A stretch of DNA of 36,227 nucleotides from Bacillota bacterium (GTDB lineage: Bacteria; Bacillota; SHA-98; Ch115; JABLXJ01): assembly GCA_012839815.1 (NCBI GenBank), contig DUMQ01000012.1, positions 1 to 36,227 on the forward strand, in the 5' to 3' direction. Each line of letters opens with the position of its first letter. Within the stretch, counting starts at the first letter, position 1. The position numbers were made by a program, and so were the translations under genes. Positions 1 through 36,227 of this stretch are shown here, one piece after another. Under the pieces are notes generated by a model. It was given only the letters and a program-made list of their open reading frames with translations. It was not told where the DNA came from and made no database searches.

Positions 1-12
1 CCATTCGTCGAA

Positions 13-244
13 CTGGCAAGTATCTTACCACTCTGCGCGCCAGGCTGGCAAGTTAGTTACCACCTGCTCGCTGCACTGGAAAGTATCTTGCCACTTCGCC
101 CGATGAGATGGCAAGTTATTTATCACCCCGACGCCCATCCTGGTAACTTCCTTACCACCCAACCGTGACCCATCAGTGATGGTAGTAAGGAAGTGGTAAC
201 TGATTTACCACCCTGACGCGCGAAGTGGTAGAAAACTTGCCACC
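13..244. repeat. Array of seven 20-bp palindromic units at a 32-bp period
   Basis: Seven related 20-bp units begin at 13, 45, 76, 108, 140, 193 and 225. The approximate consensus is TGGYAAGTNNNTTACCACY, and each unit is an imperfect palindrome (TGGYAA facing TTRCCA). Spacers are 11-12 bp and differ in sequence, so units recur every 31-32 bp, about three helical turns. The only gap is between units five and six, where a degenerate inverted copy is visible: GTAAGGAAGT at 185-194 is the reverse complement of 146-155. The units are too diverged and the spacers too short for a CRISPR array. Possible roles are a multi-site operator upstream of xylB, or the multi-site end of a transposon (IS21-, Mu- or Tn7-like) lying to the left; the sequence does not decide between them. 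No gene lies in 1-458. Confidence 0.85.
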
Positions 245-303
245 CGCCACCGGTGCGCTACAGTCCTTACATGCACCCGCATTTCATTATAGCCAAGACT
301 TGG

Positions 304-333
304 TTGACGCTATCGCCTGGACCATGATAAAAT
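304..333 (+). promoter_or_regulatory. Candidate sigma-A promoter of xylB
   Basis: TTGACG at 304-309 and TAAAAT at 328-333 are separated by 18 bp, each close to the sigma-A consensus. Transcription would start about 120 bp upstream of the xylB start, leaving an AT-rich leader. The last palindrome of the upstream array ends about 60 bp before the -35 element, where an activator could bind. Confidence 0.5.
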
Positions 334-458
334 GAGGCTAAGCCTGACTTGCGTCTGAATTGAATTAACGCTTAACATCGAGTATTTCCTCGCAATAAGA
401 TCGAACATTTCGTCGCAAGCGCAAAATTGAAATAAAGTAAAGAAGGGGATGAAGGCGC

Positions 459-1988
459 ATGGCGTATTTAATGGGGCTCGACATCGGCACGACAGGCGTC
501 AAGACTCTCATTTGCGATCCATCCGGTAAGACAATTGGAAAGGCCTTTGAGGAGTACCCGCTTTATAGCCCAAAGCCCGGCTGGGCAGAGCAGAATCCCC
601 AGGACTGGTGGGAGGCGACGGTAAGGTCCATCCAGCGGGCATTGACTTCATCCGGGGTATCAGGTCAGGATGTAAAGGGTATAGGGCTCTCGGGGCAGAT
701 GCATAGCTCCGTATTCTTGGATGAAGATAACAACATCCTCCACCCCGCCCTCCTGTGGTGCGATGTCAGGACTGCAGAGGAATGCCGCTGGATTAGCGAT
801 ACGATCGGCCGGGACAAGCTGATCGAGTATACGTGCAACCCAGCCCTTGAGGGCTTTACTGCTCCAAAGATAATCTGGCTTCGTAAGAACAAGCCGGAGA
901 TATTTGCAAGGGTTAAGAAGGTGGTCCTCCCCAAGGATTACATACGTTACAAGTTAACGGGCGAGCTCGCCACCGAGATCTCGGATGCGGCGGGGACCCT
1001 GCTCTTCGACGTGGCCAGGAGGAATTGGTCCCGCGAGGTGCTCGAAGGGCTGGGGCTGCCCCTTGATATTGTGCCGAAATGGTGCGAATCGCCCGACGTG
1101 TGTGGGCACGTGACGCGCGAGGTTTCGGAGAAGACGGGCCTTGCCGCCGGGACGCCCGTGGTGGGCGGGGGAGCGGATAACACCTGCGGCGCCGTCGGTG
1201 CGGGTATCGTGAGGGCCGGGCGCGCCTTGTCGAGCATTGGCTCTTCGGGCGTGATCGTGGCGCAGGTGGATGAGGTCAAGCGGGATCCCAGGGGACGGGT
1301 CCATACGTTTAATCACTCGGTCCCGCATAAGTGGTACCTCATGGGCGTCATGCTCTCGGCCGGCATGTCGCTCAAGTGGTTCAGGGATTCCCTGGCGCAG
1401 GTCGAAAAGGAGGTCGAGAGGGTTTCCGGCATTGACGCTTACGACCTTCTCGGGCGCGCGGCTGGGCGTATCCCGCCAGGGTCCGAGGGCCTGGTTTTCC
1501 TCCCGTATCTCACGGGCGAGCGCACGCCCCACGCGGATGCCAACGCCCGCGGCGTATTCTTTGGCCTGAGCCTGCGCCACGGGAAGGCGCACATGGCCCG
1601 TGCGGTAATGGAAGGCGTCGTGTTTGGGCTCAGGGACTCTCTTGAAATCATAAAGGGCCTCGGCATCGAGGTAAAGCAGCTCAGGGCCATCGGCGGAGGC
1701 GCAAAGAGCCCGCTGTGGCGGCAGATGCAGGCTGACATAATGAATGTCGAGGTCGTGACGATAAACGTAGATGAAGGCCCTGCTTTTGGGGCGGCGCTGC
1801 TCGCTGGCGTCGGGGTCGGTATCTACCGGAGCGTAGAGGAGGCAGCCGAGAGCACAGTCAGCATCACGAGCCATACCGAGCCGGATGCCGCGAATGCAAG
1901 AATCTACGATGAGTATTACAGGCTCTATACCTCGCTTTATCCTGCGCTCAAGGAGGCGTTTCGCCAGGACGCGGCGCTCGCAAGATAG
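459..1988 (+). CDS. xylB: Xylulokinase (FGGY family carbohydrate kinase)
   Basis: The product should phosphorylate D-xylulose to D-xylulose 5-phosphate with ATP in the cytoplasm, feeding the pentose phosphate pathway. The 509 residues match the usual XylB length of about 500. The N-terminal phosphate-binding loop DIGTTGVK is at residues 8-15, followed by GLSGQMHSSV and LLWCDVRT, which are typical of the xylulokinase branch. GGGADNTCGAVGAG in the middle and GGGAKSPLWRQMQADI in the second FGGY domain are the conserved nucleotide- and hinge-region segments. The ATG follows the purine-rich stretch GAAGGGGATGAAGG. No xylose isomerase or pentose transporter is adjacent. Another FGGY substrate is possible, but the motifs favour xylulose. 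Confidence 0.9.
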   Translation: MAYLMGLDIGTTGVKTLICDPSGKTIGKAFEEYPLYSPKPGWAEQNPQDWWEATVRSIQRALTSSGVSGQDVKGIGLSGQMHSSVFLDEDNNILHPALLWCDVRTAEECRWISDTIGRDKLIEYTCNPALEGFTAPKIIWLRKNKPEIFARVKKVVLPKDYIRYKLTGELATEISDAAGTLLFDVARRNWSREVLEGLGLPLDIVPKWCESPDVCGHVTREVSEKTGLAAGTPVVGGGADNTCGAVGAGIVRAGRALSSIGSSGVIVAQVDEVKRDPRGRVHTFNHSVPHKWYLMGVMLSAGMSLKWFRDSLAQVEKEVERVSGIDAYDLLGRAAGRIPPGSEGLVFLPYLTGERTPHADANARGVFFGLSLRHGKAHMARAVMEGVVFGLRDSLEIIKGLGIEVKQLRAIGGGAKSPLWRQMQADIMNVEVVTINVDEGPAFGAALLAGVGVGIYRSVEEAAESTVSITSHTEPDAANARIYDEYYRLYTSLYPALKEAFRQDAALAR

Positions 1989-2061
1989 CCGCAAGATAGC
2001 GGGTCGCAAGATAGATCGCGATGATCTTCCACAAGATAGCCGATGATAATCTCCAAGATAA
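1981..2061. repeat. Five interspersed CAAGATAG repeats downstream of xylB
   Basis: CAAGATAG occurs at 1981-1988, 1992-1999, 2007-2014 and 2032-2039, with a CAAGATAA variant at 2054-2061. The first copy supplies the last codons and the TAG stop of xylB, so the array may have grown from the 3' end of the gene. Spacing is irregular (11, 15, 25 and 22 bp). No coding role is seen. Confidence 0.7.
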
Positions 2062-2200
2062 GGTAGCTATGGTGATCTCAACGGTTTCTGGCTGCAATCC
2101 TCCTGGTTTCGGGCCGGGCGGCGAGCATGGAGCAGCTAAACTGCAGGATGCTATGATGTAAACTAATAATAACGTATGGTATAGATTATGATATGTACTT

Positions 2201-2286
2201 GGGCCGTCAACAGGCATGATGGGCACAGGGCATGCCGTTTGACGGCCCTTGCTATCACCCGGGAGGCTATGGAGATCATAGCTCCC
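2201..2286 (+). other. Two adjacent hairpins in the xylB-XPB intergenic region
   Basis: The first hairpin pairs 2201-2217 with 2232-2248: a perfect 10-bp GGGCCGTCAA/TTGACGGCCC base, a two-base mismatch, then GGCAT/ATGCC. The second pairs 2261-2271 with 2277-2286 (GGGAG and CTATG against CATAG and CTCCC, one bulged G). Neither is followed by a T tract, so they are poor intrinsic terminators. Direct copies of a GGAGATTATGGCG segment follow at about 2297-2326. The rest of 1989-2496 holds no convincing gene. Confidence 0.6.
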
Positions 2287-2365
2287 CCGGGGACCATGGA
2301 GATTATGGCGTGGGAGATTATGGCGCAACATAAGGATTTTGCTTTCACGCATAACCCATCGAATA

Positions 2366-2374
2366 TGGTAAAAT
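2366..2374 (+). promoter_or_regulatory. Candidate extended -10 promoter of the XPB helicase operon
   Basis: TGGTAAAAT reads as an extended -10 element (TG, one base, then TAAAAT). No good -35 is seen at the usual distance; TTGCTT at 2339-2344 is too far. It lies about 120 bp upstream of the helicase start, beyond the hairpin cluster. Confidence 0.35.
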
Positions 2375-2496
2375 AATGAGTGGTGACTGGTATATGGCAG
2401 TTTATAGGCCATTGGGCACCGGGCGGAACAGGGTCCGGGAAGGGCAAAGGCGTAAAGGCGACGCAAAGGCGAGGGAGACGAGGAGGTTCATGAGCA

Positions 2497-4242
2497 TTGG
2501 CTTATAATCCCAATAATCCGCTGGTTGTGCAGAGCGATAGAACCATGCTGCTAGAAGTGGAGAATCCGGCGTATGAGGCTGCGCGGGATGAGATCAGCCG
2601 CTTCGCCGAGCTGGAGAAGAGCCCGGAATACGTCCACACCTACCGTATTAGCCCGCTTTCGCTCTGGAACGCGGCAGCCAGCGGGCTCACCGCCAGGTTC
2701 ATAATCGAATCCCTCGAACGCTACAGCAAGTTCGATGTGCCTGAGAATATAAAGAAAGATGTTATCGAATATACTGCGCGCTACGGGAGGCTCAAGCTTT
2801 TAGCCCATGATGATAGCCATCTCGCCCTGCGCTCTGATGACCGCTATCTCATAACAGAGATCTCACATAACAAGGGCGTCCAGAAGCTTATACTGGGGCA
2901 ACCCGATGCAAACACGCTCCTCGTCTCCAAATTTGATAGAGGCCGCATAAAGCAGGCGCTGATCAAGATCGGCTTTCCCGTGGAGGACTTGGCGGGCTAC
3001 GTCTCCGGAGCCCACCTCGACCTGAGTCTGCGCGAGGTGACGCTTAGGGGCAAGCCATTTGCCCTGCGAGATTACCAGCGCGAGGCCGTGGAGGTATTTT
3101 ACGCCGGCGGAGGCGTGCAGGGCGGCAGCGGTGTCATCGTCCTGCCCTGTGGGGCTGGCAAGACCATGGTCGGCCTGGGGGTCATGGACAAGCTTCAATG
3201 CGAGACCCTGATCTTAACCACGGGCGTGACCGCCGTTCGGCAGTGGATAAGCGAGCTCCTGGACAAGACCCACCTTGAGAGGCATATCATAGGCGAGTAT
3301 ACAGGCGAGGTGAAGGAGATAAGGCCGGTAACCGTAACGACATACCAGACGCTGGTCTATAGAAAGAGGAAAACAGGGGAATTCCCTCACTTTGCCGTCT
3401 TTAACAGCAAGGATTGGGGCCTTATAATCTATGATGAGGTGCATCTCCTGCCGGCCGAGGTATTCAGGATCACGGCCGATATCCAGGCCCGACGCCGGCT
3501 CGGCCTGACCGCGACCCTGGTGCGCGAGGACGGCCGCGAGGAGGACGTTTTCAGCCTGATCGGACCGAAGAAATATGATGTGCCGTGGAAGGTCCTGGAG
3601 AAGCAGCAGTGGATAGCGACGGCGGAGTGCTGTGAGGTTAGGGTTAACCTTGCCGAGGACCTTCGCCTGGAATACGCAGTCGCAGATGATCGCGACAAGT
3701 TCCGGATCGCTTCCAAGAATCCTGAGAAGCTTCATATACTGGAGGCCCTCCTGTATAAGCACGCTGGCGATCATGTGATTGTGATTGGCCAGTTCATCGA
3801 CCAACTAAAGGAGATCGCGTGGCGCATAGGCGCGCCGATCATAACGGGCGCTACCCCCAGCCATGAGAGGGAGAAGCTCTACGGCAAGTTTAAATCGGGT
3901 GAGATATCCGTGCTCGTGGTCTCGAGGGTAGCCAACTTTGCAGTGGACCTGCCGGATGCTAACGTGGCGATCGAGGTGTCCGGCATGTTCGGGTCAAGGC
4001 AGGAGGAGGCCCAGCGGCTGGGCCGTGTGCTCAGGCCCAAGTTGGGGGAGAATGTTGCGCATTTTTACTCGCTGGTCACGCGGGACACAAGAGAGCAGTA
4101 TTTCGCGGCAAAGCGGCAGTTGTTCCTGACTGAGCAGGGTTACAGATATGCAATAGTCGATGCAGAGGATATTGCCCCGGGGGATGTTGCCAGAGAGACC
4201 AGGGCTTGCCCGATGCCAGGCAAGGTTGGAGGGGTAGGTTAG
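2497..4242 (+). CDS. XPB/Rad25-type DNA repair helicase
   Basis: This superfamily 2 DNA translocase is the bacterial counterpart of eukaryotic XPB/ERCC3 (mycobacterial ErcC3 type), expected to unwind or remodel damaged DNA. Residues about 10-100 form the XPB N-terminal domain (VQSDRTMLLEV, HTYRISPLSLWNAAASG, YGRLKLL), which lines up with the N-terminal part of human XPB. The helicase core carries Walker A LPCGAGKT at 216-223, the DEVH box at 313-316, GLTATLVRED, and the C-terminal EEAQRLGRVLRPK motif VI. Length is 581 residues. The TTG start is chosen because AGGAGG at 2481-2486 lies 10 bp upstream and the N-terminus then matches relatives; an ATG at 2490 opens only a five-codon frame. The next gene is its probable partner. 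Confidence 0.9.
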   Translation: MAYNPNNPLVVQSDRTMLLEVENPAYEAARDEISRFAELEKSPEYVHTYRISPLSLWNAAASGLTARFIIESLERYSKFDVPENIKKDVIEYTARYGRLKLLAHDDSHLALRSDDRYLITEISHNKGVQKLILGQPDANTLLVSKFDRGRIKQALIKIGFPVEDLAGYVSGAHLDLSLREVTLRGKPFALRDYQREAVEVFYAGGGVQGGSGVIVLPCGAGKTMVGLGVMDKLQCETLILTTGVTAVRQWISELLDKTHLERHIIGEYTGEVKEIRPVTVTTYQTLVYRKRKTGEFPHFAVFNSKDWGLIIYDEVHLLPAEVFRITADIQARRRLGLTATLVREDGREEDVFSLIGPKKYDVPWKVLEKQQWIATAECCEVRVNLAEDLRLEYAVADDRDKFRIASKNPEKLHILEALLYKHAGDHVIVIGQFIDQLKEIAWRIGAPIITGATPSHEREKLYGKFKSGEISVLVVSRVANFAVDLPDANVAIEVSGMFGSRQEEAQRLGRVLRPKLGENVAHFYSLVTRDTREQYFAAKRQLFLTEQGYRYAIVDAEDIAPGDVARETRACPMPGKVGGVG

Positions 4243-4276
4243 AGGTGGGTTGACGGGTAGATTAAGAGGAGGGTTG

Positions 4277-6337
4277 ATGGGTGGGATGGGGTCTATGACG
4301 TATGAGAAGCTCCTGGAGCTCGCGCCCATTGAGCAGCTAAGCCGGGCGGCGGAGCACCTGGGCTATCGCGGCAGGCCGGGTGGCAATCTAGGTGCAAATC
4401 CGGGTTCCAATTCGGGTTCCAATGCTGGAGATGTCAAGGCTGGGATGGATGCTAGAACGGATTCTAAAACGGACTCTAAAACAGATTCCAGAGGTAATCC
4501 CAAGAGAGAGCTTATCAGGTACCTCGTAGAGAGGCTTACTGAGCCCGCCTATGTGGAAGAGGTTTACCGGGGCCTCTCTTCCACCGAGCGCCTTGCCCTG
4601 TTGATGATTATCTTCGCCGATGCCACAGGAGAGGGTGTGCTCAGGGAAGTACACGACGCCCGGGTCGACGAGTTCCTTCACTCGCGGGGTAAGGCCAGGG
4701 CGGCCGGCGAGGCGCTATGGAAGGCGGGCCTTATAGTTATCGTTAACCTAAAGCGTGGCGGCCACCTTTACCTGGTGCCCGCAGAGATTAGAGCGAGGGT
4801 CTTGAGCCTTTTCGCCGGTGAGGTGGCGAGATCGGCCGCTTTAAAGCCTTCAGATTTGAAGTCTTCCTCTCAGCCTGCCGGGCAGCCTGGCTCGAACGGC
4901 GTTGCCACGGCGACCAGGCTCCTGTGCGATATATTCGTGTTCCTGGCGCACTTGAGAAATACCCCGACCAAGCTGACCCGGGAGGGGATGATCTATAAAA
5001 GGGCACAGGAGGCCATCCTGTCGAATTTCATGGAGCCCGAAGTCCTCGCAAAGCCGGCCGGCGCGACAGCCGCCGGCAAGGCTATTCCCATGTCCTACCC
5101 AGAGAGGCTCGGCTTCATCATCCATTTCTGCTTTGACACGAATCTGATCGAGGAGGTTAGCGCTTCCGGCGAGGACAGGTGGAACGGCGATACATACGTG
5201 GTGCCCTCGGCAGCGGTCCGGGAGTGGGTTGGATTGCCCCCAGGCGTGAGGCTTGCCCGGGTGTTTTCATATTGGAACCAGGAGTGGGACCGGGTAAATC
5301 CTATACACGCTCAAATCCTGGAGTTTTTGAGCTGCCTGCCTGTGGGCCTGCCTCTTCGCATTGACAAGGTGTTTGAGGCACTGGACGCATTCATTCGACT
5401 CCTGGGAAATAGGACCCTGAGATATGAGGGCAATATTCATAGATTTCTGCGTCCCCTGTGTTACATGGGGGTTCTTGAGACGAATTTTGAGGCTCCGGTG
5501 CCGGTGTTGACATTAACGGAGTTTGGTAGCGAGATCCTGGGCAGGCTCCTGTCGGGGTGCGACCCGTCCGGACTCATGGGCGAGGCTGGCATTGAGGAAG
5601 ATGGCTTTCATGTCCAGCCGGACTTCGAGGTGCTCGCGTCGCGAAACTTGAGGCAGGAGATCCTGTGGCAGCTGGATGAGGTCGCATCCAGCGTCAAGAT
5701 GGATAATATGATTGTATACAGGCTGACGCGCGAGAGCGCCAGCAGGGCCATGCAGGCCGGCTGGTCGGGCGGGGATATTCTTGAGTTTTTGAGGAAACAC
5801 TCGCGAAACCCCCTCCCGCAAAACGTGGAATTCTCTATAAAGGACTGGTGCAAGAACTATGGGAAGGTCCGCTTCATCGAGACAATGCTTTTGAGGTGTG
5901 AGGACGACGCCACAGCCGAAGCCGTGAAGGCTATCCTGGCGGGCAAGGGCATGATCCTTGGCGAGATAACCCCGAGGGACCTGATGGTGGATCGGAATGC
6001 CTACGAACGTATGGTGCAGATACTGGAGCGATCGGGATATTTCCCAAGACCCGGCGTTTACAGGCTGGAGCGCGTCAAGCCGGGTAACGATGCGGTCAGT
6101 TTTGATAAGCTTGACGCGGAGCTTGACCGGGACTTGAGGGACCTGTTAGGGCTGGTAAGCCCGGGGCCCGGGGATACAAAACGCATATATGACCCCCACG
6201 CAGATGCGCCTGGGACGCTGATATCCCTGGATGACGCGCGGAGGCGGAAAAGGGGGTACGGCGGGTTCCAATCCGTTTCCCTTCCGATTGAGACCGGGAG
6301 ACAGGGCCGGGATGGGGAAAAGGGCAGAGAACCGTAG
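4277..6337 (+). CDS. XPB-associated protein with winged-helix-like N-terminus and XPB-N-like domain (Helicase_C_3 family)
   Basis: The family is annotated only as helicase-associated and is found next to bacterial XPB genes, as beside mycobacterial ercC3. Residues about 442-530 form a second copy of the XPB N-terminal fold: HVQPDFEVL, VYRLTRESASRAMQAG, ILEFLRKHSRNPLPQNV and YGKVRFI align with VQSDRTMLLEV, TYRISPLSLWNAAASG and YGRLKLL in the helicase. The N-terminal 400 residues look helical and winged-helix-like, interrupted by a low-complexity linker with TDSKTDSKTDS. No nuclease motif was recognised. I prefer the ATG at 4277 because AGGAGG lies at 4267-4272; ATG 4286 or a TTG at 4250 remain possible. 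It starts 34 bp after the helicase stop, so the two genes are probably co-transcribed. Confidence 0.8.
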   Translation: MGGMGSMTYEKLLELAPIEQLSRAAEHLGYRGRPGGNLGANPGSNSGSNAGDVKAGMDARTDSKTDSKTDSRGNPKRELIRYLVERLTEPAYVEEVYRGLSSTERLALLMIIFADATGEGVLREVHDARVDEFLHSRGKARAAGEALWKAGLIVIVNLKRGGHLYLVPAEIRARVLSLFAGEVARSAALKPSDLKSSSQPAGQPGSNGVATATRLLCDIFVFLAHLRNTPTKLTREGMIYKRAQEAILSNFMEPEVLAKPAGATAAGKAIPMSYPERLGFIIHFCFDTNLIEEVSASGEDRWNGDTYVVPSAAVREWVGLPPGVRLARVFSYWNQEWDRVNPIHAQILEFLSCLPVGLPLRIDKVFEALDAFIRLLGNRTLRYEGNIHRFLRPLCYMGVLETNFEAPVPVLTLTEFGSEILGRLLSGCDPSGLMGEAGIEEDGFHVQPDFEVLASRNLRQEILWQLDEVASSVKMDNMIVYRLTRESASRAMQAGWSGGDILEFLRKHSRNPLPQNVEFSIKDWCKNYGKVRFIETMLLRCEDDATAEAVKAILAGKGMILGEITPRDLMVDRNAYERMVQILERSGYFPRPGVYRLERVKPGNDAVSFDKLDAELDRDLRDLLGLVSPGPGDTKRIYDPHADAPGTLISLDDARRRKRGYGGFQSVSLPIETGRQGRDGEKGREP

Positions 6338-6475
6338 GGGAGAGACAAGGGTCATAGACAATTAGGAGAAATAGGGGAATGAGGTTGATGAGGGATATTG
6401 ATGAGGTCGGGTATATCATAAAAGAGGTAAAAGAGAATTAGGAAATAGGTGAGAGATAAACGGAGGTGGAGGGCT

Positions 6476-6970
6476 ATGGAGGCGGGACTGGAACTCAAGG
6501 TGGTTAAGATCGATAAGCCCGAGGATATGAACATGATTCTCGGGCAGGCTCATTTCATCAAGACTGTCGAGGATATTTACGAGGCGATGGCGACGTCGGG
6601 TCCCGGGATCAAGTTTGGCGTGGCGTTTTGTGAGTCATCGGGTCCCCGGCTCGTCCGGTACGCCGGAAACGACGACCGTCTCATCGAGCTCGCCCGGAAT
6701 AACGCCCTGAAGCTGGCGGCCGGGCATAGCTTCATCATCCTGATGGAGAACGCCTATCCGATTAATGTGCTTAACGCCATCAAGCAGGTGCCTGAGGTGT
6801 GCGGCATTTACTGCGCCACCGCGAATCCCGTTGAGGTGATCATCGCCGAAACGAAGCAGGGACGCGGAATCCTGGGCGTCATTGATGGCCTGGCATCTGC
6901 GGGCATCGAAGGGGACGAGGACATAGCCGCCCGGAAGAAGCTCCTCCGGACCATCGGGTACAAGCTTTGA
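6476..6970 (+). CDS. Adenosine-specific kinase family protein (PF04008/DUF355)
   Basis: The 164-residue product matches the small single-domain family named after an archaeal protein with reported adenosine-specific kinase activity; its physiological role in bacteria is unsettled. Family-typical segments include FIKTVEDIYEAM, KFGVAFCESSGPRLVR, GNDDRLIELA, HSFIILMENAYPINVLNAI, CGIYCATANPVEVI and the Gly-rich GRGILGVIDG. The ATG is preceded by GGAGGTGGAGG, which fixes the start; an in-frame GTG 27 bp upstream has a weaker site. No signal peptide or membrane segment is seen. It faces the decarboxylase operon convergently, with a structured element between them. Confidence 0.85.
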   Translation: MEAGLELKVVKIDKPEDMNMILGQAHFIKTVEDIYEAMATSGPGIKFGVAFCESSGPRLVRYAGNDDRLIELARNNALKLAAGHSFIILMENAYPINVLNAIKQVPEVCGIYCATANPVEVIIAETKQGRGILGVIDGLASAGIEGDEDIAARKKLLRTIGYKL

Positions 6971-6985
6971 TCCCCAAGTCAAGGC

Positions 6986-7119
6986 TTGAGCTAAATCGGC
7001 GCGCCTCTATTCTGCCAGGCGAACGCGGCCATATGGCGGGGGCCGCTCCGTGATTTCTGGCCGGGGGGTATCAGGCCGGAAATCTAGGCCCCCTGGTAGA
7101 ATAGAGGCACGCAGCTCGA
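6986..7119. other. Cloverleaf-like structured element between convergent genes
   Basis: A long outer stem pairs 7003-7019 with 7092-7108: 17 bp including one G-T wobble. It can extend outward past small mismatches to a TTGAGCT/AGCTCGA pairing (6986-6992 with 7113-7119). It encloses two hairpins: 7025-7030 with 7041-7046 (GCGGCC/GGCCGC), and 7052-7062 with 7074-7084 (11 bp with one wobble). The result is a three-way junction. It fills nearly all the space between the stop codons of two convergent genes. No T tract flanks it, so it is not a classical terminator. It may be a bidirectional 3' barrier, a structured RNA or a small mobile repeat. Confidence 0.75.
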
Positions 7120-7128
7120 TAAAATAAG

Positions 7129-8583
7129 TTAGGCTCCTGCCCGAGCCTCCTCCTGCTCTTGCTCTTGCGCCTGCTCCCTCCGCTTAAAGAAGTCCATGGC
7201 GACCTCAGGGAAGAGCACGTAAGAGAGGAGGTCTTCCTGGCTTCGCATGTAGTCCCCCAGTTCGGCCTTTGCCTTTTCGAGCTGAGGCTCCAGGAGATCT
7301 GCTGGCCGGCAAGTGACGATCTCCTCGTCTCCTATAATCTGGCGCCTGATATCGTCATCTATTGGTGCCGGCGGCGTCCCGTAGAGGCCCCTCACGTAGT
7401 CGCGGATCTCCTTGGACTTTATCGCATACCTCTTTCCGGTGGCGATGTTCAAAACGGCCTGCGTGCCGACGATCTGGCTCATGGGCGTCACAAGGGGCGG
7501 GTATCCCATTTCCTCGCGCACTCTCGGGACCTCATCGAGGACAGCAGGGAGCTTATCGAGCATGCCCTGCGCCTTGAGCTGTGCCCTGAGGTTCGAGAGC
7601 ATCCCGCCTGGTATCTGCCATATGAGCCCCTCGGGGTTGACGGTCACCGGGGCGGCCACCTTCGAGTATTTCTCCTTCGCCCCCCTGAAATAGGAATTTA
7701 TCGAGCTGATCAGGCCGAGATCGAGCCCGGTATCGTAGGGAGTTCCCTGCAGGGTCGCAACCATGGTCTCCGTGGCCGGCTGGGAACTCCCGAGCGCGAG
7801 CGCGGACAGGGCAGTATCTATGCCGTCGGCACCGGCCTCGATACCCTTGAGGTAGGCCATGGCGGCGAGGCCGTTGGTATAGTGGCTGTGAAGGTGAACC
7901 GGGAGGGTGACCTCCTCTTTCAGGCGCTTCACCAGCTCATAGGCGGCGTATGGGGTAAGGAGCCCGGCCATGTCTTTGATGCATATAGAATCCGCCCCCA
8001 TATCCTTTAACGTCTTTGCCGTCTTTACATAGAGGTCCAGGTTGTGCACAGGGCTGGTGGTATAGACCACGGACGCCTGGGCGTGCCCACCCTCGCGTTT
8101 CGTGGCCTCGATGGCTACCTGCATATTGCGCACATCGTTGAGGGCGTCGAATATCCGTATTATATCTATGCCGTTGGCTATCGAGAGCTTTATAAACTCC
8201 TTGACCACATCATCCGGGTACTGGCGGTAACCCAGCAGGTTTTGCCCGCGGAGGAGCATCTGCAGCGGCGTGTTCTTGATCCGCTCTTTCAGCTTGCGGA
8301 GGCGCACCCAGGGGTCCTCGTCGAGATACCGGAGGCAGGAGTCGAAGGTAGCCCCGCCCCACACCTCCAGGGAGTAATATCCTACCTTATCGATATCGTC
8401 GGCCACTGCGAGCATATCCTCGGTGCGCATCCTGGTGGCAAGGAGGGACTGGTGCGCATCCCGGAAGATGGTATCGGTGACCTTTATCCGCCTTGCCGGT
8501 GCTTCTTGTCCTGTATTGCCAGCCTTACCATCTCTATTATCCCTTATCACCTTTGTCGCATCACTTTTGGCTTCAAGATCCAT
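7129..8583 (-). CDS. oadA: Oxaloacetate decarboxylase / pyruvate carboxylase subunit B, carboxyltransferase (alpha) subunit
   Basis: The protein should transfer the carboxyl group of oxaloacetate (or a related acid) to biotin on the carrier subunit, supplying the membrane beta subunit with carboxybiotin. It has the HMGL-like TIM barrel with TDTIFRDAHQSLLATRMRT near residues 36-54, metal ligands in VHLHSHYTNG (230-238) and the catalytic-type lysine K203 in CIKDMAG. The PYC_OADA domain follows, ending in an Ala/Glu-rich tail. At 484 residues it lacks the biotinyl domain, which is encoded separately in the same operon. AGAGGGGAAC just before the ATG is the ribosome site. It is the last gene of the operon. 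The exact substrate among 2-oxoacids is not certain. Confidence 0.9.
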   Translation of the reverse strand: MDLEAKSDATKVIRDNRDGKAGNTGQEAPARRIKVTDTIFRDAHQSLLATRMRTEDMLAVADDIDKVGYYSLEVWGGATFDSCLRYLDEDPWVRLRKLKERIKNTPLQMLLRGQNLLGYRQYPDDVVKEFIKLSIANGIDIIRIFDALNDVRNMQVAIEATKREGGHAQASVVYTTSPVHNLDLYVKTAKTLKDMGADSICIKDMAGLLTPYAAYELVKRLKEEVTLPVHLHSHYTNGLAAMAYLKGIEAGADGIDTALSALALGSSQPATETMVATLQGTPYDTGLDLGLISSINSYFRGAKEKYSKVAAPVTVNPEGLIWQIPGGMLSNLRAQLKAQGMLDKLPAVLDEVPRVREEMGYPPLVTPMSQIVGTQAVLNIATGKRYAIKSKEIRDYVRGLYGTPPAPIDDDIRRQIIGDEEIVTCRPADLLEPQLEKAKAELGDYMRSQEDLLSYVLFPEVAMDFFKRREQAQEQEQEEARAGA

Positions 8584-8586
8584 GAC

Positions 8587-8647
8587 GTTCCCCTCTCAGT
8601 TCTCTTTTCTTTTCTCTTTTCTTTCAGGTTCCCCTCTTTCTGGTTCG
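8587..8647 (-). promoter_or_regulatory. Purine-rich oadA leader with duplicated Shine-Dalgarno box
   Basis: On the minus strand AGAGGGGAAC occurs twice, at 8596-8587 directly before the oadA ATG and at 8647-8638. The two copies are joined by a nearly pure A/G tract. The first is the functional SD by position. The second could act as a ribosome standby site or precede a very short Lys/Glu-rich frame without an ATG. A GC-rich inverted repeat (GGGCCGG/CCGGCC, about 8669-8685) lies further upstream, after oadB. Confidence 0.45.
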
Positions 8648-8730
8648 CCTTTATTTTTCAAACCTCCGGGCCGGCCCCCGGCCTGGAGCCTCCCAACCGG
8701 TCTTGCCCGCAAGTCCGACTGGCCAGCCGG

Positions 8731-9843
8731 TTATCCGAGAGCCGCGAGCAGGACACCGGCTGCGATGGCCGAGCCTATAACCCCCGCCACATTGGGCCCC
8801 ATCGCGTGCATTAGCAAGAAATTCTCGGGATTGGCCTCCTGGCCCACCTTCTGTGAGACCCTGGCGGCCATTGGCACGGCTGAGACTCCTGCCGAGCCTA
8901 TCAAGGGGTTCACCTTGCCCCCCGTCAGCTTATACATGATCTTACCGAAGAGGACCCCGCCTGCGGTGCTAGCCGCGAAGGCCAGGAGCCCCAGAATCAC
9001 GATGCTGATAGTCCGGAATGTCAGGAATGTAGCGGCATTTGCCGTCGCGCCCACGGTCAGGCCGATGAATATCGTCACGATGTTTATGAGCTCATTCTGG
9101 GCGGTTTTGGTCAGCCGATCCACAACGCCGCTCTCGCGCATAAGATTGCCAAGCATGAGCGCACCTATTAGAGCCCCGGCGGACGGGACGATCAAGATTC
9201 CAAGCACGGTGACAACTATGGGAAAGATGATCCTCTCGGCCTTAGATACCGTTCTTAGCTGTGCCATCATCGTCTTGCGCTCTTCCGGGGTCGTGAGGGC
9301 CTTCATTATTGGAGGCTGGATGATCGGAACAAGAGCCATATAAGAGTAGGCTGCTATGGCGATGGGTCCGAGCAGGTGGGGTGCCAGCTTGGATGTGAGA
9401 TATATCGCGGTCGGCCCGTCGGCCCCGCCGATTATTCCAATGGAGGCAGCCTCCTTTAGGGTGAAATTGAGACCTATAGCACCCAGGAAGGTGGTGAATA
9501 TGCCGATTTGAGCTGCCGCCCCCAGGAGTATGCTAAATGGGTTTGCAATCAATGGACCGAAATCCGTTAACGCCCCAACCCCCAAGAAGATGAGGGGCGG
9601 GTATATGCCGAGCTTGACCCCCTGGTAAAGGTTGTATAGCAACCCGCCCTTCTCCATTAAATTGGCGAGCGGGAGGTTAGCGAGCATGACCCCGAACCCG
9701 ATCGGGACCAGGAGCAGCGGCTCGTACCCCTTTTTTATGGCCAGGTAGAGCAGGACGAATGATACAAGAATCATCAGGGCCTCGCCTGGGGTGATATTGA
9801 CGAAACCCGTGCTTCTTATGAACTCCAGCATTTGGGTTAGCAT
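8731..9843 (-). CDS. oadB: Sodium-translocating decarboxylase, beta subunit
   Basis: This is the membrane subunit that decarboxylates carboxybiotin and exports Na+, conserving decarboxylation energy as a sodium gradient. The 370 residues contain about ten hydrophobic segments and the family signatures [17 protein letters not shown] and [14 protein letters not shown], with conserved Asp and polar residues in the intramembrane region. The last quarter has the Gly/Ala-rich repeat [11 protein letters not shown] and [17 protein letters not shown]. Start and length agree with OadB/GcdB/MmdB proteins. It lies between the biotin carrier (94 bp upstream) and the carboxyltransferase. Which decarboxylase type it belongs to rests on the neighbouring alpha subunit. 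Confidence 0.93.
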
Positions 9844-9937
9844 CTTGAATTATGCCCCCTTAAGGACGTTTACTGCCATAGATTAGGTTATAACATTCCC
9901 CGTCTCCATGCGGCTTTTGTTTGATGGAAGCTTCCTA

Positions 9938-10339
9938 TCAGTCGAGGTCGATGACCATCAGGGTCTGGCCTATTTCCACGCTGTTTCCAGGCGACACTGC
10001 GATTTCGCGGACTACACCGTCTGCCGGCGCGGCAATCTCGTTTTCGAGTTTGAGAGCCTCGAGGGTCAGAACGATCTGCCCCGCCTTAACCCTGTCCCCT
10101 TCTTTGACGTTGACCTTGAGGATGGTGCCACCAAGAGGGGCGGTAATCGTCTTGGAATTAGGGGCATGCCCCTCGCGGGAGGGTCTGGGCTGCGCGACCT
10201 TGGGTTTTGGCGCCGTGGCCGGTCCCGCCACGGCGACGGGTTTCCTCGCGACAGGTTCTCCAGTCGCCTCTTCCTCGCGATATTCTTCAACCTCTACGTC
10301 ATACTCGTTTCCGCCGACTACTACTTTGAATCTCCTCAT
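9938..10339 (-). CDS. Biotin carboxyl carrier protein of the decarboxylase
   Basis: This 133-residue carrier shuttles CO2 between the carboxyltransferase and the membrane subunit. An N-terminal segment (MRRFKVVVGGNEYDVEVEEY) is followed by a Pro/Ala/Lys-rich linker (about 27-60) and a C-terminal biotinyl/lipoyl domain with APLGGTILKVNVKEGDRV. The biotin attachment site is EALKLEN, with Lys97 as the predicted biotinylated residue. The common motif is EAMKMEN, so both methionines next to the lysine are leucines here. The hairpin-loop ends (PADGVV and the second half VSPGNSVEIGQTL) are intact. In many relatives this domain is fused to the alpha subunit or separate as MmdC/GcdC. Confidence 0.9.
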   Translation of the reverse strand: MRRFKVVVGGNEYDVEVEEYREEEATGEPVARKPVAVAGPATAPKPKVAQPRPSREGHAPNSKTITAPLGGTILKVNVKEGDRVKAGQIVLTLEALKLENEIAAPADGVVREIAVSPGNSVEIGQTLMVIDLD

Positions 10340-10415
10340 AGAACAACCATCGCGCCTTTCTATTATGTTATGATAACTTCTTTAGGGAATCTCGGCAGTC
10401 GTTATACACTGTCGT

Positions 10416-10473
10416 TAAGCGATCTGCCTAATCGCTTAGTAGCTATAGTAGATAGCATACCCTATGCTATAGC
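10416..10473 (-). other. Two hairpins between oadG and the biotin carrier gene
   Basis: TAAGCGAT (10416-10423) pairs perfectly with ATCGCTTA (10431-10438) across a 7-bp loop. ATAGCATA (10452-10459) pairs perfectly with TATGCTAT (10463-10470) across CCC. In the minus-strand transcript the second hairpin spans the oadG stop codon and the first follows it. Neither has a long U tract. They may set relative mRNA amounts of the gamma subunit and the downstream genes by pausing, partial termination or protection of RNA ends. Confidence 0.6.
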
Positions 10474-10785
10474 CCGGTTCTTTTTATCCTCGGCTCTGCT
10501 CGCATCAACAGCTCGTATCGTGATGCGCTTCGGGTTGACCCCTGCGGCAATGAGACTCCCAGTAATCGCCGCTATTATCTCCCCGGGCGGGCCTTCATAT
10601 ACCTGGGCCTCCTCTCGGGCGCCCCAGGTAGGTCCAGGCTGAGCCATCTCCTGCTCACGAGGGGCCTTTTCGGGGCCGAAGAGCCTCTCGAGGAGTTTTA
10701 TACAGAATGCGAGGATCAACAGGCCAGCGAAAACTGTGCTTATCCCCACAACTGTGATCCCAAGAGCTTCAATAAAGGCATTCAT
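10462..10785 (-). CDS. oadG: Oxaloacetate decarboxylase gamma-type small membrane subunit
   Basis: The 107-residue protein has one N-terminal membrane segment (about residues 5-30, ITVVGISTVFAGLLILAFCI) followed by a charged Pro-rich linker and a cytoplasmic C-terminal domain (IIAAITGSLIAAGVNPKRITIR). This layout is that of OadG/MmdD subunits, which anchor and stabilise the decarboxylase complex. The C-terminal portion resembles a small acetyl-CoA-carboxylase-associated domain more than the classical His-rich OadG tail. It is the first gene of the minus-strand operon, with a perfect TATAAT about 65 bp upstream of the ATG. Assignment rests on architecture and gene order. Confidence 0.8.
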   Translation of the reverse strand: MNAFIEALGITVVGISTVFAGLLILAFCIKLLERLFGPEKAPREQEMAQPGPTWGAREEAQVYEGPPGEIIAAITGSLIAAGVNPKRITIRAVDASRAEDKKNRAIA

Positions 10786-10849
10786 CGAAGAAACACCCCC
10801 TTTGCAGCATCCAACCTCGTCATGGTTGAGTGAGACTCCTGGTTAGACC

Positions 10850-10897
10850 ATTATACCGCCAATCCTTGAAGCAATCCATCATTGAAGCAATCCATCA
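10850..10897 (-). promoter_or_regulatory. Promoter region of the decarboxylase operon with tandem 16-bp repeats
   Basis: The minus strand carries a perfect -10 box TATAAT (10855-10850). Just upstream of it, an exact 16-bp sequence (TTGAAGCAATCCATCA on the plus strand) is repeated head to tail at 10866-10881 and 10882-10897. The repeats cover the -35 position and the region above it, and no good -35 hexamer is seen. This suggests activator-dependent expression with two adjacent binding sites. No sigma-54 -24/-12 element with correct GG-N10-GC spacing was found before oadG. Confidence 0.5.
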
Positions 10898-10908
10898 TTG
10901 ACATTGAC

Positions 10909-10943
10909 GATCAGGGTGACCGCCGGTAGGCCGGACCCTGATC
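10909..10943. promoter_or_regulatory. Inverted repeat in the oad / sigma-54 activator divergent region
   Basis: GATCAGGGT at 10909-10917 and ACCCTGATC at 10935-10943 form a perfect 9-bp inverted repeat around a GC-rich 17-bp centre. It lies between the tandem 16-bp repeats and the start of the divergent regulator. An operator or a small hairpin in the regulator's leader are both possible. Confidence 0.45.
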
Positions 10944-11018
10944 AAATCCAATCTTTCTTCATATTCGCCGCCACATTAGTTTTCCCTTCGGTAGAAGATT
11001 TCATCAATTTTAGAAGTC

Positions 11019-12215
11019 ATGGCCTCATGGCCCAATATCCTGGCCCTTGGGACGGGTCCCGAGGTCGGCAAGATACGCAACATCGGCGGGGTACAGGTGA
11101 TCACAAATCGGATCCCCATCGTCCTTGACGACCGGCCCGTCGGCGCCGTAGTAACTTTTCTCGATATAGGCCGTATCCAGAGCCTTGAGGCCAAGGCGCG
11201 AAAGGAGTTAGCGACGCGGGGTCTTGTGGCCAGGGTGAATTTCTCGGATATTATCGGGTCGAGTGGCGTGATGTTACGGTTGATTGAGACGGCAAGGCGA
11301 TATAGCCAGGTGGATGCCCCTATCTTGATTTGCGGAGAAACGGGCACGGGCAAGGAGATGTTTGCCCAGGCTATTCACAACGCAAGCCCGAGAGCGGGTG
11401 GCCCTTTTGTAGCGGTGAATTGTGCGGCCCTGCCCGAAAGCCTGCTGGAGAGCGAGCTTTTCGGCTACGTTGAGGGGGCCTTTACGGGGGCGCGGAGGCA
11501 GGGAAAGCTGGGCCTGTTTGAGTTGGCCCACCGGGGCACTATATTCCTCGACGAGGTGAGCGAGATGCCCTTAAGCGTCCAGGCGAGGTTTCTCAGGGTC
11601 ATCCAGGAAAAGGAGGTTATACGCCTGGGGGATGATAAGGTTATACCTGTAGATATAAGGATCATCGCGGCCACAAACAGGGATCTTGAAGCACTTGTGC
11701 AGGAGGGTAAGTTCCGGAGGGACCTGTATTACCGCCTCGATGTCCTCAATCTTACGCTTCCCCCGCTGAGGGAACGGGGCAGGGAAGATATACGGGCATG
11801 CCTTGAATACTTCATGAGAAAGTGCGAGCTCCGGCTCGGCCACCCCCTCAAGATGCTGAGCCCTGAGGACATGGAGGCTGTGTTGAACTATCGGTGGCCT
11901 GGTAATATTCGGGAACTAGAGAATTTCGTTGAGCGTCTGGGTGCCCTGGCCAACCCCGAAGATGGTAGTGTACCTGCCGGCCTTGTGAAGTCCATGCTGT
12001 CGTGTAATAATGCCTTAGGCGATGGTGACCTGCGCGAATCAAACGAGGGGCGGGCCAGGAGCCTTCGCGAGGTGGAGCTGGAGGCCATTGAGAGAGCGCT
12101 CCGGGAGTGCGGCGGGAATAAGAGAAAGGCAGCGGCGCTTCTTGGGATCAGCCAGACTACCTTGTGGCGCAGGCTGAAAACAGCGAAGGGAGATCGAAAG
12201 GAAAAGGGAGCTTGA
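11019..12215 (+). CDS. Sigma-54-dependent transcriptional activator, N-terminally truncated
   Basis: The AAA+ domain that opens sigma-54 promoters is complete. Walker A GETGTGKE is near residues 105-112, the sigma-54 contact loop GAFTGA follows, Walker B-type GTIFLDEVSEM is present, and the arginine-finger region includes FRRDLYYRLDVL. A Fis-type helix-turn-helix (NKRKAAALLGISQTTLWRRLK) ends the 398 residues. Only the last part of a PAS domain precedes it (IRNIGGVQVITNRIPIVLDDRPVGAVVTF). Relatives with this PAS segment usually carry a full PAS and often a PrpR-type sensor before it. An in-frame stop lies at 10992-10994, and only 233 bp separate this start from divergent oadG. No good SD precedes the ATG. 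It may be a constitutive activator or a decaying gene. Confidence 0.8.
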   Translation: MASWPNILALGTGPEVGKIRNIGGVQVITNRIPIVLDDRPVGAVVTFLDIGRIQSLEAKARKELATRGLVARVNFSDIIGSSGVMLRLIETARRYSQVDAPILICGETGTGKEMFAQAIHNASPRAGGPFVAVNCAALPESLLESELFGYVEGAFTGARRQGKLGLFELAHRGTIFLDEVSEMPLSVQARFLRVIQEKEVIRLGDDKVIPVDIRIIAATNRDLEALVQEGKFRRDLYYRLDVLNLTLPPLRERGREDIRACLEYFMRKCELRLGHPLKMLSPEDMEAVLNYRWPGNIRELENFVERLGALANPEDGSVPAGLVKSMLSCNNALGDGDLRESNEGRARSLREVELEAIERALRECGGNKRKAAALLGISQTTLWRRLKTAKGDRKEKGA

Positions 12216-12366
12216 AACGGCCCGGCTCACAATATGGCTCACATTTCCCTACAGTGGGGAATACCTTAATAGCAGGGGACTTGAAGATCGTTGCCCGCAT
12301 TCTTCTGTAGAGGGTCTCAAGAGAGGTTCAAAGAAGGAATATGGTGAAAGGGCGGGAATTCTATAG

Positions 12367-12627
12367 ATGGACGATGTTATTCGGGCGGTGGGGTATGTGA
12401 CCGGGCGTAGGGGCACGATTCTGAAGAGAAAGAAATGCATCATATGTGATAGAATGATGGTGCGCGGGATCAGCGTGCTAGGGCAGTTCGTGTGCAGGCG
12501 ATGCGAGGATGGTATCGTAAAGACCAGCCCCTTTGACTCCGATTATGACTTCTACCGTGATAGATTCAAGGCTTTTTGGAGGACGGTCTCACGCCCGCCC
12601 GCCTGCCGTGACAATATCATACCATGA
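12367..12627 (+). CDS. Gin/CsfB-type inhibitor of sporulation sigma factor sigma-G
   Basis: The 86-residue protein matches Bacillus Gin, a small zinc-binding anti-sigma factor that holds back sigma-G in the forespore. The zinc site is two CxxC pairs, CIIC (C24, C27) and CRRC (C43, C46). Around them are the family features RGISVLGQFVC and the C-terminal DSDYDFYRDRFKAFW, which parallels DPDYAFYVKKLK in Bacillus Gin. The C-terminal dozen residues are unrelated to the family. GGGCGGG about 10 bp before the ATG could be the ribosome site. In Bacillus csfB lies near yaaO/tmk, whereas here the gene is about 11 kb upstream of the decarboxylase. Presence of Gin indicates an endospore-forming ancestry. 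Confidence 0.88.
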   Translation: MDDVIRAVGYVTGRRGTILKRKKCIICDRMMVRGISVLGQFVCRRCEDGIVKTSPFDSDYDFYRDRFKAFWRTVSRPPACRDNIIP

Positions 12628-12663
12628 ATCCAGGAATCCTGCTCCTTTCGGGAGTTGATTTTC

Positions 12664-13863
12664 TTGCATAATCCGCGGAAGCTCACCTATCTCTCGTATC
12701 TTGCGATAATTACGATGGCCATTGCCTCGAATATTACACCAGCCTCACTCGTGAGCATCGATGGGGATCTGCGCGTCGGCCTGACGAGGCTTGGGACTCT
12801 TTTCCTGATTTATTTTTTCGGCTTTTCGGCGGTGGTGGTGTTTTCGGGGATCATGTCCGATATCCTGGGACGCAAGGTCCTGGTCCTGGGCCTGGCTGTC
12901 ATAGCCTGCGGCCTCCTGGGGTTGGGGTTTTCGCCGTCTTTTAGTTTCATGCTCATCTCATCGCTCGTGCTCGGCGCAGGTTGCGGGATCACCGAAGGCA
13001 CCGTAAGCGCCCTTGTAGCGGATTTGAACCCGGAGAGGAAGGGTTTCTTCCTGAATCTCTCGCAGGTTTTCTTTGGGTTTGGCGCGCTTGTTGGGCCGTT
13101 TGTAGCAGGCAGCCTTATAGCGAGTCGTTTAAGCTGGCGCGTGATGTATGTGGCCACTGCCGCCCTGGCCCTGGTGTGTTTTGGGGCTCTGGCAAGGCAG
13201 GACTTCCCGAAGGCGGCGGGGTCTGATGAGCTCATAACCCTGGACAAGCTCCGCAAGCTCGGGAGCAACAGGCTCTTCCTCAAGCTCGCCCTCGGCATGG
13301 CCTTTTATGTTGGTTCCGAGATGGGGGTTGCGAGCTGGGTCCCGACATACATGGCAACGGGCCTGTCGGCCGGTGCCGTCCTCGCGGGCTCAGCCCTTTC
13401 TCTGTTCTGGGGGTCGATGATCATAGGCAGGTTCGGCGCGGGATTTGTCTTGCGGTACTGTTCCGAGGCGGCGCTGGTGTTTTACTGTGCGGTTGCAGGC
13501 TTCGCTTTGCTGTTCCTCGCAGTGGTGGTTCAATCACCCTGGTTAGCGCTGGAGGCCTTTTTCCTCGTTGGCCTCGCATATTCGCCGATCTGGCCCACCA
13601 TACTGGCGTACGCCGGTGGAAAGTTTGGTGCTGTGACCGGTAGCGCCTTTGGAGGTATAATCGCCGCCGGTGCGGTGGGCGGCATGACCTATCCCTGGCT
13701 CATCGGAGTCCTCGCCGATCATATCGGGCTGCGTTTTGCACTCGCTACGGCCCTGTTGCCGATCCTGGGGGTGGCCCTTATCTTTGGGTCGATATTCCTC
13801 CAGGAGAGAGCTGTGGGAGCCCGGGCTTGCGAGCAGCGCCGGCATTCATCCGCCCGGCTGTAG
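12664..13863 (+). CDS. Major facilitator superfamily transporter
   Basis: The 399-residue integral membrane protein has about twelve hydrophobic segments. The MFS loop 2-3 motif is present as GIMSDILGRKVLV, and the segment-5 region contains GFGALVGPFVAG. The C-terminal half (SLFWGSMIIGRFGAG, YSPIWPTILAYAGGKFG) resembles the sugar-type FucP/NagP-like MFS branch; substrate is unknown. The TTG at 12664 is preferred because CGGGAG ends 9 bp upstream; the in-frame TTG at 12655 directly abuts that SD. It starts 36 bp after gin. Its position before the carbohydrate locus hints at sugar transport, but a 434-bp gap separates them. Confidence 0.85.
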   Translation: MHNPRKLTYLSYLAIITMAIASNITPASLVSIDGDLRVGLTRLGTLFLIYFFGFSAVVVFSGIMSDILGRKVLVLGLAVIACGLLGLGFSPSFSFMLISSLVLGAGCGITEGTVSALVADLNPERKGFFLNLSQVFFGFGALVGPFVAGSLIASRLSWRVMYVATAALALVCFGALARQDFPKAAGSDELITLDKLRKLGSNRLFLKLALGMAFYVGSEMGVASWVPTYMATGLSAGAVLAGSALSLFWGSMIIGRFGAGFVLRYCSEAALVFYCAVAGFALLFLAVVVQSPWLALEAFFLVGLAYSPIWPTILAYAGGKFGAVTGSAFGGIIAAGAVGGMTYPWLIGVLADHIGLRFALATALLPILGVALIFGSIFLQERAVGARACEQRRHSSARL

Positions 13864-14160
13864 TGTATATCGCCTTCCACATATGCCGTCCATCCGTCGC
13901 GTCCCGCCCTAATAGGTGGATTTATGATTTCATGACAAAGCGGGGAGTGGTCCGTACACCTCACGAAATTTTTCGTATAATTTTTCTTGCGCAGAGAAGG
14001 AAATCGAGTATACATGTAGAATACTACAAACTAAGATTATAAAAAGTCTTTGTAAAGTAACGTGCCATTGATCTTACACAATTCGGGTTTCCATGATCAC
14101 GTAACTCCTACCTAATTTATGGCTATCTCATCAATAATCACTTAACATGCAGCTAACTCA

Positions 14161-14235
14161 TTTTATTATCTTTTATTATCGCAAAAGACCATCGTATTTT
14201 ATCTCGCGCAACTTAATAAACATGTTTTGTATACT
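14161..14235 (+). promoter_or_regulatory. AT-rich control region before the ROK regulator gene
   Basis: The 434 bp between the MFS gene and the ROK gene contain no credible gene and are markedly AT-rich against the GC-rich surroundings. TTTTATTATC is tandemly repeated at 14161-14180. TATACT at 14230-14235 is a candidate -10 about 60 bp before the ROK start, with no clear -35 partner. A second perfect TATAAT at 13976-13981 follows a short ACGAAA/TTTCGT hairpin. Which, if either, is used cannot be told from sequence. Confidence 0.4.
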
Positions 14236-14297
14236 TTCATCCTGGGCGGCACATGGGATAAACAATTAGGATATACGTGTGGAGATGAAAGAAACGC

Positions 14298-15560
14298 GTG
14301 TATTTGGACAGTAGAGTCTACACAGGTAAAAACGTCCGGTCGGTTTACAGGGAGAATAGGGCAGCCGTGGTCGACATCGTGCGCAGGTACGGGCCGATTT
14401 CGAAGCCCGATATAGCGCGGATGACGGGGCTCACCACGGCGAGCGCGACGAACATAATAAGGGACCTGGCCGGACTGGGTTTCATCAAGGAGAAAGGTGT
14501 TGGCAAATCGACGGGCGGGCGACGCGCCGTCCTGTACGGTATCAACGGTGAAGGCAAGTATAGCATCTGTGTTGATATGAGCGACAAGGATATCAAGGTC
14601 GCGGTGGTGGACCTGGCGGGCAGGATAGTCAGCAACGCAAACTTCCGCGTGAAGCCCGGGGAGAATACCCTGATGCTCGACCTGATTCACGCATTGGATA
14701 GTTTTATCAAGACTCGGATATCGATGAGGGATCAAATCCTGGGGATCGGAGTCGCTGTGCCGGGCGTGTCCGATCCCGAAACCGGCACGGTCTTGGTTTC
14801 CTACCCGCTGGGCTGGCGCAATGTACCCCTCAAGACCATGCTCAGCCAGGCCTTCGGTTATCCTGTCTTCGTAATAAAGGAAACGGCCGCGGCCATACTG
14901 GGCGAGCACTATTTCGGCGAGAAGACGGGTGCTAAAAACCAGCTTTATCTCATCGTATACGACGGCATCGGCGTCGGGTTGATGGTGGACGGCAAGATCT
15001 ACAGGGGGGCAAACGGTGTGGCCGGCGAGGTCGGTCATACCGTTATAGATATCGATGGCCCGGAGTGCGAATGCGGGAATCGTGGCTGCCTGGAGCGCGT
15101 CGCCTCCATGAAGGCCCTTGCAGAATATGTGGATGAGATGCTGAAGGGAGGCCGGGATAGCATCCTTTCCACTGTGGAGCGGGACCAGGACGGCAAGATT
15201 CCTGTACCGGCAATCTCCCAGGCGGCGCGCCAGGGCGACGCGGTTGCGGTGGAGGCGATTCAGAGGGTCGCGGGCTACCTGGCGGCGGGCATCGTGAACT
15301 TGAGCCGGATTTTGGATCCGGATGTGATAATTCTGAGCGGCAAGCTAATTGAGAAGGGTCAGCCGCTCTTTGAGGAGACAAGGCGCGCAGTGGAGAGATT
15401 CCGGCCTATACTGGAGGAGCAGGTCCCCATAAGGATATCGAGCTTGGGGGAGTCTGCCCGGCTCCTGGGGGCGAGCATGCCGGTCTTTGAGGCTGCATTT
15501 GAACGGCGCATCCGCCAGAGGTCCACTACCGGGAGAGAGGCTCAAACTCATAAAGTATGA
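14298..15560 (+). CDS. ROK-family transcriptional regulator (NagC/XylR-like)
   Basis: This is a sugar-responsive DNA-binding protein, probably controlling the downstream sugar uptake and modification genes. An N-terminal winged helix-turn-helix (residues about 14-70, VVDIVRRYGPISKPDIARMTGLTTASATNIIRDL) precedes the ROK fold. The ROK part has VPGVSDPETG, GANGVAGEVGHTV and the structural zinc site ECECGNRGC (C257, C259, C264) that defines the family. Total length is 420 residues, normal for ROK repressors. The start is a GTG; GGAGATGA upstream is a loose SD. The effector is likely a sugar or sugar phosphate from the same pathway, but its identity is not readable. Confidence 0.88.
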   Translation: MYLDSRVYTGKNVRSVYRENRAAVVDIVRRYGPISKPDIARMTGLTTASATNIIRDLAGLGFIKEKGVGKSTGGRRAVLYGINGEGKYSICVDMSDKDIKVAVVDLAGRIVSNANFRVKPGENTLMLDLIHALDSFIKTRISMRDQILGIGVAVPGVSDPETGTVLVSYPLGWRNVPLKTMLSQAFGYPVFVIKETAAAILGEHYFGEKTGAKNQLYLIVYDGIGVGLMVDGKIYRGANGVAGEVGHTVIDIDGPECECGNRGCLERVASMKALAEYVDEMLKGGRDSILSTVERDQDGKIPVPAISQAARQGDAVAVEAIQRVAGYLAAGIVNLSRILDPDVIILSGKLIEKGQPLFEETRRAVERFRPILEEQVPIRISSLGESARLLGASMPVFEAAFERRIRQRSTTGREAQTHKV

Positions 15561-15660
15561 CCGCGCCGTATATGGCCGTTATGGCCGTGCTATGGCCAGT
15601 CAGAAATAGCCGGTCAGAATTAGAATGGGAGGGCAAGGTCAGAACAGGGGGTAATGGTTG

Positions 15661-16515
15661 ATGGGATTTCGATACTATGATCTTCGCAGAGCTACGCAGT
15701 CGGATAATATCGATCTCCTCTTTCCCGGCTGGGAAAAGGGCAAGGAGAGGGTGGCTATCTTCTCCCCCCATGATGACGATGCCATTTTAGGGGCGGGCTA
15801 TCTTATCCAGGCTGTAGCTGAAAGCGGAGGAGAGCCTTTTGTGTTCATCTTTTGCAACGGTAATGGAGGTTACAGTGTTCCCGAGGATAAAGATGTCATT
15901 GTTGAGAAGAGAAGGGCTGAGACCAGGGCAGCATATACGGAGTTCGGGCTTGGCAATGGTAACATAATCAGATTTGAATACCCTGACTACAGCGTCCTAC
16001 CTAACATAGGGTGGATGATGCCGTGGGGGGCTGACGGGAGTTTCACCAAGACTCTTAAGAATCTCCGTAATCTTGGGATAACGAGGCTCGTCATCCCGAA
16101 CCGTTACAGGGAGCACATCGACCATGAGTCGGTGGGCCGCATCGGCGCCTTCGACGGGCCGCAGGTGGGCGACGAGATCATGGTTGACTGGGGGCGGCCG
16201 GTGAGGATCAAGTCCTTTCTCGAGTATGCCGTGTGGGGCGATTTCTCGCCTGAGGATGCGCTCGTCTCCGGGAGCAGCGTCTCCATCCGGGCGAACAGGG
16301 CTATAAAGGCGCCTCAGGCTGCTGAGGAGAAGGTAGCGGCTGCTCTTAGCGAGTTCAGGTCTCAGCAGAGGATAATAAAGGGGTTGCTCGAGGCGAGGAA
16401 GGAGCGTCAGTGCGGGGATGGGTTCATCGAGCTCTACATAGATTTCGACCCGAGGCCGGCCCTGTGCTATGAACCATACAGGAACCTCATATCGAGTATC
16501 GACGCCGGGCGCTGA
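15661..16515 (+). CDS. PIG-L/LmbE-family zinc-dependent N-acetyl deacetylase
   Basis: The family removes acetyl groups from N-acetylglucosaminyl compounds (PIG-L, BshB, MshB, diacetylchitobiose deacetylase). The zinc/catalytic motif SPHDDDAIL is at residues 36-43; the usual form is PHPDD, so Asp replaces Pro here while the His and Asp ligands remain. The second motif HIDH (152-155) supplies the third ligand. The 284 residues have no signal peptide, so the enzyme is cytoplasmic. GGGGG precedes the adjacent TTG (15658) and ATG (15661); the ATG has the better spacing. The gene opens the sugar-processing series after the ROK regulator, which suggests deacetylation of an imported acetylated sugar. 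Confidence 0.85.
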   Translation: MGFRYYDLRRATQSDNIDLLFPGWEKGKERVAIFSPHDDDAILGAGYLIQAVAESGGEPFVFIFCNGNGGYSVPEDKDVIVEKRRAETRAAYTEFGLGNGNIIRFEYPDYSVLPNIGWMMPWGADGSFTKTLKNLRNLGITRLVIPNRYREHIDHESVGRIGAFDGPQVGDEIMVDWGRPVRIKSFLEYAVWGDFSPEDALVSGSSVSIRANRAIKAPQAAEEKVAAALSEFRSQQRIIKGLLEARKERQCGDGFIELYIDFDPRPALCYEPYRNLISSIDAGR

Positions 16516-16578
16516 GGAGAGGCTCATCGCAGCAAGCTGGAATAGATTAATTAGGCATGATGGGGGGATGGAGTCAGG

Positions 16579-17430
16579 ATGAAAAAGGCCATCAATTACT
16601 GGTCCTTTCCGGGAGGGCTGGAAGGAAGCAAGGATGTCATAGGCTGCCTGGATGAGGCCAGGGAGCTGGGATTTGACGGCATTGAGTTATGTTTTGCTGG
16701 GGGGGGAGCGCTCCCGGTGGATGCCCGACCGGAGCACTTGAAGGCTATAAGGGATCACGCGAAGTCTATTGGTATAGATATCTGTAGCGTGGCAACGGGC
16801 TTGCTCTGGGAGAAATCGCTCACGGCCGATAACGAAGAAGTCCGTCAGGAGGCCATGAACATAGTCGAACGGGGCCTCGAGATCGCGTCGGCCCTGGGGG
16901 CGGATACCCTGCTGGTGATACCTGGGGCCGTGGATGTCTTTTTCCTGCCGGACGTGAAGCCTGTACCATATGAGGTGGCGTATGCAAGGCTGCGAGAGGC
17001 GATGGAGAAGCTGGTGCCGGTGGCCGAGAAGAACAAGGTCAGCATCGCACTGGAGAATGTCTGGAATAGATTTCTTCTCAGCCCGCTGGAGGTCAAGGAC
17101 TTCATCGACGCCATCGGCAGCCCCTACCTGGGTGCCTACCTTGATGTGGGGAATGTGATGTTGACGGGCTATCCCGAGCAATGGATAAGAATCCTTGGCA
17201 AGCGCATAAAGAAGGTCCACCTCAAGGATTTCAGGAGGAATGTAGGCACCGTGGAAGGGTTTGTCGACCTGCTGGAGGGGGACGTAAACTGGCCGGCCGT
17301 CATCGGCGCCCTGAGGGAGACCGGGTACGACGGCTACCTGATCGCCGAGATGATCCCCCATTACAGGCACTGCCCCGAGGTCAGGCTGGCAAACGCCTCG
17401 CGGGCTATGGATGCCATACTTGGGCTCTAA
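16579..17430 (+). CDS. TIM-barrel sugar phosphate isomerase/epimerase (xylose-isomerase-like)
   Basis: The 283-residue protein belongs to the AP-endonuclease-2/xylose-isomerase-like barrel family, which includes tagatose/psicose 3-epimerases, inosose isomerases and hydroxypyruvate isomerases. The four expected metal ligands are visible: E159 (IALENVWN), D189 (YLDVGN), H214 (KKVHLKDF) and E257 (LIAEM). Other barrel signatures are GFDGIELCF at 31-39 and ADTLLVIPG. The ATG follows GGGGGATGGAGTCAGG, an acceptable ribosome site. It sits between the deacetylase and a Gfo/Idh/MocA dehydrogenase, a pairing common in inositol and keto-sugar catabolism. The actual substrate is unknown. Confidence 0.87.
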   Translation: MKKAINYWSFPGGLEGSKDVIGCLDEARELGFDGIELCFAGGGALPVDARPEHLKAIRDHAKSIGIDICSVATGLLWEKSLTADNEEVRQEAMNIVERGLEIASALGADTLLVIPGAVDVFFLPDVKPVPYEVAYARLREAMEKLVPVAEKNKVSIALENVWNRFLLSPLEVKDFIDAIGSPYLGAYLDVGNVMLTGYPEQWIRILGKRIKKVHLKDFRRNVGTVEGFVDLLEGDVNWPAVIGALRETGYDGYLIAEMIPHYRHCPEVRLANASRAMDAILGL

Positions 17431-17515
17431 GCGGGGAGCCCCGGCCGGGTGGCGGGGCGGCGCTGTTGCGCCCGGCCGGCGCGGCCAATGATCAACGGAT
17501 GTGGAGGGAAAGAGA

Positions 17516-18532
17516 ATGGCTCTTCGAGTGGGACTTCTAGGTGCAGGTTTCATTGCAGGAGTACACGTCGACGCTTATAAAAAACTCCAGGGGGCTACAG
17601 TAACGGCTGTGGCTGATGTCAACACAGAGGCGGCTTCCGCTCTTGCAGGGAAGTGCGGGGGTGTGAAGGTTTATTCGAACCCTGACGATCTTATCGAAGA
17701 TGACTCAATTGATGTGGTTGATGTCTGTCTCCCGACGTTTTTGCATGAAAAGTATGTCGTGGCGGCCGCGAGGTCCGGCAAGCACGTCCTCTGCGAAAAA
17801 CCTATCGCCCTCAGCGTCGAACAAGCAGACAGGATGGTTGAGGCGACGGGCAAGGCAGGGGTTATGTTTATGGTGGCGCACGTGGTCCGGTTCTGGCCGG
17901 AATACCTGGTAGCCAAGCAGGTGATAGACAGCGGCGAGCTCGGGAGACCGGTGGAGGTTTCTGCAGCAAGGCTGAGCACCACCCCCGTCTGGTCTGCGGA
18001 TAACTGGATTCTCAAGCCCGAGCTGAGTGGCGGGGCGGCGCTCGACCTTCACATCCACGACCTGGACTACGTGAACTGGATCCTCGGCAAGCCGAGGTCG
18101 GTCTTCGCCAGGGGCCTGAGGTCCGAGAGGGGAGCCCTGGACCATATAGTGACGATGATCTCCTACGAGGCGGGCGGGACGGCTAACGTTGAGGGCGGCT
18201 GGATGATGCCCGAGGATTTCCCGTTTACCACCATGCTGAGAGTGGTGTGTGAAAAAGGCTGTATAGATTTCCAGGCCCGGGCCGGGGTGAATATAGAGGC
18301 CCGCGAGGCTGCGAAGCCGGCGCTGGCGGTACATAAACGGGGGGAGAAGGTCCGCTACCCTGACGTCCCATCAAGGGATGCCTACCTTGCCGAGATTGAA
18401 TACTTCATAAAGTGCATAGAGACCAATACCCTTCCGTCCATGGTGACCCCACAGGACGCTGTCACCGCGCTGAAGGTGGCCCTGGCGGCGAGGGCCTCGG
18501 TCGAGGCCGGCACAGTGGTGGATGTGGGGTAG
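17516..18532 (+). CDS. Gfo/Idh/MocA-family NAD(P)-dependent oxidoreductase
   Basis: The enzyme should oxidise or reduce a sugar or inositol hydroxyl with NAD(P). A Rossmann fold opens the protein (VGLLGAGFIA, residues 5-14), followed by the catalytic EKP motif at 94-96 and the C-terminal-domain motif GGAALDLHIHDLD at 172-184, whose His/Asp residues bind substrate. Length (338) is usual. The ATG is preferred over a GTG 15 bp upstream because GGAGGG lies 8 bp before it. It probably works in series with the preceding isomerase/epimerase on the transported sugar. The reading frame stays open for 64 codons past its TAG stop, into a repeat-rich stretch described separately. Confidence 0.9.
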   Translation: MALRVGLLGAGFIAGVHVDAYKKLQGATVTAVADVNTEAASALAGKCGGVKVYSNPDDLIEDDSIDVVDVCLPTFLHEKYVVAAARSGKHVLCEKPIALSVEQADRMVEATGKAGVMFMVAHVVRFWPEYLVAKQVIDSGELGRPVEVSAARLSTTPVWSADNWILKPELSGGAALDLHIHDLDYVNWILGKPRSVFARGLRSERGALDHIVTMISYEAGGTANVEGGWMMPEDFPFTTMLRVVCEKGCIDFQARAGVNIEAREAAKPALAVHKRGEKVRYPDVPSRDAYLAEIEYFIKCIETNTLPSMVTPQDAVTALKVALAARASVEAGTVVDVG

Positions 18533-18547
18533 CACAAGGGGCGAGAA

Positions 18548-18727
18548 GTGGTGGAGGCGAGCACGAGAGGTAGAGGAGGTGAGCGACTGACAGGTCGGCT
18601 GGGGAACGAGAGGTCGCTTGAAGAGCGAGAGGTCGAGGGAAAGGGAAACCTGCGTAACGAGGGGAATCTGCACGACGAAAGGAATCCGCGCAACGAGAAG
18701 AACGTGCGCAACAAGAGACTTGCATGA
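18548..18727 (+). CDS. Possible small charged protein with hexapeptide repeats
   Basis: A 59-codon frame begins with GTG at 18548, preceded by AGGGG six bases upstream, and ends 22 bp before the solute-binding-protein gene. Its C-terminal half is built of four 18-bp tandem repeats (about 18648-18719) that encode NLRNEG, NLHDER, NPRNEK and NVRNKR. The rest is rich in Arg, Glu and Gly (GRGGERLTGRL, NERSLEEREVEG). It is in the same frame as the upstream oxidoreductase, so it could also be a former or read-through C-terminal extension. No known family is recognised. Non-coding tandem-repeat expansion is the main alternative. Confidence 0.3.
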   Translation: MVEASTRGRGGERLTGRLGNERSLEEREVEGKGNLRNEGNLHDERNPRNEKNVRNKRLA

Positions 18728-18749
18728 TGCATGAGGAGGGTAAAATGAA

Positions 18750-19982
18750 ATGATGAAGTCAAAATGGGTCGTGCTGTTGGCCGCGCTGTGTCTTGTGTTT
18801 GCGCTCGCCGTAAGCGCCAGCGCCAAGACGAAGCTGCGGGTGGTCTGGATGGACTACGATGCGAGGTTCAATACGGTCTACCAGACCATGGAGCAGGATT
18901 TCGAGAAGGAGAATCCCGATATCGATGTGGAGACCATCATACTCCCGTGGAATGAAGGCCATGACCGCCTCGTGACGTGGATAGCCGGCCGCCAGGCTCC
19001 GGATATAGCGAATACCGGGACCAGGTGGGTGCTGGAGTTCAATGATATGGGAGTCTTGGAGCCGCTGGACAAGTGGCTGTCGCCCGAGTTTATCAAGGGC
19101 TTTTATCCGGGTGCCCTGGAAGCCCGGATCAAGGGCAAGCTTTACGGGCTGCCGGTTGCCATGAGCGCAAGGACCCTCTTTTACCGCTCCGACTTGATTT
19201 CAAAGCCGCCTGCTACCTGGAGCGAGCTCGTCAAGGTCGCCCAGGATGTGACTTCCAAGCACAAGATTTATGGGATAGGCCTTTCGGGCAAGAAGTTCGT
19301 AGAACTCACGGAGTTCGTTTACTACCTCTATGGCAACGGCGGTTCTTTCTTCGAAATGGAACCTGACGGCAGCTACGGGAAGGCCAAGTTCAATGATAAG
19401 GCCGGAGTAGAAGCCCTCCAGTTCATGGTTGATCTCGTCCACAAGTACAAGGTTACAGAGCCCAACGTTACAGAAAATGATAGGGGCTCTCTCCAGGACC
19501 TGTTCATAGCGGGCAAGCTTGCCATGGTTGAGACCGGACCGTGGTTTGCCGCCATGTTGCAGGAGCGCGCTCCAAACCTGAAGTGGGGTGTGGCGCCCAT
19601 GCCTCACAACGATGGCAAGCCCCAGAGCACGCTCATGGTTACGGATTCCATAGTGATGTTCAAGTCCTCCAAGAATAAAGAGGCGGCGGTTAAGTACCTT
19701 AATTTCATATACCGGGACAAGTATAGACTTGAGTTCAACAAGGCATTCGGCATGCTCCCGGTCAGGGCCAGCGTGGGAGCGATGAGCTACTTCCAGACGC
19801 CGTACTACAAGGTCTATATAGACCAGCTCCCAAGGGCTAAGGGATGGCCTTTAATGTCCGAATGGTCTAAAGTGGAAGACGTCCTGTGGGATGCCGTCGG
19901 CGCCGCGCTCCTGAAGATAAAGTCGCCGAAGCAGGCCTTGGATGAGGCGGCTAAGGAAGTCGACGCTTACAGGAAGAAGTAG
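18750..19982 (+). CDS. ABC transporter sugar-binding protein (extracellular solute-binding family 1)
   Basis: This is the substrate-capturing component of the importer formed with the two permeases that follow. A Sec signal peptide (MKSKWVVLLAALCLVFALAVSASA) is followed directly by the mature start KTKLRVVWM; no lipobox Cys lies at the cleavage site. Family features are APDIANTGTRWVLEF, GKLYGLPVAMSARTLFYRSDL, the FIAGKLAMVETGPW segment and WGVAPMPHNDG, as in maltose/multiple-sugar binding proteins. Length is 410 residues. Two ATGs (18750, 18753) lie behind GAGGAGGG. Without lipidation the protein would be lost from a monoderm cell, so a periplasm is implied. Confidence 0.9.
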   Translation: MMKSKWVVLLAALCLVFALAVSASAKTKLRVVWMDYDARFNTVYQTMEQDFEKENPDIDVETIILPWNEGHDRLVTWIAGRQAPDIANTGTRWVLEFNDMGVLEPLDKWLSPEFIKGFYPGALEARIKGKLYGLPVAMSARTLFYRSDLISKPPATWSELVKVAQDVTSKHKIYGIGLSGKKFVELTEFVYYLYGNGGSFFEMEPDGSYGKAKFNDKAGVEALQFMVDLVHKYKVTEPNVTENDRGSLQDLFIAGKLAMVETGPWFAAMLQERAPNLKWGVAPMPHNDGKPQSTLMVTDSIVMFKSSKNKEAAVKYLNFIYRDKYRLEFNKAFGMLPVRASVGAMSYFQTPYYKVYIDQLPRAKGWPLMSEWSKVEDVLWDAVGAALLKIKSPKQALDEAAKEVDAYRKK

Positions 19983-20010
19983 TCCACTCATGGGTCAGGC
20001 TATACCTATA

Positions 20011-20128
20011 ATTCGTCCATGGCCAAGATTAGTCCGTTTGTCCGTGGCGAATAGCCAGCTTACAGCGGCTTTAGTCAATCGATAGCATTGGTTATTACTT
20101 CCGGTGGGAGGGCGCCCCGCCCTCCCAC
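20011..20128 (+). other. Hairpins in the binding-protein/permease gap
   Basis: A perfect 11-bp stem, GTGGGAGGGCG (20104-20114) with CGCCCTCCCAC (20118-20128), closes on a 3-base loop. A weaker bulged hairpin pairs 20011-20022 with 20042-20052. There is no T tract after either. Stem-loops here commonly protect binding-protein mRNA and lower permease expression, as in malE-malF. The strong stem also argues against translation starting at the TTG 63 bp before the preferred permease ATG. Confidence 0.7.
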
Positions 20129-20150
20129 TGTAAGGAGTGCGAAGGCCAAT

Positions 20151-21041
20151 ATGAGAATGAAATCAACGGGACGATCTCATTCGGAGGCGAGGATTGCCTA
20201 CTTGCTGATGGCACCGGCCTTGCTGGCCATGGCAGCCATAGTTTTCTACCCTGTCATCAGCACCCTGCTTTCCTCGTTCTTTGAGATGAACAAGATGGGC
20301 GACTGGGTTCGATTTGTGGGACTCGGGAATTTTTCGTCCCTATTTGCGGACAAGACGTTTTGGGTCGTTCTGGCTCGATCTGTCTTCTGGACCGTGGTTG
20401 CCGTGGCTTTGAAGACGCTGGCCGGCCTTGGACTTGGAATCCTGCTCAACCAGGATTACAGGGGGCGCGGCATCATAAGGACGTTGATTGTTATACCATG
20501 GGCCGCACCAGTTCCCATAGCGGCGATGATATGGATGTGGACCTTCAACAGCCAATTTGGCCTCTTAAATCATTTTCTTAAGCAGATGGGCATCACCTCA
20601 AGGCCGCCGGCGTGGCTCGCCAACCCTACTACGGCTTTTTGGGCCAACCTCACGGTCGATGTATGGCTCGGCATACCCTTCATGGCACTGGCGTTTCTCG
20701 CCGGACTCCAGGCGATATCTCATGAATACTATGAGGCGGCTGAGATCGACGGGGCCAATTCGCTCCAGCGGTTCTCCTATATAACCCTGCCGTTTTTAAG
20801 GCCGGTTATACTGGTAGCCACTTTGCTCTCCGTAATGTGGACGTTTAACGATTTTAACGTAATATACATCATCACCAAGGGCGGGCCGATGAACACCACT
20901 GACATCCTGGTCACCTACCTGTATAAGACAGCTTTCCTGTTTCTTGATTTCAGTCACGCTTCCGTCATGGCGTTTATCACTTTCATCGTTCTCCTTGTAT
21001 TTAGCCTGGCGTATGCGAGGCTATATTTTAAGGAGGGATAA
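20151..21041 (+). CDS. ABC transporter permease, MalF/UgpA-like
   Basis: This 296-residue inner-membrane subunit forms half of the sugar channel. Six hydrophobic segments are visible, beginning with AYLLMAPALLAMAAIVFYPV. The cytoplasmic EAA loop that docks the ATPase is present as EYYEAAEIDGANSLQRFSYITLPFLRPV. The ATG at 20151 is chosen because AAGGAG and GAAGG lie between it and the strong hairpin just upstream; a TTG at 20088 would put that hairpin inside the coding sequence. It ends 3 bp before the second permease gene. No ATPase gene is in the window, so an MsmK-type shared ATPase is likely encoded elsewhere. Confidence 0.9.
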   Translation: MRMKSTGRSHSEARIAYLLMAPALLAMAAIVFYPVISTLLSSFFEMNKMGDWVRFVGLGNFSSLFADKTFWVVLARSVFWTVVAVALKTLAGLGLGILLNQDYRGRGIIRTLIVIPWAAPVPIAAMIWMWTFNSQFGLLNHFLKQMGITSRPPAWLANPTTAFWANLTVDVWLGIPFMALAFLAGLQAISHEYYEAAEIDGANSLQRFSYITLPFLRPVILVATLLSVMWTFNDFNVIYIITKGGPMNTTDILVTYLYKTAFLFLDFSHASVMAFITFIVLLVFSLAYARLYFKEG

Positions 21042-21044
21042 CTT

Positions 21045-21881
21045 TTGGGCTCAATTAGGAAAACGGGACAGGCAGTTGCGTTTTATGGCATTTCCGCTGT
21101 GTCGTTGTTTTTATTGCTATTTCCGTTTTTTGTTATGCTTTCGACCTCTCTGAAACAGGTTGGTGAGGTATACTCGACCCCTCCCACCTGGATTCCCAAG
21201 GTTGTTTACTGGAAAAACTATATTGAGATATGGCAGCAGTACCCGATTGGGCGCTATATATCCAATAGTTTTTTCATCGCGGTTACGTGTACAATTTTAA
21301 ATGGGCTTCTCGCTGTGCCTGCCGCCTACGCCGTGTCAAGGCTGCGCTTTGCCGGGAGGAAGATGTTCATGTATATGTTCCTTGTCGTCCAGATGTTTTC
21401 CCCGGTGATAATAATCATGCCGTTGTTTAAGCTCATGGCTGTGTGGGGTCTCCTCGATACCTACCAATCGTTGATCATCACCAATACAGTCTTCACGCTT
21501 TCATTCTCCATCTGGATGTTGTCAAGCTATTTCAACAACGTGCCCGTCGACATCGAGCAGGCCGCCCTGATTGACGGGTGCTCGAGGGTCCAAACTATAA
21601 CAAAGATCCTGATTCCCATAGCCGCACCGGGAATCGTCACCACCGCCATATATACCTTCATCAGTGTGTGGAACGAATTCATGTTCGCCCTGACGTTCAT
21701 CTCACGAGCGGAGATGAGGCCTCTGACCGTTGGTTTATACAACTTCATCAGGCTGTGGACGATAAACTGGCACCACCTGATGACCGGGGCGGTAATCGGG
21801 ATCGTTCCCATTGTCATATTGTTTATGATAGCCGAGCGCAACCTCGTGAAGGGCCTGGCCGCGGGGGCGGTCAAATCGTAG
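21045..21881 (+). CDS. ABC transporter permease, MalG/UgpE-like
   Basis: This is the second channel subunit, 278 residues with six membrane segments (FYGISAVSLFLLLFPFFVML first). The EAA loop reads DIEQAALIDGCSRVQTITKILIPIAAPG, close to the consensus with the invariant Gly. The C-terminal segment EFMFALTFIS and the MIAERNLVKGLAAGAVK tail are typical of MalG relatives. The start is TTG, with AAGGAGGG just upstream inside the end of the preceding gene, indicating translational coupling. The gene closes the transport cluster; a T-rich stretch follows its stop codon without a clear hairpin. Confidence 0.9.
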   Translation: MGSIRKTGQAVAFYGISAVSLFLLLFPFFVMLSTSLKQVGEVYSTPPTWIPKVVYWKNYIEIWQQYPIGRYISNSFFIAVTCTILNGLLAVPAAYAVSRLRFAGRKMFMYMFLVVQMFSPVIIIMPLFKLMAVWGLLDTYQSLIITNTVFTLSFSIWMLSSYFNNVPVDIEQAALIDGCSRVQTITKILIPIAAPGIVTTAIYTFISVWNEFMFALTFISRAEMRPLTVGLYNFIRLWTINWHHLMTGAVIGIVPIVILFMIAERNLVKGLAAGAVKS

Positions 21882-22081
21882 AGATTTTTTCGGTTTTCTT
21901 CCTGGGATTAGTAATGACCGGGGGAAGGAAGGGACGATGGCGGAAAGGAGACTTGCCTTAACCGCGGTTTTATCGTAACCTGGTATCAGAGGGCCGGGGC
22001 CGGGCATCCCATGAGCCTCCCTCCCGCGCCTCGATGTCGGGGCCCGGCGCCGCTCAAAATGGCGGAGGTGCCTGAAGGCGC

Positions 22082-23398
22082 TTGGATACACATACCCGGT
22101 TACGTATATTTTATTCCCTTTCCGGTCGAGCGATCGGTCCAGATGGCGCCGCAAGTTGCAAGGTCTTTTATTTTCTCTTCTTTGCGAGCATGGCGCCATT
22201 TTTCCCTTATGTTAATCTTTACTTCCGGGATATCGGCTTATCCGGCGAGCAGATAGGCTTGATCAGCGCGATCACGCCGGTAGTTGGCCTCCTTATGCAG
22301 ACCGTCTGGGGCACCCTTTCCGATGTGCTCAAAGGGCGTCGCGCGGTGCTCATGCTCACAACCCTTGCTGCATCCGTGCTGGTCCTCCTCTTCCTGGCCA
22401 CGCGGGAATTCTATACATTGATATGCGTGATGACCCTCTTCTCGGTGTTTACAAATCCCATAATGCCTATAGCTGACAGCATCACCCTCCGGTACCTGGA
22501 GGATCGTTCCAGCGCGGGCGAATACGGGAGGCTCCGTTTATGGGGATCGATAGGGTTCTCACTCGTCGTCCCGCTGGCTGGCTGGTTTTTACAGCGCACC
22601 TCCCTGGCGAACCTCTTCATTTTGTATTCGCTTCTGATGTTCTTGGCGCACCTTGCGAGCCGTTTTATGCCGGAGACCCAGAGAGGCCTGGATCAGGATC
22701 ATCTTCTTCGTGCTCAGGAGGGCCCTAAGCTGCGGGGGTATCATGCCGGTATAACTCATTTGCTTGGCGACCGGAATTTTGCGGGGTTTCTTATTGCCAT
22801 TTTCATCCTGCAGGCGGCCACCATAAGCGTTGGCACGTTTTTCCCTATTCATCTGAGCCGCATGGGGGCCAGCATTCTGGTAATCGGGACCGCTCAATTA
22901 ATCGCGGCGGTAAGTGAAGTCCCGGCCTTCGGGCTTTCAGGCAGGATCATGACAAGGGCAACCTCCAAGTCTATAATCACATGGGCAAGCGCTACTTACG
23001 TGCTGCGTTTTCTTGTATATGCGCTGTCGCCGACCCCGGGCCCGATCCTGCTTATACAGGTGGTGCAGGGTATAGGTTTCGCCCTGTTTTACAGCGCCGC
23101 CGTTGTATTCGTGAGTGAGGTAAGTCCTCCTGAGCTCAAAACCACAGGCCAGGCGGTATTCTGGGCTTTTGCCTTCGGAGGGGGAGCGATCGCCGGGAAT
23201 CTCGGGGGCGGTTTCCTCGTTGACCGGATCGGCACTGCAAACCTTTATATCCTCGCCTCGGCTGCGTCCCTCTTATCTGTAGCCCTGTTACTCCTTGCTG
23301 TCCGGCCCAATCCTTGCTCCGAATCCCCGGAAAGCATAGCCCCGGCCGCCCCGGCTCCGGAGGCGCAAAAGGGAAACGGGAAAGTGGGTGTTCTATGA
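22082..23398 (+). CDS. Major facilitator superfamily transporter (MFS_1-like/LacY-like)
   Basis: The 438-residue protein has about twelve membrane segments. The core KVFYFLFFASMAPFFPYVNLYFRDIGLSGEQIG and the loop motif GTLSDVLKGRRAVL are typical of the LacY/NupG-like branch, which carries sugars or nucleosides; the substrate here is not known. A stop at 22073-22075 makes TTG 22082 the first usable start; GGAGG lies a rather long 13 bp upstream. The N-terminal 27 residues are not typical, and no other start codon occurs before the first membrane segment. The stop overlaps the decarboxylase start by four bases (ATGA), so the two are coupled. Confidence 0.82.
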   Translation: MDTHTRLRIFYSLSGRAIGPDGAASCKVFYFLFFASMAPFFPYVNLYFRDIGLSGEQIGLISAITPVVGLLMQTVWGTLSDVLKGRRAVLMLTTLAASVLVLLFLATREFYTLICVMTLFSVFTNPIMPIADSITLRYLEDRSSAGEYGRLRLWGSIGFSLVVPLAGWFLQRTSLANLFILYSLLMFLAHLASRFMPETQRGLDQDHLLRAQEGPKLRGYHAGITHLLGDRNFAGFLIAIFILQAATISVGTFFPIHLSRMGASILVIGTAQLIAAVSEVPAFGLSGRIMTRATSKSIITWASATYVLRFLVYALSPTPGPILLIQVVQGIGFALFYSAAVVFVSEVSPPELKTTGQAVFWAFAFGGGAIAGNLGGGFLVDRIGTANLYILASAASLLSVALLLLAVRPNPCSESPESIAPAAPAPEAQKGNGKVGVL

Positions 23399-25026
23399 CG
23401 CATCGTGAGATTTCGCCTTGCCGGGCATCGGCCCTGAGCGGACGCCAGGCTTCCGCCCCGCTTTTTGAGGCCATTGTGAAGCATATCGGGCTTGACTTGA
23501 TTCCTTTTCACGTGCCCGGCCACAAACAGGGTCGAGGGCGAGGGCAGGAGAGCGGGATTGATCCCGAATTTGCTGAATTCCTTGGACACGATGCCCTTGC
23601 GATGGACCTTACGGAGGTTCCCGGCCTCGACGACCTGCACGCGCCCGGGGGCCCGATCCGCGAGGCGGAGGATCTTGCCAGCGAGCTTTTTGGCGCGGAT
23701 CATACGTTCTTTCTTGTAAACGGCACGAGCGCCGGTATCCAGGCTGCGATGATGGCGACCTGTGGCCCCGGCGATGAGATACTTATTCCCAGGGATGTTC
23801 ACAGGTCGGTCATCGGCGGCCTGATATTGAGCGGCGCGTCGCCCGTCTATATCCCCGTGGCGGTGCACCCCGAATTTGGCATCCCGCTGGGGCCGGTGCC
23901 CGAGTGCCTCCTCAATTCCCTCAGAGCCTACCCCTCTGCGAAGTTGGTGGTGCTTACGAACCCAAACTATTACGGCGTTACGCGCGATTTGAGATATCTG
24001 GTTAACCTTTGTCACCAGTATGGTAAAATAGTATTAGTAGATGAGGCGCACGGGGGGCATTTTGCGTTCGACGATGCGCTGCCTCCCTCGGGCCTTAGCG
24101 CCGGTGCCGATATTGTGGTTCAGAGCACGCACAAGACGCTCGGCTCCCTGACGCAGTCGTCGATGCTTCACGTGAAGGGGCAGCGAGTGGACATGGCCAG
24201 GCTGCGCCAGGCTCTCCGCATCTTGCAGACCACGAGCCCATCTTATATCCTGATGGCCTCTCTGGATGCTGCGCGTCGCCGGATGTTCATGCGCGGGAGG
24301 GAACTGGTGGGCAGGGCGGTGAGGCTCGCGGAGAGGGCGCGTGGTTCAATCAACCAGATAATTCCCGGGGGATGCCTGAGTCTCCCGGCTCTCGATCCCG
24401 CCCGGGCGGCGGTGGATGCTCATGTTGGCCCTCATGCTGGCCGCCGTCCGGTCGAAGCCGTGTGCGGGGGCATGTGCGATGCTATGCGCGGTGAGTTGCT
24501 TTTAGATCCGACGAAGCTGACGATCTCGTTCCGCGGTATAGGCGTAAGCGGGTATAGAGCCGGAGAGGTGCTGAGGGAGCGATACGGGCTTCAGGTGGAG
24601 TTCGCTGATATGTGGAATGTGCTCGCTATGGTTACAATAGCCGATAGGGATGAAGACGTGGATCGCCTCATCGAAGGGATAAAGGGCTTGAGCGACATAT
24701 TTCCCGGGCAATACCTGCAATGCCTGCAATTGCAATACCTGCGATGCCTGCAGCACCTGGACGATGTATTTTCTGCCCCGCCGCAGCATCTCCCGCCGAG
24801 GCAGGCCTGCCTGGGGAGGACAGAGGCTGTGCTCTTAAAGGAGGCCGCCGGCCGCGTAAGCGCCGAGATCGTCGCGCCGTACCCGCCGGGGATACCGGTG
24901 ATCTGTCCGGGCGAGGAGGTTACACCGGGTGTAATAGAATTCCTCACGGCGGCCAGGGAATTAGGTGCAAGATTTCAGGGGCCCGAGGACCCGGACCTCA
25001 CATTCTTGCGGGTGGTTGACGGGTAA
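23395..25026 (+). CDS. Orn/Lys/Arg decarboxylase family PLP enzyme (YaaO/SpeA-like)
   Basis: A fold-type I PLP enzyme likely to decarboxylate arginine, lysine or ornithine in polyamine synthesis. The N-terminal substrate motif FHVPGHKQGRG is typical, the catalytic lysine lies in STHKTLGSLTQSS, and the aspartate before it is in VDEAHGGHFAF. The C-terminal domain (YPPGIPVICPGEEVTPGVIEFL) is complete. Length is 543 residues. The ATG overlapping the previous stop is preferred to an upstream in-frame ATG inside the transporter gene. A 24-bp duplication (24711-24728 and 24735-24752) produces the odd Leu/Gln/Cys-rich segment YLQCLQLQYLRCLQ. Position matches yaaO of Bacillus, upstream of darA and holB. 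Confidence 0.88.
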   Translation: MTHREISPCRASALSGRQASAPLFEAIVKHIGLDLIPFHVPGHKQGRGRGQESGIDPEFAEFLGHDALAMDLTEVPGLDDLHAPGGPIREAEDLASELFGADHTFFLVNGTSAGIQAAMMATCGPGDEILIPRDVHRSVIGGLILSGASPVYIPVAVHPEFGIPLGPVPECLLNSLRAYPSAKLVVLTNPNYYGVTRDLRYLVNLCHQYGKIVLVDEAHGGHFAFDDALPPSGLSAGADIVVQSTHKTLGSLTQSSMLHVKGQRVDMARLRQALRILQTTSPSYILMASLDAARRRMFMRGRELVGRAVRLAERARGSINQIIPGGCLSLPALDPARAAVDAHVGPHAGRRPVEAVCGGMCDAMRGELLLDPTKLTISFRGIGVSGYRAGEVLRERYGLQVEFADMWNVLAMVTIADRDEDVDRLIEGIKGLSDIFPGQYLQCLQLQYLRCLQHLDDVFSAPPQHLPPRQACLGRTEAVLLKEAAGRVSAEIVAPYPPGIPVICPGEEVTPGVIEFLTAARELGARFQGPEDPDLTFLRVVDG

Positions 25027-26649
25027 ATGCCGGATATTTCGCGGATCCAGCTCGATACCAAGCGAGGTGATGGAGCCTTGACGCGACAGGAGATAACTGA
25101 TAACATTGATTTACTCTTGGAGGTCTTGCCCCCGAGGCTAAGAGGCAGCATAGAGGCCCTGGGTAACTTGAACGACCTCATCGAGGTTATCCTCGACCTG
25201 GGGCGCCAGCCCGAGGCAAGATTCACCAGGAGGTTTATTTACTTGAGCGAGGAGCCTGTCTCCCGCGAAGATATTGGATATGTGTTAAAACGGGTCGGGA
25301 GATTCGGAGGGGATAATAGAGCGGGGATCGAGCGAACATTACACAGGATCTCGGCCATTCGAAATCGCGCTGGCGAGATTATCGGCCTGACCTGCAGGGT
25401 CGGGCGGGCCGTTTTTGGGACCATCGATATAATCAGGGACGTGGTGGAGCAGGAGAAGAGCCTCCTATTGCTTGGCCGGCCTGGCGTCGGCAAGACCACG
25501 ATGCTTCGTGAGGTGGCCCGCGTTTTGAGCGACGAGTTCGAGAAGCGGGTCATAATTGTTGATACCTCCAATGAGATCGCCGGGGACGGGGATATTCCAC
25601 ACCCTGGCATAGGCCGTTCGCGGCGCATGCAGGTGCCCATACCCGCCAGGCAGGCCGATGTCATGATAGAAGCCGTGGAGAATCATATGCCCGAGGTTAT
25701 AGTGATTGATGAGATCGGTACGGAGGCCGAGGCCAATGCGGCGCGGACTATAGCCGAACGTGGGGTCCAGCTCATAGGGACGGCTCACGGCAACACCCTG
25801 GACAACCTGGTGTTAAACCCGGTGCTGAGCGATCTTGTCGGGGGCATTCAGGCTGTGACCCTTGGTGATGAAGAGGCGCGAAAGCGGGGGACTCAAAAGA
25901 CCGTTTTGGAACGGAAGGCCCCGCCGACGTTCGATGTGGTGATCGAGATAAAGGACAAGGATACGCTCGCGATTCACCATGACGTGGCAAAGACGGTGGA
26001 TTTGCTCCTCCGGGGCGTTGAACCGCGGCCGGAGATCAGGGTGCGGGGTGCTGGCGGCGAGATAAAGGTGGTACAGGAAGCCGGACTCCCGGATGACCTA
26101 GACAGAGTGGAAGTAGGGGGGGCCGATCCTCACACTGTCCCTGAGGGGAAACCCAGGTTTTTACGGATATTCCCATATGCCGTAAGTCATAACAAACTCA
26201 GCGAGGCTATCGAGATGAGCGGTGTGCCGGCTTATGTAGCACGGGACCTTGGTAGCGCAGATATAATCTTGACGCTAAAGGGACAGTATCGCAAGATGCC
26301 CAAGAGGTTGAGGGAGGCGGAGGAGAGAGGGCTACCCATCCACATTATTAAGAGCAATACGATAAGCCAGATTATGAGCTTTCTGAGGCAGAAGTGCGAC
26401 CCCGGGCACGAGCATGACACGGGGACGGGTATGGGTATGGGCGCAGGCGGAGGTGCGGATGAGGAATCTGCCCTCCGCGAGGCCAAGGAAGCGGTATTAC
26501 GCGTTTCAGAGCAGGCTCAACCCGTGGAATTGAGGCCGCAGAACGCATATATTCGCAAGCTACAACATGAGCTGGCTTCCAGCAATAACTTGAGGTCGGT
26601 GAGCATAGGGGTTGAACCCAACAGGCGGGTAGTGATATTCTCAAAGTAG
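25027..26649 (+). CDS. R3H-domain AAA ATPase (Ycf45/SpoIIIAA-like)
   Basis: The 540-residue protein belongs to a family with an AAA-type ATPase domain related to SpoIIIAA and plastid Ycf45, plus a C-terminal R3H single-stranded nucleic acid-binding domain. Walker A is GRPGVGKTTM (about residue 151) and Walker B VIVIDEIGTEAEA, followed by IGTAHGNTLDNL. The last 40 residues (RPQNAYIRKLQHELASSNNLRS) form the R3H domain. A Gly/Met/Thr-rich low-complexity stretch (HDTGTGMGMGAGGG) joins the two. Its ATG directly abuts the decarboxylase stop codon. The cellular role is not established. It sits where Bacillus has thymidylate kinase (tmk). Confidence 0.85.
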   Translation: MPDISRIQLDTKRGDGALTRQEITDNIDLLLEVLPPRLRGSIEALGNLNDLIEVILDLGRQPEARFTRRFIYLSEEPVSREDIGYVLKRVGRFGGDNRAGIERTLHRISAIRNRAGEIIGLTCRVGRAVFGTIDIIRDVVEQEKSLLLLGRPGVGKTTMLREVARVLSDEFEKRVIIVDTSNEIAGDGDIPHPGIGRSRRMQVPIPARQADVMIEAVENHMPEVIVIDEIGTEAEANAARTIAERGVQLIGTAHGNTLDNLVLNPVLSDLVGGIQAVTLGDEEARKRGTQKTVLERKAPPTFDVVIEIKDKDTLAIHHDVAKTVDLLLRGVEPRPEIRVRGAGGEIKVVQEAGLPDDLDRVEVGGADPHTVPEGKPRFLRIFPYAVSHNKLSEAIEMSGVPAYVARDLGSADIILTLKGQYRKMPKRLREAEERGLPIHIIKSNTISQIMSFLRQKCDPGHEHDTGTGMGMGAGGGADEESALREAKEAVLRVSEQAQPVELRPQNAYIRKLQHELASSNNLRSVSIGVEPNRRVVIFSK

Positions 26650-26736
26650 GCTTATTAGGTGCTGTATGGAGGTAGTTTCAGGTCTGTAACCTTACACGAT
26701 GCGGGGCTGGAGGTACAAGGCCGGAGGTGGTAAAAG

Positions 26737-27066
26737 ATGAAGCTTGTGATAGCGATCGTCCAGGATCAGGATGTGGCCGGGCTCCTGGATCGCCTTGTCA
26801 AAAAGGGTTACAAGGCAACGAAGCTTGCAAGCACAGGTGGGTTTTTGAGGGTCGGCAACACGACGTTGCTGGTAGGTGTAAACGATGACCAGGTGCAGGA
26901 TGTCGTCGGGGTGATTAAGGATGTATGCAAATCCCGGACCCAGCTCATTACGCCGATGCCTGCGGTAGGAAGGTCCATAACATCATACGTCCCCCAGCCC
27001 GTGGAGGTAAAGGTCGGGGGGGCAACTATATTTGTCGTTGATGTGGCTCACTTTGAGAAGATCTGA
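26737..27066 (+). CDS. darA: PII-like cyclic di-AMP receptor DarA (YaaQ/PstA)
   Basis: The 109-residue protein is the YaaQ/DarA/PstA family member, a trimeric PII-like cytosolic receptor that binds cyclic di-AMP. The start MKLVIAIVQDQDV, the ligand-binding TKLASTGGFLRVGNTTLLVGV, and VDVAHFEKI at the end are all typical, with normal length. GGAGGTGG sits at the usual distance before the ATG. It precedes holB as in Bacillus, except that the small yaaR gene normally between them is absent. The downstream target of DarA is unknown in Bacillus as well. Confidence 0.93.
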   Translation: MKLVIAIVQDQDVAGLLDRLVKKGYKATKLASTGGFLRVGNTTLLVGVNDDQVQDVVGVIKDVCKSRTQLITPMPAVGRSITSYVPQPVEVKVGGATIFVVDVAHFEKI

Positions 27067-27196
27067 TCGAAGCCATCTTGATCTCTGCTGTCTTGATCTG
27101 AGTCGTCCGGTTCGTGAGTTCTAGTCACGAAGGGGCGCTGATCGGCGCTGATCAAGGGGTGAGCGCGGGATCTCGAGCCCGGAGGTGTGAAGCAAC

Positions 27197-28264
27197 TTGT
27201 TTTGTGAAGAGGTTGTGGGCCAGCCTGAGGCTCTGGGGCTCCTTCAAAGGGCGCTGGAAACGGGGAGGATAGCCCATGCCTACTTGTTTGCGGGGCCGGA
27301 TGGGGTCGGCAAGAAAACCCTCGCACTCTGTCTTGCCAGAGCCCTGAATTGCCTGGATCTCGATAATAAGCCGGGATCTTTCGCTCCGTGCGGCCGCTGT
27401 CTATCCTGCCGGAAGATCGCTTGTGGCAATCACCCTGATGTGAAGGTTGTTTCCCCTGACGGGGTCTCCGTCAGGATCGACCAGATACGGGAGATTAAAA
27501 AGGAAATGTCCTACCGGCCATATGAGGGGCGTTATAGGGTGTGGATATTGGAAGACTGCGATAAGATGACGGAGCAGGCCGCGAACAGCACCCTTAAAGT
27601 CCTTGAGGAACCACAGGAAAGGTCGGTATTTATTCTTTTGACTTCAAACGTTTTGAGCCTCCTCCCCACCATAGTGTCACGCTGCCAGGTCGTCCGGTTT
27701 AACCCGGTCGGGGCTGCCGTGATATCAGGACTGCTCCGGGAAAGGTACGCCATCCCCGCAGAGAAAGCCAGACTTTTGGCTTTTCTTTGTCATGGGAGCG
27801 TGGGTAAGGCGGTTGGCTGGGCTACCGGCCGGATTCCCATGCCACCCCGGGACGAGGTCATCGCGCTAGTCGGAGGCTTTTTGAGCCCGCTGGGGCCGGG
27901 GTCGAAGCCAGGAGCCATTTTAAGGGCCGCAGAGGCGCTCGAGAAACGCAAGGATGATCTTGACGAGATTCTTGACCTGCTCGAGGATTGGTACAGGGAC
28001 CTCATGATAGTCTGTGAAGCAGCCCACCATCATGAAACGGGTCATGGAGCTACCCATGAACGTGAAGCGGATGAGCTTTCAAAAGCCCTTGTAGTAAACC
28101 TTGACAAGCTCGAGACGCTCGAGGAGCAGGCGAGGGTCTGCTCTACCGAGAGAGCTGCTAAGTCCATTGGGGTTATCGAGGCCACGAGGCAGAGCATCCG
28201 GAGGAATGCCAATGTTAGGCTGGCTCTGGAAAATATGCTCTTCACCTTATTCCCCGGTGTTTGA
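27197..28264 (+). CDS. holB: DNA polymerase III subunit delta'
   Basis: Delta' is a clamp-loader subunit that helps place the sliding clamp on DNA at the replication fork. The AAA+ domain begins near residue 7, with HAYLFAGPDGVGKKTLALCLARALNC; GPDGVGKKT is a Walker A-like loop. A four-Cys zinc module (CGRCLSCRKIACG) follows, and IVSRCQVVRF carries the SRC arginine-finger motif. Length is 355 residues. The TTG start lies 9 bp after GGAGGTG, and an in-frame stop just upstream excludes a longer start. The gene lies between darA and ricT as in Bacillus. Confidence 0.9.
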   Translation: MFCEEVVGQPEALGLLQRALETGRIAHAYLFAGPDGVGKKTLALCLARALNCLDLDNKPGSFAPCGRCLSCRKIACGNHPDVKVVSPDGVSVRIDQIREIKKEMSYRPYEGRYRVWILEDCDKMTEQAANSTLKVLEEPQERSVFILLTSNVLSLLPTIVSRCQVVRFNPVGAAVISGLLRERYAIPAEKARLLAFLCHGSVGKAVGWATGRIPMPPRDEVIALVGGFLSPLGPGSKPGAILRAAEALEKRKDDLDEILDLLEDWYRDLMIVCEAAHHHETGHGATHEREADELSKALVVNLDKLETLEEQARVCSTERAAKSIGVIEATRQSIRRNANVRLALENMLFTLFPGV

Positions 28265-28321
28265 CGACGTGTTTGAATATGTGCTTATTCTCGTGCGCTC
28301 ATAACGAGGGGAGTTTTGGGA

Positions 28322-29134
28322 ATGTATGAGGTTGTAGGTGTGAGGTTCAAGAAGGCGGGAAAGATATATTATTTCGAGCCGGGCGAGATCGATATAACCG
28401 TTGGCGACAGGGTTATAGTCGAAACCGCGAGGGGTATTGAATACGGCGAGGTCGTTATAGGCCGGAAGCAAGTTAGTGAAGAGGATATTGTAAGCCCCCT
28501 TAAGAAGGTGCTGAGAAAGGCCACCGCCGAGGATGAGGCGCAGGTTGAGGAAAACAAGCGAAAAGAGAGAAGGGCCTTTGATATATGCCTCCAGAAGATA
28601 GCAAGCCATGAGCTCCCGATGAAGCTCATAGACGTTGAGTACTCCTTTGATAACAGCAAGATAACGTTCTATTTTACGGCTGATGGCCGGGTCGATTTCA
28701 GAGAACTGGTAAAGGATCTTGCAAGTGTATTCAGGACACGGATCGAGCTTCGTCAGATAGGGGTAAGAGATGAGGCCAAGATGCTCGGGGGATTGGGCCC
28801 TTGCGGCCGGCCCCTTTGCTGCGCCACCTTCCTGGGCGATTTCGAACCGGTTTCAATCCGCATGGCGAAGGATCAGAATCTCTCGTTAAACCCTTCGAAG
28901 ATATCCGGCATATGCGGGAGGCTTATGTGCTGCCTGAAATACGAGTCCGATTCCTATAAGCGGGTCAAGGAGCCCCAGCAAGATAAGACGTCTCAGGAGC
29001 CTTTCCCTGAGCCTTCCGGCGAGGGGGAGGGGTTCGACTTGGATGATGAGGGCGATGCGGGTGTGGGCGAGGATGTACCAGAAGAGGATGGACGGGAAGA
29101 AGATGGACGAGGAGAAGAAAAAGAAAGAGAATGA
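28322..29134 (+). CDS. ricT: RicT/YaaT, PSP1-domain regulator of RNA processing and sporulation
   Basis: In Bacillus, YaaT (RicT) joins YlbF and YmcA in the Y-complex, which binds Fe-S clusters and steers RNase Y-dependent mRNA processing, biofilm formation and sporulation. The PSP1 domain is complete: MYEVVGVRFKKAGKIYYFEPG, FFTADGRVDFRELV, and the cysteine segments GPCGRPLCC and GICGRLMCC, which match the conserved Cys set. The C-terminal 50 residues are Asp/Glu/Gly-rich, longer and more acidic than usual. GAGGGGAG at 28306-28313 favours the ATG at 28322 (8-bp spacing) over a TTG at 28316 (2 bp). The acidic tail overlaps the start of rsmI in another frame. Confidence 0.9.
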   Translation: MYEVVGVRFKKAGKIYYFEPGEIDITVGDRVIVETARGIEYGEVVIGRKQVSEEDIVSPLKKVLRKATAEDEAQVEENKRKERRAFDICLQKIASHELPMKLIDVEYSFDNSKITFYFTADGRVDFRELVKDLASVFRTRIELRQIGVRDEAKMLGGLGPCGRPLCCATFLGDFEPVSIRMAKDQNLSLNPSKISGICGRLMCCLKYESDSYKRVKEPQQDKTSQEPFPEPSGEGEGFDLDDEGDAGVGEDVPEEDGREEDGRGEEKERE

Positions 29135-30098
29135 GAGTGAGAATGGATCTTCGAGTGGATCTCAGACGCCTGTCTCGCAGGGCGGCCTGGGTACCCTCTA
29201 TATTTGCGGGACGCCCATAGGTAACCTGGAAGATATAACGCTGAGGGCGCTCGCCACGTTGAAGGAGGTTGATTTCATCGCTGCCGAGGATACGCGTCAA
29301 ACGCGTAAGCTCCTGGCGCGTTATGATATAAATACCCCGCTCGTGAGCTATCATGAACATAATATGAAGGAGAAGGGACCGGAGATCGTGGATGAGCTCA
29401 GGTCCGGCAAGAAGGTGGCCCTGGTTTCGGATGCCGGCATGCCTGGAATCTCTGACCCGGGCTTTGACCTCGTACGGCGAGCCATCGAGGCGGGTATAAG
29501 GGTCGTCCCGGTCCCGGGCCCCACGGCCTTTGTTGCCGCGCTCGTGGCCTCGGGGCTCCCCACTGATACCTTTGTATTTCTCGGGTTTCTCCCGCGCAAG
29601 GGCAAGGATCGCAAGGCCCTCCTGGATTGCCTTGCCGTCGAGAGGAGGACATCGATCGTTTACGAAGCCCCCCACAGGATACGCCGGACATTGCAGGAGC
29701 TTCGCGACCGGCTGGGGCCGGGGCGCGGGATTGCGGTGGCTCGAGAGCTTACCAAGGTTCATGAGGAAATCCTGCGCGGGACTTTAGGCGACCTGGATAG
29801 CCTTATGGAGATGCCGGGTCTTGCAAATCCGCGGGGTGAGTTTGTGATTATCATTGGCCCACCGACTATTGGGCCGCCGACGGGACTGGTGGAAGGAACG
29901 CCCGGGGGGCGTATGAATGCAGGGCCGGGGTATGAAGGGGGAGGAAATCATGAAGGATGCGGAAATATAGAAGGCGCTCTAGATCGAGTAAAACAGCTCG
30001 TCGATAGCGGGATGGAGAGGAAGAGTGCTGTGAAATTGGTCTCAAGGGAGACGGGCTTCAGGAGGCGGGAGCTTTACAGGCTATCGTTAAAAAAATAG
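29043..30098 (+). CDS. rsmI: 16S rRNA (cytidine1402-2'-O)-methyltransferase
   Basis: RsmI methylates the ribose 2'-OH of C1402 in 16S rRNA, improving decoding fidelity. The tetrapyrrole-methylase fold starts near residue 50: LGTLYICGTPIGNLEDITLRAL, then FIAAEDTRQTRKLL, VALVSDAGMPGISDPGF and VPVPGPTAFVAAL. The C-terminal helical domain is present (ALDRVKQLVDSGMERKSAVKLV). Before it is a repeat-derived Gly/Pro/Asn insertion (about 29857-29970). The first ATG has GGGGGAGGGG 10 bp upstream but gives a 49-residue Lys/Glu/Ser-rich extension and 92 bp overlap with ricT; ATGs at 29073, 29088 or 29103 are possible starts. Confidence 0.88.
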   Translation: MMRAMRVWARMYQKRMDGKKMDEEKKKKENESENGSSSGSQTPVSQGGLGTLYICGTPIGNLEDITLRALATLKEVDFIAAEDTRQTRKLLARYDINTPLVSYHEHNMKEKGPEIVDELRSGKKVALVSDAGMPGISDPGFDLVRRAIEAGIRVVPVPGPTAFVAALVASGLPTDTFVFLGFLPRKGKDRKALLDCLAVERRTSIVYEAPHRIRRTLQELRDRLGPGRGIAVARELTKVHEEILRGTLGDLDSLMEMPGLANPRGEFVIIIGPPTIGPPTGLVEGTPGGRMNAGPGYEGGGNHEGCGNIEGALDRVKQLVDSGMERKSAVKLVSRETGFRRRELYRLSLKK

Positions 30099-30115
30099 CG
30101 CCTCCCGGCGCTATT
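30089..30115 (-). terminator. Intrinsic terminator of abrB, overlapping the rsmI 3' end
   Basis: A perfect 9-bp stem (AATAGCGCC at 30094-30102 with GGCGCTATT at 30107-30115, 4-base loop) is followed on the minus strand by a run of T from the A tract at 30089-30095. It lies about 115 bp beyond the abrB stop. On the plus strand the same stem spans the rsmI stop codon but has no T tract, so it should work mainly for abrB. Confidence 0.85.
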
Positions 30116-30230
30116 GAGATATGAGTCCGGCCGGGCCGCACGCCAAAAATCGCGCACAGGTCGTGCGGGTCGAGGAATCATGAAGCCCATGGGCCCGTCC
30201 AGGTGGTTGTTGGTTGCTACCTTAGGATAC

Positions 30231-30476
30231 TTACGATACACTTTTCATGGCTTCCAGGCAGTCTTTGCAGATATTCTTCTCCCTGAAATTACGGATGTTA
30301 TCCGCATTGCCGCAGAAGATACAGGCGGGTTCATACTTCTTAAGGATGATTTTTTCCCCATCCACATAAATCTCAAGGGCATCCTTCTCGCCAATTTGAA
30401 GGGTTCTCCTGAGTTCAATAGGGATAACCACCCTACCAAGTTCATCAACTTTTCTAACGATGCCGGTTGATTTCAA
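30231..30476 (-). CDS. abrB: AbrB-family transition-state regulator
   Basis: AbrB proteins are dimeric/tetrameric DNA-binding regulators that hold back stationary-phase and sporulation genes during growth. The N-terminal swapped-hairpin domain MKSTGIVRKVDELGRVVIPIELRRTL is almost identical to Bacillus AbrB. The C-terminal part has two CxxC pairs (CIFCGN and CKDC), a zinc-ribbon-like ending common in clostridial relatives. The SD AAGGGG lies 9 bp before the TTG at 30476, giving the canonical N-terminus; a TTG at 30485 directly abuts the SD. Length is then 81 residues. Position between rsmI and metG matches Bacillus. Two strong promoters lie upstream and a terminator downstream. Confidence 0.92.
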   Translation of the reverse strand: MKSTGIVRKVDELGRVVIPIELRRTLQIGEKDALEIYVDGEKIILKKYEPACIFCGNADNIRNFREKNICKDCLEAMKSVS

Positions 30477-30523
30477 GGTATTCAACCCCTTTCTTCTACA
30501 CGTTTCGACAAGGTTCTAGTAAA

Positions 30524-30552
30524 AGTATACTTAAATTTCCAAGGCAAGTCAA
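30524..30552 (-). promoter_or_regulatory. Proximal sigma-A promoter of abrB
   Basis: On the minus strand TTGACT (30552-30547) and TATACT (30529-30524) are separated by exactly 17 bp, a near-consensus sigma-A promoter about 45 bp upstream of the abrB start. The surrounding DNA is AT-rich, as expected for AbrB autoregulation. Confidence 0.75.
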
Positions 30553-30583
30553 GACGATATTTATATTTTTTGTTTTCACTTCC

Positions 30584-30611
30584 AATATAAACCTAATTTA
30601 CCTAAAGTCAA
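30584..30611 (-). promoter_or_regulatory. Distal sigma-A promoter of abrB
   Basis: A second TTGACT (30611-30606) lies 16 bp from TATATT (30589-30584) on the minus strand. The first eight bases (CTTGACTT) repeat those of the proximal promoter. Two tandem promoters upstream of abrB are also found in Bacillus. Confidence 0.6.
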
Positions 30612-30735
30612 GAGGGTTGGAGGCAAGATTTACAAAAAAAGTTTTAGCTAGTATTTTGTAGTAAGCAGTGGATGGCTATTTCATGCTAAAGGGTATCCTG
30701 ATATGTGTCACGATGGCTGATGCACCCCCGTTCAT

Positions 30736-30794
30736 GGCATATATGCCTTCGGGTATGCCCCGCTATTGCATTTTCCGATAGCAAGCCCTATGAT
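30736..30794 (+). promoter_or_regulatory. Palindrome and candidate promoter upstream of metG
   Basis: GGCATATATGCC at 30736-30747 is a perfect 12-bp palindrome, closely followed by a partial repeat GGTATGCC. TTGCAT (30766-30771) and TATGAT (30789-30794) with a 17-bp spacer make a weak promoter candidate about 140 bp before metG. No T-box signature (antiterminator GGNACCGCG) was found in the leader. The remaining part of 30486-30935 is AT-rich next to abrB and has no gene. Confidence 0.35.
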
Positions 30795-30935
30795 ATCAAT
30801 AGGAGCTGGTTACTATCGTCTGCTGATCATCAGGCCGAATTTATAACCTTGGAAAGCTAAACCCGCCGCAAATCACGAGGCCCTTAGCCTATGCGGCCAG
30901 GAGGGTTTACGAGAATCACCGGGAGGTGCTCTTAT

Positions 30936-33029
30936 TTGTCGAAGTTCTACCTCACAACGGCTATAGATTACGTGAATGGAGAGCCTCATTTGGGCCATGC
31001 CTATGAAAAGATCGCCGCGGATGTCATAGCACGATTTAAACGTCTTGCGGGTTACGATACATTCTTTTTGACAGGAACGGATGAGCACAGCCTCAACGTG
31101 GCACGTAAAGCCCACGCCGAGGGGATGTCACCCAAGGAATTCTGCGACAAGATGGTTGATGCTTTCAAGCGCGCCTGGGAGAAACTCGATATCAAGTATG
31201 ATAGGTTCATTCGCACGACCGACGCGGATCACGTTGCCACCGTCCAGGATATCGTGCGCCGGGCGAATGAGAGGGGCTACATATACCAGGGGACTTACTC
31301 GGGCTGGTATTGTGTATCGTGTGAGGCATTCCTCAGCGAAAGCCAGCTCGTTGACGGGCGTTGCCCCCTCCACCCCAGTAAGAAGGTGGAATGGGTGGAA
31401 GAGAAAAACTACTTTTTCGCCCTCTCCAGATTCCAGGATGCCCTCTTGGATCACATTGAAAAGCATCCCGAATTCATCCTACCCGAGACACGCCGTAATG
31501 AGATTGTAAATCGTATAAAAGAGGGTCTTCAGGACGTGAGTATCTCGAGGTCGTCCATGGAATGGGGTATCCCGCTCCCCATGGATCCCAGCCAGGTGGT
31601 CTACGTGTGGTTCGATGCGCTCATAAATTATCTGACGGGCGCGGGGTATGCTGCATTTGCAGCCAAGACCGGGGCTCAGGAGAGGGGCGCAGACGCGAAC
31701 ACACCTGCTGGTGTGGGTGCCGATACCAGCACCAGGCTTGGCGCTAATGCCGGTACTGGTGCCAGTGCCGGTCCTGACGCCGGTCCTGGTGGAGATGCGG
31801 CAGGCTCAGGATGCTTTGAAAAATGGTGGCCCGCCGACCTTCATATAATCGGGAAGGATATAACCTGGTTCCATTGTGTTATATGGCCAGCAACTTTGAT
31901 GGCCGCCGGCCTCCCACTGCCCAGGACGGTTTTTGGCCATGGTTTTGTAAATATCGGCGGAGCGCGCATGAGCAAGTCCGAGGGGACGGTCGTCGACCCC
32001 ATCAAGCTGGTAGATGAATATGGGGCGGATGCATTGCGTTACTACTTGATGAGGGACATCCAATTCGGGCGTGATGGGGATTTTACCATCGAGGGTCTAA
32101 GGGAACGCTATAATTCTGACCTGGCTAACGACCTGGGGAACCTGTTGAACAGGACGGTTGCCATGACCGAGCGCTTCCTGGACGGTGTCGTGCCGGCTCC
32201 CGGGGTTAGGGATGCTCGGGATGACGCGCTCGTAGCCAATGCCCTGAGGGTCGCGCAGACTGCCAGGGATAAAATGGAGGCCCTTGATTTCTCCGGCGCT
32301 CTGGCTGATATCTGGACCATTGTCGACGATGGGAATAAGTATATTGATGAGAAGGCCCCGTGGACGCTTGCCAGGAGCGAGGCGACGCGCGGCGCCCTGA
32401 ACACGGTCATGTATAACCTGGTCGAGGCCCTGCGAGTCACGGCCATAATGTTGAGTCCATTTATCCCGGGCGCAGCCAGGAAGATATGGGACCAGCTCGG
32501 GCTCGATGGGAACCCCGAGGATGCGGGTTGGGCCGGCGCCTGCGAGTGGGGCAGGACCCCTCCGGGGACGCGGATCCGGCGAGGGGAGCCGATCTTTCCC
32601 AGGCTCGAGGTCGAGGCAAGAAACCGGAAAGAGGCGAGCCGGGAAGATAAGGTAAATAAGACGAGAACAGAAAGCGGGGGCGAAAAAAAGGTGGCGGAAG
32701 ACCTGATTACCATAGACCAGTTTGCCCAGGTCAACCTGAGGGTGGCCAAGGTGATAGATGCGCGCAAGGTCGAGGGAGCGGAGAAGCTGTTGCAGCTCGA
32801 GGTCGACCTGGGAACGGAGAAGCGCCAGATCGTCGCGGGGATAGCCAGACATTATTCCCCTGAAGAGCTGGTAGGAAAGGAAATAGTGGTTGTTGCAAAC
32901 CTCCAGCCTGCCAGGCTGCGGGGGATCGTTTCCCAGGGCATGCTCCTGGCGGCTGTGTCCCAGGACGGGGATAAGGTCGTCGTTCTCACGCCGGATAAGG
33001 AAATAGAGCCAGGGGCCAAGGTCCGGTGA
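30936..33029 (+). CDS. metG: Methionyl-tRNA synthetase
   Basis: The enzyme charges tRNA-Met for translation. Catalytic motifs are HLGH (KFYLTTAIDYVNGEPHLGHAYEK near residue 20) and RMSKSEGTVVDP as KMSKS. A zinc knuckle is partly kept (CVSCEAF and CPLHP). The anticodon-binding helical domain and a C-terminal EMAP/Trbp111 tRNA-binding domain (ITIDQFAQVNLRVAKVIDARKV, then LQPARLRGIVSQGMLLAA) are present. An unusual Ala/Gly/Thr-rich insertion (about residues 249-292) lies between INYLTGAGYAAF and CFEKWWPADLHIIGKDI. The TTG at 30936 is chosen: GGGAGGTG is 7 bp upstream and the N-terminus then matches MetRS; the ATG at 30891 adds 15 atypical residues. Confidence 0.95.
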   Translation: MSKFYLTTAIDYVNGEPHLGHAYEKIAADVIARFKRLAGYDTFFLTGTDEHSLNVARKAHAEGMSPKEFCDKMVDAFKRAWEKLDIKYDRFIRTTDADHVATVQDIVRRANERGYIYQGTYSGWYCVSCEAFLSESQLVDGRCPLHPSKKVEWVEEKNYFFALSRFQDALLDHIEKHPEFILPETRRNEIVNRIKEGLQDVSISRSSMEWGIPLPMDPSQVVYVWFDALINYLTGAGYAAFAAKTGAQERGADANTPAGVGADTSTRLGANAGTGASAGPDAGPGGDAAGSGCFEKWWPADLHIIGKDITWFHCVIWPATLMAAGLPLPRTVFGHGFVNIGGARMSKSEGTVVDPIKLVDEYGADALRYYLMRDIQFGRDGDFTIEGLRERYNSDLANDLGNLLNRTVAMTERFLDGVVPAPGVRDARDDALVANALRVAQTARDKMEALDFSGALADIWTIVDDGNKYIDEKAPWTLARSEATRGALNTVMYNLVEALRVTAIMLSPFIPGAARKIWDQLGLDGNPEDAGWAGACEWGRTPPGTRIRRGEPIFPRLEVEARNRKEASREDKVNKTRTESGGEKKVAEDLITIDQFAQVNLRVAKVIDARKVEGAEKLLQLEVDLGTEKRQIVAGIARHYSPEELVGKEIVVVANLQPARLRGIVSQGMLLAAVSQDGDKVVVLTPDKEIEPGAKVR

Positions 33030-33859
33030 TGAAGGTGGAGCCCGTATATCTGGTGGATACCCATGCCCACCTGGATGATGAGCGGTTTGGCGCCGATCGC
33101 GACGAGGTCGTCGAGCGGGCGGCGCGTAGCGGCGTGAAGATGATAGTCAATGTTGGCTGTGATATACCTTCGTCGGAGGCTGCCATAGCCTTCAGCCGGT
33201 GCTATAAGGGGGTGTATGCCGTGACTGGCATACACCCGCATGATGCCGCGAACGCCCCGCACGACGCCATGGATCGCCTCAGGGACCTGGCGGAGGATGA
33301 AGCCGTGGTCGCTATAGGGGAGATCGGCCTGGATTATCACTACGAGCTCTCGCCGAGAGATGTCCAGCGAGAGCTCTTTATCCGTCAACTCGACCTCGCG
33401 CGTGAACTTGGCCTGCCGGTGGTGATACATGACCGCGAGGCCCACGGCGACGTCATGGATATCTTGAGGGCGCACGCTTCAGGGCCCCGGGGGGCGGGTG
33501 GAGTCCTCCATTGCTTTTCCGGGAGCCTGGAGATGGCCCGTGAATGCATAAAAATGGGCTTTTATATCTCCTTTGGCGGGCCGCTTACATTCAGCAATGC
33601 CAGGCGACTTCGGGAGCTGGCGACCGCCCTCCCGCCGGACAAGATTCTTGTTGAGACGGACTGCCCCTACCTCGCGCCTGTACCGCACCGGGGCGAGCGC
33701 AACGAGCCCGCATTTGTAAGGTTCACAGCGGAAAAGCTCGCAGAAATTAGAGGTGTGCCCCTCGAGGAGATCGCCGAACTCACAACGACAAACGCCAGGC
33801 TTGTTTTCCCCCGTCTTTCCCTCCGGCGCCCCGGCCCGAGCTCCGGTAGCAATGGATAA
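33026..33859 (+). CDS. tatD: TatD-family metal-dependent deoxyribonuclease
   Basis: TatD hydrolases are metal-dependent DNases acting in DNA repair or turnover. The amidohydrolase-like barrel keeps all ligands: DTHAHLDDERF at the start, IGEIGLDYH, VIHDREAH, LHCFSGS and ETDCPYLAPVPHRG near the end. The 277 residues include a Pro/Ser/Gly-rich C-terminal tail. The GTG at 33026 overlaps the metG stop, and an ATG follows at 33029, so translation is coupled; either start is possible. Order metG-tatD-yabE matches Bacillus metS-yabD-yabE. Confidence 0.92.
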   Translation: MMKVEPVYLVDTHAHLDDERFGADRDEVVERAARSGVKMIVNVGCDIPSSEAAIAFSRCYKGVYAVTGIHPHDAANAPHDAMDRLRDLAEDEAVVAIGEIGLDYHYELSPRDVQRELFIRQLDLARELGLPVVIHDREAHGDVMDILRAHASGPRGAGGVLHCFSGSLEMARECIKMGFYISFGGPLTFSNARRLRELATALPPDKILVETDCPYLAPVPHRGERNEPAFVRFTAEKLAEIRGVPLEEIAELTTTNARLVFPRLSLRRPGPSSGSNG

Positions 33860-33964
33860 AGCCGGTGGCTCTTGGAAGGTAGTGGAGTAAAACATTAGAA
33901 GGTAGCCGGGCAAGACAATCTTGATTGGGGAGGAAAACCGCCGGTGCCAACGAATATTATCTTT

Positions 33965-33982
33965 GGACGGAAAAGTCCGTCC
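33965..33982 (+). other. Small hairpin in the beta-barrel gene leader
   Basis: GGACGG (33965-33970) pairs with CCGTCC (33977-33982) across AAAAGT. It ends 28 bp before the ATG of the secreted protein gene and about 11 bp before its SD (AAGGGGG). It could stabilise the 5' end of an abundant envelope-protein mRNA. Confidence 0.45.
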
Positions 33983-34010
33983 TACTAAAATCTTAAGGGG
34001 GTTTAGGATA

Positions 34011-34736
34011 ATGAAGAGGAGTCTGGTTATCGGCCTGGTCGTTGTGATGCTCTGCACCCTCGCCGGAGCGGCATCGGCGCAGGGTGGCGCGACGGCTTCC
34101 TACGTTGTAGGAAGCACAGTGTTGGAGGCGAAGAACGGCTATAAGCTGACTGCGAAGGCGAATAGCCTGATGATTCAGGGCGACTTCCTTTTTACGCCCA
34201 AGTTCGGGTTGGGCGTAGCCTATTACGGCTTCTCCGACGCCGAGGCCGAGGAGAACGCCGATATCAAGCTGGGCTTGAGCTATTTTAGCGTCGAGGGGCT
34301 CTACAAGTTTTATTCGGATCCCGCGGTTACCCTTTACCCGCTGCTGGGCTATACGAGCCTGACGAGCAAAACGGATGAGACTGCTGGAACTGCAACTGTC
34401 AACATCGGTGGCTTCAAGGTGGGCGTCAAGGCCGAGACCGCGTTGGCAAAGGGGATAACGGGCCGGATGAGCATCGGCTATTACCCGTCCCTGTCTACAA
34501 AGACGGAGACCAAGGCCAAGGCTGCTGGGGTGGGGAGTACGAAGCTGGCGGTCGTCCCTGCGGAGCCCGAGCAGACCGCGAGCGCCATTGAGTTCCTCGG
34601 CAGCGTGGCATATGAGGTTGCACCTCAAATAAGCATCGATGCCGGTTATCGTTACCTCTCTGTAAACGGGCCCTCCGATGACCCCTGGAAGCTGAGCAAC
34701 AGCGGGCCCTTCATTGGAGTTGGTTATAGATTCTAG
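34011..34736 (+). CDS. Secreted outer-membrane beta-barrel-like protein
   Basis: The 241-residue product begins with a clear Sec signal peptide (MKRSLVIGLVVVMLCTLAGAASA, cleavage before QGG). The mature part shows alternating hydrophobic/polar strands rich in Gly, Tyr and Phe (FGLGVAYYGF, GLSYFSVEGLYKFY, GRMSIGYYPSL, ISIDAGYRYLSV). It ends in GPFIGVGYRF, with the terminal Phe typical of outer-membrane barrel proteins recognised by BamA. Size fits an 8-10-stranded OmpW/OmpA-like barrel; no lipobox, SLH or LysM is seen. The ATG follows AAGGGGGTTTAGGATA; an upstream in-frame ATG would hide the signal peptide. No specific family was recognised. It implies an outer membrane in this organism. Confidence 0.75.
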   Translation: MKRSLVIGLVVVMLCTLAGAASAQGGATASYVVGSTVLEAKNGYKLTAKANSLMIQGDFLFTPKFGLGVAYYGFSDAEAEENADIKLGLSYFSVEGLYKFYSDPAVTLYPLLGYTSLTSKTDETAGTATVNIGGFKVGVKAETALAKGITGRMSIGYYPSLSTKTETKAKAAGVGSTKLAVVPAEPEQTASAIEFLGSVAYEVAPQISIDAGYRYLSVNGPSDDPWKLSNSGPFIGVGYRF

Positions 34737-34920
34737 GCCGAAAGCGATTGATTTGATTCCGGCCTGAAAGTGATTCACCTGACATTTTAGCTGGTTGCAC
34801 CCAGGCCAAGTGGCCGACCTCGTAGAGGAAAATCGAGGAGGAATTGTCAAATCGATGGCGAATAAGGGAAGGGGAGCGCGTCGAACCAGGGGATGGGTAC
34901 GTGCACTTTTGTTCCTTGAC

Positions 34921-34951
34921 TTGAATAAGAAGGAATAAGATCAGGTATACT
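34921..34951 (+). promoter_or_regulatory. Candidate promoter of yabE
   Basis: TATACT at 34946-34951 is a good -10 about 60 bp before the yabE start. TTGAAT at 34921-34926 gives a long 19-bp spacer, and TTGACT at 34916-34921 is too far at 24 bp. The local AT-rich patch within GC-rich DNA supports a promoter, but the -35 choice is unsure. The rest of the gap after the beta-barrel gene (34737-34920) shows only short, weak inverted repeats. Confidence 0.4.
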
Positions 34952-35014
34952 GGTGATAGAGGTTTAAAGTTCTAAAACCGTAAAGAGAGAGGGAGGATTT
35001 GGGAGGTTGGTGTG

Positions 35015-36046
35015 ATGCACGGTAGCCCCTTGCGAAAGCGGTGGCTCGCCGTCTTTGCCCATGATTCTCGCACATTTGAGGTCGTATGTATCGCAGCTAT
35101 CATCGTAGCCCTTTTCGCGAGCTATGTATGGGCGCAGAAGAACGTCAAGATCGAGGTCGATGGACAAGTCGTTTCCATAGCAACCACGGCGACGACGGTT
35201 GCGGGCGTTCTGGAGGCGGCGGGCATACAGCTTCACGAGCGGGACGTGACACTTCCGGGCTTGGATGACACAATAAGAGATGGCACGGTTATCGTAGTAA
35301 AGAGAGCAGTTTCGCTTACTGTTGCAGCGGATAAGAAGACCTGGAAAGTCAAGACGTCCAGAGAGACAGTGGGAGATGTCCTGCGAGAACTCGGTCTCGC
35401 TATCGGCCCCAAGGACAAGGTTAGCCATGACCTCGCCGCCCGTGTGACCGATGGTATGGCTATTCGCATTATCAGGGTAACCGAGAAGAGGCAGGTGAAG
35501 CAGGTCAAGATCCCTTTCAAGGAAGAAGTACGAAAAGATCGAAACATGGACAGGGGCCGCACGCGGGTCCTAGTTGAAGGGAAAGAGGGCCTCAAGGAGC
35601 AGGAGATCCTGGTAACATATGAAGATGGAAGGCCCGTCAGCCAGAAGGTAGTCTCCGAGAGAGTGGTCTCGAAACCCGTCAACAGGGTCGTAGCGGTCGG
35701 CGTGCGGAAGCCTCTCAGGACCTTAACGACATCACGTGGGACCTACAGGTACCGTGATTCCCGCTTGATGCTTGCCACGGCGTATGAGCCTGGTCCTGCG
35801 AGCTGCGGTAAGTACGCGGACGGGTATACTTCGATCGGGCTTAAGGCCCAATACGGCATCGCTGCCGTCGATCCCGACGTGATACCCCTCCGGACGAGGC
35901 TTTACATCGAGGGGTACGGGCCGGCGATCGCGGGGGATACCGGCTCCGCGATCCAGGGAAACCGGATCGACTTGTGTTTCAATACATTGGAAGAGGCCCT
36001 GCGGTTCGGGAGGCGAAGGGTCAGGGTATATATCTTGGAGCCTTAA
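35015..36046 (+). CDS. yabE: YabE-like cell-wall protein with DUF348, G5 and 3D domains
   Basis: This is an exported, membrane-anchored putative peptidoglycan-acting protein of the resuscitation-promoting factor/stationary-phase survival type. A membrane segment near residues 22-40 (VVCIAAIIVALFASYVW) is followed by two DUF348 ubiquitin-like repeats (VSIATTATTVAGVLEAAGI and TWKVKTSRETVGDVLREL). A G5 domain (KIPFKEEVRKDRNM and VTYEDGRPVSQKVVSE) comes next. The C-terminal 3D domain (ATAYEPG, GIAAVDPDVIPLRTRLYIEGYG, AGDTGSAIQGNRIDLCF) holds the three conserved aspartates. Length is 343 residues from ATG 35015; a GTG directly precedes it, both behind GGGAGG. Gene order matches Bacillus yabD-yabE. 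Confidence 0.9.
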   Translation: MHGSPLRKRWLAVFAHDSRTFEVVCIAAIIVALFASYVWAQKNVKIEVDGQVVSIATTATTVAGVLEAAGIQLHERDVTLPGLDDTIRDGTVIVVKRAVSLTVAADKKTWKVKTSRETVGDVLRELGLAIGPKDKVSHDLAARVTDGMAIRIIRVTEKRQVKQVKIPFKEEVRKDRNMDRGRTRVLVEGKEGLKEQEILVTYEDGRPVSQKVVSERVVSKPVNRVVAVGVRKPLRTLTTSRGTYRYRDSRLMLATAYEPGPASCGKYADGYTSIGLKAQYGIAAVDPDVIPLRTRLYIEGYGPAIAGDTGSAIQGNRIDLCFNTLEEALRFGRRRVRVYILEP

Positions 36047-36102
36047 GTGTAAGTTTGAAGATTACTGACGTTTTTCCATGGGTTGCCGGTGCTTGCGTGA
36101 CG

Positions 36103-36167
36103 GGGCCTTTTGAAATTTGGCAAGGCCCTCGCGCCAAATTTCAACGGAGGCGCGCCGCAAGCGCGCC
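36103..36167 (+). other. Interlocked inverted repeats downstream of yabE
   Basis: Stem A pairs GGGCCTT (36103-36109) with AAGGCCC (36122-36128). Stem B pairs GAAATTTGGC (36112-36121) with GCCAAATTTC (36133-36142), 10 bp perfect. The left arm of B lies in the loop of A and the right arm of A lies in the loop of B. The arms can therefore form a pseudoknot, or A and B can alternate. A third hairpin follows, GGCGCGC (36149-36155) with GCGCGCC (36161-36167). No T tract follows. It may be a structured leader or small RNA before the gene beyond the window edge. Confidence 0.65.
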
Positions 36168-36227
36168 GTCCCCGGAACGCAACACCGTAAGTCCTGGGAC
36201 GTGCTGGTAAACTGGCACAAATTAAGG

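Follow-up and report, generated by a model that had tools for sequence, protein, structure and literature searches.

Evidence for a remote homologue of the TFIIH subunit p52/Tfb2 encoded beside bacterial XPB

Comparisons of profiles and of predicted structures support the view that the protein encoded directly downstream of XPB in a Bacillota bacterium is related to the TFIIH subunit p52/Tfb2 by remote, co-linear homology. TFIIH is a ten-subunit transcription and repair complex, whose other members include p44, p34, p62, p8, XPD and CAK, and in which p52 (human GTF2H4; yeast Tfb2) holds XPB. Together, the two genes probably specify a bacterial counterpart of the TFIIH motor module XPB-p52, made of two subunits. 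They lie on the forward strand of the window, the whole stretch of 36,227 nucleotides that was analysed (contig DUMQ01000012.1), as two open reading frames with exactly the boundaries assigned in the initial annotation (Table 1). The relationship to p52 proposed there from domain order is now backed by profile searches, by Foldseek and by a co-linear N-terminal half.

Table 1. Features of the XPB-partner locus, numbered from the first nucleotide of the window.
Feature	Position	Strand	Basis
XPB helicase gene, 581 aa	2497..4242	+	NF045503 repair_heli_XPB, 863 bits (cut-off 610); best PDB matches yeast/human XPB
XPB N-terminal (clutch) domain, aa 8-100, with VVQSD..LLE strand	2518..2796	+	PF13625
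XPB small domain after the clutch (DRD position), aa 101-165	2797..2991	+	hhalign with partner
XPB helicase core, two RecA lobes, aa 188-554	3058..4158	+	Pfam ResIII, Helicase_C, ERCC3_RAD25_C
7-nt spacer between XPB stop and partner reading frame	4243..4249	+	sequence
p52/Tfb2-like partner gene, 695 aa	4250..6337	+	AF2 model and Foldseek
Partner N-terminal winged-helix array, aa 16-440	4295..5569	+	Foldseek 6tru; hhalign
Partner clutch (HubA-like) domain, aa 453-545	5606..5884	+	PF13625, Tfb2
FHVQPDFE strand, most conserved motif of the partner	5606..5629	+	alignment, conservation
Partner small beta-alpha-beta-beta-alpha domain, aa 546-600	5885..6049	+	resembles p8/Tfb5 and the C-terminal domain of p52

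The XPB frame opens with TTG, 10 nt downstream of GAGGAGG. The true start of the partner is perhaps the ATG at 4277 or at 4295, preceded by AGGAGG at about 4267. The close spacing of the two genes was conserved, with 100 nt or less between them in 68 of the 73 named loci and a 4-nt overlap in 36 of these 73. Throughout the loci surveyed the pairing of XPB and partner was near-universal and one-to-one, and a few genomes (L121, L122) carried a divergent XPB with no partner. In related actinobacteria the partner was located near XPB. The source genome contained PF13625, the family to which the clutch domains belong, in two places only, which were XPB and the partner; among the control genomes, which included four archaea, only Corynebacterium contained it. 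A horizontal gain from eukaryotes was judged unlikely in view of the distribution, which includes Bacillota, Actinomycetota, Deinococcota, Latescibacterota, Poribacteria and further groups. A search for viral relatives returned none.

Judged by its sequence, the first reading frame is a genuine bacterial XPB. It scored above the cut-off of NCBI's equivalog model of this family (Table 1) and contained the helicase core, the N-terminal clutch and the DRD region expected of XPB/ERCC3. Its best matches in the PDB were yeast and human XPB (E 1e-81), and the helicase core could be aligned to yeast Ssl2. PF13625 matched residues 9-133 (E 1e-33), and a profile of the N-terminal region retrieved the N-terminal domain of human XPB (E 2e-21). 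The XPB of Paenibacillus likewise matched TFIIH XPB over about 600 columns (E 2e-37).

The partner carries a second copy of this N-terminal module. PF13625 matched its residues 455-562 (E 2e-23), and residues 453-600 aligned with XPB residues 8-165 in one continuous hhalign alignment of 152 columns (E 1e-26), which covered the clutch and also the small domain following it in each protein. The initial annotation had lined up partner residues of about 442-530 with XPB residues of about 10-100. That likeness was real and far beyond chance, but its boundaries have moved to 453-545 and 8-100 for the clutch, and the span was too short, as the similarity reaches about residue 600 of the partner and 165 of XPB.

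The clutch also matched p52. When its profile was searched against the PDB with hmmsearch, the only significant matches were XPB (8e-7), p52 (6e-5) and yeast Tfb2 (0.0025), followed by Chaetomium p52 (0.01) and Tfb5/p8 (0.08). The hhalign comparison with p52 gave an E value of 8e-10, against 0.15-0.71 for column-shuffled controls, and the partner was closer to p52 than the XPB N-terminal domain was (E 3e-6). Like p52/Tfb2, the partner possesses a clutch, or HubA, domain that is homologous to the N-terminal domain of XPB. The Pfam Tfb2 family (PF03849) matched the clutch at E 7e-4, and the partner gene was its sole match in the source genome. The scores, 19-21 bits for the clutch part only, did not reach the gathering cut-off of 34.5 bits. 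Since Pfam curation sets this cut-off to admit close members, what is claimed here is remote homology and not Pfam membership. The C-terminal domain of the partner has a p8-like fold, and its profile alone found Tfb5 as the best of 177,635 PDB sequences, at a modest E value of 0.009.

The resemblance extended over most of the chain. With the AF2 model of the partner (pLDDT 81.6, pTM 0.76) as the Foldseek query, hits 1 to 22 were all p52/Tfb2, the best at E 6e-13 and mostly with about 530 aligned columns. Whole-chain TM-scores against p52 were low (0.2-0.4), since the domains are placed differently in the two proteins, and sequence identity in the structural alignments was 9-15%. A Paenibacillus partner, modelled from a different alignment, also retrieved p52 (E 1e-13). 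The N-terminal half alone, a winged-helix array of p52 type, matched the isolated p52 N-terminal half 6tru (Foldseek E 5e-3, TMt 0.41) and was co-linear with it in an hhalign alignment of 254 columns (E 3e-4, at a probability of only 38%; shuffled controls 0.36-0.88). A sequence-only profile of this half, searched against the PDB with hmmsearch, found no p52 and only weak winged-helix matches, so structure and profile-profile comparison were needed. The order of domains, winged-helix array, clutch and p8-like domain, is that of p52. Whether the similarity to p52 goes beyond generic winged helices, one of two points on which the earlier proposal was to stand or fall, was settled in its favor by hhalign, hmmsearch, PF03849, Foldseek and the N-terminal alignment.

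Trees of the clutch separated the partner and p52 from bacterial and eukaryotic XPB, with support of 98/95 and 100/100. A Trp was found in 38/39 partners and 3/3 p52 proteins, compared with 9/39 bacterial and 0/2 eukaryotic XPBs. Arg or Lys occurred in 33/39 partners and 3/3 p52 proteins at a position that is mostly Pro or Ala in XPB, and the partner and p52 had indel characters in common. An independent bacterial duplication, which would have joined a copy of the N-terminal region of XPB (clutch and following domain) to a winged-helix protein of other descent, would agree with the C-terminal half of the partner being nearer to the N-terminal half of bacterial XPB (hhalign E 1e-26) than to p52 (8e-10). 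The AU test did not reject such an independent origin, with bacterial XPB and partner as one group (p 0.15). We consider this origin unlikely, in view of the best trees (support 100/100) and of the Trp, Arg/Lys and indel characters. It would further require a chance resemblance of the unrelated N-terminal half to that of p52 (Foldseek with 6tru, E 5e-3; hhalign, E 3e-4), and of the C-terminal domain to p8. After such a duplication the resemblance to p52 would be parallel, yet the protein would still pair with XPB.

Homology of the partner with p52 along the chain remains our preferred reading. The XPB-p52 motor module may then be no eukaryotic invention but an old two-gene unit that bacteria have retained, a proposal whose chances we put slightly short of even. 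Since the solved archaeal XPBs are without the clutch and pair with Bax1, eukaryotes may have received this section of TFIIH from a bacterium, or archaea may have lost it.

Conservation within the partner was strongest in the clutch, which accounts for 18 of its 40 best-conserved positions. The FHVQPDFE motif (Q456 98%, P457 100%, E460 98%) aligned with FIVVETNY of p52 and LIVETNF of Tfb2, the interface strand towards XPB as based on Tfb2 mutagenesis (PMC9557730). The effective number of partner sequences was about 56, with near-invariant interface columns. The yeast Tfb2 interface residues R369, F370 and Y348 were not kept.

By the precedent of the TFIIH module (PMC6422496, PMC7708078, PMC9557730), we infer that the partner binds XPB, stimulates its ATPase and takes part in opening DNA for repair or transcription. 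XPB would act as a translocase on double-stranded DNA, driven by ATP. The partner clutch would pack on the homologous N-terminal domain of XPB to give a pseudo-symmetric heterodimer, and the p8-like C-terminal domain, near the second RecA lobe, might restrain the lobes and stimulate or direct the ATPase. The winged-helix array could hold DNA or dock another repair or transcription protein.

Alternatively, the partner might be a DNA-binding or regulatory protein that is simply co-transcribed with XPB, its XPB-like domain binding DNA or homodimerising instead of binding XPB. Homologous domains could equally self-pair, and the C-terminus of some relatives is a WYL domain (PF13280, E 2e-15), a type known from regulators. 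In an AF2 model of the read-through XPB-partner pair, built on a shallow and mostly unpaired alignment, both proteins folded and their relative placement was without confidence (pTM 0.57). As an indirect check on a confident interface between the two clutch domains, the second point named in the initial annotation, this model counts against the proposed complex and supports no claim about the interface; it is also compatible with such a regulator. However, XPB and the partner are paired one-to-one almost everywhere, often with the 4-nt overlap, and conservation is concentrated on the strand that forms the XPB interface in p52. Both points argue against a mere regulator and make it quite improbable.

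A complex of XPB with its partner would give bacterial XPB, so far an orphan whose cellular role has been described as elusive, a concrete and testable assembly, and would suggest a purpose for its N-terminal domain. The pair would offer biochemists and structural biologists a two-subunit model of a TFIIH module, and it bears on the origin of a central component of eukaryotic transcription and repair machinery.

As far as sequence comparison can tell, the pair does not amount to a bacterial TFIIH, since neither p8 nor p44 was matched in the source genome. The search for p8/Tfb5 (PF06331), with which p52/Tfb2 dimerises, was run at E 10 and gave no match, although a diverged p8 could escape it or another domain could serve instead, and the p44 (Ssl1) family likewise gave none. 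Archaea also have an XPB with a dedicated modulating partner, Bax1, a nuclease that uses its N-terminal domain, and no clutch, to grip the thumb and the second helicase lobe of XPB (PMC7293015). It is highly improbable that the present partner is the functional counterpart of Bax1. No nuclease family was found on it at E 1 with Pfam, including the XPG-like nuclease domain of Bax1, and Bax1 was absent among its listed Foldseek hits. Furthermore, matches between the solved archaeal XPBs and the window XPB were confined to the helicase core and did not include the N-terminal clutch. The XPB of Mycobacterium tuberculosis is of the same bacterial type; the 2012 paper on it stated that bacteria had yielded no homologues of p44 and p52, and the role of the N-terminal domain was then unknown (PMC3353954). 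The partner itself belongs to a functionally unnamed group, PF13625 'Helicase_C_3', or 'helicase-associated domain-containing protein' at NCBI, an annotation that covers only the clutch region and does not mention p52. No literature linking this family to p52 was found among open-licence papers, and its identification as p52 appears to be new. With p52/Tfb2 the partner shares the domain order and gives its best structural match in the PDB; it differs in being bacterial and in being encoded as a gene pair with XPB.

At the locus itself, the window XPB scored 863 bits against the NCBI equivalog model NF045503, passing its cut-off of 610. The partner carried PF13625, a family present in both proteins, at aa 455-562; at aa 481-518 it also matched Tfb2 (p52) weakly (E 7e-4). 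Across the whole genome, PF13625 matched XPB and the partner only, and the Tfb2 model matched the partner only. Elsewhere in the window, an outer-membrane beta-barrel gene (33921-34733; PF13505, E 1e-13; YfaZ) in an apparent Bacillota lineage suggests a two-membrane member. An ATPase gene at 25027-26649, whose sporulation SpoIIIAA-like region is fused to an R3H domain, adjoins an Orn/Lys/Arg-type decarboxylase gene.

The XPB/partner pair and its flanking genes
Gene	Position	Strand	Length	Placement
Xylulokinase-type FGGY kinase	459-1988			flanks the pair
XPB helicase	2497-4242	+	581 aa
Partner	4250-6337	+	695 aa	same strand as XPB, 7 nt apart
Adenosine-specific kinase family	6449-6970			flanks the pair, other side

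The likeness of the partner to p52 that the initial annotation had proposed extended beyond generic winged helices. A profile of 63 partner C-terminal halves (A2) aligned with a profile of three p52 sequences from PDB chains at hhalign E 8e-10, compared with 3e-6 for the XPB N-terminal domain and 0.15-0.71 for column-shuffled controls. Against 177,635 PDB sequences, A2 retrieved human XPB (8e-7), human p52 (6e-5), yeast XPB (1e-4), yeast Tfb2 (0.0025), Chaetomium p52 (0.01) and yeast Tfb5/p8 (0.08), followed by two unrelated entries (E 0.56 and 1). The window partner as a single sequence found p52 at E 0.1, beside XPB. On its own, the domain that follows the clutch matched Tfb5/p8 first (E 0.009); in Chaetomium, p8 and the p52 C-terminal domain share one fold (PMC7708078). 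The N-terminal halves of partner and p52 also aligned end to end (254 columns, profile-profile E 3e-4, probability 38%), with shuffled controls at E 0.36-0.88 and a reversed control at 0.65.

The internal alignment of partner and XPB was correct, and reached further than first claimed. A2 and A6, a profile of 61 XPB N-terminal halves from relatives, aligned over 152 columns (hhalign E 1e-26), clutch on clutch and then through the small domain following each, so the two halves are paralogous regions.

The AlphaFold2 model of the window partner (71 sequences; pLDDT 81.6, pTM 0.76) retrieved p52/Tfb2 chains from the PDB at Foldseek ranks 1-22 (E 6e-13 to 8e-6, ~320-550 columns), with XPB chains below them (~160 columns). 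Four chains of the isolated p52 N-terminal half (6tru) matched at E 5e-3 to 3e-2 (TMt 0.41-0.43). Whole-chain TM-scores to p52 were low (0.2-0.4), as expected with differing domain angles, so the match consists of domains in the same order and not of one rigid superposition. A Paenibacillus partner, modelled from another alignment within a read-through pair, matched p52 at E 1e-13 (~500 columns), and its XPB part matched TFIIH XPB at E 2e-37 (~600 columns) and archaeal XPB more weakly.

The clutch tree separated partner and p52 from bacterial and eukaryotic XPB (support 98/95; 100/100 without the longest rows). The Trp of IRLW in p52 occurred in 38/39 partners and 3/3 p52, compared with 9/39 bacterial and 0/2 eukaryotic XPB. 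The Arg of TRES was Arg or Lys in 33/39 partners and 3/3 p52, and mostly Pro or Ala in XPB. A Pro in 37/39 bacterial and 2/2 eukaryotic XPB did not occur in p52 and was untypical of partners. Some of the p52-shared characters were missing from actinobacterial partners, and independent duplication in bacteria was not rejected by the AU test (p 0.15). Common descent of partner and p52 is thus favoured by these sequences, though not proved, because the alignment held fewer than 100 columns and five eukaryotic sequences.

Of the 40 most conserved partner positions, 18 belong to the clutch (93 aa), and the FHVQPDFE strand leads them (Q456, P457 and E460 at 98-100%). This strand aligns with Tfb2 LIVETNFK, where E342R, E342F and EK342+346RE are among the lethal changes (PMC9557730), and bacterial XPB has a matching conserved strand, VVQSD..LLE. 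Bacterial XPB and the partner would most likely form the same heterodimer as XPB-p52. The partner does not conserve R369, F370 and Y348, the residues that make the contact in yeast. When the Paenibacillus caui pair was read through in frame (A10; 1064 aa), AlphaFold2 folded both proteins (pLDDT 84.6), but with no confidence in their relative placement (pTM 0.57; monomer network, with few rows paired). For these two reasons the complex counts as an inferred one.

The distribution of the pair is patchy but linked. The genes lay within 100 nt in 68 of the 73 named loci holding both, and 36 of the 73 showed a 4-nt overlap, which is typical of translational coupling. PF13625 occurred in 227/250 genomes of what we infer to be the order of Paenibacillus, mostly in exactly two copies, and in 23/300 of the window's phylum, at least two copies being present in 20 of the 23. 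One genome of the window's own genus (G525) gave no PF13625 match, which makes retention of the pair patchy even inside the genus. Relatives came from Bacillota, Latescibacterota, Poribacteria, a deltaproteobacterium, Auribacter, Deinococcus and actinobacteria. In Auribacter (L072:5086-8423) and genome G191 (loci L013, L018, L030), the partner directly precedes XPB, and the two clutch-coding segments therefore adjoin.

The single PF13625 gene of the genomes at L121 and L122 is a divergent XPB (~260 bits to the window XPB), with no partner. Some partners (L005, aa ~640-712; L009, aa ~570-645) have a WYL domain at the C-terminus (PF13280, E 2e-15 at best), a domain of bacterial regulators that the window partner lacks. 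Two large Bacillota genomes (G066 and G022) encode a second, separate protein resembling the partner's N-terminal winged-helix half only, without the clutch (L020:1336-2544, E 8e-44; L025:1108-2190, E 8e-37). On a Corynebacterium diphtheriae resistance plasmid, a shortened XPB gene annotated as helicase-associated protein (L117:4821-6455) lies beside an IS3 element and erm(X), and is probably a passenger.

RefSeq names the partner relatives 'helicase-associated domain-containing protein', and we found no paper among the open-licence papers searched that ties this annotated family to p52. M. tuberculosis Rv0862c, the neighbour of XPB (Rv0861c), is probably a partner-type protein, a reading that draws its support here from Nocardia, Tsukamurella and Nonomuraea relatives. 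Balasingham et al. is cited as prior knowledge.

DEAD_2 (DinG/XPD-type) genes occur in many bacteria, and this genome has such an ORF, away from the pair. TFIIH includes p8 and p44, whereas a search of the genome for the Tfb5/p8 and Ssl1/p44 families gave no match. The pair is best described as a putative XPB-p52 module that falls short of a bacterial TFIIH.
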